Assembly: GCF_019747315.1 (NCBI RefSeq)
Contig: NZ_JAIEQY010000258.1
Span: forward strand, 1 to 50,331
Length of the DNA: 50,331 nucleotides
Direction of reading: 5' to 3'
From: Roseococcus sp.
GTDB taxonomy: Bacteria > Pseudomonadota > Alphaproteobacteria > Acetobacterales > Acetobacteraceae
How positions within the stretch are numbered: position 1 is the first letter of the stretch; every line of letters starts with the position of its first letter. This document shows, piece by piece, positions 1-50,331 of this stretch. Under the pieces are notes generated by a model. It was not told the DNA's origin, did not search any database, and was given only the letters and a program-made list of their open reading frames with translations. Both the position numbers and the translations under genes were made by a program.

Positions 1-764
1 CCGGCGCCGCGGGTGCCGCCGCCGCCGCGCGCCCGGCCGCCGCGGGCGGCTTCCTCTCGCGCAACCCGATGATGGCCGGCCTCATGGGCGGGCTGCTCGG
101 CGCCGGCATCTTTGGCTTGCTGGCCGGTGGCGGCTTCTTCTCGGGCCTGGGCAGCCTCGCCGGGATCATGGGCTTCCTGTTCCAGCTCGCGATCATCGGC
201 GGCCTCGTCTTCCTTGCGGTGGCCCTGTTCCGCCGCTTCCGCCAGCAGCCCGCCCCGGCCGGCATGCCCAACAGCATGATGCGCGAGCAGCAGGACGCCC
301 CGCGCAGCCCGATGATGGGCGGCGGCATGGGCCGTGGCCCAGCGCAGCCGGTGGACGAGGTCGGCATCCAGGCGGCCGACTTCCAGGCCTTCGAGCGCAA
401 CCTCGTCGAGATCAACGCCGCCTGGTCGCGTGAGGACGTCTCGGCCCTGTCGCGCCTCGCGACGCCGGAGATGGTGCAGTTCTTCCGCGACGACTATGCG
501 GCGCTGGCCGAGCGTGGCTGGAAGAACGAGACGCGCGACGTGAAGCTCGAGCAGGGCGACCTGGCCGAGGCCTGGAACGAGGGCCCGCGCGACTACGCCA
601 CCGTCGCCATGCGGATGAGCCTCGTGGATTGGACGCGCGACGTGAAGACCGGCGCCATCACCGAGGGCGACCCGAATGCCCGCACCGAGCAGACCGAGCT
701 CTGGACCTTCGTGCGCGTGCAGGGCGGCCCCTGGGTGCTCAGCGCGATCCAGCAGACGCAGTAA
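1..764 (+). CDS. Tim44-like domain membrane protein (5' end outside window)
   Basis: The reading frame is open from the left edge of the window, so the true N-terminus is missing; the first internal Met is at 69. The visible part starts with an Ala/Gly/Pro-rich stretch and then a long Gly/Leu-rich hydrophobic segment (69-230) that can span the membrane. An Arg/Met/Pro-rich linker follows, and the last ~130 residues (from about 365) form a Tim44-like fold with acidic and aromatic positions and a C-terminal WVLSAIQQ strand. Bacterial proteins of this layout are membrane-anchored and of poorly known function. A good hairpin-T terminator follows directly, so this is the last gene of its unit. Confidence 0.8.
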   Translation, partial: GAAGAAAAARPAAAGGFLSRNPMMAGLMGGLLGAGIFGLLAGGGFFSGLGSLAGIMGFLFQLAIIGGLVFLAVALFRRFRQQPAPAGMPNSMMREQQDAPRSPMMGGGMGRGPAQPVDEVGIQAADFQAFERNLVEINAAWSREDVSALSRLATPEMVQFFRDDYAALAERGWKNETRDVKLEQGDLAEAWNEGPRDYATVAMRMSLVDWTRDVKTGAITEGDPNARTEQTELWTFVRVQGGPWVLSAIQQTQ

Positions 765-789
765 GCAGGCAGGTCTTCGGGCCTGATGC

Positions 790-820
790 CCCCCGGCTCG
801 CGAGGGCCGGGGGTTTTTTT
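790..820 (+). terminator. Rho-independent terminator after the Tim44-domain gene
   Basis: CCCCCGGC (790-797) pairs perfectly with GCCGGGGG (806-813) around an 8-base loop, and seven T residues follow (814-820). It lies 26 bases after the stop codon at 764. Confidence 0.9.
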
Positions 821-958
821 ATGCGCGCGCGGCATGCTGCACCGCACGGTCTTGCGGCGGTGCAGCACGGGATTGCGTTGCAACCTGCGCGGGCGATGGC
901 GCAGGCTTCCCCTCTTGGTTTCGACTTGGGTTTTCAAGCTGGGAGAGGAAAAAACACC

Positions 959-1396
959 ATGGTGATTTCCAACATCCTGCGCGGCAAGGGCAGCCAGGTC
1001 ATCTCCGTCCGCACCGGTGATTGCATTGCCTCCATCACCCGCACGCTGGCGCAGCACCGCATCGGCGCCGTGCTGGTGGTGGAAGCGGATGGCACCGTGC
1101 TCGGCATCGTCAGCGAGCGTGACATCGTCCGCGCCATGGCCGCGATGGGCGAGGCGGTGAGCCGCATGACCGCCGGCCAGCTGATGACGCGGGTGCTGCA
1201 CACGGTGACGCCGCACAGCTCCGTCCAGGAAGCGCTGCAGACCATGACGGACCGCCGCGTGCGCCATCTGCCGGTGCTGGATGGCGAAGGCCACCTGGTC
1301 GGCATGGTCTCGATCGGTGACCTGGTGAAGGCACGCATCGCCGAGGCCGAGCAGGAGACCGAGGAACTGAAGCACTACGTCGCCACTGCCGGCTGA
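959..1396 (+). CDS. CBS-domain pair protein
   Basis: This 145-residue protein consists almost entirely of two CBS motifs. The first runs from about residue 10 to 65 (ending GIVSERDIVRAMA) and the second from about 75 to 130 (RVRHLPVLDGEGHLVGMVSIGDLVK). Such stand-alone pairs bind adenine nucleotides and sense energy state, but no ligand can be assigned here. I chose the ATG at 959 because GAGAGGA lies just upstream and the CBS fold begins almost at once; the frame is open further upstream but without family resemblance. The stop codon falls inside a 24-base tandem repeat. The gene stands alone between a terminator and that repeat. Confidence 0.88.
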   Translation: MVISNILRGKGSQVISVRTGDCIASITRTLAQHRIGAVLVVEADGTVLGIVSERDIVRAMAAMGEAVSRMTAGQLMTRVLHTVTPHSSVQEALQTMTDRRVRHLPVLDGEGHLVGMVSIGDLVKARIAEAEQETEELKHYVATAG

Positions 1397-1455
1397 GCCG
1401 GCCAAGCTCGCTCCGGCTGAGCCGGCCAAGCTCGCTCCGGCTGAGCCGGTCAGGC
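1393..1455. repeat. 24-bp tandem repeat at the end of the CBS gene
   Basis: The unit at 1393-1416 (CTGAGCCGGCCAAGCTCGCT then CCGG) is repeated exactly at 1417-1440, and a diverging third copy begins at 1441 (CTGAGCCGGTCAGGC). The first unit contains the TGA stop of the CBS gene (1394-1396). The array then runs into untranslated sequence. It looks like slippage expansion and could vary in copy number. Confidence 0.85.
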
Positions 1456-1522
1456 TTGCGCTGACGCAAGGACGACGGCCCGCCGGCATGATCCGATGCA
1501 TCCATCGCATTGGAGACACGAC

Positions 1523-1789
1523 ATGAACCATCGCCACCGCAAGATCCTGCACGCAATCTTCGCGCATCCGCTGAATCACAACCTCGACCCCAAATCCGTC
1601 GAGAACCTGCTGACGGAGCTGGGGGCGGAGCTGCATCACGCCGGCAGCGGCGCCCTGCGCATCACGCTGAACGGCGCGCAGGACAGCGTGCATCTGGGCC
1701 CGCATTCCATCGCGGGTGACCAGGTGATGCGACTGCGCAAGCTGATCGATGCGGCGGGGGTGGAGCCGGAGCGGGATTACCCGCTTTAG
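1523..1789 (+). CDS. Small HicA-like (double-stranded-RNA-binding fold) protein
   Basis: This is an 88-residue protein. Its order of an N-terminal helix, SVENLLTELGAEL, a short strand pair around GSGALRITLNG, then HLGPHS and a C-terminal helix (QVMRLRKLIDAAGV) resembles HicA mRNA-interferase-type proteins. The catalytic Gly-Ser-His motif of active HicA toxins is not present: it reads Gly-Ser-Gly. No HicB-like antitoxin lies beside it. It may therefore be a non-toxic relative. The ATG at 1523 is preceded by GGAGA at 1512-1516; an upstream in-frame ATG at 1496 has no such site. Function unknown. Confidence 0.6.
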   Translation: MNHRHRKILHAIFAHPLNHNLDPKSVENLLTELGAELHHAGSGALRITLNGAQDSVHLGPHSIAGDQVMRLRKLIDAAGVEPERDYPL

Positions 1790-1814
1790 CCCCTCCCGGC
1801 CCCCTCAACCCCCC

Positions 1815-1920
1815 GGCTAGAGCATGTTCCGTTCGCAAGGGCTCACGTCACCAGCTCTAGCCCATTGTTTTCCGAGCATCTTTTCCAAACGATCCCGTTT
1901 GAACGGATGATGCTCTAGCC
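1815..1920. repeat. Palindromic intergenic element bounded by 11-bp inverted repeats
   Basis: GGCTAGAGCAT (1815-1825) is repeated inverted as ATGCTCTAGCC (1910-1920). An internal AGCTCTAGCCC (1852-1862) and an imperfect palindrome near 1891-1908 (CCCGTTTGAACGG core) lie between. The right arm contains the stop codon of the following minus-strand gene (1915-1917). A 13-base match to the right arm, AGAGCATCATCCG, recurs at 14321-14333 upstream of mnmG. Elements with an AGAGCATNAT core are common between genes in alphaproteobacteria. Confidence 0.7.
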
Positions 1921-2808
1921 ATTCCCGCCCGTCAGGGTCTGGTTGGCCAGGCGCTCCGCCAGCTTCGCCACGGCGGTGTGGTCCTCGCCGGGGCCCAGAT
2001 GCGTCGCTGCCGCCGCCCATAGCTCACGCGTCAGGGCGGAGAGCGGGGTGGGCACGCCGGCTTCCTTGCCGACCTCGATGGCGATGGAGAGATCCTTCAC
2101 CATCAGGTCCAGCCCGAAGCCGGAATCGAAGCGGCGCGAGAGCACGAATTGCCGGAATTTCTTCTGGGTGGAGTTGTTCATGCCGGTGGAGCTGTTCAGC
2201 ACATCCACCATCAGCCCCGGCTCCAGCCCCAGCTTCTGGCCGATGAGCAGCGCCTCGATGCCGATCAGGAAGCCGCCGGCGCTGACCAGGTTGTTCAGCG
2301 CCTTCATCGCCTGGCCGGCGCCGATCCCGCCACAACGGTGCAGCGAGGTGCCCATGGCGCGCAGGATGGGCTCGGCCGCGTCGAGATCCGCCGCCTCGCC
2401 GCCCAGCATGATCGCCAACTCACCGGATTTCGCGCGCGGCACGCCGCCGGAGACGGGGCCATCCACCATGCGGATGCCGCGCGTCGCCAGCCGCGCCGCG
2501 ATCTCGCGCGTGCGGCTGGGATTGCCGGAGGTCATGTCGATGAAGAGCGCGCCTTCCGGCAGGGCCGGCAGCACGGCATCGGCGACAAGCGCCACCTCCT
2601 TGCTGGTGGGCAGGATGCAGAGAAAGGCCTCGGCGCCCTTCGCCGCTTCGGTGGGGGAGGCGGCGGCCTGGCCGCCGATCTCGCCGACAAAGCGCGCCAC
2701 CCGCTCGGCCGAGATGTCGCTGACGGTGACATCAAAGCCGGCCTTGACCAGATTGGCGGCCATCGGCCAGCCCATATTGCCGATGCCGGCAAAGGCGACG
2801 CGCTTCAT
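1915..2808 (-). CDS. NAD(P)-dependent 3-hydroxyisobutyrate-dehydrogenase-family oxidoreductase
   Basis: The 297-residue protein has the beta-hydroxyacid dehydrogenase layout. The N-terminal Rossmann motif is GIGNMGWPMAANL (residues 8-20), the substrate-binding motif is DGPVSGG (116-122), and the catalytic lysine is K169 in GAGQAMKALNNL, followed by an all-helical C-terminal half. Family members oxidise short beta-hydroxy acids such as 3-hydroxyisobutyrate, tartronate semialdehyde or gamma-hydroxybutyrate relatives; the substrate cannot be decided here. The gene lies 3 bases downstream of the carboxymuconolactone-decarboxylase-like gene on the same strand, so the two are probably cotranscribed. 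Its stop codon lies within the inverted-repeat element at 1815-1920. Confidence 0.88.
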   Translation of the reverse strand: MKRVAFAGIGNMGWPMAANLVKAGFDVTVSDISAERVARFVGEIGGQAAASPTEAAKGAEAFLCILPTSKEVALVADAVLPALPEGALFIDMTSGNPSRTREIAARLATRGIRMVDGPVSGGVPRAKSGELAIMLGGEAADLDAAEPILRAMGTSLHRCGGIGAGQAMKALNNLVSAGGFLIGIEALLIGQKLGLEPGLMVDVLNSSTGMNNSTQKKFRQFVLSRRFDSGFGLDLMVKDLSIAIEVGKEAGVPTPLSALTRELWAAAATHLGPGEDHTAVAKLAERLANQTLTGGNG

Positions 2809-2811
2809 GGC

Positions 2812-3324
2812 CTACTTCTTCGCCTTGGGGGCGGCGGGCTTCTTCACACCGGGCTTGGCGGCGGCGACCTTCTTCGGCGCAGCGACGGCCTTGGGCGCGG
2901 CCTTCGGCTTCTTCGCAGGCTTGGGTTCCTTGGGCTTGATCGCGCCCTCGGCCAGCAGAACCTCATGCGTCGCCTTGAAGGCGTCGAGTGCCGCGGGGAT
3001 GCCGCAATAGGCGGCGGCGTGGCTCAGCGTCGCGCGGATTTCGTCGACGCTCACGCCATTGGCCAGCGCGCCCTTCACATGCAGCTTCACCTCGGGAATC
3101 TTGCCGAGTGCCGTGAGCATGGCGAGGTTGATGATGGAGCGCGTCTTGCGGTCCAGCGTCGGGTCGCCCCAGGCCATGCCCCAGGCCCAGCTGGTGGTGA
3201 TGCGCTGGAAGGCCATCATGAAGTCGTCGGCCTTGGCCATGCTGGCATCCACATATTCGGCGCCGAGCACGGCGCGGCGGATGGGCAGGCCCTTCTTGAA
3301 GAGCTTGTCGTCGTCGAGTGCCAT
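2812..3324 (-). CDS. Carboxymuconolactone-decarboxylase/AhpD-like protein with Lys/Ala-rich tail
   Basis: Residues about 30-125 match the carboxymuconolactone decarboxylase fold (DPTLDRKTRSIINLAMLTAL, HVKGALANGVSVDEI, HAAAYCGIPAALDAF). The single Cys is in AAYCGIP; there is no CxxC pair, so a peroxidase of the AhpD type is unlikely. From about residue 130 the protein continues for 40 residues in a Lys/Ala/Pro-rich, histone-H1-like tail. That tail is not part of the enzyme family and may bind nucleic acid or simply be disordered. The gene is followed at 3 bases by the dehydrogenase gene, suggesting one small catabolic unit. No complete aromatic pathway is nearby. Confidence 0.85.
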   Translation of the reverse strand: MALDDDKLFKKGLPIRRAVLGAEYVDASMAKADDFMMAFQRITTSWAWGMAWGDPTLDRKTRSIINLAMLTALGKIPEVKLHVKGALANGVSVDEIRATLSHAAAYCGIPAALDAFKATHEVLLAEGAIKPKEPKPAKKPKAAPKAVAAPKKVAAAKPGVKKPAAPKAKK

Positions 3325-3394
3325 GGAGATTTCCCCTTCGTTCCAGGATGTCGCAGGCTACGCGCCGGCTGAAACGGGTCAATGGGAGGCAGGC

Positions 3395-4276
3395 ATGTTC
3401 TTCGAGGGATTCACGCTCGAAACGCGGTTGGTGGATGGCATGGCGGTGCGCTTCCGGCGCGGCGGCAGCGGCCCGCCCTTGCTGCTGCTGCACGGCAACC
3501 CGCAGACGCATGCGATGTGGCACCGCGTGGCGCCGCAGCTGGCGCAGCGCTTCACCGTCATCGCCGCCGATATCCGTGGCTATGGCTTCTCCGCGAAGCC
3601 CGGCCCCAGCGCCGACCACGCGCCCTATTCCAAGCGCGAGATGGCGAAGGATGTGGTGGGGCTGATGCGGGAGCTGGGCTTTGAGAGCTTCAGCGTCGTC
3701 AGCCATGACCGCGGGGCGCGGCTGGCGCATCGCCTGGCGCTGGATCACGCGGACCGTGTCGAGAAGCTCTGCGTGATGGATATCGTCCCCACGCTGCATC
3801 ATTTCGAGCATGCCGACATGGCCTTCGGCCTCGGCTACTATCATTGGTTCTGGTTCGCCCAGCCGCATCCGGGGCCGGAGACGCTGATCAGCCAGGATGT
3901 GGAGGTCTGGTTCGACATCCACACCTCGCGCGAGCCCAAGGATCGCAGCTTCTTCCACCCCGAGGCGCGGGCCGATTACCTGGCGGCACTGCGCCTGCCG
4001 GGCACCGTCACCGCCATCTGCGAGGATTACCGCGCGGCGGCCGGTATCGACCTCGTGCATGACCGCGCCAGCCGCGCGGCGGGCGAGCGGTTGGCCTGCC
4101 CGGTGCTGGCGCTCTGGGGCGCCAAGGGGAAGATCGGGCAATGGTATGAGCCGCTGGCGGTGTGGCGCAGCTATGCCAGCGGGCCGGTGAGCGGCCAGGC
4201 GGTGCCGAGCGGGCATTACCTGGCGGAAGAGGCGCCTGAGGAAGTTTTGGCGGCGTTGGGGGAGTTTCTGGGATAG
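3395..4276 (+). CDS. Alpha/beta hydrolase, probable haloacetate (fluoroacetate) dehalogenase
   Basis: The 293-residue protein has the fluoroacetate dehalogenase signature. HGNPQTH is at 33-39, the nucleophile Asp105 is in SHDRGAR with Arg106 and Arg109 (carboxylate binding), the supporting Asp129 is in MDIVPT, and His150-Trp151 with Tyr212 (CEDYRA) match the halide pocket. The base is His274 in GHYLAEEAPEE. The nucleophile is Asp rather than Ser, which favours a dehalogenase (or epoxide hydrolase relative) over an esterase. Known members hydrolyse haloacetates to glycolate and halide in the cytoplasm; substrate here is inferred. The ATG at 3395 follows GGGAGGCAGG. It runs divergently from the gene ending at 2812. 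Confidence 0.82.
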   Translation: MFFEGFTLETRLVDGMAVRFRRGGSGPPLLLLHGNPQTHAMWHRVAPQLAQRFTVIAADIRGYGFSAKPGPSADHAPYSKREMAKDVVGLMRELGFESFSVVSHDRGARLAHRLALDHADRVEKLCVMDIVPTLHHFEHADMAFGLGYYHWFWFAQPHPGPETLISQDVEVWFDIHTSREPKDRSFFHPEARADYLAALRLPGTVTAICEDYRAAAGIDLVHDRASRAAGERLACPVLALWGAKGKIGQWYEPLAVWRSYASGPVSGQAVPSGHYLAEEAPEEVLAALGEFLG

Positions 4277-4320
4277 AAAAAAGGGCCTCCGGCGGCTGGG
4301 GCCAGGGCCCCAGACCCCGA
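4277..4320. terminator. GC palindrome between convergent genes (probable terminator)
   Basis: CTGGGGCC (4296-4303) pairs with GGCCCCAG (4306-4313), flanked by GGCCTCCGGCGG and ACCCC. A run of A at 4277-4282 gives a T run on the minus strand, so it would best terminate the gene ending at 4321. The same 35-base sequence recurs twice, inverted, at 41296-41378, so it is a dispersed element. Confidence 0.7.
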
Positions 4321-4887
4321 TTATTGGCGCAGGACCGGGGGAAGCAACGCTGTCGGGCGGTTCGCCGCCGTGCAGTGGTCGTTGTCGCGGCGGCGGACGC
4401 CGAAGCGCAGGCCGGTGGGGTCCAGCGCGATCAGGTCATGATCCTCGCGGCACTGGGCGACGGGCTTCCAATTCGCGCAGCCGGTGAGGGAGATATCCAC
4501 CTCCTGGTTCGGGCGCAGGTTGCAGTCGCCGAAGCCGAAGGCGCGGATCAGGGCGGGATCCTCGGTCAGCAGGGTCACGAATTTTGCGTCCTCGTAGAAC
4601 ACCGCCTCGAAGGCGCCCGGCACGGCGGCGGAGTCTGCGCCGATGCGGTAGGGGCCATGGGTGCGAAAGCGAAAGGTGGGGCGCAGCATTTGTGGGTCCA
4701 GGGCATGGGTGAAGACCAGGCTCCATTGGCCCTTCTCGAAGGTGAAGCGGCGGGTGCCATAGCCGCCATACCAGGGCTCGGGCTCCGGGCTGGCGAAGGT
4801 GCCGGACAAGGTTTCGAGCGCGGCGCGCGGGGCCTGGGCGGCCAAAGGCGCGGCGATGAGGAGCAGGGCGCAAAGGGGACGCAGCAT
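4321..4887 (-). CDS. Exported protein of unknown function (possibly APCDD1-like)
   Basis: The 188-residue protein begins with a clear signal peptide (MLRPLCALLLIAAPLAAQA). The mature part is rich in aromatic residues and strands. Its repeated pattern, TFEKGQWSLVFTHALDP, FRFRTHGPYRIG, and single Cys residues in GDCNLRP, TGCANW and AQCRED, recalls the beta-rich APCDD1-type fold. I am not certain of this match, and no enzyme activity can be assigned. The start at 4887 is chosen for the signal peptide; the open frame upstream has no family resemblance. An A/T-rich stretch at about 4970-5030 upstream may hold its promoter. Confidence 0.65.
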   Translation of the reverse strand: MLRPLCALLLIAAPLAAQAPRAALETLSGTFASPEPEPWYGGYGTRRFTFEKGQWSLVFTHALDPQMLRPTFRFRTHGPYRIGADSAAVPGAFEAVFYEDAKFVTLLTEDPALIRAFGFGDCNLRPNQEVDISLTGCANWKPVAQCREDHDLIALDPTGLRFGVRRRDNDHCTAANRPTALLPPVLRQ

Positions 4888-5110
4888 GGGAGGGCTCTCC
4901 GTTCGGCGTGGCCCGATGCCGCCGCCTGTCCTGATGAGCCGCGGGGCATGCGCATTTCGACACCCCATGCGAAAATCTTGACTTTCGAGGTATTTAGTCC
5001 TAGTGTAGTGGTGTTGTTTGGCAGCCAAATCCGGGTTTCTTCTGGCTTTGCCCAAGGCCCGTCTTTTGTCCGAATTCAACACGCCCGAACGGGAAGCCGC
5101 CTTACAGCTG

Positions 5111-5158
5111 GGGTCCGGGGCCTTTCGGCCCCGGCGGGTGCAGGGCGGAGCCCTGGCC
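5111..5158. repeat. Two-hairpin GC palindrome after ggt
   Basis: CCGGGGCC (5115-5122) pairs with GGCCCCGG (5127-5134). A second hairpin, CAGGGC (5141-5146) with GCCCTG (5150-5155), follows. On the minus strand it comes right after the stop of ggt and reads as the same two-hairpin unit seen at 33073-33114, with matching spacer bases. It is probably both a terminator and a copy of a dispersed family. Confidence 0.7.
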
Positions 5159-5159
5159 T

Positions 5160-6794
5160 TCAATCTCCCAGAGCCACCCCATCCCGCCGCGGATCCGCCG
5201 CCCCTTCCAGCCCGCCTCGAACGCGCCGGATCATCTGCAGCCCCGTGTTGATGTTCACCAACCGTGGCGCATGCCCCATGGCGGTCAGCGCTGGCGCCAG
5301 GCTGGCGGCGGCGGTGCCTTGTTCCAGCTCCACCGTGCCGTTCTGCGCGCCCAGGCGTGGGCGCGAGACGGCCTGCCAGGCGTTGTGGTTCCAGCCCAGG
5401 ATTTCCGCCAGCGCGCCGGCCACCGCATCGGGAATCCAGGCGCCGCCGCCGGCGCCGATCACGACCTCGGGCGCGCCTGTGGCGTCGAAGACGATGGTGG
5501 GGGCCATGGTCGTCGCCGGGCGCTTGCCGCCCTGCATGCGGTTGGGCGAGTTGCCTTGCGGGTTCACCGCGAAATTCGTGTTGCCGTTGTTGAGCGCCAC
5601 GCCCAACGCCAGGAGGTCAGCGCCGAAATTCAGGTTGTTGGTGGTGGTGAAGGCGACGGCGCCCCCCTCTGCATCCATCACCGAGATATGCGTGGTCATC
5701 GGCGCGTTCTCCGGCGTGCCGGGGGTGATGTCAGGGCGCGCTTCGCTGGGGCTGATGAGCGCCGCTCGGGCATCGAGGTAGCGGCGAGTTATCAGCGCAT
5801 CCTCCGGCACGGTGACGAAGCGCGGATCGCCCACCCAGCGGATGCGGTCGGCGCGGGCCAGGCGGCCGGCCTCGATCAGCAGATGCGCGGCTTCCGCGCT
5901 GCCGGGGGTGGCGGCGGCAAAGCCCGCACGCTCCAGCAGGCCGAGCTGCTGCAGCACGGCGACACCGCCGGAGGAGGGTGCCGCGGCGCTGCAGATGCGG
6001 CGCTCGAAGGCTTGGCCACAGAGCGCGTCGCGCGGGATGGCGCGGTAGGCGCGGAGGTCCTCGGCGGTGATCAGGCCGGGGATGGGGCCGCTGCGGGCGG
6101 CAGCCAGGAAGGCCTCGGCGAGCGGGCCCTCGCGCAGGGCGGCGCCGCCGCCGGCGGCCACCAGGCGAAGCGCCTCGGCCTGGGCCGGGTTGCGAAGGGG
6201 GTGGCCGATGGGGTGGGGCGTGCCATCCGCGGTGTAGAAGAGCGCGCGGAAGCCAGGGATCTGCCGCAGTGTGGCCGCGCGGGCGGTGAGGACCGCGTGG
6301 AGGTAGGGCGGCATGGGGAAGCCCCCCTCCGCCAGGCGGATCGCGGGGGCAAAGAGCTGGCCCCAGGGCAGGTGGCCGTGGCTGGCATGGCCGGCTTCGA
6401 GGGCGGCGATGCTGCCGGGAATCGCCACGGCGCGGCCGCTGCGCGCCACGCTGGGGGGCAGCCGCGTGCCATCCGTGTCGAGCGGCAGGGAGGGCGTGGC
6501 GGCGGCCGGGGCCTCAGCCACGCCATCCCAATGCAGCAGCCGGTGCGCCGCGGGGTCCCAGACCAGCAACAGCCCGCCCGAGAACAGGCCGGAGGCATGC
6601 GGCTCCACGACGCTCAACACCGCCTGGGCCGCCACGGCGGCATCCATCGCGCTGCCGCCGGCGCGCAGCATCGCCAGCCCCGCCTGGGAGGCGGCGGGAT
6701 GGGCGGTGGCGACCATCTGGCGGCTGGCGCGCGTGGCCTCGGCCTGGGCCAGGCCAGGGGAGAGCATCAGCAAAAGCAGCAAGAGAGCGCGCAT
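5160..6794 (-). CDS. ggt: Gamma-glutamyltransferase (periplasmic)
   Basis: The 544-residue precursor has a signal peptide (MRALLLLLLMLSPGLAQA) and the full transpeptidase layout. The large-subunit start is MVATAHPAASQAGLAML, with GGSAMDAAVAAQ and EPHASGLFSGG. The self-processing site sits before Thr367 in TTHISVMD, whose threonine becomes the N-terminal nucleophile of the small subunit. The C-terminal GNTNF and GKRPATTMAPT motifs are present. The enzyme cleaves gamma-glutamyl bonds of glutathione in the periplasm. A much longer open frame continues upstream of 6794, but only the Met at 6794 gives a signal peptide. It is transcribed divergently from the Bug gene at 6855. Confidence 0.9.
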   Translation of the reverse strand: MRALLLLLLMLSPGLAQAEATRASRQMVATAHPAASQAGLAMLRAGGSAMDAAVAAQAVLSVVEPHASGLFSGGLLLVWDPAAHRLLHWDGVAEAPAAATPSLPLDTDGTRLPPSVARSGRAVAIPGSIAALEAGHASHGHLPWGQLFAPAIRLAEGGFPMPPYLHAVLTARAATLRQIPGFRALFYTADGTPHPIGHPLRNPAQAEALRLVAAGGGAALREGPLAEAFLAAARSGPIPGLITAEDLRAYRAIPRDALCGQAFERRICSAAAPSSGGVAVLQQLGLLERAGFAAATPGSAEAAHLLIEAGRLARADRIRWVGDPRFVTVPEDALITRRYLDARAALISPSEARPDITPGTPENAPMTTHISVMDAEGGAVAFTTTNNLNFGADLLALGVALNNGNTNFAVNPQGNSPNRMQGGKRPATTMAPTIVFDATGAPEVVIGAGGGAWIPDAVAGALAEILGWNHNAWQAVSRPRLGAQNGTVELEQGTAAASLAPALTAMGHAPRLVNINTGLQMIRRVRGGLEGAADPRRDGVALGD

Positions 6795-6854
6795 GGTCGG
6801 GCTTCCGGTGCGGGGGGTTCTTCGCCACGATGGCGCAAGTCTCCGGAGTTCACC

Positions 6855-7793
6855 ATGCGCCGTCGTTCCCTGCTTGCCCTGCCCTTTCTGGCCATGCCTG
6901 CCGTGGCGCAGCCGCGCACCATCCGCGTGATCGTGCCCTTCGGGGCCGGCGGCATCATCGACGTGGCGTCGCGGCTGCTGGCCGAGCCGATGGGCTCCGA
7001 GCTCGGGCAGACCCTGCTGGTCGAGAATCAGCCGGGCGCCGGGGCGACGATCGGCGCGCGCAACGCGGCACGGGCGGCGCCGGACGGGCAGACCCTGCTG
7101 GTGAGCGGCGCTGCGCACGCGGTCATGCCGGCGCTCTACAATGACGCACCCGATCCGGCGCGGGATTTCACGCCGCTCACGCTCATTGCGCAGCAGCCCT
7201 TCCTGCTGGCGGTGCACCCTTCCAACCCCGCGCGCAGCCTGCCGGCTTTCCTGGCCTGGCTGCGGGAGAAGCGGGATAGGGCGACCTTCGGGACGACGGG
7301 AATCGGCGCGGCCTCGCATCTCGCGGGGGAGTTGCTGAAGAAGCTGGCGGGGGTGGATTTCACCGTGGTGCCCTATCGCGGCACGCCCCAGGCGGTGACG
7401 GACCTGACGGCCGGGCGACTGGACTTCATGATCGACAGCCAGACGCTGCTGGCGCCGCTGGCCCGTGGCGGCCAAGTGGTGGGGCTGGCGGTGACGACGC
7501 CCACACGCTCGGTGATGCTGCCGGAGCTGCCCAGCATCGCCGAGGCCGTGCCAGGTTTCGACAGCTCCTCCTGGCAGGGGATGTATGCGCCGGCGGGGCT
7601 GCCCGCCCCGCTGGCCGCGCGGCTGGTGGCGGCGGCCGAGGCGGCGCTGGCCCGACCGGAGCTGCAACGCCGCATGGCGGAATCGGGCTTGCAGCCCATG
7701 CCGACGGGGCCCGAGGCGCTGTCCCGCTTCCTGGCGGCGGAGACGGCGCGCTGGGTGCCCATTCTGCAGGCGACCGGCGCGCGAGGGGGTTGA
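6855..7793 (+). CDS. Tripartite tricarboxylate transporter (Bug-family) binding protein
   Basis: The 312-residue protein starts with a signal peptide (MRRRSLLALPFLAMPAVAQ) and has the Bug/TctC layout. Strand one is IRVIVPFGAGGIIDVASRLLA, then NQPGAGATIGARNAARAAPDG, then VVPYRGTPQAVTDLTAGRLDFMID. The two invariant loops that hold a carboxylate through water molecules are present (PFGAGG and the TTGIGAASH loop). Such periplasmic proteins bind small carboxylates, but the ligand is not predictable. No TctA/TctB membrane partners are in the window, so it is a stand-alone receptor. CGGAG precedes the ATG at 6855. Confidence 0.9.
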   Translation: MRRRSLLALPFLAMPAVAQPRTIRVIVPFGAGGIIDVASRLLAEPMGSELGQTLLVENQPGAGATIGARNAARAAPDGQTLLVSGAAHAVMPALYNDAPDPARDFTPLTLIAQQPFLLAVHPSNPARSLPAFLAWLREKRDRATFGTTGIGAASHLAGELLKKLAGVDFTVVPYRGTPQAVTDLTAGRLDFMIDSQTLLAPLARGGQVVGLAVTTPTRSVMLPELPSIAEAVPGFDSSSWQGMYAPAGLPAPLAARLVAAAEAALARPELQRRMAESGLQPMPTGPEALSRFLAAETARWVPILQATGARGG

Positions 7794-7827
7794 GGCGCAG
7801 GCCGGCTGTCTGTAGGTTCATAGCAGC

Positions 7828-7902
7828 GCGGGCGTAGTTCAGAGGTAGAACGTCAGCTTCCCAAGCTGAATGTCGGGGGTTCGATTCCCCCCGCCCGCTC
7901 CA
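7828..7902 (+). tRNA. tRNA-Gly (anticodon CCC)
   Basis: The acceptor arm GCGGGCG (7828-7834) pairs with CGCCCGC (7892-7898), followed by T and an encoded CCA (7900-7902). The anticodon arm is TCAGC-TTCCCAA-GCTGA, giving anticodon CCC, which reads glycine codon GGG. The T arm GGGGG-TTCGATT-CCCCC is perfect. It sits between two convergent Bug-type receptor genes. No integrase or repeated 3' end is seen nearby. Confidence 0.96.
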
Positions 7903-7911
7903 ACGATCCCG

Positions 7912-8883
7912 TCAGTCGGCGCGAATGCCGGCCTCCCGCACCAGCCGGCCCCAGCGCGCCACCTCCTCGACCATGAAGCCGCGCGAGCGGTCGGGGTCCC
8001 AGCCCAACACGTCGAAGCCGCCTTCCTCCGCGCGGCGGCGGAAATCCGGGTCGCGCACCGCCAGTTGCGTGGCGCGGCTCAGCTCCGCGAAGGTGGCCGC
8101 CGGGACGGCCGTGTTGGTGAGCATGGCGGTCCAGTTGGTCATTTGCAGATCGCCGGCGCCGAGCTCCCTGACAGTGGGGATATCCGGCACCAGCCGATGC
8201 CGCTCGGCGCCCGTGACGGCCAGGCCACGCAGCCGCCCACCCTGAAGCTGCGCCAGGCATTCCGGCAGGTTCGAGACCATGAAATCCAGGTTCCCGGCGA
8301 CCAGGTCCGTCACGCCCGGTGCCCCGCCACGATAGGGCACATGAGTGATGTTTGCCCCCGCACCGGAGACGCGGCGAAACAGCTCCAGCCCCAGATGCGG
8401 CGGCGATCCATTGCCGGAGGAGCCGGCATTGAGCACGCGCGAGCGCGCCTGGGTGAAGAGATCGGCCAGGCTGCGCGCGGGGTTGGCGGCATTCACCACG
8501 ACCACCAACGGCAGGGAGCCGAGGACCGAGACCGGCACGAAATCCCGCATCAGGTCATAGGGCGCATTCGGGAAGAGCCCGACATTCACCGCATGGGTCA
8601 GGGTGATGGCCAGGAGGGTATGGCCGTCGGGCGGGGATTTGGCGGCGGCATCAGCGCCGATCATCGCATTGCCACCGGCCCGGTTTTCTACCACCACGGC
8701 GCGGCTCCAGATCTCGGCCAGGCGTTGCGCCACCAGGCGCGCCATGATGTCGGTGAGCCCCGCGGGGGTGAAGGGGACGATGTAACGGACCACGCGGTCC
8801 GGGAAGCCAGCGCCCTGTGCCCGGGCGGCAAGGGGCAGGCCTGCAAGGGGGAGCGCAAGCGCGGCGCGGCGGGAGAGGGTCAT
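7912..8883 (-). CDS. Tripartite tricarboxylate transporter (Bug-family) binding protein
   Basis: This 323-residue periplasmic receptor has a signal peptide (MTLSRRAALALPLAGLPLAARA) with a twin-arginine-like start. The Bug core motifs are RYIVPFTPAGLTDIMARLVA, ENRAGGNAMIGADAAAKSPP and HVPYRGGAPGVTDLVAGNL. It differs clearly in sequence from the receptor at 6855, so the two are not a recent duplication. GAAGGAAC lies upstream of the start at 8883. It ends ten bases from the tRNA-Gly gene, which is on the opposite strand. No cognate membrane subunits are visible. Confidence 0.9.
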   Translation of the reverse strand: MTLSRRAALALPLAGLPLAARAQGAGFPDRVVRYIVPFTPAGLTDIMARLVAQRLAEIWSRAVVVENRAGGNAMIGADAAAKSPPDGHTLLAITLTHAVNVGLFPNAPYDLMRDFVPVSVLGSLPLVVVVNAANPARSLADLFTQARSRVLNAGSSGNGSPPHLGLELFRRVSGAGANITHVPYRGGAPGVTDLVAGNLDFMVSNLPECLAQLQGGRLRGLAVTGAERHRLVPDIPTVRELGAGDLQMTNWTAMLTNTAVPAATFAELSRATQLAVRDPDFRRRAEEGGFDVLGWDPDRSRGFMVEEVARWGRLVREAGIRAD

Positions 8884-9006
8884 GGGCGTTCCTTCATGGG
8901 CGATCATGGCGCGCCCTTCGGGAGAGAGTGTACCCGTGGGTGGGGCCGGTTTGGCAAGGCGCGGCGCCTCTGGCGTAATGGCTCGCGAACGAGAGGAAAC
9001 ACTGTC

Positions 9007-10122
9007 ATGAGCCAAGCCTTCCCCCTGCCCAGCGCATCCCCGGCCGAGCTCGGGCTTGATCCCGCCAAGCTGGATCTGCTCTGCGCCCGCATCGAGGCGG
9101 ACATCGCCGCCGGGCATCATCCCGGGGCGCAGATCGCCCTGGCCCGGCACGGCAAGCTCGCGCTGTTCCGGAGCTTCGGCGCCGCGCGGCACGGTGTGAC
9201 CGCCACGGATGAGACGCTGTGGCTGCTCTACTCCAACACCAAGGTGATCACCGCGGCGGCGCTTTGGGCGCTGGCGGAAGATGGGCGCCTGCGTCTGAGC
9301 GACCCCATCGCCCAGCACCTCCCCGGCTTCGAAGCGCACGGCAAGGGCGGCATCACCTTCATCGAATTGCTGACGCACCAGGCGGGCTTCCCCAGCGCCG
9401 AAGTCGGGCCCGACGCCTGGGAGGATGCGGCGCTGCTGCGCGAGACGGTGTGCGGCTTCACGCTGGAATGGGAGCCGGGCAGTTGCGTGCGCTACCACCC
9501 GGCGGCGGCCCATTGGGTGGCGGCGGCGGTGATCCGCGCGGTCACCGGCGAGGATCATCGCGCCTATCTCCGCCGGCGGATCATCGCGCCGCTGGGGCTG
9601 GGGGTGGAGCTCTTCGTGGGCGTTCCGGCGGAAGCACAGGGACGCACGGCGGAGATGCATGATGTGGATGGTTCGGTCCGCCGGCCGGAAGGGACGCCGG
9701 CGCATCTGGCGGCGGGCATCCCCGGTGGGGGGGGCTATGGCACGGCGCGGGCGATGGCGGGCTTCTATCAGGCGCTCATCCAGGGCGGCAGCCTCGCGGG
9801 GCGGCGGGTCCTGTCACCGCGGATGCTCGCCTATGCCATCCGCAACTACACGGGCGACCGGCCGGATGAGTATAACGGCATGCCGATGCATCGGGGTCTG
9901 GGGCCGCATCTGCGCGGCACGACGCCGGCGATCCGTGGCCTGGGCGCCAATGCGCATCCCGGCACCTTCGGCCATGGCGGCGTCGGTTCGTCCTATTGCT
10001 GGGGCGACCCCGATTCCGGCCTGTCCTTCGCCTTCCTGTCCAACACACGGCAGAGCGAGGAATTCCACGGGCCGCGCATGGACACGCTCAGCACGCTGGC
10101 CCATTCGGCCATCACTTCGTGA
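9007..10122 (+). CDS. Serine hydrolase of the beta-lactamase/penicillin-binding fold
   Basis: The 371-residue protein has the class C beta-lactamase/EstB layout without a signal peptide, so it is probably cytoplasmic. The catalytic SxxK is Ser76-Asn-Thr-Lys79 (YSNTKVI). The usual Tyr-x-Asn triad reads Tyr163-His-Pro165, so the Asn is missing. The third motif is HGG at 323-325 (GHGGVGSS) in place of KTG. These features favour an esterase or peptidase-like activity over beta-lactamase. AGGAAA precedes the ATG at 9007. It runs divergently from the receptor gene at 7912-8883 and its 3' end overlaps parB by 11 bases. Confidence 0.85.
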   Translation: MSQAFPLPSASPAELGLDPAKLDLLCARIEADIAAGHHPGAQIALARHGKLALFRSFGAARHGVTATDETLWLLYSNTKVITAAALWALAEDGRLRLSDPIAQHLPGFEAHGKGGITFIELLTHQAGFPSAEVGPDAWEDAALLRETVCGFTLEWEPGSCVRYHPAAAHWVAAAVIRAVTGEDHRAYLRRRIIAPLGLGVELFVGVPAEAQGRTAEMHDVDGSVRRPEGTPAHLAAGIPGGGGYGTARAMAGFYQALIQGGSLAGRRVLSPRMLAYAIRNYTGDRPDEYNGMPMHRGLGPHLRGTTPAIRGLGANAHPGTFGHGGVGSSYCWGDPDSGLSFAFLSNTRQSEEFHGPRMDTLSTLAHSAITS

Positions 10123-10954
10123 GCAGGCGCACCAGGCCGTCGAGCTGGTCGAGGTCCTTGTAGGCGAGGCTCACCTGTCCGCCGCGCACCCCGTGGCGAA
10201 TGGTGACCTTGAGGCCGAGATGCCCCGTGATCTGCCGCTCCAGCGCCCGTGTCTCGGCGTCGGATTTCGGCTGGCGCGGGGCTGGGCCGATATTCTTCGT
10301 CGCCGCCAGCGCCTCGGCCTGACGAACATTCAGGCCCCGATCCACCACCTGCAGCGCGAGCGCCACCGGATCCCTGGCGGTGAGGAGCGCGCGGGCATGG
10401 CCGGCGGTCAGAGCGCCCTCCCGCAGCAGGTCGCGCACGCGTTCGGGCAGGTTCAGCAGGCGCAGCGTATTCGCCACATGCGGGCGGCTCTTGCCCACGG
10501 CGCGCGCCAGGGCTTCCTGCGTCAGGCCGAACTGCTCGGTCAGGCGGCCATAGCCCTCGGCCTCTTCGAGTGGGTTGAGATCCTGGCGCTGAAGATTTTC
10601 CACCAGGCCTGCCGCCATCGCCTCGCGGTCCGAGAAGTCGCGCACCAGGGCAGGGACTTCGTGCAGCCCGGCTGCCTGGGCCGCTCGCCAACGCCGCTCA
10701 CCGCCGATGATCTCGTAGCGGTTGGGCTTGGATTTGACGGGCCGAACCAGGATGGGCTGCAGCACCCCATGCTCTCGGATGGAGGCGGCGAGCTCGGCCA
10801 GTGCGGTCTCGTCCAGGGCCTCGCGCGGCTGGAAGGGGCCCGGCTCGATGGCGCCCACCTGCAGAGTCCGCAAGCCGGGCGCCGTAGGGCTGGCGGCGGC
10901 CGCATCGCCCAGCAGGGCGGAAAGCCCGCGGCCGAGGGCGGGGGTCTTGGTCAT
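10112..10954 (-). CDS. parB: Chromosome partitioning protein ParB
   Basis: The 280-residue protein has the ParB layout. The N-terminal start is LGRGLSALLG, the CTP-binding domain holds QPREALDETALAELAASI, GVLQPILVRP and GGERRWRAAQAAG, and ENLQRQDLNPLEEAEGY leads into the helix-turn-helix (GLTQEALARAVGKSRPHVANTLRL). A C-terminal dimer domain closes it. ParB binds parS, loads as a CTP-dependent sliding clamp and spreads over the origin region. GAGGAGG lies just upstream of the start at 10954. It is the last gene of the mnmG-rsmG-parA-parB run, and two parS sites lie about 1.5 kb upstream. Confidence 0.96.
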   Translation of the reverse strand: MTKTPALGRGLSALLGDAAAASPTAPGLRTLQVGAIEPGPFQPREALDETALAELAASIREHGVLQPILVRPVKSKPNRYEIIGGERRWRAAQAAGLHEVPALVRDFSDREAMAAGLVENLQRQDLNPLEEAEGYGRLTEQFGLTQEALARAVGKSRPHVANTLRLLNLPERVRDLLREGALTAGHARALLTARDPVALALQVVDRGLNVRQAEALAATKNIGPAPRQPKSDAETRALERQITGHLGLKVTIRHGVRGGQVSLAYKDLDQLDGLVRLLTK

Positions 10955-11021
10955 GATGTGGCCTCCTCGGCCCGAGACGAATCGGGGATGACGCAAGCCC
11001 GATCGTCGAAATCAACACGGA

Positions 11022-11852
11022 TCAGGATTCGCGCTCCAGATCATTCTTCGCCAATTCGCGCAGGCGCGCCCGATGGCGGCGCAAGAATTCGGCGGCCAGG
11101 CGCGTATAGGCTTCCGCTCCCGGCGAGCGGGGATCGTAGAAGGTCACGGGCAGGCCGTGCGAGGGCGCTTCGGAGACGCGCACATTGCGCGGGATCACCG
11201 TGTCGTAGACCTGGGCCTTGAAGAAGCCGCGGACGTCATTTGCCACGGCCTCGGCCAGGTTGTTGCGGCGGTCGAACATGGTGAGCACGATGCCATCGAG
11301 CCGCAGGCGGGCGTTGAAGCCGTTGCGCACGCGTTCCAGCGTCTGGATGATCTGCGAGACGCCCTCCAGCGCGTAGAACTCGGCCTGCAACGGCACCATC
11401 ACGGACTCGGCCGCGACGAGCGCATTGAGCGTGAGCAAGCCGAGCGAGGGCGGGCAGTCCAGCAGCACCCACTCGACGCCCTTCAGTGCGGCGGCGCCCT
11501 TTTCGAGGGCCTCGCGCAGGCGTGTTTCGCGCCGGGCCAGGTCCACCATCTCCAATTCGCCGCCGGCGAGATTGGGGTCGGCCGGGATGATGGAGAGGTT
11601 GGGAATCGCGGTCGGCCGAAGTACCTCCGCCACGGGGCGGCCTTCGACGAGCATGGCGTAGCTACCCGCGCCGCGCGCTGCGCGCGCGATGCCGAGGCCC
11701 GTGGAAGCATTGCCCTGTGGGTCGAGATCGATCAGCACGACGCGATGCCGCGCGGCCAGGGCCGCGGCGAGGTTTACCGCGGTCGTGGTCTTCCCGACGC
11801 CCCCCTTCTGGTTGGCGAGGGCAAGGATGCGGAAGGTGGCAGGGTCAGGCAC
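11022..11852 (-). CDS. parA: Chromosome partitioning ATPase ParA
   Basis: The 276-residue ParA/Soj ATPase has the deviant Walker A KGGVGKTTTAVN (with the signature first Lys), the switch DLDPQGNASTGLG, and Walker B in WVLLDCPPSLGLLTLNAL. It lacks an N-terminal DNA-binding extension, so it is the chromosomal type Ib-like short form. ParA-ATP dimers bind the nucleoid non-specifically and are stimulated by ParB to move origins apart. The start codon is GTG at 11852, overlapping the end of rsmG by 8 bases, which implies coupled translation. A 67-base gap separates it from parB. Confidence 0.96.
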   Translation of the reverse strand: MPDPATFRILALANQKGGVGKTTTAVNLAAALAARHRVVLIDLDPQGNASTGLGIARAARGAGSYAMLVEGRPVAEVLRPTAIPNLSIIPADPNLAGGELEMVDLARRETRLREALEKGAAALKGVEWVLLDCPPSLGLLTLNALVAAESVMVPLQAEFYALEGVSQIIQTLERVRNGFNARLRLDGIVLTMFDRRNNLAEAVANDVRGFFKAQVYDTVIPRNVRVSEAPSHGLPVTFYDPRSPGAEAYTRLAAEFLRRHRARLRELAKNDLERES

Positions 11853-12459
11853 CGGCAGGGCGTATCTCGCTGAGGCGGAGGATGGTCGCTTGCGCGTCGG
11901 TGCGGCTTGGGAACCGCTCCGTCTGCATAAGCCAATGCGGGGCGGCGGCCGTCAACTCCGCTTCGGCATTTCGGCCTTTGGGAAAGACTGCGACGCCCCC
12001 GGAATCCAGGATGCGGGCCGCATGGTCCAGCAGATCCGACAGGGGCGCCAGGGCGCGCGCGGTCACCACATGGATGACCGGCAGGTGCGCCGCTTCGATT
12101 CGCGCGGGATGCACGCGGACATGGCTGAGGCCGAGGCTGCGCGCCGCCTCCATCAGAAAGGCCGCCTTGCGACGATCCGACTCGACCAGATGCGTCTCTT
12201 CCTCCCGCCCGATGGCGATGACCAGGCCGGGCAATCCGGCACCCGAGCCAAGGTCTGCCAGCGGTCCGGGTGGCAGCAGGGGAAGCAGCTGCCAGGAATC
12301 CAGCACGTGGCGGTGCCAGATCTCCTCCTCGGGTGCGGCGGCGATCAGGTTGATCCGCGCGTTCCAGTTCAGCAGCAGCCGAAGATACGCCCGCAGGCGC
12401 AGCTCTGTTTCACGTGAAACATCGAGGCTCGGCGTCTCAGGCTGTTTCACGTGAAACAC
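11845..12459 (-). CDS. rsmG: 16S rRNA (guanine-527-N7) methyltransferase RsmG
   Basis: The protein is 204 residues with a GTG start at 12459 (a second in-frame GTG is at 12450). It carries the RsmG signature [24 protein letters not shown], the S-adenosylmethionine loop [28 protein letters not shown] and VTARALAPL. It methylates N7 of G527 in 16S rRNA. The first 23 bases overlap the end of mnmG. Both perfect parS sites are inside its N-terminal coding region, and one gives the peptide DVSRETE. The choice between the two GTG starts rests on length only; no strong ribosome-binding site is visible. Confidence 0.93.
12406..12421. promoter_or_regulatory. parS centromere site 1 (within rsmG)
   Basis: The perfect 16-bp palindrome TGTTTCACGTGAAACA matches the bacterial parS consensus that ParB binds. 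It lies wholly inside rsmG, where it encodes VSRET. The centre is 37 bp from the second site. The parB gene lies about 1.5 kb downstream. Confidence 0.95.
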
Positions 12460-14308
12460 CGCGACGGAGGTGGACGGCCAGTGCAGCAACCGCTGCCGGC
12501 GTGATGCCTGGCAGCCGGCCGGCACCGCCCAAGGTGGCGGGACGGGATTTGCGCAGGCGGTCCCGCATTTCATGGGAGAGGCCCGCGATCTCCGCGAAGT
12601 CGAGATCGGACGGGATGGCCAGCGCCTCCTCCCGTTCCAGCAGGGCGCGTTCGCCATCCTGGCGGGCCAGGTAGGGGCCGTAGAGCGCTTCTGCTTCCAC
12701 ATAGGCCCGCGCGCGGGGGGAGAGTTCGGCCAGCCAGGGGAAGAGTGCTTCCGCCGCCGCAGCCGTCATGGCCGGCAGGGCCAGCGTGTCGAAGGCGCTG
12801 CGCCAGCGGCCATCCTGGTTGACCGGCACGCCGGCCGCCGCATAGGCCGCGGGGGTGGCCCCCTCCGCCCGGGCGCGCGCCAGCGCCTGCGTGACCTCGG
12901 CGGAGAAGGCCTGATGCATCGCCGCCCGCGCGGGCCCGACGCAGCCCCAGGACAGGCCCTTCTCGGTGAGGCGCATCCCTGCATTGTCGGCGCGCAGGCT
13001 CAGCCGGTATTCGGAGCGCGCGGTGAGCATCCGATAGGGTTCGCTCACCCCCTGCAGCGTCAGGTCGTCCACCAGCACGCCCAGATAGGCCTCGGCCCGG
13101 TTCAGCCGTGCGCTAGCCACTCCGCCACCCGCGATGTGCGCAGCATTGACGCCGGCCAGCAGGCCCTGCGCCGCCGCTTCCTCATAGCCTGTTGTCCCGT
13201 TGATCTGCCCAGCCAGGAAAAGGCCGGGCAGCGCGCGGCACTCCAGCGTCGGGCCCAGGGCGCGCGGGTCCACATGGTCGTACTCGATCGCGTAGCCCGG
13301 TCGCAGGATCACTGCCTGCTCCAGCCCGGGGATGCTGGCGATCATCGCCCGCTGCACCTCTTCCGGCAGGCTTGTGGAAATCCCGTTCGGATAGACCGTG
13401 GGATCATCAAGGCCCTCGGGCTCGAGAAAGATCTGATGCCGCTCGCGCTCCGCGAAGCGCACCACCTTGTCCTCGACCGAGGGGCAGTAGCGCGGCCCCA
13501 CGCCTTCGATCCGCCCGCCATACACCGCCGAGAGATGCAGGCTCCCGCGGATGATCTCATGGGTGCGCGGCGTGGTGTGGGTGATGCCGCAGGAGACCTG
13601 GCGGTTGGTGATCCGCTCCGTCATCCAGGAGAGCGGTTCCGGTTCGGCATCGCCCGGCTGCATCTCCAGCTGGTCCCAGCGGATGGTGCGCCCATCCAGC
13701 CGTGGGGGCGTGCCGGTCTTGAGCCGCGCCAAGGGCAGGCCCAGCCGCTCCAGAGCAAAGGCCAGGCCCACCGCCGGTGCCTCGCCCACGCGCCCGGCGG
13801 GAATGCGCTCTGCGCCTATATGGATCACGCCCCGCAGGAAAGTGCCGGTTGTGATCACCAGGGCGCCGCAGGCGATGCGGCGCCCCGCGCCGGTGACCAC
13901 GCCCTGGAGGTGGCAACCCTCGATCAACAGATCCTCGGCGGACTCGCCCAGGATGGTGAGGCCCTTGGTCTCCGCCAGCAGGCGCTGCACCGCTTCGCGA
14001 TAAAGCCGGCGGTCCGCCTGCGCCCGCGGTCCGCGCACGGCCGGGCCCTTGCTGCGGTTCAGCAGCTTGAAATGGATACCCGCCGCATCGGCCGCACGGC
14101 CCATCAGGCCGTCCAGCGCATCCACCTCGCGCACCAGATGCCCTTTGCCGATCCCGCCGATCGCGGGATTGCAGGACATCTCGCCCAGCTTGGCCAGGTC
14201 ATGCGTCAGCAGCAATGTGCGGGCGCCGCAGCGTGCCGCCGCCGCCGCCGCCTCGCAGCCCGCATGGCCGCCGCCCACCACGATCACGTCAAAGCGCAAA
14301 TCCCACAT
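12437..14308 (-). CDS. mnmG: tRNA uridine-5-carboxymethylaminomethyl modification enzyme MnmG
   Basis: The 623-residue protein has the FAD-binding start [21 protein letters not shown], the [24 protein letters not shown] motif region, [13 protein letters not shown], and the C-terminal helical domain that contacts MnmE and tRNA. With MnmE it installs the cmnm5 group on U34 of tRNAs reading split codon boxes. FAD, NADH and methylene-THF are the cofactors of the known complex. The gene lies between mnmE and rsmG. Its final seven codons form part of a parS site. A short match to the AGAGCAT element lies upstream at 14321-14333. Confidence 0.96.
12443..12458. promoter_or_regulatory. parS centromere site 2 (mnmG/rsmG overlap)
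   Basis: A second perfect TGTTTCACGTGAAACA, identical to site 1. It lies where the end of mnmG overlaps the start of rsmG, so the same bases are read as GVSRETA (MnmG C-terminus) and VFHVKQ (RsmG N-terminus). Two closely spaced parS sites beside parAB are expected near the replication origin. Confidence 0.95.
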
Positions 14309-14367
14309 GGCGCGGGCTATAGAGCATCATCCGCGCAGGCGTAATCACCAAAGCGGCGAATGACGCT

Positions 14368-15660
14368 TCACTTGCCGATGCAGAACTCGCCAAAGACCAG
14401 GTCCAGCACCTGCTCCACATCCACCCGCCCCGTGAGGCGCGAGAGCGCGCGCAAGGCCGCCCGCAGCGCCTCCGCCCGCAATTCCGGCAGGCCTGCCGTG
14501 GGTAGGCGCTCCAGCTCCGCCAGCGTCTCGCGCAGCGCTGCCCGGTGGCGCGGGCGGGTCAACACCGCGCCATCGGAGAGCCCCGCGCGCTGAGCTGCGG
14601 CCGCCTCCAGCCGGCGCCGCAGCTCCTGCAGGCCCAGCCCGGTGCGCGCGGAAACGGCCAGCGCCCCATCCATCACATCTGCCATGAGATCGGCCTTGTT
14701 CAGGACCACCAATGCATCCTCCCCGCGCAGGGCCAGCGTTGCCTCGTCCAGCGCCGCATCGGCAGCGAAGACCAGCATGCGCAGATCCGCTGTCTCGGCC
14801 CGGGCCAGGGCGCGGCGCACGCCCTCGGCCTCGATCTCGTCCGCCGCCTCCCGCAGCCCGGCGGTATCCGCGAGTGTGACCGGCACCCCAGCCAGGATCA
14901 TCCGCACCTCCACCACATCCCGCGTCGTGCCCGCCCGGGCCGAGACGATCGCCGCCTCGCGCCCTGCCAGCGCGTTGAGCAGGGAGGATTTCCCCGCATT
15001 GGGCGCCCCCAGGATGGCGATGGTCAGGCCCTCGCGCAGCTTATCGCCGCGCTCGCCCTCGGCCAGCATGGTCGCCATCTCGGCGCCGAGCGCCGCCGCA
15101 TCGGCCTCCACCCGCGCATCCAGGTCGGTGGGGAGGTCCTCCTCCTCGAATTCAATGAAGGCCTCCTGCCGCGCCAGCAACTGCGTCAGGCGCTGCGCCC
15201 AGGCCGCGTGCAGCCGGGCCAACCCACCCTCGGCCTGCCGCAGGGCCTGGCGACGTTGCGCCTCGGTCTCGGCGGCGATGAGGTCCGCGATGCCCTCGGC
15301 CGCCGTCAGGTCCAGCCGCCCCTGCAGAAACGCGCGGCGGGTGAATTCGCCCGGCTCGGCCGGCCGGGCGCCCAGCGCCTCCAGCGCCTCCGCCACGGCG
15401 ACGATTACCGCTGGGCCGCCATGCAGATGAAGCTCTGCGCTGTCCTCGCCCGTATAGCTGGCCGGCCCCGGGAACCAGAGCACCAGCGCCCGGTCCAGCG
15501 GGACCCCGCCATGGCGCAGCACCCTGAGGCTCGCGCGGCGCGGCGCCGGCAAGGGTCCGGCGAGCGCCTTCACCAGCCCGCCGCACCCCGCCCCGGAAAG
15601 CCGCATCACCGCCACCGCTGATCGCCCCGCCCCGGTGGCGAGCGCGAAAATGACGCTCAC
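14368..15660 (-). CDS. mnmE: tRNA modification GTPase MnmE
   Basis: The 430-residue protein has the N-terminal tetrahydrofolate-binding domain (TGAGRSAVAVMRLSG, PGEFTRRAFLQGRLDLTAAEG). The inserted G domain holds the P-loop GAPNAGKSSLLNAL, DTAGLREAADEIE and NKAD. The C-terminal Cys motif is FCIGK. It works with MnmG in U34 modification. The start codon is GTG at 15660, which shares GTGA with the stop of the ferredoxin gene, so the two are translationally coupled. MnmG lies 59 bases downstream on the same strand. Confidence 0.96.
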   Translation of the reverse strand: MSVIFALATGAGRSAVAVMRLSGAGCGGLVKALAGPLPAPRRASLRVLRHGGVPLDRALVLWFPGPASYTGEDSAELHLHGGPAVIVAVAEALEALGARPAEPGEFTRRAFLQGRLDLTAAEGIADLIAAETEAQRRQALRQAEGGLARLHAAWAQRLTQLLARQEAFIEFEEEDLPTDLDARVEADAAALGAEMATMLAEGERGDKLREGLTIAILGAPNAGKSSLLNALAGREAAIVSARAGTTRDVVEVRMILAGVPVTLADTAGLREAADEIEAEGVRRALARAETADLRMLVFAADAALDEATLALRGEDALVVLNKADLMADVMDGALAVSARTGLGLQELRRRLEAAAAQRAGLSDGAVLTRPRHRAALRETLAELERLPTAGLPELRAEALRAALRALSRLTGRVDVEQVLDLVFGEFCIGK

Positions 15661-16010
15661 GTCTTTGCCGGCAGCACATCCCGCTCGGTGAGCATCAGCC
15701 GATGCGCACGCCCGCCTTCGACCAGGTGGGCGGTCAGCACCTCATCCACATCCTCGCGCGTGCGGACGCGGTACCAGATGCCGGCGGGATAGATCACCAG
15801 CGTCGGCCCGAATTCGCAGCGGTCCAGGCAACCTGCCTGGTTGATGCGCACGCCTTTCAGGCCCAGCTCCTTGGCGCGGGCCTTCATGTAGTCGCGCAGG
15901 CCCTCGCTGCCCGCGGCGGCGCAGCTGCCGCGCTTGTGCCCGTCCGGCCGCCGGTTGCAGCAGACGAAGACATGCGCCTCGAAATAGGGCGGTGGATCGG
16001 CCTCGGCCAT
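15657..16010 (-). CDS. Thioredoxin-like [2Fe-2S] ferredoxin
   Basis: The 117-residue protein has the Shethna-type ferredoxin pattern. Cysteines at 17 or 18 and 30 (VCCNRRPDGHKRGSC) are followed by Cys61 and Cys65 in AGCLDRCEFGP, the usual ligands of a [2Fe-2S] cluster in a thioredoxin-like fold. It is cytoplasmic; the electron partner is not known. AGGAGG lies five bases upstream of the ATG at 16010. Its stop overlaps the mnmE start (GTGA), which ties it to tRNA modification by position only. Confidence 0.88.
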   Translation of the reverse strand: MAEADPPPYFEAHVFVCCNRRPDGHKRGSCAAAGSEGLRDYMKARAKELGLKGVRINQAGCLDRCEFGPTLVIYPAGIWYRVRTREDVDEVLTAHLVEGGRAHRLMLTERDVLPAKT

Positions 16011-16154
16011 GCGGCCTCCTGTGCGGTTGCGTCGGGGTTCGCCCCACATGTAGCAACCACGCCGGCCAATGCCAGAGCGGGGCGCCAGAGCGGGGCGCTT
16101 GACGTCCCCCCCCGCAGGGTGCTGCATCCTCCCCTGCGTGCAACACAGGGAAAC

Positions 16155-16631
16155 ATGCCGCAACTCTCGCTCCACACGCCGCTCGGTGAAATCACCCTCT
16201 CGGAAGACGAGGGCGTGATCGTTGCGCTCGACTGGGGTCGTGGCAGCGAGCAGGAGGCAACGCCCCTCCTGCGCGAGGCGCGGGACCAGCTGCACGACTA
16301 TTTCGACGGTCGCCGCGCGCATTTCCAATTGCCGCTGGCGCCGCACGGCACGCCCTATCAGCGCCGTGTCTGGGCCGCGCTCTGCGCCATCCCCGCCGGC
16401 GAAACCCGCAGCTATGCCGATATCGCGCGCGAGGTGGCGTCCCACCCGCGCGCCGTGGGCCAGGCCAATGGCCGCAACCCCATCCCCATCCTGATCCCCT
16501 GCCACCGCGTGGTCGCCGCCAATGGCGCGCTCGGCGGCTATTCGGGCCTGGATGGGCCCGTGACCAAGCGCTATCTCCTCGCGCTCGAAGCGCGCACCCT
16601 CAACCGGCCCTCTTCCCTTCTCCTGAGCTAG
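16155..16631 (+). CDS. ogt: Methylated-DNA--protein-cysteine methyltransferase (Ogt type)
   Basis: The 158-residue protein has the alkyltransferase active site IPCHRVVAANGALGGYSG, with acceptor Cys116. The preceding DNA-binding helix region is YQRRVWAALCAIPAGETRSYADIAR, and NGRNPIPILIP follows. It directly reverses O6-alkylguanine by moving the alkyl group onto its own cysteine. There is no Ada-type regulatory domain. The ATG at 16155 follows CAGGGA. The region upstream (16011-16154) holds a 13-bp tandem repeat, CCAGAGCGGGGCG twice at 16072-16097. The quinone oxidoreductase gene follows after 9 bases. Confidence 0.92.
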   Translation: MPQLSLHTPLGEITLSEDEGVIVALDWGRGSEQEATPLLREARDQLHDYFDGRRAHFQLPLAPHGTPYQRRVWAALCAIPAGETRSYADIAREVASHPRAVGQANGRNPIPILIPCHRVVAANGALGGYSGLDGPVTKRYLLALEARTLNRPSSLLLS

Positions 16632-16640
16632 GAACACCCC

Positions 16641-17615
16641 ATGAATCACGCCATCCGCGTCCATGAATATGGCGGCCCCGAGAAGATGCTCTGGGAGGAA
16701 GTGCCCCTGCCGCATCCCAAGCCGGGCGAAGCGCTGATCCGCCAGAAGGCAGTCGGCCTCAACTACATCGACGTCTATTTCCGCACTGGCCTCTATAAGG
16801 CCCCCTCGCTGCCCTTCACCATCGGCATGGAAGGTGCCGGCGTGGTGGAAGCAGTGGGCGAGGGCGTGACGGAAGTCGCCGTCGGTGACCGCGTCGCCTA
16901 TGCCTCCGGCCCGATGGGCGCTTATGCCGAGGCGCGCACCAACAAGGCCGACCGCCTGGTGAAGATCCCCGACGGCATCACCGATGAGCAGGCCGCCTCG
17001 ATGATGCTCCAGGGCATGACGGCGCAATACCTGCTGCGCAGCACCTACCGCGTGAAGGCAGGCGAGACGATCCTGATCCATGCGGCGGCCGGCGGCGTCG
17101 GCCTCATCATGGTGCAATGGGCGAAGTCGCTGGGCTGCACCGTCATCGGCACCGTCAGCACCGAGGCGAAGGCAGAACTCGCCCGCGCGAATGGCTGCGA
17201 CCATGTCGTGCTCTCGGGCGAAGACCTCCCCGCCGCGGTGAAGCGCATCACCGGCGGCGCCATGCTGCCCGTGGTCTATGACAGCGTGGGCCGGGACACC
17301 TTCACCGCCTCGCTCGACTGCCTGGCGCCGCTCGGCATGATGGTGAGCTATGGCAATGCCTCGGGCGCCGTGCCGCCGATCGATATCGGCATCCTCGCCG
17401 CCAAGGGCTCGCTCTACCTGACGCGCCCGACGCTCGGCTCCTACACCATGAAGCGCGCCGATCTGGAATCCGTGGCGGCCGAGCTCTTCGCCGTGGTGAA
17501 GAGCGGCGCGGTGAAGCTGCAGATCAACCAGCGCTATGCGCTGAAGGATGCCGCCCAGTCGCACCGGGACCTGGAAGCCCGCAAGACCACCGGCAGCACC
17601 GTGCTGATCCCCTGA
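16641..17615 (+). CDS. qorA: NADPH:quinone oxidoreductase, zeta-crystallin type
   Basis: The 324-residue medium-chain dehydrogenase/reductase has no zinc ligands. It matches quinone oxidoreductase: HEYGGPEKMLWEEVPLP, VGLNYIDVYFRTGLY, PFTIGMEGAGVVEAVGEGV and the NADPH-binding motif HAAAGGVGLIMVQWAKSLG. The C-terminus (LEARKTTGSTVLIP) is typical of the Qor subgroup. It reduces quinones with NADPH in the cytoplasm. It is closely spaced (9 bases) behind the alkyltransferase gene and likely cotranscribed. It converges with the acetyltransferase gene ending at 17620, leaving 4 bases and no visible hairpin terminator. Confidence 0.92.
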   Translation: MNHAIRVHEYGGPEKMLWEEVPLPHPKPGEALIRQKAVGLNYIDVYFRTGLYKAPSLPFTIGMEGAGVVEAVGEGVTEVAVGDRVAYASGPMGAYAEARTNKADRLVKIPDGITDEQAASMMLQGMTAQYLLRSTYRVKAGETILIHAAAGGVGLIMVQWAKSLGCTVIGTVSTEAKAELARANGCDHVVLSGEDLPAAVKRITGGAMLPVVYDSVGRDTFTASLDCLAPLGMMVSYGNASGAVPPIDIGILAAKGSLYLTRPTLGSYTMKRADLESVAAELFAVVKSGAVKLQINQRYALKDAAQSHRDLEARKTTGSTVLIP

Positions 17616-17619
17616 GGGC

Positions 17620-18357
17620 TCAGCGCAGCACGAAATACCGATAGCGATAGGCCTCCGTGAGCCCCAGCCCCGCCTGGAGCGCCACGGAGGCCTTGTTCGT
17701 GATGGCGACCTGCGCGAAGCAGGTCTCGGCCCCCAGCCCCTGGCCCCAATGCGCGGCGGCGCGGACCATTCGTTGCGCCAGCCCGCGCCGGCGGAATTCC
17801 GGCCGGACCGCCAGGTCGAAAATGCCGGTGAAGCGGCCGTCACAGGTGGCGGACATCGCTGCGGCGGCCTGGCCATCCTCCTCCAGCACCAGCCAGGCGG
17901 CCGGAATGGCGAAAAGCGGCACCGCTTCCTGCTTTTCAGCCCGCCGGGCCGCGGATTGGTATTCCACCGTGCCGATGACCCCGAACCAGGTCACATCCGG
18001 CGCCGGCAGGATCCGGATCGCAGGATCTTCCAGCGGGTCTACCCGGCCATGGGTCACGTGGCTCTCATCCGCCTCCGCCCAGCCTTGGGCACGCAGCAGC
18101 GCCTCAAGACCCGGCGGGTCCAGCGGGGCCGAGCGGAAGCGCGGCGTCATCCCCAGCCGGCGGTAATGCGCGGCGACACGGGCGATGCGGGCTTCCAGCT
18201 CCGGATCAGCCGTGGGGTCGAGCGAGCAGGCGGCATTGGCCCGCCCCGTCCCGCCCAGGAAGGCGCGCACCACGAAGGGGCCATCAAACACCACGCGCGG
18301 CGAGGGCAGCGCGTTGAGCGTCGCGCGCTCCAGCGCATGAACCAGATCGAAACTCAC
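17620..18357 (-). CDS. GNAT-family N-acetyltransferase
   Basis: The 245-residue protein has its recognisable acetyl-CoA-binding motif in the C-terminal half: GIFDLAVRPEFRRRGLAQRMVRAAAHWG, followed by NKASVALQAGLGLTEAYRYRYFV. The N-terminal half resembles the first lobe of double-GNAT proteins but lacks a clear motif. The substrate is unknown. The start codon is GTG at 18357 and shares GTGA with the stop of the HD-domain gene, so the two are coupled. The GTG was chosen over the longer open frame for this overlap. Confidence 0.82.
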   Translation of the reverse strand: MSFDLVHALERATLNALPSPRVVFDGPFVVRAFLGGTGRANAACSLDPTADPELEARIARVAAHYRRLGMTPRFRSAPLDPPGLEALLRAQGWAEADESHVTHGRVDPLEDPAIRILPAPDVTWFGVIGTVEYQSAARRAEKQEAVPLFAIPAAWLVLEEDGQAAAAMSATCDGRFTGIFDLAVRPEFRRRGLAQRMVRAAAHWGQGLGAETCFAQVAITNKASVALQAGLGLTEAYRYRYFVLR

Positions 18358-18908
18358 GCGGCCTCGCGGGCCAGCTCGGCCATGGCATTCTGGTAGGTTC
18401 GGTCGAACAGCGCTTCCAGGCTGGGATTCACGCCACGCAGCCCGGCAGCCACGCGCCCGGCCCAGCCGACATATTCGACCCGGCGCGCGTGATTCCAACT
18501 GGCCGGCGGCGCGGCCACGATGGCGCGCAGATTGGAGATCTTGTCCGCCAGCTTCACCATCTTCGCCATCGCTGATTTCTTCGGCGCCTGCGAGACTTGG
18601 AGCGCCTTGCGCATCTCCTTGGGCAGGCTCTTGTCGTCCGAGACCTCGGCGACGATGCCGGCCACCTCGGCACCGAAGCGTGTGGCCAGGGCCTCCAGCG
18701 TCACCGGCTCGGGGTCGTTGTCGCTGTCCTCCACCGTGTCATGCAGCAGGGCGGCGATGATGGCCGCCTCGGGCGCGTCATGCTCGGCGAGGAGCTGCGC
18801 CACCTCCAGCGGGTGGTTGATATAGGGCTCGGCCGCCGCGCCCTTGCGGCGGTGAGTGGCATGGACGGCAGCGGCGAAACTCGCCGCCGCCAGGATCCGG
18901 GCACTCAA
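18354..18908 (-). CDS. MESH1-like small alarmone hydrolase (HD domain)
   Basis: The 184-residue single-domain protein matches the (p)ppGpp hydrolase domain of RelA/SpoT, and above all the stand-alone MESH1 form. It has HATHRRK, YINHPLEVAQLL (His32), ALLHDTVED (His56-Asp57, Glu60-Asp61), DDKSLPKEMRKALQVSQAP, KLADKISNLRAI (Asp122, Asn126) and VEYVGWAGRVAAGLRGVN. There is no synthetase, TGS or ACT domain. Known members remove the 3'-pyrophosphate of ppGpp, and animal MESH1 also acts on NADPH. The TTG start at 18908 has GAGGAG upstream; no Met exists in the conserved region. It follows the lipoprotein genes closely. Confidence 0.85.
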   Translation of the reverse strand: MSARILAAASFAAAVHATHRRKGAAAEPYINHPLEVAQLLAEHDAPEAAIIAALLHDTVEDSDNDPEPVTLEALATRFGAEVAGIVAEVSDDKSLPKEMRKALQVSQAPKKSAMAKMVKLADKISNLRAIVAAPPASWNHARRVEYVGWAGRVAAGLRGVNPSLEALFDRTYQNAMAELAREAA

Positions 18909-18921
18909 ACGGGCAGGCTCC

Positions 18922-19149
18922 TCAGCGCTGCGGGGTGGTGATGACGCCGGTCGCGGCACCCACCGCGCCGCCGGTGACGGCGCCGATCGCGGCACCGCGT
19001 CCGCCGCCGGCAATGCCGCCAATGGCGGCGCCCGCCCCGGCGCCCAGCAACCCGCCCCCCGCCGCGCGTTGCAGCGGATCATTGGGATTGGTGCAGGCCG
19101 AGGTGGCCAGGGCGGCCAGCAGGCCCAGGGGGAAAAGCAGCTTGCGCAT
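18922..19149 (-). CDS. Small glycine-zipper lipoprotein, copy 2
   Basis: The 75-residue protein has a lipoprotein signal ending in LATSAC, with Cys19 as the lipid site. The mature sequence TNPNDPLQRAAGGGLLGAGA runs into a glycine zipper with GxxxG repeats (GGIAGGGRGAAIGAVTGG). Such proteins are outer-membrane-associated and of unknown role. It is nearly identical, at both DNA and protein level, to the neighbouring copy over the mature part, whereas the signal peptides differ. It is followed after 13 bases by the alarmone hydrolase gene. Confidence 0.82.
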   Translation of the reverse strand: MRKLLFPLGLLAALATSACTNPNDPLQRAAGGGLLGAGAGAAIGGIAGGGRGAAIGAVTGGAVGAATGVITTPQR

Positions 19150-19155
19150 GACGGC

Positions 19156-19401
19156 CTACTTGTAGGCGCGGGGTTGCGGCTGCGGCGTGGTGATCACACC
19201 GGTTGCCGCCCCCACCGCCCCGCCGGTGACGGCGCCGATCGCGGCTCCGCGGCCACCGCCGGCAATGCCGCCGATGGCGGCACCCGCTCCGGCGCCGAGC
19301 AGGCCGCCGCCGGCTGCGCGCTGCAGCGGATCATTCGGGTTGGTGCAGGCGCCCAGGCCCAGAAGGGCGATCAGGCCCAGACTCGTCAGAACGGATTTCA
19401 A
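19156..19401 (-). CDS. Small glycine-zipper lipoprotein, copy 1
   Basis: An 81-residue paralogue of the next gene downstream. With a TTG start at 19401, which follows a strong GGGAGGAGA, it reads MKSVLTSLGLIALLGLGAC. That is a clean lipoprotein signal with Cys19 as the lipid site. An ATG at 19434 exists, but that reading would place the ribosome-binding site inside the gene. The mature part has the same TNPNDPLQRA start and glycine zipper, and ends PQPQPRAYK. The two genes clearly arose by tandem duplication. Confidence 0.8.
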   Translation of the reverse strand: MKSVLTSLGLIALLGLGACTNPNDPLQRAAGGGLLGAGAGAAIGGIAGGGRGAAIGAVTGGAVGAATGVITTPQPQPRAYK

Positions 19402-19882
19402 CGCGATCTCCTCCCACAGGTGCAATCTGCACATCGTTCACTTCAAAAATGGCAGCAAAATGAACCGGTCCCGCCCGGCCAAAATCGCCCTCGGCAGATG
19501 AATTGCCCCGATGGTTGGCAGATTATCGCCAAGGTTGAAAAGATATCATGGAAACGCGGGCTTCGCGCCATGCTGGCTTGTCTGGGCGGGCGAATCTCCG
19601 CCCGGCCGGTCACGGCGTGCGCAGCCGGATCGCGACGGAGAAGGAGGGCGAAGATCGGCATGGCCGGAAGCTCGGCCAGAAAGCTGGCGGCAAGATGGGC
19701 GGTCGTGCTGCGGGTCAGCCTGGCCCGGCCCGAACGGGCCGCGACGTCCGACTCGGCACAGGCGCAGCTCCGCATCGCGGCAAGCCCGTGCGGCGTTGGA
19801 CGCCATGGCTGAGCCGGCCGCCCATCGGGGCCCGCGCCGCGCCACCCGCATCATCGAGACAATGCGGGCGGCGTGTGGCGCA
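19402..19882. other. 481-bp region with no convincing gene
   Basis: Upstream of copy 1 the sequence is relatively A/T-rich (about 19435-19550), which could hold its promoter. From about 19550 to 19880 the DNA is GC-rich with short open frames on both strands, for example 19570-19812 (+) and 19546-19854 (-). None has a recognisable domain, a good ribosome-binding site or a plausible composition (Arg/Ala-rich). It is the 3' side of rho; no hairpin with a T run is evident. Confidence 0.5.
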
Positions 19883-21154
<1,272 letters not shown>

Positions 21155-21339
21155 GTAGCATCCGAAGGGTGGATCGTGGGGAAGACGCCGGGGGCGATGT
21201 CGTGGGGCCCAGCATTCACGCCGCGCACTGAGGCTTCGGCGAATCCGGCGGTCGGGAGGGAGGGATCGGCCTTGAAGGAGCCGACGCCTATAACCTAGGG
21301 AGGCCCAGCGCCCGCGTCAACGGGCGTGTCAAGCGGAAA

Positions 21340-21807
21340 TCAGAAAGGCTTCACGATCACCATCAGGACGATGACGATCATCAGCAGCGTCGGCACCTCG
21401 TTCATGATGCGCCAGTGGCGCTGGGGAAACAGGCGCTCATCCCGCTCGAAGGCCTTGCGGTGCTTGGCCAGGTACATGTGGAACCATGTCATCGCCAGCA
21501 CGCTGGCCAGCTTCACGTGCCACCAGCCCGAGGTCCAGGAAACCACGCCCGGCGTGGCCACCAGCACCAGGCCCAGCAGCCAGGTGACGATCATGCTGGG
21601 GTTCATGATGGCGCGCAGCAGCAGGCGCTCCATCTTCTTGAAGCGTTCATGCTCGATGTTTCCACCTGGGCCCCCACCCTGCGGGATTTCGCAGTGATAG
21701 ACATAGAGGCGCGGCAGGTAGAAGAGCCCCGCCATCCAGGCCATGACCGCCATGAGATGGAAGGATTTCACCCAGAGATAGGCGGGGGCCAGAAAGTCCA
21801 CGGTCAA
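21340..21807 (-). CDS. hemJ: Protoporphyrinogen oxidase HemJ
   Basis: The 155-residue membrane protein has four hydrophobic segments and the HemJ signature. [28 protein letters not shown] contains His17, and [19 protein letters not shown] and [18 protein letters not shown] follow. It converts protoporphyrinogen IX to protoporphyrin IX in the inner membrane, with electrons passed to the respiratory chain. The start is TTG at 21807 with AGGA 5 bases upstream; a GTG two codons later at 21801 is a possible alternative. It lies next to rho and divergent from hisB. Confidence 0.93.
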
Positions 21808-21908
21808 GGTTCCTGCGGGAAGGGGTACCGCCCATCATCGCCGGGAAAGCGCGTGGCGGGAATCCCCGGCGCTGGCCTTCTCCGCCTGGGAGGATTAGAG
21901 GAACGCCC

Positions 21909-22520
21909 ATGCAGCCCACCTCCGTGACCCGCCGCGCCGAGATCGCCCGCACCACCGCCGAGACCGACATCCAGGCCCGGCTCAACCTGGATGGCACCGG
22001 CCAGGCCGAGATCGCCACCGGCATCGGCTTCCTCGACCACATGCTGCACGCACTCACGCGGCACGGTCTGCTCGACCTCGCGCTCACCGCGAAGGGCGAC
22101 CTGCACATTGATTTCCACCACACGACGGAGGATTGCGGCATCGTCCTTGGCCAGGCCATCAAGGCCGCGCTGGGCGAGAAGCGCGGCATCACCCGTTTCG
22201 GCCATTGCCTGATGCCGATGGATGAGGCGCTGGCCGAATGCGCGATTGATATTTCGGGTCGCCCCTTCCTCGCCTGGAGCGTGACCTTCCCGCGCGACAA
22301 GGTCGGCGAGATGGACACCGAGCTGTTTGAGGAGTTCTTCCGCGCCCTGGTGATGAATGCGGGCCTCACCTGCCACATCACGCAGAAGGCCGGCACCAAC
22401 GCGCATCATATCGCCGAGGCCTGCTTCAAGGCCTTCGCCCGTGCGCTCCGCATGGCGGTCGAAGCCGATCCGCGGCAGCGCGGCGCCATCCCCTCCACCA
22501 AGGGCGTGCTGGAGGGGTGA
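21909..22520 (+). CDS. hisB: Imidazoleglycerol-phosphate dehydratase
   Basis: The 203-residue monofunctional enzyme has the manganese-binding motifs [16 protein letters not shown] and [16 protein letters not shown], and a second pair, [20 protein letters not shown]. There is no phosphatase domain of the enterobacterial HisNB type. It dehydrates imidazole glycerol phosphate to imidazole acetol phosphate. It opens the histidine operon, and its stop (TGA, 22518-22520) overlaps the next ATG by one base. Divergent from hemJ, so the 101-base gap probably carries promoters for both. Confidence 0.96.
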
Positions 22521-22927
22521 TGCGCAGCTGGACCGTCCATCTTCCCCCCGGCGCCGGCCGCGGCTCCGTCCCCGCCACGGGGCTGGGCAAGCCGCCGATG
22601 CTGATCCCGGAGGGCTTCTCCCTCTGGGCCTTCGTCTTCGGGCCCTTCTGGCTCTTCGTGCATCGCGCCTGGCTGGCCGGGTTTTTGGTTCTGGTGGGTC
22701 TGGTGGCGGTGAACTTTCTGCCTGATCCCTATGGCATCGCGCTCGCCCTGGCCGCGCATCTGCTGCTGGGCTTCCAGGGGCAGGATCTGCGCCGCTGGAC
22801 GCTCGCGCGCCGGGGCTGGAGCCTCGCCCATGTGGTGCAGGCGCAAAGCGCCGAGGGCGCGCTGGCCCGGCTGCTCCAGGCTGAACCGCGCCTGCTGCCG
22901 CTCTACGCCGCCGAGGCACGGCAATGA
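22520..22927 (+). CDS. DUF2628 membrane protein within the his operon
   Basis: The 135-residue protein matches the DUF2628 family. A short N-terminal strand region is followed by EGFSLWAFVFGPFWLFVHRAWLAG and two to three hydrophobic segments, ending in a soluble tail (WSLAHVVQAQSAEGALARLL). The function is unknown. The frame begins at ATG 22520, overlapping the hisB stop, and its own stop overlaps the hisH ATG (ATGA). Members of this family are commonly found in this position in alphaproteobacteria, but a role in histidine synthesis is not established. Confidence 0.85.
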   Translation: MRSWTVHLPPGAGRGSVPATGLGKPPMLIPEGFSLWAFVFGPFWLFVHRAWLAGFLVLVGLVAVNFLPDPYGIALALAAHLLLGFQGQDLRRWTLARRGWSLAHVVQAQSAEGALARLLQAEPRLLPLYAAEARQ

Positions 22928-23568
22928 GGGTCGCCGTGATCGACCCGGGCTCGGGCAACCTCGCCTCGGTGCGCCGCGCCCTGGAGCGCGTGGCCGATGG
23001 CCCCCTCACCGTCGAGATCACGCGCGAGCCGGAGACGCTGATCCACGCCGACCGCATCGTGCTGCCCGGCCAGGGCGCCTTCGCCGCCTGCCGCGCGGGG
23101 CTGGACGCGCTGGAAGGCATGGTGGCCGCGCTCTACGAGCAGGTGCAGGTCCGCAAGAAGCCCTTCCTCGGCATCTGCGTCGGCCTGCAATTGCTGGCCG
23201 AGCGCGGGCTGGAGCATGGCGCGACGGCCGGCCTTGCCTGGCTGCCGGGCGAGGTGGCGGAGATGGACCCGCGCGCCCCGGATGGCTCGGCCCTGCCCCT
23301 GCCGCAGATGGGCTGGAACACGCTCGACTTCACGCCCGGCGCGCATCCGGTGCTGGAGGGGCTGCTCCCCGGCGACCACGCCTATTTCGTGCATTCCTAC
23401 GCCTGGCGTGGCGGCGAGGCCGGCGATGTGCTGGCCACCACGGATTATGGCGGCCCCGTCCCGGCCATATTGGGGCGCGGCAACATCATCGGCACGCAAT
23501 TCCATGTCGAGAAAAGCGCGGGCGTGGGCCTGCGCATCCTGCATAATTTTCTCCGGTGGTCGCCGTGA
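22924..23568 (+). CDS. hisH: Imidazole glycerol phosphate synthase, glutaminase subunit
   Basis: The 214-residue class I amidotransferase has the nucleophile Cys85 in GICVGLQLL, the oxyanion region LPGQGAFAACR, and the His/Glu pair in GTQFHVEKS. PQMGWNTL and FVHSYAW are also HisH signatures. It supplies ammonia from glutamine to HisF. Both ends overlap neighbours by four bases (ATGA with the DUF2628 gene, GTGA with the acetyltransferase gene). HisF lies three genes downstream rather than adjacent. Confidence 0.96.
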   Translation: MRVAVIDPGSGNLASVRRALERVADGPLTVEITREPETLIHADRIVLPGQGAFAACRAGLDALEGMVAALYEQVQVRKKPFLGICVGLQLLAERGLEHGATAGLAWLPGEVAEMDPRAPDGSALPLPQMGWNTLDFTPGAHPVLEGLLPGDHAYFVHSYAWRGGEAGDVLATTDYGGPVPAILGRGNIIGTQFHVEKSAGVGLRILHNFLRWSP

Positions 23569-24152
23569 GCTCCGAACCCGCCGTGGTGCACCGCCTGGAG
23601 GTGGAGCGGGTGGACATGCTCGACCCGCATGATCTCGCGGACCTGTGCGAGGCGACCAACGCCGCCATCGTGGAAGGCGGCGGCTTCGGCTGGGTGGAGG
23701 CGCAAAGCCGCTCCGCCCTCGAACGCCATTTCCGCGGCGTGATGCTGGTGCCGGAGCGCGAGTTCTTCGTGGCCCGGCTGGATGGCGAGGTGGTGGGCAG
23801 TGCCCAGATGGTGCGCCCGCCGCGCAACAACGAAGCCCAGGGCTTCACCGCCCAACTCACCCACGCCTTCATCGCGCCCTACGCGCGCGGCTTCGGCCTG
23901 GCGCGGCTGCTGGTGCGGCGCGTGGAGGAGCGTGCGGCGGCCATGGGCATCCGCGTGCTCAACCTCGACGTCCGCGCCACGCAGGAGACGGCCATCACGC
24001 TGTTCGAGCGGCTGGGCTATGTGCGTTGGGGATCGCACCCGGCCTATGCGCGGGTGAATGGCGAGACGGTCGCCGGCTATTTCTATTATCGCCTGCTGGA
24101 ACCCCAGCATGGCCGCAGCACGGCCGACGCGTTGGGGCGGATCAAGACATGA
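23565..24152 (+). CDS. GNAT-family N-acetyltransferase in the his operon
   Basis: The 195-residue acetyltransferase has a standard GNAT core: [21 protein letters not shown], then [27 protein letters not shown] (motif A with the RGFGLA loop) and [25 protein letters not shown]. The C-terminal YYRLLEP is typical of alphaproteobacterial relatives. The GTG at 23565 overlaps the hisH stop, so this start is preferred over the upstream in-frame GTG at 23556. The stop overlaps hisA (ATGA). Substrate unknown. Confidence 0.87.
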
Positions 24153-24883
24153 GCGGCTTCACCCTCTACCCGGCCATCGACCTCAAGCAGGGCCGCGTCG
24201 TGCGCCTCCAGCGGGGCGACATGGCACAGGCGACCATCTATGCGGAGGACCCGGCCGAACAGGCCTGTGCCTTCGCCGCCGATGGCTTCAAATGGCTGCA
24301 TGTGGTGGATTTGGACGGCGCCTTCGCCGGCAAGCCCGCCAATGCCGAGGCCGTGGCGCGCATCCTCTCGGCCACGCCCATGCCGGTGCAGCTGGGCGGC
24401 GGCATCCGCAACATGCCGACGGTGGAGGCCTGGCTCGGCGCCGGCGTCACCCGCGTCATCCTGGGCTCGGCCGCGGTGAAGGATCCGCAATTCGTGCGCG
24501 AGGCCTGCCGGCATTTCCCCGGCCGCGTCGTCGTCGGCATCGATGCCCGCGCCGGCATGGTGGCAACCGAGGGCTGGGCCGAGACCAGCACCCTCTCGGC
24601 GCGCGACCTCGCGCTGCGGCTGGAGGATGCCGGGGCGGCCGCCATCATCTACACCGACATCGACCGCGACGGCATGCTGAGCGGCGTGAATGTCGCACAG
24701 ACGCGCGAGCTGGCCCTGGCGCTGGACACGCCCGTCATCGCCTCGGGCGGCGTCGCTTCCATCGCCGACCTGGTGGCGCTGAAGGCGGTGGCGGCGGATG
24801 GCATTTCCGGCTGCATCCTGGGCCGGGCGCTTTATGACGGCAGGATCGCCCCGGCCGAGGCGCTGGCGCTCGCCGCGGCGTGA
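24149..24883 (+). CDS. hisA: Phosphoribosylformimino-5-aminoimidazole carboxamide ribotide isomerase
   Basis: The 244-residue TIM-barrel protein has the HisA signature. The catalytic Asp11 is in [14 protein letters not shown], followed by [16 protein letters not shown], the second acid in [12 protein letters not shown], and IASGGVAS and [11 protein letters not shown] phosphate loops. It performs the Amadori rearrangement of ProFAR to PRFAR. Start and stop overlap the two flanking acetyltransferase genes (ATGA upstream, GTGA downstream). The GVNVAQT segment supports HisA over HisF. Confidence 0.97.
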
Positions 24884-25539
24884 TCCGGCTGGCAGCCCCG
24901 GCTGACCTGCCGGGCATGCTGGACCTCTGTCAGCACCTCAATCCGCTGGACCCGTGGGTGCCGGAGGCAGTGGCGGCCAGGCCCTGGGCGGCGATGTTGG
25001 GCTCCGAGCAGATTCGCCTCATCGTCGCGGAGCGGGAAGGCGCGCTGGCTTTCAGCTTCTTGCTGGTGATCGTGCCCAATATCATGCGCGAAGCGCGCAG
25101 CCTCGGCGTGAATGAGAATGTCGTCACCCATGCGGCGTATCGCGGCCAAGGCCTGGGCCGGGCGGTGCTGGCCACTGCCGTGGACGCCGCCTGCCGGGCC
25201 GGTTGCTGCAAGGGGATGCTGGCCACCGGCTCGCGCCAGCGTTCGGCCTGGAGCTTCTGCGAAAGCGCCGGATTCCCCCGGGCCACGCGAACAGATTTCG
25301 AAGTGCGGCGCGATTGCAACACGCCCGCCACGAAACCATCGCTTGACGCTCCCGCAAAAACGAAGCAATCGCCTGATCCCAGGATCATCCGGATGCCTGG
25401 ACAAGCCAGGGATTCATCCGTTGCTCGCGCTCCGCATCATCCCCTGCCTCGATGTGAAGGAAGGCCGCGTCGTCAAGGGCGTGAACTTTCTTTCCCTGCG
25501 CGACGCCGGGGACCCGGTGGAGCAGGCCCGCGCCTATGA
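24880..25539 (+). CDS. GNAT-family N-acetyltransferase with a tail overlapping hisF
   Basis: The first ~150 of 219 residues form a GNAT domain: [43 protein letters not shown] (acetyl-CoA loop), and [15 protein letters not shown]. From about residue 155 the sequence is Pro/Arg-rich with no family resemblance. The frame runs 119 bases into hisF before a stop. It may be a real overlap, or a frameshift near 25330 may have removed the original stop. GTG at 24880 overlaps the hisA stop. No substrate can be assigned. A hairpin, CCTGG-acaag-CCAGG, lies at 25396-25410 just before hisF. Confidence 0.72.
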
Positions 25540-26191
25540 CGCGCAGGGCGCCGATGAGCTCACCTTCCTCGACATCGGCGCGACGCATGAGAACCGGGAC
25601 ACGATGTATGACGTCGTCTCCCGCACGGCGGCCGAGGTCTTCATCCCCCTCACCGTGGGCGGCGGGGTGCGCAGCGTCGAGGATATCCGCAAACTGCTTC
25701 TGGCCGGCGCCGATAAGGCCAGCATCAATTCGGCGGCGGTGGGCGACCCCGAGCTGGTGCGCCGCGCGGCCGAGGCCTTCGGCAGCCAATGCATCGTCGT
25801 CGCCGTGGATGCGAAGAAGGTGGCGGAGGGCCGCTGGGAAATCTTCACCCATGGCGGCCGCCGCGAAACCGGGCTGGATGCCGTGGATTGGGCGCGCCGC
25901 ATGGCGAGCCTGGGCGCGGGCGAAATCCTGCTGACCTCGATGGACCGTGACGGCACGAAGCAGGGCTTCGACCTCGATCTGCTGCGCCGCGTGGTGGGCG
26001 CGGTGCGCGTGCCGGTGGTGGCCTCTGGCGGCGTGGGTTCGTTAAGCCATTTCGTGGAAGGTGCGCAGGTGGGCGCGACGGGCCTGCTGGCGGCCAGCGT
26101 GTTTCACGACGGCGTGTTCCGCATCGAACAGGCCAAGGATGCCTTGGTGGCGGCGGGCCTGCCCGTGCGCCGCGTCCGGGAGATGGCATGA
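25421..26191 (+). CDS. hisF: Imidazole glycerol phosphate synthase, cyclase subunit
   Basis: The 256-residue TIM-barrel protein has the HisF signature. [19 protein letters not shown] contains the catalytic Asp11, and [28 protein letters not shown], the second catalytic acid in [15 protein letters not shown] and [10 protein letters not shown] follow. It closes the imidazole ring with ammonia from HisH. The start is TTG at 25421, supported by AGGGA upstream and by matching family length; there is no ATG near the conserved start. It is embedded in the operon, overlapping the acetyltransferase tail upstream and hisE (ATGA) downstream. Confidence 0.95.
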
Positions 26192-26703
26192 TGGCGAAGA
26201 CGGTGAAGAAGAAAGCGGCGGCCAAGGCGGCCAAGCTGCCGGTCCCCGCGAATATCCCGGCCAAGAAGGCGCGCATCCCCAAGGCGGTGCGCCGGGCCGA
26301 GGCCGCGCATCTCAAGCCTCTCGAACTGCCTGAGGATGGCGATGCCGCAGTGCTGGACCGCCTCTGGGCCACCATCGAATCCCGCCGCATCGCGGGCGAT
26401 GCCGCGGTCTCGCACTCCGCCCGCCTGATCGCGCGCGGCACCCAGAAGGTGGCGCAGAAGCTGGGCGAGGAAGCGGTGGAGCTGGTGATCGAGGCGGTGG
26501 CCCGCAACCGCCCCGCCACCATCAGCGAATCCGCCGATGTCCTCTATCACCTGATGCTGCTGCTCGTGGATGCCGGCATCACCCCCGGTGAGGTCTGGGC
26601 CGAGCTGCGCCGGCGCGAGGGGCTGTCCGGCATCGCCGAAAAAGCCTCGCGCCCGCGGCCCAAGGCGCTCCTGGCCCTGGCACAGACCACCAAGCTGCCC
26701 TGA
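26188..26703 (+). CDS. hisE: Phosphoribosyl-ATP pyrophosphohydrolase with basic N-terminal extension
   Basis: Residues about 53-145 are the HisE nucleotide pyrophosphohydrolase fold: [32 protein letters not shown] and [20 protein letters not shown], whose acidic residues bind magnesium. It splits pyrophosphate from phosphoribosyl-ATP. HisE is usually about 105-110 residues. Here about 50 Lys/Ala-rich residues ([15 protein letters not shown] then [11 protein letters not shown]) precede the domain. HisI is not in the window. The start overlaps hisF (ATGA); a second Met directly follows at 26191. It ends the operon, with ABC binding protein gene converging after 6 bases. Confidence 0.93.
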
Positions 26704-26709
26704 GCAGGA

Positions 26710-27798
26710 TTACCGCGTCGGGAAGCTGTAGATCAGCCCGCCGCGCGTCCATTGGTCATTCAGGCCGCGATCCATCCCGAAGACGGAAGCCCGGCCGAGG
26801 TTGCGGTCGAAGATTTCGCCATAATTGCCGACGCTGCCGATCACCCGCGCAGCCCAGTCATCCGGCAGGCGCAGCGGGCGGCCGAAGCCCGGCACAAGGC
26901 CCAGCATCTGCCGCACCCGCTGGTCCGGATTGCCCAGGCTTTCGATCAGATTGGCCGAGGTCACGCCGAAATGCTCGGCGCCGATCAGCACATGCGTCAC
27001 CCAGAAGACCAGGCCGCGCCAATCATCATCGCCCGCATGGACGAAGGGTGCCAGCGGCTCGCGCGAGATCACCTCGGCCAGCACCAGCCATTGGTCCGGG
27101 TTGCGGAAATCGGTGACGCGGCGGGAGGCCAGCGCGCCGCCATCCGCGGCGAAGGCGTGGCAGGTGCCGGCCTCCATCGCGGCCACCACCTCCGCCGGCG
27201 TGTCGAACCGGCGGATGGTGAGGTTCAGCCCGTGCCGGCCATTGAAGCCGGTGAGGTTATCGCCCCCCGTGCCGGCCCCGGCGGCCCCGGCCCAGCATAC
27301 GGTCCTGTCCCGCAGCTGGCGGGGCGAGCTCACGTTCAGGCTGCGCGGCACCAGGAAACCCATGCCGTCATAGAAGATCACGGCCGAGGGCGTGACCGGA
27401 CGCCCGGCATCGCGCGAGAGGGTCACGGTCGCGTTGCGAGCGAGGACATCGATCTGCCGTGCTGCGAGGGCATCCAGCCCGGTCTCCACCGTCGCTTGCG
27501 GCAGGAAGCGGACCTTTTCGGCATCGCCCAGCGCGGCGGCGGCCACGGCGCGGCAGAAATCCGCATCCAGCCCGCGCATGCGGCCCGTCGTGTCCGGCGC
27601 CGAGAAGCCGGCCAGCCCGCCATTCACCCCGCAGAGCAGATGGCCGCGCGTGCGCACCGCATCCAGCGTCTTGGCGGGGGCGGCCGGGCGCGCCTGCTGG
27701 CGGTTTTGTCCCCCCTGGGCCGGTTGCTGCGCGTTCTGCGCGGAGGCGGGCGAGAGAAGCAGGGCAGCAAGGCCGAGGCCCGCGATCAGGCGGCGCAT
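26710..27798 (-). CDS. Amino-acid ABC transporter substrate-binding protein (AapJ/BztA-like)
   Basis: The 362-residue protein has a signal peptide (MRRLIAGLGLAALLLSPASA), a Gln-rich linker, then the family-3 solute-binding fold. The motifs are LDAVRTRGHLLCGVNGGLAGFS, GLDADFCRAVAAAALGD, LDALAARQIDVLARNATVTLSRD and the C-terminal VGNYGEIFDRNLG typical of general L-amino-acid receptors. No permease or ATPase genes are adjacent. An in-frame ATG at 27837 preceded by GGAGG, one base after the stop of the upstream gene, is an equally possible start and suggests coupling to that gene. Confidence 0.87.
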   Translation of the reverse strand: MRRLIAGLGLAALLLSPASAQNAQQPAQGGQNRQQARPAAPAKTLDAVRTRGHLLCGVNGGLAGFSAPDTTGRMRGLDADFCRAVAAAALGDAEKVRFLPQATVETGLDALAARQIDVLARNATVTLSRDAGRPVTPSAVIFYDGMGFLVPRSLNVSSPRQLRDRTVCWAGAAGAGTGGDNLTGFNGRHGLNLTIRRFDTPAEVVAAMEAGTCHAFAADGGALASRRVTDFRNPDQWLVLAEVISREPLAPFVHAGDDDWRGLVFWVTHVLIGAEHFGVTSANLIESLGNPDQRVRQMLGLVPGFGRPLRLPDDWAARVIGSVGNYGEIFDRNLGRASVFGMDRGLNDQWTRGGLIYSFPTR

Positions 27799-27838
27799 GG
27801 AGGGGTTCCTCTGTGTCTTTGAGTTCGGCGTGTTCATC

Positions 27839-28747
27839 TCAGCAGCCTCCGGCCACGATACGGCACTGGATGCCCGGGCCCTCGGCCCGGCGGCAGGCCT
27901 GCATGGCCTCGGCCTCGGCCGCTTCGCGTGTCGCGCCGCGCCCGGTGGTGGAGAGGTTCAGGATTTGCGTCGAGAGATCGGCGGTCATCACCATCGCGCG
28001 CGGGTGGCGGCTGATGGCCATGGCGATGGCGCCGCACTGGTTCACCAGTTCGCCCTGGAACTTGCAGGGCACCGGGCCCGCCAGGGTCTGGCAGAGGCGA
28101 ACCGCCGCCATGTTCACGGCCAGGCGGTCCGTATTGCCATTGGCAAAGCCATAGGCGGCCACGGGCTGGTCGGTCGTGTACATGGCGCCGAAGCGAGAAT
28201 TGGGCGGCAGGGCGGCGGCGGCCTGCTGGCCCACCTCGATCCCCTGGCCCGAGAGGCAGCGCTGCACACACTGGTTCTGCGCGGCCGCGGGCTGCGCCGC
28301 GCAGGCGGCCCGGCAGGAGGCCTCATTGCCGCCACCGCGTGCCGCCACCTGGGCGGCGGCGCCGGTCACCGCCTGGAAGCAGACACCGCCGTGATGCGGG
28401 ACGGGGGCCGCCGCGCCGCAGCGCAGGAAGGCGACCGCGGCGAAGCGCTCGGAGGGCAGGCGCGCACGGTATTGCGCGCCATCGGCGCAGCGGAAATCCC
28501 AGAAGGCATTGCGCTGCCCATCCATCCCCGCATGGAAGGCGAGGATGACGGAGTTGCATTGGTCGCCATGGCTGCGCACCGCCTGATGCAGCGCCTGCCG
28601 GCGTTCGAGGTCGGGGCGCGCCTGCAGCGCGTCATGCGTCGGGTTGCCGGTCTGGGCCCAGACGGGGCCGCAAAGCCCGAGCAGCAGGGCGAGGAAGACG
28701 CCCGCGCGGCTCACCTGGCGGTGAATGGCCCAAGCGGTGTGACGCAT
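27839..28747 (-). CDS. Exported cysteine-rich DUF4189 protein
   Basis: The 302-residue protein starts with a signal peptide (hydrophobic FLALLLGLCGPVWA). The central part has several paired cysteines (SCRAACAAQP, NQCVQRCLSG). The C-terminal ~110 residues match DUF4189: RFGAMYTTDQPVAAYGFANG, QCGAIAMAIS, and a final AEAMQACRRAEGPGIQCRIVAGGC with conserved Cys. It is probably periplasmic with disulfides; function unknown. The binding-protein gene follows so closely that the two are likely one unit. Its upstream region (28748-28971) is shared with the LysR gene. Confidence 0.78.
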   Translation of the reverse strand: MRHTAWAIHRQVSRAGVFLALLLGLCGPVWAQTGNPTHDALQARPDLERRQALHQAVRSHGDQCNSVILAFHAGMDGQRNAFWDFRCADGAQYRARLPSERFAAVAFLRCGAAAPVPHHGGVCFQAVTGAAAQVAARGGGNEASCRAACAAQPAAAQNQCVQRCLSGQGIEVGQQAAAALPPNSRFGAMYTTDQPVAAYGFANGNTDRLAVNMAAVRLCQTLAGPVPCKFQGELVNQCGAIAMAISRHPRAMVMTADLSTQILNLSTTGRGATREAAEAEAMQACRRAEGPGIQCRIVAGGC

Positions 28748-28935
28748 CTTCTATGGCCCCCTTCACCCAGCACGCTGTGCTGCACCAAAATTTCCGCCTT
28801 CGTATCGTTCCCGGGCAACAAGCGCCAGACGTTGCTGTCGCGAACAGGCGGCTTCTACCGGCAGCGGCGTTCTGCATTCGAGACGAATTTCACCGCCGGC
28901 TCCACTCTAGCCGACACCCGCATTGGCTGTAATCA

Positions 28936-28964
28936 TTCCGAAAAGTCATATTGATCTTTCGGAA
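28936..28964. promoter_or_regulatory. Inverted repeat upstream of the LysR gene (probable operator)
   Basis: TTCCGAAA (28936-28943) is repeated inverted as TTTCGGAA (28957-28964), with 13 bases between. Centre to centre the half-sites are 21 bp apart, two helical turns. The repeat ends 7 bases before the LysR start codon and lies in an A/T-rich stretch, so autoregulation by the adjacent LysR protein is likely. Confidence 0.65.
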
Positions 28965-28971
28965 ATCACAT

Positions 28972-29982
28972 ATGCTGGACGGCAAGGATCTGAGGATCAT
29001 CGTCACCATCGCCGAGCACGGATCCCTGGTGAAGGCCGGGCGCGTGCTCGGGATGTCCCAACCCACCCTGACGCGCAGCCTCGCGCAGTTGGAGGAGAGA
29101 CTCGGCGCCACGCTGTTCGATCGGTCCCGGCGAGGGATGGAGCCCACGGACACAAGCCGCGTCGTCCTGGCCCGGGGGCAGCGTATCCTGGCGCAACTGG
29201 AAGCCCTCACCGCTACGATCGAAGGCCTGCGTGGCACGCAGCACCGGACACTGACGATCGCTGGCGCCTCGATGCCGCTGGACACCGTCATCCTGCCGGC
29301 CGTGGCAGCCAGTCTCGATCTCGCGCGGGAAACGCGGTTCCACGTACTGGCCATGGATTTCACCGAAGCCTTCCGCCTGCTGGAAGAGCGGCGCGCCGAC
29401 CTCGCCGTGGCGGAGATCACCGAATTGCCCGCGCCGGAAGATGTCGAGATCGTACCGTTACGGCGGCATGCGGTTCTGAGCTGGGTTCGCCCAGGCCACC
29501 CGCTGCTGGCCCTGAGGCGGCCCGCGCGGGGGGACGAACTTCTCCGCTATCCCGCAGGCCTGGGCAACAGTGTCGCGGGGCGCTACGCCGCAAGGCTCGC
29601 CAGCCTGCCGGGTGCGGCGACCAGTTTCCATCCGGTGATGGGCACCACGCTGCATATCAATCTCTCCCTCGCTGCCCAATCCGATGCCTGGGCGCTGGCC
29701 CCGGCGGCGGCGGCACGGCTGTTCCACGAGGCCGGCCAACTCCTGCCCCTGCCTTGCGAGGTGGATTGGCCCGCCACCAATTTCGGCATCATGCGGCTGA
29801 AGCGGCGCCGGCTCGACGCCACGGCGCGGACCATGATCGAACGGATGCGGGCAGCGGACGAAGCGGCCCATCAATACGGCCAGACCTTGCCACCGGCTTT
29901 CCTCGCCCGCCAGCCGCTCGGCTACGCCGTGCCCGGCGCACGGCATGCGCCCGCAAGCCCCGAGACGGCGACGCGGGAATAG
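28972..29982 (+). CDS. LysR-family transcriptional regulator
   Basis: The 336-residue protein has the N-terminal winged helix-turn-helix LRIIVTIAEHGSLVKAGRVLGMSQPTLTRSLAQLEERLGATLFDR, then the linker helix and an effector-binding periplasmic-protein fold (LTIAGASMPLDTVILPAV, LLEERRADLAVAEI). The ATG at 28972 gives the normal N-terminus; a TTG at 28951 would add seven residues and fall inside the palindrome. It reads toward the TRAP binding-protein gene 77 bases downstream. It may control that gene, but the closer candidate target is its own promoter. Confidence 0.9.
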   Translation: MLDGKDLRIIVTIAEHGSLVKAGRVLGMSQPTLTRSLAQLEERLGATLFDRSRRGMEPTDTSRVVLARGQRILAQLEALTATIEGLRGTQHRTLTIAGASMPLDTVILPAVAASLDLARETRFHVLAMDFTEAFRLLEERRADLAVAEITELPAPEDVEIVPLRRHAVLSWVRPGHPLLALRRPARGDELLRYPAGLGNSVAGRYAARLASLPGAATSFHPVMGTTLHINLSLAAQSDAWALAPAAAARLFHEAGQLLPLPCEVDWPATNFGIMRLKRRRLDATARTMIERMRAADEAAHQYGQTLPPAFLARQPLGYAVPGARHAPASPETATRE

Positions 29983-30059
29983 ACTGCAAACCGCTTCCCC
30001 CGCGCACGGCTCTGGTTTATGCGCGTCTCACCAGGAATTCATCTTCGGAGGCAAACGTC

Positions 30060-31142
30060 ATGAATCGTCGTCTCGTTCTCGGCACGGCCGCGATGGCTGC
30101 GCCGGCTGCACTCGCCACGCCCGCACTGGCCCAGGCCAATCCCGAAATCCGCTGGCGCTGCCAGTCCAGCTTCCCGCGCAACCTGGACGTGCTGTTCGGC
30201 ACGCCCGAGCGCATCGCCAACCGCGTGGCGGCGCTGACCGAGAACCGCTTCCGCATCCAGATCTTCCCGGCGGGTGAAATCGTCCCGGGCCTCCAGGTGC
30301 TCGATGCCGTGCAGGCCGGCACCATCGATTGCGGCCACACCGCCTCCTATTGGTACATCGGCAAGGAGCCGGGCTTCGCCTTCTTCACCGCCATCCCCTT
30401 CGGCCTGAACACCCGGCAGATGACCGCCTGGATGCGCCATGGCGGCGGGCAGCAATTCGCCGAGCAGCTTTTCGCCGAATACAACATCGTGGGCATGCCG
30501 GCCGGCGATACGGGCGCGCAGATGGGCGGCTGGTTCCGCCAGGAAATCCGCACCCAGCAGGATGTGCAGGGGCTGAAGTTCCGCATCTCCGGCCTCGCCG
30601 GTCAGGTCTTCCAGCGCATGGGCGCCAACCCCACGCTGGTGGCGCCGGCCGACATCTACCCCGCGCTGGAGCGCGGCACGATCGACGCGACCGAGTTCGT
30701 GGGCCCGCATGATGACGAGCGCCTGGGCTTCTTCCGCGTGGCGCGCTTCTACTACGCCCCCGGCTTCTTCGAGCCTTCGGCCCGCCTGACCTTCATGAGC
30801 AACAAGCGCCAGTTCGACGCGTTGCCGCAGCAATACAAGGACGCGCTGGCCATTGCCTGTGCCGAGGCGGATAGCGAGATGGTCAGCCGCTATGACCACC
30901 TGAACCCCATCGCGCTGCGCCGCCTGGTCGCCCAGGGCACGCAGCTGCGCTTCTACTCGCGCGAAATTCTCCAGCTCGCCTGGCGTTCGAACGAAGCGCT
31001 GATGGCGGATCTCGCCGGTCAGAACGCCCGCTTCCGCACCATCTGGGAGAGCTATCGCCCCTACCGGGCGGAGCAGTTCCAGTGGTTCCGCGTGGCCGAG
31101 AACAGCTTCGACAACTTCGCCTTCGCCGCCGCGGCGGGCTGA
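30060..31142 (+). CDS. TRAP transporter substrate-binding protein (TakP-like)
   Basis: The 360-residue periplasmic protein has a signal peptide with a twin-Arg start (MNRRLVLGTAAMAAPAALA). It matches the alpha-keto-acid TRAP receptors: RWRCQSSFPRNLDVLFG, ASYWYIGKEPGFAFFTAIPFG, LKFRISGLAGQVFQRMGANP (the carboxylate-binding Arg) and LERGTIDATEFVGPHDDERLGF. The ligand is probably a 2-oxo acid, by family. The DctQ and DctM membrane partners are absent. GGAGG lies 8 bases upstream of the ATG. LysR lies just upstream on the same strand. Confidence 0.9.
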   Translation: MNRRLVLGTAAMAAPAALATPALAQANPEIRWRCQSSFPRNLDVLFGTPERIANRVAALTENRFRIQIFPAGEIVPGLQVLDAVQAGTIDCGHTASYWYIGKEPGFAFFTAIPFGLNTRQMTAWMRHGGGQQFAEQLFAEYNIVGMPAGDTGAQMGGWFRQEIRTQQDVQGLKFRISGLAGQVFQRMGANPTLVAPADIYPALERGTIDATEFVGPHDDERLGFFRVARFYYAPGFFEPSARLTFMSNKRQFDALPQQYKDALAIACAEADSEMVSRYDHLNPIALRRLVAQGTQLRFYSREILQLAWRSNEALMADLAGQNARFRTIWESYRPYRAEQFQWFRVAENSFDNFAFAAAAG

Positions 31143-31160
31143 TCGGGGTCGCGGCGGGCA

Positions 31161-31691
31161 ATGGCCAATTTTGTCCGCCGCATCCCCGAGGGCCCCCCTG
31201 GAGTGGAGGACCGCGAGCGCCTGGTCTGCGGCGATTGCGGCTATGTCGCCTACGAGAATCCCAAGATCGTGGTCGGCAGCGTGGTGGCGGAGGCGGGGCG
31301 CATCCTGCTCTGCCGCCGCGCCATCGATCCGCGCCGTGGCTATTGGACGCTGCCCGCCGGCTACATGGAACTCGGCGAGACGACCGAGGAAGGCGCCAAG
31401 CGCGAGGCCTGGGAAGAGGCGCGGGCGCGGCTTGAACTGGATGGCATTCTCGCCATCTATTCGATTGCGCGAATCGGGCAAGTACAGATCATCTACAAGG
31501 CTCACCTTGCCGAGCCCGGGATCGCCCCGGGCCCTGAGAGCCTCGAGGTTCGCTTCTTCACTTGGGAGGATATCCCGTGGGACGACATCGCCTTTCCATC
31601 CGTGCATTGGGCCTTGGCCGCCTGGAAGGCGGGCGCGCCGGGCGTCGCGGGCAATCCGCCGCAGGATGCGCGCGGAGTGGGCGGGCTGTGA
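31161..31691 (+). CDS. NUDIX hydrolase with degenerate zinc ribbon
   Basis: The 176-residue protein has the NUDIX box [20 protein letters not shown] with the catalytic glutamates. Before it lies [21 protein letters not shown], the second half of the zinc-ribbon found in many relatives. The first Cys pair normally found about 15 residues earlier is absent ([13 protein letters not shown]), so zinc is probably not bound. It would hydrolyse a nucleoside diphosphate linked to another group; substrate unknown. It is 18 bases after the TRAP gene and overlaps the next gene by GTGA. Confidence 0.87.
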
Positions 31692-32113
31692 TCCTCGTGG
31701 CCGTGCTCCTGGCCGGTCTGGCGCCGCTGCCGGTCTTCGCCCAGGGCAGCGAGGTGCCCCGCGCCCAGATCCCGCAGGTCTCCGCCGACGCCAATGCCCG
31801 GCCGCGCTCGCGTGACCCAAGGGACCGTGCCTACATGGATGGCGGCATGGTGATCACCCCCGGCTTTTCCGGCGGAATCCTTGGCACGGCGCCGCAGCCG
31901 ACCCCGCAGGCGCAGCTGGCCCCGCGGCCCAATCTCGACCTCGAGGCGCGGCCCGTCGCGCCCTCCCAGGCGCCGAGCCTGAGCCCGACCATGATCCACC
32001 CCCGCGTGCCCGGCCGCGGCGCGGCCGCGGACACTGTCCCGACCCATCCGGACCAGCGTCTGCTGACCGCGCCCGCACCCGGCGCACGGCTGAGCGTGCC
32101 GCTGACCTGGTGA
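31688..32113 (+). CDS. Small exported Pro/Ala-rich protein, unknown
   Basis: The 141-residue protein starts at GTG 31688, overlapping the NUDIX stop (GTGA), and begins with a short signal peptide ([18 protein letters not shown]). The rest is rich in Pro, Ala and Arg with a Gly segment ([17 protein letters not shown]), and no domain is recognised. It could be a periplasmic linker-like protein. It likely belongs to the same transcript as the NUDIX gene. Confidence 0.7.
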
Positions 32114-32161
32114 GGGGCACTTCCCCTCGCCTCCCGCGCCGGCCTCGTCTATGAACCGAGG

Positions 32162-32428
32162 ATGGACACGCAAATGCCCCCCGGAGCCACGATCTTCGCC
32201 GATGGCCTGCTCGACGCTTCCGTCCAGCATGGCGTGGTGCGGCTGACCCTTGGCCGCCTCGGCGCCGACAACAAGCCGGTGCCTGCCGGCCTTCTGGTCG
32301 TGCCCCTGGTGCAATTGGCCGGGCTGACCCAGGGCATGGGCCGGCTGATGCAGCAGATCGAGGCCAAGATCAAAGAGGCCGCCCCGGCCGAGACCGCGCC
32401 CGACAGCTTCACCTTCGGAGGGCGCTGA
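32162..32428 (+). CDS. Small conserved-looking protein of unknown function
   Basis: This is an 88-residue soluble protein with no signal peptide. Its N-terminal half shows alternating strand-like residues (VQHGVVRLTLGRL, VPAGLLVVPLVQLAG), followed by a helix (LTQGMGRLMQQIEAKIKEAA) and a short tail. I do not recognise the family. It may start at ATG 32162 (CGAGG immediately upstream) or ATG 32174. It ends one base before the ankyrin gene, which suggests joint expression. Confidence 0.65.
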   Translation: MDTQMPPGATIFADGLLDASVQHGVVRLTLGRLGADNKPVPAGLLVVPLVQLAGLTQGMGRLMQQIEAKIKEAAPAETAPDSFTFGGR

Positions 32429-32429
32429 C

Positions 32430-33062
32430 ATGTCGCGCATCCAGACCATCCTCCTGGCCGGGACGGCGTCCCTGATGTTGCTGCCCGCCTTGCCGGTCGC
32501 GGCACAGGGCATGCTGGGTTCCGGCCGCACCACCAGCCGCCCGCAGGCGGAAGCCCCGCGCGAGCAGCCGCCGGCCCTGCCCGGCATCGCCGCACGGCGC
32601 GGGCAGGCGCCCATCCCCGCCGAAACCCCGCCGAGCGCCATGAACCCCAATGACGCGCTGTTCGACGGCATCAACCGCGGCGACATCGCCACCGTGCGCG
32701 ATGCCGTGGCGCGCGGCGCGGATGTGAATGCCCGCAATGCGCTGGGCCTGACCGCCGTGGACTCAGCGGTGGATCAGGGCCGGCCGGAAATCATGTTCTA
32801 TGTGCTCTCGGTGCGCGGCATGGCCGGCAATGCCCCGCCCCCGCCCGACGCGATCCCGCAGCGCGGCCCACGCGTGCGCACGCCGCCGCCCGCCCAGCAG
32901 CAGCGCGAGGCCCCGGTGCAGCCGGTGAACGCCACGCCGCGCCTGCCGCAGCTCTGGCAGGCCAATGGCGGGGCGCCGCAGCCTTCGATCGGCTTCCTGG
33001 GGTTTGATGCGGGGACGCCCGCCGGGGCGCGGCCGGCGCCGGGGGTGCGACGGGGGCGGTAA
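32430..33062 (+). CDS. Exported ankyrin-repeat protein
   Basis: The 210-residue protein has a signal peptide (LLAGTASLMLLPALPVAA). A single ankyrin repeat and a partial second follow at about residues 70-125 (DALFDGINRGDIATVRDAVARGADVNARNALGLTAVDSAVDQGRPEIMFYVLS). Pro/Gln-rich low-complexity sequence fills the rest. One repeat is too short for a normal ankyrin stack, so it probably pairs with another copy or a partner. GGAGG lies 8 bases upstream. It converges with the glutathione transferase gene across the two-hairpin palindrome. Confidence 0.82.
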   Translation: MSRIQTILLAGTASLMLLPALPVAAQGMLGSGRTTSRPQAEAPREQPPALPGIAARRGQAPIPAETPPSAMNPNDALFDGINRGDIATVRDAVARGADVNARNALGLTAVDSAVDQGRPEIMFYVLSVRGMAGNAPPPPDAIPQRGPRVRTPPPAQQQREAPVQPVNATPRLPQLWQANGGAPQPSIGFLGFDAGTPAGARPAPGVRRGR

Positions 33063-33072
33063 GGCAAAAAGG

Positions 33073-33120
33073 CCAGGGCGCTGCCCTGGACCCGCTGGGG
33101 CCGAGGGGCCCCAGACCCCC
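33073..33120. repeat. Two-hairpin GC palindrome between convergent genes
   Basis: CCAGGGC (33073-33079) pairs with GCCCTGG (33083-33089), and CTGGGGCC (33095-33102) with GGCCCCAG (33107-33114), joined by ACCCG. The same two-stem plan, with matching spacer, occurs inverted at 5115-5155. It sits between convergent genes and probably acts as a terminator. Confidence 0.7.
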
Positions 33121-33123
33121 GAA

Positions 33124-33750
33124 TCACACGACTTTTTCGGTGATGGTCTGCGGCACGGGGACGGTTGCCGCGAAGGAAGCGCGGGCCTCCAGCCTGGCAC
33201 TCATCGCCGCCAGCACCGGGTACATGGCGGCCCAGTCGAACTCCGCATAGCGCACGGCCAAATAGCGCAGCACCGTACCGGCCGCGATATCGGCCAGGCC
33301 AAAGCGACCGCCGACCAGGAAGCCATCGCCCGCCCGCTCGGCCAGGGCGCGGACGCCGCCCTCCACCTTGCGGCGCTGCCGGGCCATCCATTCCGCGCTC
33401 GGCGCCGGGCGCATGCGCTCGAAGAACAGCAGCACCACCGCGTCGCAGACCCCATCCGCGACCACCTCGACCTGCCGGGCGGCCAGGATGTCCTCCGGCG
33501 AATCGGGCAGCAGGCGTGGGGAGGGATGCTTCACCTCCAGCCATTCCAGGATGAAGCGGCTCTCATAAATGCCGGTGCCGTCGGGCAGGATCAGCACGGG
33601 GAGCTTTTCCAGCGGGTTGTAGCCCGGCGTGGCGGTGGTGCCGTGCCAGGGCACCTCGGTCTGGAGCGTGAAGGGAATGCCCTTCTCGATCAGCGCGATG
33701 CGCACCTTGCGCGCATAAGGCGACGGCGTCGCGCTGATCAAAGTGTACAT
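33124..33750 (-). CDS. Glutathione S-transferase family protein
   Basis: The 208-residue protein has a thioredoxin-like N-terminal domain, MYTLISATPSPYARKVRIALIEKG, with LPVLILPDGTGIYESRFILEWLE (the glutathione-binding ESR turn), then the helical domain with GGRFGLADIAAGTVLRYL. The Ser/Pro pair in ATPSPYARKV occupies the usual catalytic position. The start at 33750 has GGAG 7 bases upstream; an ATG four codons earlier at 33762 is possible. A two-hairpin palindrome separates it from the upstream Bug gene. Confidence 0.9.
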   Translation of the reverse strand: MYTLISATPSPYARKVRIALIEKGIPFTLQTEVPWHGTTATPGYNPLEKLPVLILPDGTGIYESRFILEWLEVKHPSPRLLPDSPEDILAARQVEVVADGVCDAVVLLFFERMRPAPSAEWMARQRRKVEGGVRALAERAGDGFLVGGRFGLADIAAGTVLRYLAVRYAEFDWAAMYPVLAAMSARLEARASFAATVPVPQTITEKVV

Positions 33751-33775
33751 TGAGGGCTCCATAAATTCCCTGGGT

Positions 33776-33820
33776 GCAGGGGACGAGTCCCCTGCCGGGG
33801 TCAAGGGGCGGCGCCCCTTG
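33776..33820. repeat. Two-hairpin GC palindrome between Bug and GST genes
   Basis: GCAGGGGA (33776-33783) pairs with TCCCCTGC (33788-33795), and CAAGGGGC (33802-33809) with GCCCCTTG (33813-33820). The joining sequence CGGGGT matches the plan of the other copies. On the minus strand it follows the stop of the Bug gene and so may terminate it. Confidence 0.7.
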
Positions 33821-33823
33821 CTC

Positions 33824-34792
33824 TCAGTTCAGATAGGCGCCCGTGGCCTGCACCACCTCGCCCCAGGCGGCGCGGTCGCGGCGCTGGAGTTCGGCCAGGG
33901 CCTCGGGCGTCGAGGGCTCGGGCACCGCACCTTGCAGGCGCAGCACCTCGATGAATTGCGGCTGGGCCATCGCCTCGCGCACCGCTTGGTTCAGCCGCGC
34001 GATGACGGGGGCCGGCGTGCGGGCCGGCGCGTAGATCGCCTTCCAGAGGCCGGCATCCAGCGTGCCGCCGAGTTCCAGGATGGTGGGCGCATCGGGGTAG
34101 AGCGGCACGCGCTGCTTGGCGGCGACCGCCAGCACGCGCAGTTGCCCGGCGCGCCAGGCGCCCTCGGCGCCACCAGCCGGCAGCGCCATGCAATCCACCT
34201 GGCTCGCGATGATGGCCTGCATCGCCGGCGCCTGGCCGGTGAAGGGAACGTGCAGCATCTCGACACCCTGCTGGCGCAGCACGCGCTCCATCGCGAGGTG
34301 CGAGGTGGAAGCGACGCCCCAGCTCGCGAAGCTGATCACGCCCGGTCGCGCCTTGCCGGCCGCCATCAGCGCCCGGAAGTCGCGGATATTGGGCTGGGAG
34401 GGGCCGCTGATGAAGGCGAAGGGCACGTTCGCCACGAAGCTGATCGGCGCGAAGTCGCGATCCGGGTCGTATTGCAGGGCGCGCATCGCCGTCGGCAGGA
34501 TCGCCTGGGTGTCCACGATGCCCATCCAGAGCGTGTGGCCATCCGGCGTGGAGCGCGCGGCGGCCGTGCCGCCCACGCTGCCGCCGGCGCCGACGCGGTT
34601 CTCGACCACGACGGAAACGCCCAGGATGGGCGTGAGCGAGGCCGCCATGGCGCGGCTCACCACGTCATTCAGCCCACCGGGCGGAAATCCCCAGATAATG
34701 CGGATGGTGCGATCGGGGAAGGCGAGCGCGGGGCTGGACAGCGCCACGGCGGCGCCGGTGCCGAGCAAAGCGCGGCGGGTGAAGACGGACAT
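33824..34792 (-). CDS. Tripartite tricarboxylate transporter (Bug-family) binding protein
   Basis: This is the third such receptor in the window (322 residues). It has a signal peptide with a twin-Arg (FTRRALLGTGAAVALSSPALA), then TIRIIWGFPPGGLNDVVSRAMA, ENRVGAGGSVGGTAAARSTPDG and VPFTGQAPAMQAIIASQVDCMALP. These are Bug motifs with the two carboxylate-holding loops. Its sequence is distinct from the two receptors near 6855-8883. No TctA or TctB partner is present. The start at 34792 has only a weak ribosome-binding site; an open frame continues upstream without a signal sequence. Confidence 0.89.
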   Translation of the reverse strand: MSVFTRRALLGTGAAVALSSPALAFPDRTIRIIWGFPPGGLNDVVSRAMAASLTPILGVSVVVENRVGAGGSVGGTAAARSTPDGHTLWMGIVDTQAILPTAMRALQYDPDRDFAPISFVANVPFAFISGPSQPNIRDFRALMAAGKARPGVISFASWGVASTSHLAMERVLRQQGVEMLHVPFTGQAPAMQAIIASQVDCMALPAGGAEGAWRAGQLRVLAVAAKQRVPLYPDAPTILELGGTLDAGLWKAIYAPARTPAPVIARLNQAVREAMAQPQFIEVLRLQGAVPEPSTPEALAELQRRDRAAWGEVVQATGAYLN

Positions 34793-34860
34793 GCAGGGGT
34801 TTCCCTCTCTAGGGGACTGGAATTTCCTCGGGGCGCAACCTAACGCGCCTATTCGTCCGG

Positions 34861-35217
34861 TCAAACCCCCGCATCAGCGGGCACACGCACCTCGCCATTC
34901 GTGATGCGCACCTCTACCGCCTCCAGCACATCGCCGATGCAGGGGCCGGAGACGCATTCGCCATCCTCGATGCGGAAGCGGGCGCCATGCGCGGCGCAGA
35001 CGATCATCTCGCGCTTGCGGTCCAGGAAGCGGTCCGGCACGGGCTCCAGCGGCAGGCCGATATGCGGGCATGAATTCACATAGACCAGCACGCGCGCCCC
35101 GCGGCGGATGGCAAACAGGCCGGTGAAGCCGCCGGGCGGGGCGGGAAAGCCGCGCGCCTCGCCATCCGGGATGTCATCGAGGCGGCAGAGGAGGCGCCAG
35201 TCGGCCGCCTCGCTCAT
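34861..35217 (-). CDS. Rieske [2Fe-2S] protein
   Basis: The 118-residue soluble protein has the Rieske ligands Cys50-Pro-His52 (NSCPHIGLPL) and Cys74-Ala-Ala-His77 (CAAHGARF). It lacks a membrane anchor and catalytic domain, so it resembles the small ferredoxin-like Rieske proteins that feed oxygenases, or nitrite reductase small subunits. No partner oxygenase is visible nearby. The ATG at 35217 overlaps the stop of the EVE-domain gene (ATGA), so both are coupled. Confidence 0.9.
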   Translation of the reverse strand: MSEAADWRLLCRLDDIPDGEARGFPAPPGGFTGLFAIRRGARVLVYVNSCPHIGLPLEPVPDRFLDRKREMIVCAAHGARFRIEDGECVSGPCIGDVLEAVEVRITNGEVRVPADAGV

Positions 35218-35642
35218 GCGCCGGCCATCTCCAGGATCACCGCCGCATGCTCGGCCGTGATGGGCATGACGGAAAGGCGCGACTGGCGGGTCAGGCCGAT
35301 CCCTTCCAGCCGCGGTTCGGCCTTGATGGCGGCCAGCGTCACGGGCTGCGGCAGCTTCGAGACGGTCTTTACATCGACGCAGACCCAGCGGCCCGTCTCA
35401 TCCGTCGGGTCGGGGTAGGCGGTGCGGGCGACCTCGACGATGCCCACCACCTCCTTCCCGATGTTGGAATGGTAGAAGAAGACGCGGTCGCCCTTCTGCA
35501 TGGCGCGCAGGAAATTGGCGGCCTGGGCGTTGCGCACGCCGGTCCAGGGCTCGATGCCATTGGCCACCTGCTGGTCCCAGCCGAAGACATCGGGCTCGGA
35601 CTTCACGAGAAAGGCGGGCGGGCGGGTCTTCGTTTTGGGCAT
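35214..35642 (-). CDS. EVE-domain protein (Thy28-like)
   Basis: The 142-residue protein matches the EVE domain, whose PUA-like fold binds modified bases: AFLVKSEPDVFGWDQQVANG, TGVRNAQAANFLRAMQKGDRVFFYHSNIGKEVVGIVEV, and DVKTVSKLPQPVTLAAIKAEP. The conserved aromatic pocket Trp residues are kept. Its target is unknown; relatives bind modified DNA bases or RNA. It starts at ATG 35642 with AAGAA upstream and is coupled to the Rieske gene. It is transcribed divergently from ccmC across about 160 bases. Confidence 0.9.
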   Translation of the reverse strand: MPKTKTRPPAFLVKSEPDVFGWDQQVANGIEPWTGVRNAQAANFLRAMQKGDRVFFYHSNIGKEVVGIVEVARTAYPDPTDETGRWVCVDVKTVSKLPQPVTLAAIKAEPRLEGIGLTRQSRLSVMPITAEHAAVILEMAGA

Positions 35643-35803
35643 GGTTTTCTTCGCGGCGGCATGTGGCGTTCCGCCGCAGGCTTCGCATATCTCACGCAAC
35701 CTCGCCAATGGGGCGCAAATCATTGCGCGAGGATAACTTTCTCCTGGCGGATGCTTTGCGCGGGACGCTTCACTCCCGGGACGCATCTGCCTATGGTGGT
35801 GCT

Positions 35804-36598
35804 GTGGAAAACGCTGCTCAAACACCGCGGCCTTCAGGCTCGCTGCATCGCTTCGCCAATCCGGGCCGTTTCCTGCGGCTGACGGAGAGCTGGCTGCCCT
35901 GGTTGTCGGGCGCGGCGCTGGTGGTGCTCGGCATCGGCGTGGTCTGGGGGCTCTGGCTTGCGCCGAAGGATTGGCAGCAGGGCGAGACGGTGCGGATCAT
36001 GTTCGTCCATGTGCCGATGGCCTGGCTGGCCATGGGCGGTTACATGGGCCTCGCCATCCTCTCGCTCATGTCGCTGATCTGGCGGCATCCGCTGGCCGAC
36101 CTCACGGCGCGCGAGCTTTCGCCGATCGGTGCGGCCATCACCGCGCTCTGCCTGCTGACGGGCAGCCTCTGGGGCAAGCCCATGTGGGGCACCTGGTGGG
36201 TCTGGGATGCGCGGCTGACCTCGGTGCTGGTGCTGTTCTTCCTCTGGCTCGGCCATGCGGCGCTGGTGCGCGCCTTCGACGACCCGGAGCGCGGCGCGCG
36301 CATGGGCGCGATCCTGGCGCTGGTCGGCGTGGTGAACGTGCCCATCGTGAAGTTCAGCGTGGATTGGTGGAACACCTTGCACCAGCCGGCTTCGGTGACG
36401 CGCCTGGATGCGCCGGGGATGCATGTGGACATCCTCTACCCGCTGCTCTGGTGCACGCTGGGCTTCACGCTCGCCTTCATGGCGGTGACGCTGGCGGCCA
36501 CCCGCGCCGCCGTGATGGAGCGCCGCGTCCGCGCCCTGCAAATGGCCGCCGCCCGACGCGCGGACGCGCCGGCCACCCTGCGGGAGGCGGAAGCGTGA
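35804..36598 (+). CDS. ccmC: Heme exporter/handling protein CcmC
   Basis: The 264-residue membrane protein has six hydrophobic segments and the tryptophan-rich heme motif WGTWWVWD (residues 128-135), plus the conserved external His residues (His69 in MFVHVPMAW and the His in MHVDILYPLLW). It delivers heme to CcmE at the inner membrane. The start is the GTG at 35804; no in-frame ATG lies near, and the family N-terminus fits. The 127-base gap to ccmD contains a GC palindrome. Confidence 0.93.
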   Translation: MENAAQTPRPSGSLHRFANPGRFLRLTESWLPWLSGAALVVLGIGVVWGLWLAPKDWQQGETVRIMFVHVPMAWLAMGGYMGLAILSLMSLIWRHPLADLTARELSPIGAAITALCLLTGSLWGKPMWGTWWVWDARLTSVLVLFFLWLGHAALVRAFDDPERGARMGAILALVGVVNVPIVKFSVDWWNTLHQPASVTRLDAPGMHVDILYPLLWCTLGFTLAFMAVTLAATRAAVMERRVRALQMAAARRADAPATLREAEA

Positions 36599-36616
36599 CC
36601 CCCCTTCCAAACCCAT

Positions 36617-36702
36617 CCGCGCGCAAGGCGCGCGGCGCCGCCCAACCGACAGCCCCCGCCAGCGCACCCGTGGCGCGGCGAAGGCAAGGCGGCGGAGCCG
36701 CC
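36617..36702. repeat. Palindromic segment between ccmC and ccmD
   Basis: CCGCGCGC (36617-36624) pairs with GCGCGCGG (36628-36635), and GGCGGC (36688-36693) pairs with GCCGCC (36697-36702). It is looser than the other two-hairpin units but lies likewise between genes, here inside the ccm operon rather than at its end. Confidence 0.5.
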
Positions 36703-36725
36703 GCCCGCCGTCTGAGGGCAGCACA

Positions 36726-36875
36726 ATGACAACTCATTGGCTTCACGTGAGCCTGAGTTGGGCCGCGGTGCTTGGGGTTTTCGCCCTCCTCGCCATATCC
36801 GCATGGTCGCGCCATCGTGCGGCCAGGCGGCAACTCGCCCAATTGGAACGCCCCTCCGTGGAACGGCAAAAATGA
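36726..36875 (+). CDS. ccmD: Cytochrome c maturation protein CcmD
   Basis: This is a 49-residue protein. It starts MTTHWLHVSLSWAAVLG and has one membrane segment (WAAVLGVFALLAISAW), then a basic cytoplasmic end (RHRAARRQLAQLE). This matches CcmD in size, layout and position between ccmC and ccmE. CcmD helps release holo-CcmE from the CcmABC complex. GAGGG lies 8 bases upstream, and the stop overlaps ccmE (ATGA). Confidence 0.88.
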   Translation: MTTHWLHVSLSWAAVLGVFALLAISAWSRHRAARRQLAQLERPSVERQK

Positions 36876-37405
36876 CGCGCAAGAAGCGCCGGCTCTATAT
36901 CCTCCTGCTTTGCGCCATTGGGCTGGGCAGCGCCACGGCGCTGACGCTCACGGCCTTCCAGGACAATCTCGTCTTCTTCCGCTCGCCCTCCGACATCGTG
37001 CGCGAAACGCCGCCCGAGGGCCGCGCCTTCCGCCTGGGCGGGTTGGTCGAGGAAGGCAGCGTGCAGCGCCAGGGCGAGTACCAGGGCCGCCCGGCCATCC
37101 ATTTCCGCGTGACCGATGGCGCGCACGCCATCCCCGTCATCTTCACCGGCGTCCTGCCCGATTTGTTCCGCGAGGGGCAGGGCGTGGTGACGCAGGGCAT
37201 GATGGGCCCCGATGGCACCTTCCGCGCGCGCGAGGTGCTGGCCCGCCATGACGAGACCTACATGCCGCCCGAAGTGGCCGATGCGCTGAAGCGCTCGGGC
37301 CATTGGAACCCGGCGCAGGGTGCGGCCCCCGCGCCGGCCACCTGGAACACGCTTGATCCCAACCGACCGGGCGCGCCTGCGTCCGCACCGAGGAGTGGCT
37401 CATGA
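36872..37405 (+). CDS. ccmE: Heme chaperone CcmE
   Basis: The 177-residue protein has a basic start (MTRKKRRLY), one membrane anchor, and the periplasmic OB-fold with the heme attachment motif HDETYMPP (His126, Tyr130). The C-terminal Pro-rich tail is typical. It holds heme covalently on the periplasmic face and hands it to CcmF/CcmH. Both ends overlap neighbours (ATGA with ccmD and ccmF). Confidence 0.96.
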   Translation: MTRKKRRLYILLLCAIGLGSATALTLTAFQDNLVFFRSPSDIVRETPPEGRAFRLGGLVEEGSVQRQGEYQGRPAIHFRVTDGAHAIPVIFTGVLPDLFREGQGVVTQGMMGPDGTFRAREVLARHDETYMPPEVADALKRSGHWNPAQGAAPAPATWNTLDPNRPGAPASAPRSGS

Positions 37406-39387
37406 TCCCCGAACTCGGCCATTTCGCACTCATCCTGGCCGCGATGCTCGCCATCGCGCAGTCGATCCTGCCGCTCTGGGGCGCGCAACGCGGCGATGCC
37501 CGGCTGATGGGCTCGGCGGCGCCGCTGGCGGTGGCGGGGCTGGTCGCCATCGCCATCAGCTTCGCCGCCCTCACCTGGGCCTATGCGACCAACGACATGA
37601 CCGTGGTGAACGTCGTCGCCAACAGCCATTCGGCCAAGCCGATGCTGTTCAAGATCACCGGCGTCTGGGGCAATCACGAGGGCTCGCTGATCCTCTGGGT
37701 GCTGGTGCTGGCCGTGTGCAGCGCGGCGGTCGCGGCCTTTGGCGGGGCCTTGCCCTCGGCCCTGCAGGCCCGCGTCCAGGCCGTGATGGGGATGATCCTG
37801 CTGGGCTTCCTGGCCTTCATCATCTTCACCTCCAACCCCTTCGAGCGCATCTGGCCGCCGCCGCCCGACGGCCAGGGGCTGAACCCGCTGCTGCAGGATA
37901 TCGGCCTCGCGATCCATCCGCCGCTCCTCTACGTCGGCTATGTGGGCTACGCCGTGACCTTCGCCTTCGCGGTCGCCGCGCTGATCGAGGGGCGCGTGGA
38001 CGCCGCCTGGGGGCGCTGGGTGCGGCCCTGGTCGCTCGCCGCCTGGTCCTTCCTGACGATGGGCATCTCCATCGGCTCCTGGTGGGCCTATTACGAGCTG
38101 GGCTGGGGCGGCTACTGGTTCTGGGACCCGGTGGAGAACGCCTCGCTGCTGCCCTGGCTGGCCGGCACGGCGCTGCTGCACTCGGCCATCGTGGTCGAGA
38201 AGCGCGAGGCGCTGAAGATCTGGACGGTGCTGCTGGCGCTGCTGGCCTTCGCGCTCTCGCTGCTCGGCACCTTCCTGGTGCGCTCGGGCGTGCTGAACTC
38301 GGTGCATTCCTTCGCCTCCGACCCGGCGCGCGGCCTGTTCATCCTGTGCCTGCTCGGCATCTATGTCGCGGGCGCCTTCGCGCTCTTCGCCTGGCGGGCG
38401 CCCGCCATGGCGCCGGCCGGCATCTTCGCGCCCATCTCGCGCGAGGGCGGCATCGTGCTGAACAACCTGCTGCTGTGTTCCATCACGGCGGTGGTCTTCG
38501 TCGGCACGCTCTATCCCCTGTTCCTCGACCTGCTGACGGGACAGATGATCTCGGTCGGCCCGCCCTTCTTCAACGCGGCGACGGCGCCCCTGGCACTGCC
38601 CCTGGTGATGGCCATGGCCGTCGGGCCCATGCTGGCCTGGAAGCGCGCGAGCCTCTGGCCCGTGCTGCAACGCCTCTGGTGGGCCGCCTGCGTGGCGCTC
38701 CTGGCCTTCATCCTCACGCTCACGCTGGCCGGCTGGCACGTGCTGAGCGCGCTCGGCTTCGCCTGCGCCTTCTGGCTGCTGGCGGGTGCGGTGGCCGATA
38801 TCGCGGACCGCGCGGGGGTGGGGCGCACCAGCCTGGCCAATGCCTGGAACCGGGCGCGCAACCTGCCACGCGCCGCCTGGGGGGCCGCCATCGCCCATGC
38901 GGGCGTGGGTGTGACCATCCTCGGCATCTCCGGCATGGGGCTGGCCACCGAGAAGCTGATCGCGGTGCCGCCCGGGGGCTCCACCAGCTTCGCCGGCTAT
39001 GAATGGCGGCTGGACGGCGTGCGCGACTTCGTCGGCCCCAACTTCACCGCGCGCAAGGCCACCATCACCGTGCTGCGCGACGGCCAGGTGGTGCATGTGA
39101 TGGAGCCGAGCAAGCGCTACTTCCCCACCGGCCGCATGACGACGACCGAAGCCGCGATCCGCACCAGCGTGGGCGGCGACCTCTACGCCGTGCTGGGCGA
39201 GGAGCGGGCCAATGACGCTGGCGTCAACGAAGCCGTCCTGCGCCTGCACAACAACCCGCTGGCGCCCTGGATCTGGATCGGCGCCGGGATCATGGCGCTG
39301 GGCGCCGCCCTCTCGCTGAGCGACCGGCGCGTGCGCATCGCCGCCCCGGCGCGGCGGCGGCGCGAGGAGGCGGAGGCCTCGGCATGA
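37402..39387 (+). CDS. ccmF: Heme lyase subunit CcmF
   Basis: The 661-residue protein has many membrane segments and the tryptophan-rich motif ELGWGGYWFWDPVENAS near residue 234-250. HPPLLYVGYVGYAV precedes it with the heme-ligand histidine, and GVLNSVHSFASDP follows. A large soluble loop lies before the final segment. With CcmH and CcmI it ligates heme to apocytochromes. Start and stop both overlap by ATGA. Confidence 0.96.
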   Translation: MIPELGHFALILAAMLAIAQSILPLWGAQRGDARLMGSAAPLAVAGLVAIAISFAALTWAYATNDMTVVNVVANSHSAKPMLFKITGVWGNHEGSLILWVLVLAVCSAAVAAFGGALPSALQARVQAVMGMILLGFLAFIIFTSNPFERIWPPPPDGQGLNPLLQDIGLAIHPPLLYVGYVGYAVTFAFAVAALIEGRVDAAWGRWVRPWSLAAWSFLTMGISIGSWWAYYELGWGGYWFWDPVENASLLPWLAGTALLHSAIVVEKREALKIWTVLLALLAFALSLLGTFLVRSGVLNSVHSFASDPARGLFILCLLGIYVAGAFALFAWRAPAMAPAGIFAPISREGGIVLNNLLLCSITAVVFVGTLYPLFLDLLTGQMISVGPPFFNAATAPLALPLVMAMAVGPMLAWKRASLWPVLQRLWWAACVALLAFILTLTLAGWHVLSALGFACAFWLLAGAVADIADRAGVGRTSLANAWNRARNLPRAAWGAAIAHAGVGVTILGISGMGLATEKLIAVPPGGSTSFAGYEWRLDGVRDFVGPNFTARKATITVLRDGQVVHVMEPSKRYFPTGRMTTTEAAIRTSVGGDLYAVLGEERANDAGVNEAVLRLHNNPLAPWIWIGAGIMALGAALSLSDRRVRIAAPARRRREEAEASA

Positions 39388-39974
39388 GCGATGTGGTGAA
39401 GCCCGTGGCGAAGCCTTCGCGCCGCAAGCTGCTGGTCTATGCGCCGCTGGGCGTGGCGGCGGCGGCGGGCCTGGGCTTCTGGGCCATGCTGCGCGGGTTG
39501 CAGGATGGCAGCTTCAACCCGCGCGGCGTGCCCTCGGTCCTGCTGGGCAGGCAGCCGCCCGACTTCACCCTGCCGGCGCTGGACAGTTCCGGCCTGCCGG
39601 CGCTGGCGGCGGCGGATTTCCGCGGGCTGCCCGGCCCGGTCGTGGTGAATTTCTGGGCCAGCTGGTGCGCGCCCTGCATCATCGAGCACCCGCATCTCAT
39701 GGCCTTGCAGCGCCAGGGGGTGCCCGTCTGGGGCGTGAACTACAAGGACCGCCCGCGCGACGCGCAGGGCTTCCTGACGCGCCACGGCAACCCCTTCGCC
39801 CGCCTCGGCGTGGATGAGCCCGGCCGCGTCTCCATCGACTGGGGCGTCTATGGCGTGCCCGAGACCTATATCCTGGATCGCGGGGGCATCGTCCGCTGGC
39901 GCTTCGCCGGCCCGCTGACGCCCGAGTTGATGAGCCAGGACGTCCTGCCCTTGCTGGCCCGGCTGCGGGGATAG
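39384..39974 (+). CDS. ccmG: Thiol:disulfide interchange protein CcmG (DsbE)
   Basis: The 196-residue protein has an N-terminal membrane anchor (LLVYAPLGVAAAAGLGFWAML), then a thioredoxin domain with active site WCAPC (Cys95, Cys98), and the CcmG signatures VWGVNYKDRP and GVYGVPETYILD. It reduces apocytochrome thiols before heme attachment. The start overlaps ccmF (ATGA). A two-hairpin palindrome follows before ccmH. Confidence 0.95.
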   Translation: MSDVVKPVAKPSRRKLLVYAPLGVAAAAGLGFWAMLRGLQDGSFNPRGVPSVLLGRQPPDFTLPALDSSGLPALAAADFRGLPGPVVVNFWASWCAPCIIEHPHLMALQRQGVPVWGVNYKDRPRDAQGFLTRHGNPFARLGVDEPGRVSIDWGVYGVPETYILDRGGIVRWRFAGPLTPELMSQDVLPLLARLRG

Positions 39975-39998
39975 TGGTGTTGACCTTGTTCAAGAGGT

Positions 39999-40050
39999 CC
40001 AGGAGGCCAGCCTCCTGGTGGGAGAGTATGAGAGGGCAAAGCCCTCTCAT
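39999..40050. repeat. Two-hairpin palindrome that contains the ccmH start codon
   Basis: CCAGGAGG (39999-40006) pairs with CCTCCTGG (40011-40018). The second hairpin, ATGAGAGGGC (40028-40037), pairs perfectly with GCCCTCTCAT (40041-40050) around AAA, a 10-bp stem. The left arm begins with the likely start codon of ccmH. The plan is that of the intergenic palindromes at 5111, 33073 and 33776. Confidence 0.75.
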
Positions 40051-40498
40051 GATTCTTTTGTTGTGCGCTTTCCCCGCTTTCGCCCAGATCGGCGACACCA
40101 CCTACCGCCTGCCCGACCCCGCGCAGGAGACCCGCGCGCGTGAGATCGGCAAGGAGCTGCGCTGCCTCGTCTGCCAGAACCAGTCCATCGAGGACAGCGA
40201 CGCCTCCCTGGCGCGCGACCTGCGGCGCATCGTGCGCGAGCAGGTGGAGCAGGGCGCGAGCAACGAGCAGGTGATGCGCTTCGTGCACGAACGCTACGGC
40301 GATTTCGTGCTGCTGCGCCCGCCCTTCAGATGGAGCACGCTGCTGCTCTGGGCCACGCCGGCCCTGGCCCTGCTGGGCGGCCTCTTCGCCATCTGGCGCG
40401 CGCGCCGGCATGCGAACCCCACGGGAATAGGCCCGCTGGAATTGACCGAGGCGGAGCGCCAGCGACTCGCCGCATTGCAAGGTGATCCAAAGGCGTGA
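40028..40498 (+). CDS. ccmH: Cytochrome c-type biogenesis protein CcmH
   Basis: The 156-residue protein has a signal peptide (LMILLLCAFPAFA), the redox motif LRCLVCQNQSIEDSDA (Cys46, Cys49) and a C-terminal membrane anchor (TLLLWATPALALLGGLFAIW). It reduces apocytochrome for ligation by CcmF. GGGAG precedes ATG 40028. That start lies in the left arm of a 10-bp hairpin; an ATG at 40049 in the right arm would give MILLLCAF. Either choice places the start inside the palindrome. Confidence 0.9.
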   Translation: MRGQSPLMILLLCAFPAFAQIGDTTYRLPDPAQETRAREIGKELRCLVCQNQSIEDSDASLARDLRRIVREQVEQGASNEQVMRFVHERYGDFVLLRPPFRWSTLLLWATPALALLGGLFAIWRARRHANPTGIGPLELTEAERQRLAALQGDPKA

Positions 40499-41289
40499 TG
40501 TGGTTGGCTTTGGCGCTCGTCGCCACGCTCATTCTTGCTCCGCTCGCCTATACGGTGCTGCGCCCGCCACGCCCGCGCGGCCGGAGCGAGGCGGATGTGG
40601 CCCTCTTCCACGCCCAGCTGGCCGAACTGGAGGCCCAGCGCGCCGAGGGCCGGCTGGACGATGCCGCCTTCAGATCCGCCACGGTCGAGGTGCAGCGCCG
40701 TCTTCTCGCCGCGCCTGCGCCGGAGCAACTCGCCAAGGCCGACCGTCCGTCCGTGCTGCTGCTGGCGACGCTGGTGCTGGTGCCGGTGGTGGGCGTCACG
40801 CTCTACATGGAGCGCGGCTTCCCCGACATGCCTTCCGCCACGCTGGCCCTCCGGCAAGAGGCCGATGCGCAGGATGAGGCGATGCTGACGCAGCTGCGCG
40901 CCCGCCTCGCCACCGCTGACCCCAACACGCAGGTCGGGCGCCAGGGCTTCATCCTGCTGGGCAATGCAGAGCGCAACCGTGGCCGCCTGGCCGAGGCTGT
41001 CATTGCCTGGGAGCGCGCACTGTCGGGTGGGTTCGACATCGGCCTGGCGGGCGATGTCGCCGAGATCGAGATCGAACGGAACGAGCCGGAGAACGCGCTG
41101 CGCTGGATCGCGCGCGGGCTGGCGACGCAGCCGCAGGATGCGCGGCTGCGCTTCCTGGGCGGGCTGGCCCAGGCGCGCGCTGGGCGGAACGAGGTGGCGC
41201 GGGCCATCTGGAGCCAGCTGCTGGCCGAAGCGCCGGCGGATGCGCCCTGGCGGAATATCGTGGAAGAACGTCTGCGCGGGCTGAACTAA
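40498..41289 (+). CDS. ccmI: Cytochrome c biogenesis protein CcmI (CycH)
   Basis: The 263-residue protein has two membrane segments (start, and VLLLATLVLVPVVGVTLYM) separated by a cytoplasmic loop with a leucine-zipper-like stretch (LFHAQLAELEAQRAEG). A periplasmic TPR domain (about 130-260; NAERNRGRLAEAVIAWERAL, GDVAEIEIERNEPENALRWI) binds apocytochrome ends. ATG 40498 overlaps the ccmH stop (TGATG); GTG 40495 is possible. It ends the operon at a strong bidirectional terminator. Confidence 0.92.
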   Translation: MWLALALVATLILAPLAYTVLRPPRPRGRSEADVALFHAQLAELEAQRAEGRLDDAAFRSATVEVQRRLLAAPAPEQLAKADRPSVLLLATLVLVPVVGVTLYMERGFPDMPSATLALRQEADAQDEAMLTQLRARLATADPNTQVGRQGFILLGNAERNRGRLAEAVIAWERALSGGFDIGLAGDVAEIEIERNEPENALRWIARGLATQPQDARLRFLGGLAQARAGRNEVARAIWSQLLAEAPADAPWRNIVEERLRGLN

Positions 41290-41387
41290 AAAAATGGCCT
41301 CCGGCAGCTGGGGCCATGGGCCCCAGACCCCTTGAATTAATTGGGGTTTGGGGCCCATGGCCCCAGCCGCCGGAGGCCCCTTTTTTC
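41287..41387. terminator. Large bidirectional terminator built from an inverted element
   Basis: A 36-base element at 41296-41331 is repeated inverted at 41343-41378 with two mismatches and an 11-base spacer. Within each arm CTGGGGCC-at-GGGCCCCAG forms its own hairpin. Seven A residues lie on the left (41288-41294) and six T residues on the right (41381-41386). It serves both ccmI (+) and the ABC permease (-). The same element occurs once at 4287-4318. Confidence 0.88.
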
Positions 41388-41392
41388 CTACT

Positions 41393-42292
41393 TCACCCCT
41401 TCACATCCATCGCCTGCCTCAGCCCGTCCGAGACCAGGTTGAAGCAGATGGACGTCACGAAGATGCAGACGCCCGGCAGAACCGCGACCCAGGGCTGCAC
41501 ATAGATGGCCGTGCGCAGCGTGTTCAGCATCAGGCCCCATTCGGCTTCCGGCGGCCGCGTGCCGAGGCCGAGGAAGGAAAGGCCCGAGGCCAGGATCATG
41601 CAGACCGAGATGAGCGAGGTCGAATAGACGAAGATCGGCCCCAGCACATTGCCCAGCACATGCACGCGCACGATGGTGAAGGCCGAGGCACCGGAGGCGC
41701 GCGCCGCATCCACGAAGTCGAGGTTGCGCACGCCCGTGGTCACGCTTTCCGCCACGCGGATGATGGGCGGCACGAAGACCAGCGTCAGCGCCAGGATCGC
41801 GTTCAGGATGCCCGCCCCCAGCGCGCCCGAGATGGCGACGGCCAGCAGCACGGACGGGAAGGCGTAGAACACGTCCGTCACGCGCATGATCAGCATGTTC
41901 AGCTTGCCGCCGGTGAAGCCGGCGACGACGCCCAGGAAGGTGCCGATCACGAAGGCCAGCGCCACCGGCACGATGCCCATGAACCAGGAAAGGCGGCCGC
42001 CATAGATCAGGCGGGTGAGCATGTCGCGCCCCAGCTCATCCGTGCCGAGGATGTAGCCCTCGGTGCCGATGGGCCGGAGGCGGCGCATCATGCTGCCCTG
42101 GAAGGGGTCATGCGGCGTGATGAAGGGCGCGAAGATGATCATCAGCAGCATGACAAAGAGCACGCTGGCGCAGAAGATCGTCACGGGGTCGCGCTTCAGG
42201 CGCTTCCAGACGCCCGCCCAATAGCCCTCGGAGCGGGCGACGGCGGTCTTCGCCTGGATGGCGAGCTCGGCGGTGGCGGCGGAGGTGCTCAT
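41393..42292 (-). CDS. Oligopeptide-type ABC transporter permease (DppC-like)
   Basis: The 299-residue permease has an N-terminal segment, then a large loop with HDPFQGSMMRRLRPIGTEGYILGTDELGRDMLTRLIYGGRLS, the DppC/OppC signature. The transport fold follows, with the EAA loop DAARASGASAFTIVRVHVLGN. It works with the DppB-like permease upstream and with ATPases that are not in this window. Start at 42292 overlaps the previous stop (ATGA). It ends at the bidirectional terminator. Confidence 0.93.
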   Translation of the reverse strand: MSTSAATAELAIQAKTAVARSEGYWAGVWKRLKRDPVTIFCASVLFVMLLMIIFAPFITPHDPFQGSMMRRLRPIGTEGYILGTDELGRDMLTRLIYGGRLSWFMGIVPVALAFVIGTFLGVVAGFTGGKLNMLIMRVTDVFYAFPSVLLAVAISGALGAGILNAILALTLVFVPPIIRVAESVTTGVRNLDFVDAARASGASAFTIVRVHVLGNVLGPIFVYSTSLISVCMILASGLSFLGLGTRPPEAEWGLMLNTLRTAIYVQPWVAVLPGVCIFVTSICFNLVSDGLRQAMDVKG

Positions 42293-43242
42293 GCGCGCTT
42301 GATCCTCGGGTCGAGCGCGGTCTGGATCAGGTCCACGCAGAGGTTGAGAGCCACGAAGAACATCGCCAGCACCAGGATCGTGCCCTGCAGCACCGGCAGG
42401 TCACGCTGGAAGATGGCGCTGTTCAGCAGCAGGCCGGTGCCGGGCCAGGAGAAGACCGTCTCCACCAGGATGGAGCCGCCCATCAGGTAGCCCAGCTGCA
42501 GGCCGATCACCGCCAGGGCATTCGGCGCCGCGTTCTTCACGACATGGACGAAGACATTCCAGGAGGTGAGGCCCTTGCCGCGCAGCGCCACCACGAATTC
42601 CTGGTTCATGATCTCGGCCACGATGCCGCGCACCGTGCGGGTCACGATGCCCATCGGGATCACGGAGAGGGTGACGGCGGGCAGGATGAGGTGCTGGATA
42701 TGCTCCCAGTTCCAGGCCCAGTCGGCGCTGCCCCCAGGGCCCGCCCCCATCGCCGGCAGCCAGTTCAGCTGCACCGAGAAGATGACGACCAGCACCATGC
42801 CGAGCCAGTAATGCGGCACCGAGACGCCGGCGACGGCGGTCGTCACCGCGACACGGTCGAGGATGGAGCCGCGGAAGGTGCCGGCAAGGCCCCCCAGCAC
42901 GCAGCCCAGCACGAAGCCGATCAGCGAGGCGGCCAGCGCCAGCATCAGCGTGTTGCCGATGGCCGAATGCAGGTCGCTCCAGACCGGGCGGCCGGTGGCG
43001 AGCGAGCGGCCGAGATCCCCCTGGACCACCTTCAGCAGCCAGAGGCCGAACTGCACCGGCAAGGGCTTGTCGAGGCCGTAGTCACGGCGGACCTGCTCCA
43101 CCACCTCCTGCGGGGCGTCGGGCGGGACGATCGCGTTGATCGGATCACCGGGCGCGATCTGCACCAGCATGAAGCACACGAAGCCGACCGCGAGCGCGAT
43201 GGGGATCGCGTAGATGAGCCTGCGGATCAGGTAGAAGAACAT
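42289..43242 (-). CDS. Oligopeptide-type ABC transporter permease (DppB-like)
   Basis: The 317-residue permease has the DppB/OppB signature: LVQIAPGDPINAIVPPDAPQE, YGLDKPLPVQFGLWL, and the EAA loop FVVALRGKGLTSWNVFVHVVKNAAPNAL. The start at ATG 43242 has GGAGG 9 bases upstream; ATG 43251 touches that site and is less likely. It overlaps the DppC-like gene (ATGA) and follows the binding-protein gene after 90 bases. Confidence 0.93.
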   Translation of the reverse strand: MFFYLIRRLIYAIPIALAVGFVCFMLVQIAPGDPINAIVPPDAPQEVVEQVRRDYGLDKPLPVQFGLWLLKVVQGDLGRSLATGRPVWSDLHSAIGNTLMLALAASLIGFVLGCVLGGLAGTFRGSILDRVAVTTAVAGVSVPHYWLGMVLVVIFSVQLNWLPAMGAGPGGSADWAWNWEHIQHLILPAVTLSVIPMGIVTRTVRGIVAEIMNQEFVVALRGKGLTSWNVFVHVVKNAAPNALAVIGLQLGYLMGGSILVETVFSWPGTGLLLNSAIFQRDLPVLQGTILVLAMFFVALNLCVDLIQTALDPRIKRA

Positions 43243-43332
43243 CAGGCCCATCCTCCGGGAAGCAGGTCAGTCACAGCCGCGGCCACCCCAACGGGATCAC
43301 CGGTGAAGTCGGGGTGGCGCGCGGTCATCGGG

Positions 43333-44943
43333 TCACTGGATATGCGGCAGGCGCAGGTCCACGAACCAGCTTTGCGGCTGGACATGGCCACGCACCCGCG
43401 GGCTCATCGCGCGCGGGCCCACGTCGTGGGCGATCCAGATGAACAGCGCCTCGTCCACGCCGGCCGCATGCAGGCGGGCCAGCGCCGCGTCACGTTCGGC
43501 CGGTTCGAAGGCGTTGCGGGCGGCGGACACCATCTGGTCGAAGCGCGGATCATTGAACATGCCCCAGTTGTTGGAGACCGGGGGCGCCATCTTGCTGTCA
43601 TAGAAGCGCACCAGCGAGAAGAACGGGTCCATCGCCGAGAAGCTCACATTGGTCGCATGCGCGCCGCGCGCCGAAGCGTGCCCGCAGCCATTGCGCCAGT
43701 TGGTGAACAGCGCGTTCCACTCGATCACGTCGAACTCGACATTGACGCCGACGCTACGGAGATCCTGCTGCAGGAACTCGTTCATCGAGAGCGGCTGCAT
43801 CTGGCCCGAACCGCTCGCGCTGATCTGCACGCGGATGGTGAGCGGGCGCTGCGGGCCGTAGCCGGCCTCCGCCAGCAGGCGGCGCGCCTCGGCCTTGTCG
43901 GTGCGGATCTGGAAGCTCGGCGTGCCGGCCCAGGGGTGGCCGGCCGGATAGGTGCCGAGTGCCGGCTGCATCATGCCCCCCAGCAGCGTGCGCAGCGCCT
44001 CGCGGTCAATCGCCAGGTTCAGCGCGCGGCGCACCCGCACATCGGAGAGCGGCGAGGAGGGCAGGAAGCAGGGCTGCCAGGGCCAGACATGCGGCTGCGG
44101 GTTGGACGCGATCTGCATCTGGCGCGAACGCAGCTGCGGCACCGCATCGGGGGACGGCGCCTCGATCCAGTCCACCTGGCCCGAAAGCAGGGCGGCGGTG
44201 CGGGCGCTGGCCTCGGGGATCGGCAGCAGGACCACGCGGTCCAGCTTGGCCTTGGTGCCCCAGTAATTGTCGTTGCGCGCCATCTCGGCCCGCTCACGCG
44301 GAACCAGGCGCGTCAGGCGGAAGGGGCCGGTGCCCGAGGGGGTGGCGGCGAAGGCATTCCAGGTGGCTTCGGCCGTCGGGTTGCGGGTGCGCAGCGCCTC
44401 CCAATGCGTCGGGCTCGCCATGAAGAGGTTGGTGAGGTTGATCGGCAGCAGGCTGTCCGGCTCGCTCGTGAAGAGCGCCACCGTAAGGTCGTCGATCTTC
44501 TCGGCGCGGCGCAGCGTGGGCATGCGCGTCGCCGTCACGCCGACCTGGCGTGGGTCGAAATGCGGGGCCTCACGGTCCAGCACCTTGCGGACGTTCCAGA
44601 CCACGGCATCGGCGTTGAAGGGGCTGCCATCATGGAAGGTGACGCCCGGGCGCAGGCGGAAGATCCAGCGCGTGCGGTCATTCGGATCGCTCGTCCATTC
44701 GGTGGCGAGGCTGGGGATCACGGTGGAGGGGCGGTCCGCGCGGCTCAAATCCCAGGCGGTCAGGCCGTCATAGAGCGGGATGCCGGTGAAGCGGTTGCCT
44801 TCGAAGCCCTGGTCGGGCTGGCCATGGGTCAGCGGGATGTCGGCGGCCGTCATGCCGATGCGCAGCGTGCCCTGCGCCTGTGCGGCGCCGGCGGCGAGGG
44901 TGAGCGGCAGGATCGCTGCCATGATGAGTTGACGCAAACGCAT
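43333..44943 (-). CDS. ABC transporter substrate-binding protein, peptide/nickel family
   Basis: The 536-residue protein has a signal peptide (LIMAAILPLTLAAGAAQA) and family-5 solute-binding motifs: PSLATEWTSDPNDRTRWIFRLRPGVTFHDGSPFNADAVVWN, then TPSGTGPFRL, and DVRVRRALNLAIDREAL. It delivers peptides or similar ligands to the two permeases downstream. No ATPase genes lie in the unit. It is divergent from the racemase-family gene at 45079. Confidence 0.93.
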   Translation of the reverse strand: MRLRQLIMAAILPLTLAAGAAQAQGTLRIGMTAADIPLTHGQPDQGFEGNRFTGIPLYDGLTAWDLSRADRPSTVIPSLATEWTSDPNDRTRWIFRLRPGVTFHDGSPFNADAVVWNVRKVLDREAPHFDPRQVGVTATRMPTLRRAEKIDDLTVALFTSEPDSLLPINLTNLFMASPTHWEALRTRNPTAEATWNAFAATPSGTGPFRLTRLVPRERAEMARNDNYWGTKAKLDRVVLLPIPEASARTAALLSGQVDWIEAPSPDAVPQLRSRQMQIASNPQPHVWPWQPCFLPSSPLSDVRVRRALNLAIDREALRTLLGGMMQPALGTYPAGHPWAGTPSFQIRTDKAEARRLLAEAGYGPQRPLTIRVQISASGSGQMQPLSMNEFLQQDLRSVGVNVEFDVIEWNALFTNWRNGCGHASARGAHATNVSFSAMDPFFSLVRFYDSKMAPPVSNNWGMFNDPRFDQMVSAARNAFEPAERDAALARLHAAGVDEALFIWIAHDVGPRAMSPRVRGHVQPQSWFVDLRLPHIQ

Positions 44944-45078
44944 GTTTTTTGTCCCTGTCTGGGGTTTCCTCAGGCCCCACCTAACCCCCAACCACCCCGG
45001 CGGAGCAAGCACCAAGCGCTGGCCGATCGGCCCGCCCCCTCTTGCCTTTGCCCAAGGGCCGGGCACAACTGCCCGCCG

Positions 45079-45798
45079 ATGAAGCTTCTCCTCCTCAACG
45101 GCAACACCGATCCCAGCATCACCGAGCGGATGGCCCAGGGCGCCCGCAGGATGTGCGCGCATGAGATCACCCCCCTCACCGCCCGCTTCGGCGCGCGCTA
45201 CATCGCCTCGCGCGCCGCCGCCGCCGTGGCGGCGCATGCGGTGCTGGACGCGCTGGCGCATGAGATCGGCCGCGAGAACCCGCAGGGCTTCGACGCCGCC
45301 ATCATCGGCTGCTTCGGCGATCCGGGGCTGGAGGCGGCGCGGGAATGCTTCCCCATCCCCATCATCGGCATGGCGGATGCAGCCATTTTCGCGGCGCTGC
45401 GCATCGCCCCCCGTGTGGCCGTGCTGACCGGCGGCGCCGCCTGGGTGCCGATGCTGGAGGAGTTTTTTCTGTTGCGCGGCCTGGGGCCGGACAAGGTCCG
45501 CGTCGCCGCCATCCCCCCCACGGGTGACATGATCGCCCGCGAACCGGCCAAGGCCGCCGGCCTGCTCGCCGAGACGGCACGCGGCGAGATTGCGCGTGGC
45601 GCCGGCGTCATCCTGCTCGGCGGGGCCGGGCTGGTCGGGCTGGATGCGCTGGTGGCCCCGGAGGTGACGGTTCCCGTGCTGGATGGGCTGCGCTGCGCCA
45701 TCGAAGCGGCCGAGACGGCGCATGCGGCGCGGCTGCTCGGCGCTGTGGCGCCCAGCATCGGCCTTTCCGAGCCGCTGGCCCAATCGCTGGTCGGCTGA
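45079..45798 (+). CDS. Asp/Glu/hydantoin racemase-family protein lacking the second Cys
   Basis: The 239-residue protein has the hydantoin/aspartate racemase fold: MKLLLLNGNTDPSITERM, then the first catalytic Cys78 in IIGCFGDPGLEAAREC, and the second lobe around VILLGGAGLVGL. In active racemases the second lobe has Cys in LGCAG; here it is Gly182. With one cysteine only, it is unlikely to be a two-base racemase and may be a one-cysteine isomerase or decarboxylase relative. It lies divergent from a peptide-type binding protein, hinting at a shared substrate. Confidence 0.82.
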   Translation: MKLLLLNGNTDPSITERMAQGARRMCAHEITPLTARFGARYIASRAAAAVAAHAVLDALAHEIGRENPQGFDAAIIGCFGDPGLEAARECFPIPIIGMADAAIFAALRIAPRVAVLTGGAAWVPMLEEFFLLRGLGPDKVRVAAIPPTGDMIAREPAKAAGLLAETARGEIARGAGVILLGGAGLVGLDALVAPEVTVPVLDGLRCAIEAAETAHAARLLGAVAPSIGLSEPLAQSLVG

Positions 45799-46666
45799 AC
45801 GCGCTCTCGCCATCAACCTCCTCCTCGCGACGCTTTATGTCCTGATGTGGGGCTCCGCCTTCAATGCGGCGCGGCTCGTGGCCCTGGAATGGCCGGCGCT
45901 CTGGGCGCTGGCGATCCGCTTCGTGGCGGTGGTGCCGGTGCTCTGGCTCATCTGGCGCTGGCGCCGCGTGCCCTTCCCGGTGGGCGAGGATCGCTGGCGC
46001 CTCGCGCTCATGGGCGCCTTCGGCATGGGCGGGTATCTCGCCTGTGCCTGGGTGGCCCTGGCCCATGTGCCCTCGGGGCTGGTGGCGCTGCTGGCCGCCT
46101 GCGCGCCGCTCTTCGTGGCGCTGGGCGAGGCCTGGCGCGGGCAGCGATTGCAGCCAATGGGCTGGCTGGGCCTGGCGCTGGGTTGGGCGGGCGTGGCGAC
46201 GCTCGGCCTGCTGCGCTCGGCCGATGGGCTGGAGGCGGCGGAGGCCTGGGGGCTCGGCCTCGCCCTTTGCGGCGCCTTCCTCCAGGCGCTGGGCATCCTC
46301 GCCTTCGCCCCGGCGCGCGCCCGGATTGACCCCTGGGCCGCCAATCTCGGCCAGACGGCGGTCGCGAGCCTGGTGCTGATCGCCCTCACGGCCGGCCTGG
46401 ATGGCGCGCCGCCGGACAGCGCCAGCACCACGCTTATCCTCGCGATGGTGTATTCCTGCCTGGTGGTGGGCATCGCCGGCTATGGGCTGTTCTTCGTGGT
46501 GATCCGCCGCTTCGGCGCCTCCAACGCGGCCGCACTCCAACTCATGGCGCCGCCGGTCGCGGCCGTGCTCGGCTGGTCCTTCATGGGCGAGCGGCTGGCC
46601 TGGGGGGACCTGCTGGGCGGGGCCATCACCCTGGTGGGGTTGCTGCTGATGTTCCGGGCGCGGTGA
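45722..46666 (+). CDS. EamA-family (DMT) transporter
   Basis: The protein has ten hydrophobic segments in two EamA halves: NLLLATLYVLMWGSAFNAARL, then ALAHVPSGLVALLAACAPLFVALGEAW, and a second half ending VVIRRFGASNAAALQLMAPPVAAVLGWSFMGERL. It exports small metabolites; substrate unknown. The start is unclear: no ATG, GTG or TTG occurs between 45725 and the ATG at 45845, which would cut the first segment. ATG 45722 gives about 30 extra basic residues and a 77-base overlap with the racemase-family gene. A non-standard start near 45812 is possible. Confidence 0.8.
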   Translation: MRRGCSALWRPASAFPSRWPNRWSAERALAINLLLATLYVLMWGSAFNAARLVALEWPALWALAIRFVAVVPVLWLIWRWRRVPFPVGEDRWRLALMGAFGMGGYLACAWVALAHVPSGLVALLAACAPLFVALGEAWRGQRLQPMGWLGLALGWAGVATLGLLRSADGLEAAEAWGLGLALCGAFLQALGILAFAPARARIDPWAANLGQTAVASLVLIALTAGLDGAPPDSASTTLILAMVYSCLVVGIAGYGLFFVVIRRFGASNAAALQLMAPPVAAVLGWSFMGERLAWGDLLGGAITLVGLLLMFRAR

Positions 46667-46698
46667 CTTCCGGCGGCGGGCGGCCTAACCTTGGCCGC

Positions 46699-47880
46699 AT
46701 GCTCCACGGCCGCAAAATCCTTCTGATCGTCTCCGGCAGCGTGGCCGCCTTCAAGGCGCTCATGCTGGTCCGCCTGCTGCGCGCCGAGGGCGCCACGGTC
46801 CGCGCCGTGCTGACGGCGGGTGGTGCGCGCTTCGTCACCAAGGAAGCGCTCGCCGCCATCACCGGCGAGGCGGTGCAGGACGACCTCTGGGCGGCGGAGG
46901 CCGAGATCGGCCATATCCGCCTGGCGCGCTGGGCCGATGCGGTGGTGGTCGCCCCCGCCTCGGCCAACCGCCTCGCGCAGATGGCCCAGGGCCTGGCGGA
47001 GGACCTGGCCGGCTGCATCCTGCTGGCGACGCGCGCGCCGGTCCTCGCCGCGCCCGCGATGAACCCGGCCATGTGGGCGCATCCGGCGACGCAGGCCAAT
47101 ATCGCGACCCTCGCTTCGCGCGGCCTGCACTTCATCGGCCCCGAGGATGGCCCCATGGCCGAGCCGGAATCCGGCCCCGGCCGCCTTTCCGAGCCCGCGG
47201 CAATGCTCTTCGCCATCCGCACCCTGCTGGCCTCAGGCCCGCTTTCCGGCCGGCATGCGCTGGTGACCAGCGGGCCGACGCATGAGCCGATTGATCCCGT
47301 CCGCTACATCGCCAATCGCAGCAGCGGCAGGCAGGGCCATGCCATCGCGGCGGCGCTGGTGGCGCTCGGCGCGCGCGTGACGCTGGTGAGCGGCCCGGTC
47401 ACCCTGCCGGACCCGCCGGGGGTGCGGGTGCTGCGGGTGGAGACCGCCCGCGAAATGCTGGCCGCCTGCGAGGCCGCACTGCCGGCGGATATCGCCATCT
47501 TCGCCGCCGCCGTGGCCGATTGGCGGGTGGCGCGGGAGGCCGGGCAGAAGCTCAAGAAGCAGCCGGGCGCCGAGGCCCCCACGCTCGGCATGGCGCTGAA
47601 CCCGGATATCCTGGCCACCCTCTCGCGCCACCCGCAGCGCCCGCAGCTGGTGGTCGGCTTCGCGGCCGAGACGGAGCATGTGGTGGAACACGCGCGCGAC
47701 AAGCTTATCCGCAAGGGTTGCGACTGGATCGTGGCGAATGATGTCTCGGGCGATGTCATGGGCGGCGCCGAGAATGCCGTCCACCTGGTCACGGCCGAGG
47801 GCGTGGAGGAATGGCCCAGAATGCGCAAGGAAGATGTGGCGGCGCGCCTCGCCACCCGGATCGTGGAGTTCATCGCATGA
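46699..47880 (+). CDS. coaBC: Bifunctional phosphopantothenoylcysteine decarboxylase/synthetase CoaBC
   Basis: The 393-residue protein joins CoaC (residues 1-180; [15 protein letters not shown] flavin-binding start, catalytic His72 in [19 protein letters not shown]) to CoaB (from about 185; [32 protein letters not shown], and the KLKK lysines). It makes 4'-phosphopantetheine from phosphopantothenate and cysteine in two steps. The flap that normally carries an Ala-Cys-Gly reads [11 protein letters not shown], without Cys. GTG 46663, overlapping the EamA stop, is another possible start. Confidence 0.94.
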
Positions 47881-48812
47881 AGATTCTGGTGCAGCGCCTG
47901 CCGCATGCGGAAGGGCTGAAGCTGCCCGCCTATGCCACCGAAGGCTCGGCCGGGATGGATCTGGTGGCGGCGCGCGCCGTCACCCTCGCGCCGGGGGCGC
48001 GGGCCTTGGTGCCCACGGGGCTGTGCGTGGCCCTGCCGGATGGCTTCGAGATGCAGGTCCGCCCGCGCTCCGGCCTGGCCCTCAAGCACGGCGTCACCGT
48101 GCTGAACGCCCCGGGCACGGTGGACAGCGATTATCGCGGCGAGGTCGGCGTGATCCTGGTGAATACCGGGACCGAGAGTTTTCCCATCGCGCGCGGCGAG
48201 CGCATCGCCCAGGCGGTCTTCGCCCCCGTCACTCGCGCCGAATGGGAATCCGTGGTGGTGCTGCCGGAGACGGCGCGTGGCACGGGCGGCTTCGGCTCCA
48301 CCGACGCCGCGCCCGTACCGCCTGCGCCGGCCGCGACGGCCGAGGATGGCATGGAGCGCATGATGGAGGCGGTCCGCGCGCTGGGCGCCGCCTATCGGCA
48401 GCGCACGGGCCGGCCGCTCGGCGTCTCGGGCGAGCTCGGGGAATACCTGGCGGCGCGGCATCTGGGCCTGACCCTGCTGGAGGAGCGCCAGCCCGGGGTG
48501 GATGCCACGCGCACCAGCGCCAGCGGCCAGTCGGAGCTGGTGCTGATCCGCACCCGCGCGGTGCCCATGGCGGCGCTGGAAGGTCGCCGCATCGGCGCCG
48601 TGCCGGAGAGCGAGACGGCGACGCATCTCATCCTCGTGCTGCTGGATGAGGAAAGCCTGCGCCTGGAGGCGATCTGGCAGGCCCCCTATGAGACGGTGTA
48701 TGGCCAGCAATTGACGCGCGGCAATTCGCGCGGCGTGCATCTGACGCGCTTCCTGGCGCTGCCGGGGGCGGAACGCCTTTGGTCGCGACCCGGCTCGAAC
48801 CCGGCGGGTTGA
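47877..48812 (+). CDS. dut: dUTPase fused to a C-terminal nuclease-like (DUF6998-type) domain
   Basis: Residues 1-143 are a complete trimeric dUTPase: [47 protein letters not shown] and the C-terminal flap [10 protein letters not shown]. This hydrolyses dUTP to dUMP. A Pro/Ala linker (144-158) is followed by about 150 further residues: [55 protein letters not shown] and [20 protein letters not shown]. This second part resembles the restriction-endonuclease-like DUF6998, though the usual Lys in the QIK position is Arg225. Normal dUTPases are about 150 residues. Start overlaps coaBC (ATGA). Confidence 0.9.
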
Positions 48813-48829
48813 GACCCCATATCCCCCGC

Positions 48830-49627
48830 ATGGACCTCGATTTCACCGAAGCCGAACTGCACCGCTATTCCCGCCACATCCTGCTGAAGGAGGTGGGCGC
48901 CATCGGCCAGGCGCGGCTGCGCGCGGCGCGAGTGCTGGTGGTGGGCGCGGGCGGGCTTGGCTCGCCGCTGGCCATGTACCTGGCCGCGGCGGGGGTTGGC
49001 ACGCTGGGCCTGGTGGATCATGACCATCTGGAGCTCTCCAACCTGCAGCGGCAGATCGCCCATAGCACCGCGCGCATCGGCCAGGCCAAGACCGACAGCG
49101 CCGCCGAGGCGCTGCGCGCGCTGAACCCCGAGGTGCAGCTTGAGCTCCACCCGCGCCGGATGGACCGCGCGGCGGCCGAGGAACTCATCCCGCGCTATGA
49201 CGTGATCTGCGACGGCACCGACAATTTCCCGACGCGCTTCCTGCTGGGCGATGCCTGCCATTTGCTGGGCAAGCCCCTGGTCAGCGCCGCCGTGCTGCGC
49301 TTCGAGGGCCAGCTTTCCGTCTTCCGCGCGCATCAGGGCGCACCCAACCCCTGTCATCGCTGCCTGCACCCGGAGATGCCGCCCGAGGGCCTGGTTCCCA
49401 CCTGCTCGGAGGCGGGGGTGCTGGGCGCCGTGGTCGGCGTGATGGGCACGCTCCAGGCCACGGAAGTGTTGAAGGTGATCCTCGGGATTGGCGAGGACAT
49501 GTCCGGCCGGCTGCTGCTCTGGGATGCGCTGGATGCGCGCTTCCGCACGGTGAAGCTGCGGCGCGACCCCGCCTGTGCCCTGTGCGGCGAGGCCGCGACG
49601 ATTCATGACCTGGCGGCGCACGCATGA
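48830..49627 (+). CDS. MoeB/ThiF-type adenylyltransferase
   Basis: The 265-residue E1-like enzyme has the N-terminal RYSRHILLKEVG, the ATP-binding loop GAGGLGSP (39-46), VDHDHLELSNLQRQ, CDGTDNF, a Zn-binding CHRC (Cys175, Cys178) with a second pair near the C-terminus (CALC), and the likely thiol Cys192 in PTCSEAGVLGAVVG. It adenylates the C-terminal glycine of a ubiquitin-like sulfur carrier (MoaD or ThiS); which one is unclear. There is no rhodanese domain. The next gene overlaps (ATGA), so it is coupled to a DsrE-family protein. Confidence 0.92.
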   Translation: MDLDFTEAELHRYSRHILLKEVGAIGQARLRAARVLVVGAGGLGSPLAMYLAAAGVGTLGLVDHDHLELSNLQRQIAHSTARIGQAKTDSAAEALRALNPEVQLELHPRRMDRAAAEELIPRYDVICDGTDNFPTRFLLGDACHLLGKPLVSAAVLRFEGQLSVFRAHQGAPNPCHRCLHPEMPPEGLVPTCSEAGVLGAVVGVMGTLQATEVLKVILGIGEDMSGRLLLWDALDARFRTVKLRRDPACALCGEAATIHDLAAHA

Positions 49628-49995
49628 ACCCGCTGGGCCTGCTGCTGATCTCGGGCGGGCATGAGCGGGCGCATTACGCGCTGATGCTGGCAACCGCCGC
49701 GGCCTCGCTCGGCCGGCCGGTGACGCTCTTTGCCACCAATGCCGGCTGCCGGCTGCTGCTGGCCGCGGCCCCCCTGGAACGCGATGCGCGCGAGGCGGAA
49801 CTGGCCCGCGCCGGGGTGGCCACCATCGCGACCCTGATGGAGGCGGCCCGCGCCCTCGAAATCCGCTGCATCGCCTGCGAGGCCGGGTTGCGCGCCGAAG
49901 GGCTGGAGGGCGAGGCGTTGCTGGCGGGGACGGAACGCGCGGGGATCGTCACCTTCCTGGGCGCGGTGGGCTCGGGCCAGGTGATTTCGTTGTGA
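49624..49995 (+). CDS. DsrE/DsrF-like family protein
   Basis: The 123-residue protein has the DsrE-like Rossmann fold: GLLLISGGHERAHYALMLATAAASLGRPVTLFATNAGCRLL, then ELARAGVATIATLMEAARALEIRCIACEAGL. Cys42 and Cys82/85 could carry persulfide. Relatives act in sulfur transfer or bind small ligands. Coupling to the MoeB/ThiF-type gene (ATGA) suggests a sulfur-handling role, by context only. Confidence 0.82.
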   Translation: MNPLGLLLISGGHERAHYALMLATAAASLGRPVTLFATNAGCRLLLAAAPLERDAREAELARAGVATIATLMEAARALEIRCIACEAGLRAEGLEGEALLAGTERAGIVTFLGAVGSGQVISL

Positions 49996-50036
49996 CGCTT
50001 GACCCGGCGCGGCCTCGCTTGGCATCCAGGCGGGTG

Positions 50037-50331
50037 ATGCCCTTGCCCCTCGCCCTTGCCGCGCTGCTGATGCTCGCTCTCGCGGGCGGTGCGGGCGCGC
50101 AATCCACGCTGGGTGGGCAGGGGAGCGTGGCGCCACCGCGCGCGGCCACGCCACCGCCCGCCAGCACGGCCGCGCCTCGGCCGGCGCAACCTCGCCCTGC
50201 GGCACAGGGCCAGGCCCAACCGCGCCCGGCCCAAGCCCGGCCCACGCAAGGGCAGGCCCGGCCCAATGCCCAGCCCCGGCCGCCGCAAACCGCGGCACAG
50301 CGCCAGGCGGCCCAACAGCGCCGCGCCGCCG
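50037..50331 (+). CDS. Secreted Pro/Ala/Gln-rich protein (3' end outside window)
   Basis: The frame is open to the right edge. It starts MPLPLALAALLMLALAGGAGA, a signal peptide, followed by a low-complexity region of Pro, Ala, Gln and Arg (repeats of the type AQPRPAQ and QARP). No domain is visible in the 98 residues present. A GTG at 50034 is an alternative start. Its true function depends on the missing C-terminal part. Confidence 0.65.
   Translation, partial: MPLPLALAALLMLALAGGAGAQSTLGGQGSVAPPRAATPPPASTAAPRPAQPRPAAQGQAQPRPAQARPTQGQARPNAQPRPPQTAAQRQAAQQRRAA

Follow-up and report, generated by a model that had tools for sequence, protein, structure and literature searches.

The stretch of Roseococcus sp. 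DNA that we analysed (the window, 50,331 nucleotides) carries a gene in which a complete dUTPase is joined in frame to a DUF6998 domain. This C-terminal domain (residues ~155-304) belongs to the BisI/Esp638I group, whose members are type IIM restriction endonucleases that depend on 5-methylcytosine, and the titles and abstract beginnings met in the literature search describe no combination of this known enzyme with this known nuclease family. Residues required for cutting in characterised relatives are altered in the domain. The explanation that we favour, with moderate confidence, is that a mobile restriction enzyme was captured and may have become an appendage of the dUTPase that no longer cleaves, that dimerises and that perhaps binds DNA.

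The fused gene and its dUTPase part

The gene consists of a single unbroken frame of 311 codons, from ATG to TGA, and its ATG overlaps the stop codon of coaBC by four nucleotides (ATGA, 47877-47880). The start of coaBC was taken at the methionine of MLHGRKILL, as in loci L031 and L107. These results bear out the preliminary description, which had held the fusion to be real, without a frameshift, and placed in a tight operon after coaBC. Since the same two-domain gene was found at the same place in a second species, the fusion is not an assembly artefact, and assembly error or frameshift was ruled out.

Table 1. Positions in the window of the fused gene, its parts and its neighbours
Feature	Position	Strand	Basis or remark
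coaBC, upstream of the fusion	46699..47880	+	upstream, same strand, as in 14/14 genus dUTPase loci examined
dut::DUF6998 fusion gene, 311 aa	47877..48812	+	Pfam and NCBIfam matches, open frame
dUTPase domain, residues 1-142, five intact motifs	47877..48302	+	Pfam, NCBIfam
Pro/Ala-rich linker, residues 143-158	48303..48350	+	comparison with sister species
Predicted helix alpha0, residues 155-177	48339..48407	+	model; counterpart of BisI-family dimerisation helix
TGRPLGVSG, residues 177-185, alpha0-alpha1 linker	48405..48431	+	best-conserved segment of the family
DUF6998 / BisI-Esp638I-type PD-(D/E)xK domain, residues 159-304	48351..48788	+	profiles, model, structure search
E189 = Pam7902I E39 / Eco15I E49, retained	48441..48443	+	alignment
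D209 = Pam7902I D59 / Eco15I D69, retained	48501..48503	+	alignment
L223 in place of metal-binding Gln (Pam7902I Q72 / Eco15I Q79)	48543..48545	+	alignment
R225 in place of catalytic Lys (Pam7902I K74 / Eco15I K81)	48549..48551	+	alignment
T249 in place of Pam7902I D98 (essential in Pam7902I)	48621..48623	+	alignment
D257 = Pam7902I D106, retained	48645..48647	+	alignment
Gene next downstream, presumably moeB/thiF-like	48830..49627	+	frame; neighbourhood

The N-terminal part matched the Pfam dUTPase family (PF00692) at residues 15-142 with an E-value of 7e-31 and the NCBIfam dUTP diphosphatase equivalog (NF001862) with 197.5 bits against a cut-off of 103. The five dUTPase motifs were located at residues 25-31, 62-68, 80-92, 106-115 and 134-142. 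With all five motifs and a score above the cut-off, residues 1-142 have what defines the trimeric dUTPase family, and the full enzyme claimed at the outset is present. dUTPases of this type are trimers. The fusion was the sole dUTPase match found in its genome, the assembly of which has 407 contigs and is 97% complete with 6.5% contamination. It differs from an ordinary trimeric dUTPase by 169 additional C-terminal residues: among 130 fetched dUTPase loci, 169 residues followed the dUTPase in five loci, which come from both fusion genomes, and at most 33 residues did so elsewhere. The Pro/Ala-rich linker that joins the two parts evolves fast, nine of its 16 residues being common to both fusion species.

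Family, fold and active site of the C-terminal domain

The Pfam DUF6998 profile (PF22522) matched residues 161-281 with 31.4 bits in the whole protein and 34 bits in the domain alone, against a cut-off of 27, and the PADLOC mREase_II profile (PDLC03209) matched the domain at 5e-13. A comparison of the domain with the characterised enzyme Pam7902I gave 35% identity across 103 aa, with an E-value of 5e-17. Against solved structures, the family profile matched Eco15I at 2.4e-6 and NhoI at 9e-4, while the single sequence of the domain matched Eco15I at 0.023. The AlphaFold model of the domain (pLDDT 89) found Eco15I and NhoI as its best PDB matches, at a level that indicates the family only, with Foldseek TM-scores of 0.4-0.6 and rmsd values of 4.1-4.7 after re-alignment to BisI-family chains. 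The predicted model has a PD-(D/E)xK fold with an N-terminal helix, alpha0, which was equated with the BisI-family dimer helix by structural alignment over model residues 1-153; in the available part of PMC11347163, alpha0 holds the BisI-family enzymes NhoI and Eco15I as dimers. The resemblance to a PD-(D/E)xK-like DUF6998 domain that had been proposed earlier was thus supported by the profile search and the model, two of the checks suggested with it, and the failure to match any nuclease-like fold, which would have spoken against it, did not occur.

By its sequence, the domain descends from a 5-methylcytosine-dependent type IIM restriction enzyme. It has the same sequence family and predicted fold as the Esp638I/Pam7902I group over its whole length, and shares with that group the catalytic Glu and Asp, the TG[KR]PLG linker and the Asp at Pam7902I D106. 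It differs from the group in the changes of Gln to Leu, Lys to Arg and D98 to Thr, in a shortened basic loop, and in being fused to a dUTPase. It also lies on the chromosome, next to housekeeping genes, while mobile elements carry many of the relatives that we examined.

The catalytic columns were compared in an alignment of 70 sequences, made up of the two fusions and 68 relatives chosen from those fetched, some of them near-duplicates; repeated copies of one gene were left out, as were frames L059 and L061. The four columns read E-D-Q-K in 55 sequences, E-D-E-K in seven, E-D-S-K in five and E-D-L-R in the two fusions, and one truncated frame reads E-D-gap-gap. All 67 other relatives in which the site can be read retain the catalytic Lys (55 QxK, 7 ExK and 5 SxK), while both fusions have LIR at the QxK motif. 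Among the relatives matched by PF22522 (L048-L073, L085-L100), ExK and SxK forms were likewise seen in place of QxK. The catalytic Glu and Asp are present in the fusion as E189 and D209. At the position of Pam7902I D98 the fusions have Thr249, while 17 of 18 free-standing rows have Asp and one has Glu. The Arg noticed in the preliminary description where the catalytic Lys is expected is R225, and to it must be added the change of Gln to Leu at L223.

According to the accessible portion of PMC11347163, an Ala at E49, D69, Q79 or K81 abolished the activity of Eco15I. In the available text of PMC8281217, the E39A, D59A, K74A, D98A and D106A substitutions abolished the activity of Pam7902I, while Q72A left partial activity. 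Of these Pam7902I sites, the fusion retains E39, D59 and D106, and Q72, K74 and D98 are altered. Because catalytic residues are altered, and judging from these mutants of its homologues, the domain has probably lost cleavage. The loss of the Gln is not decisive by itself, since Pam7902I Q72A is partly active and five of the 67 relatives have a Ser at this position.

We also searched for cytosine-5 methyltransferases (PF00145), and no match was obtained in the fusion genomes G000 (the Roseococcus sp. studied here) or G163 (the second species), both of which are incomplete assemblies. An inactivation through the host's own cytosine methylation is therefore unsupported, and within these assemblies such methylation neither explains the lost cutting nor gives an obvious self target. 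Seven pieces of PF00145 matches were seen in a close relative (G158; contigs C3, C7 and C23), and none in G000, G163, G154 or G161.

The fusion retains both the predicted alpha0 helix and the TGRPLGVSG linker, which hardly varies in the family. Of the conserved basic loop PGSKARNERG, no fewer than four residues are missing, and the fused domain is free of lysine in either species (0 of 159 residues, 48333-48809), while the five free-standing relatives checked have 7-10. The pI of the domain, 6.4, is uninformative because that of the active Pam7902I is 5.6. From these features, DNA binding by the domain is perhaps retained, but it may have been lost too.

Distribution, origin and selection

A dUTPase match was obtained in 20 of the 21 genomes of the genus, and in two of the 20 (G000 and G163) it extended over all 311 residues. 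In the family, 141 of 150 genomes matched the dUTPase and, among the matches listed, only that of the genome studied here was of full length, G163 being outside the 150 genomes drawn. A pattern-based scan of the genome contigs for the C-terminal domain returned one locus, L031 (an Acetobacteraceae pond MAG), which was taken as that of G163. The second-species fusion is 85% identical over 311 aa and lies in the same order, coaBC - fusion - moeB. In a protein tree of coaBC and dUTPase from 16 genomes chosen from those fetched (14 from the genus and two others), G000 and G163 are sisters with a local support of 0.995. The search for the same layout in other genomes that had been suggested thus recovered the gene in a sister species; the concern that all close relatives might lack the domain through a recent fusion error does not hold, since the sister, unlike 18 of the 20 genomes, keeps it under purifying selection.

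Several longer or weaker matches were rejected. The alignments in G124, G044, G164 and G071 pass the stop codon into moeB or unrelated sequence, and that in G028 has a stop inside the match and covers dUTPase residues 1-120 only. Weak matches in the genus (G166 and G156, within an E-value range of 3e-4 to 7e-4 that likewise holds the one in G153) were examined, and those in G166 and G156 fall in an unrelated protein without the domain's motifs, which we take to be succinate-dehydrogenase-like.

Among the 14 genus loci examined, of the 20 with a dUTPase, ten have a moeB that could be located downstream in the same locus. In four of them it starts 12-29 nucleotides, counting the stop, past the codon for residue 142. 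In three (G156, G165 and G166) an unrelated small gene precedes it, in G161 it follows 198 nucleotides that hold no recognisable gene, and in the two fusion loci it comes after the C-terminal domain. The small gene is lipoprotein-like by eye; the intervals of G156, G165, G166 and G161 are those of loci L041, L043, L044 and L046. No remnant or ancestor of the domain was recognised between dut and moeB in G156, G165, G166 or G161, the best match in these four intervals being a 31-base DNA match in G166 (E 0.013) that was taken as chance. The variable interval indicates that this spot accepts insertions and that the domain entered once; it has a single origin in the ancestor of the two sister species.

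Between the two fusion species, dN/dS was 0.18 for the domain (residues 159-300), 0.22 for residues 143-311, 0.26 for the dUTPase and 0.12 for coaBC, with dS of 0.35-0.44. Random mutation of residues 143-311 was simulated in 2000 runs at a chosen value of 0.40 changes per site and gave a mean identity of 45% and a maximal identity of 55%, against 83% observed. Because 17% of the runs were free of stops, the absence of stops alone is a weak argument, which depends instead on the identity kept. With a dN/dS no higher than that of the dUTPase, and with an identity above the neutral simulation, the domain is neither an assembly error nor decaying, and recent decay was excluded. Its codon-position G+C resembles that of its neighbours. 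The domain is settled and constrained, although part of the purifying selection could stem from a requirement to fold rather than from a function.

In a tree of 32 domain sequences, from which L133 was excluded by the motif filter, the branch joining the fusions to the other 30 amounts to ~3.2 changes per column (2.65 + 0.58, the two sides of the midpoint root), and the divergence between the two fusions is 0.15. Such a long stem followed by a short split reads as a burst followed by rest, although the stem could come from relaxed constraint instead.

Among the free-standing relatives that we examined are genes of prophages, integrase islands and plasmids. The relative in G092 lies inside a prophage, which also encodes a terminase, a portal protein, a prohead protease and a capsid protein, those in G970 and G888 are near phage-type integrases (with a TrwC relaxase in addition in G888), and viral contigs gave 22 loci of relatives. 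The contexts in G722 and G960 revealed no obvious element by eye. G401 belongs to a different family within this class. Its free-standing Esp638I-type gene, which has an intact QIK (L077:7697-8167), lies in the row dnaX - gene - ybaB - recR, which is not visibly mobile and is an unusual chromosomal home for such an enzyme. In the phage collection, neither the fusion domain nor the G092 relative found a match.

Proposed function, alternatives and significance

Homology, position and single origin of the domain are observed, and we infer the direction and the steps of its capture. A mobile gene of the Esp638I/Pam7902I group (5mC-dependent, BisI family) would have inserted between dut and moeB before the two species split and fused, in the same frame, to the end of the only dUTPase that the cell has. 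By the alignment and the model, the nuclease then lost its Gln-x-Lys site and the third required acid but kept its fold, the Glu of its first helix, the Asp of the metal site, and both the dimerisation helix and the minor-groove linker. As the cutting residues are lost but selection preserves the domain, a new, non-cutting job is probable, and the domain would now serve as a dimerising and perhaps DNA-binding appendage. Since dUTPases are trimeric, paired C-terminal domains would cross-link the trimers into a larger assembly, possibly near DNA, which may lower dUTP locally; tethering to DNA by the domain is possible.

That the domain is instead a passive passenger, kept since it stabilises the folded dUTPase or since its misfolding would harm, is in our view doubtful. 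The fusion is the only dUTPase found in the genome and 18 of the 20 genus genomes with a dUTPase manage without the domain, but any stop after residue 142 would cheaply have deleted it and none arose, and it is as constrained as the enzyme, with an identity above the neutral runs. A nested pair of products, with a free C-terminal domain made as well from an internal ATG at codon 159 that has GAGG five nucleotides upstream, appears unlikely: GAGG and ATG (48342-48353) are kept in both species next to the fast-evolving linker, and this ATG is near the start of the free-standing relatives, but the same triplets, GAG and ATG, simply encode Glu and Met in a conserved segment, and the comparison is of two sequences only.

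We consider it equally unlikely that the domain confers a dominant-negative immunity, in which it would pair with phage- or plasmid-borne Esp638I-type nucleases and poison the heterodimers, the dUTPase giving steady expression only. BisI-family enzymes dimerise through alpha0 (available part of PMC11347163), which the fusion retains, and relatives that look live are carried by prophages, islands and plasmids within this family and phylum. However, the genome has no Esp638I-type partner besides the fusion itself among the nine of 44 first-look candidates that were scored, among the 14 genus genomes listed only G152 also matched, with a different DUF6998 type, and the identity of 27-37% to the aligned free-standing forms makes pairing doubtful. 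A nuclease that is still active on modified DNA through a rearranged site, with Arg for Lys and another residue for Gln, is the most improbable of the readings. It would agree with the retained catalytic Glu and Asp, with the strong conservation between the two species and with the partial activity of Pam7902I Q72A, but Pam7902I K74A and D98A are dead (available text of PMC8281217), both positions are altered in the fusion, and no other readable relative has lost the Lys. Hardly more probable is a dead domain that acts as a modification reader: it would bind (phage) DNA with dense 5mC/5hmC modification, or any DNA, and thereby position or gate the cell's only dUTPase. If this were true, the amount of uracil entering that DNA would change and the DNA would be exposed to the cell's uracil-DNA glycosylases, and a restriction enzyme would have been remade into a non-cutting device of defence or repair that works through the nucleotide pool. 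Uracil-DNA glycosylase gave two matches in each of five genomes, so an absence of this enzyme was refuted.

The closest precedent for the architecture is the beta-retroviral nucleocapsid-dUTPase (MMTV p30, M-PMV), in which a dUTPase is covalently joined to a nucleic-acid-binding domain. Its nucleocapsid domain, a zinc-knuckle domain, is N-terminal, produced by frameshifting and unrelated to the C-terminal domain described here, and we know of no homology between the two. The M-PMV protein is said to keep both activities (accessible part of PMC4531489). In the phage protein DmtZ-DutZ (NDT-Dut-like; Z-DNA phages), a dUTPase-family domain is linked flexibly to another domain (available text of PMC12884076), but the protein is phage-encoded and the partner is an N-terminal NDT/DNPH1-like nucleotide enzyme, not a nuclease fold. 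The literature search returned no paper on DUF6998, and, judged by titles and the beginnings of abstracts, described neither a fusion of a dUTPase to a restriction domain nor the reuse of dead restriction domains.

The results tie Pfam DUF6998, a domain of unknown function, to characterised 5-methylcytosine-dependent restriction enzymes. If the favoured reading is right, the gene would clearly exemplify the capture of a mobile methyl-dependent restriction enzyme that was disarmed and incorporated into a housekeeping enzyme, and the relatives without the domain bracket when this happened. The fusion is also a test object for the exaptation of restriction folds and for whether a dUTPase may be placed on DNA or gated by it.
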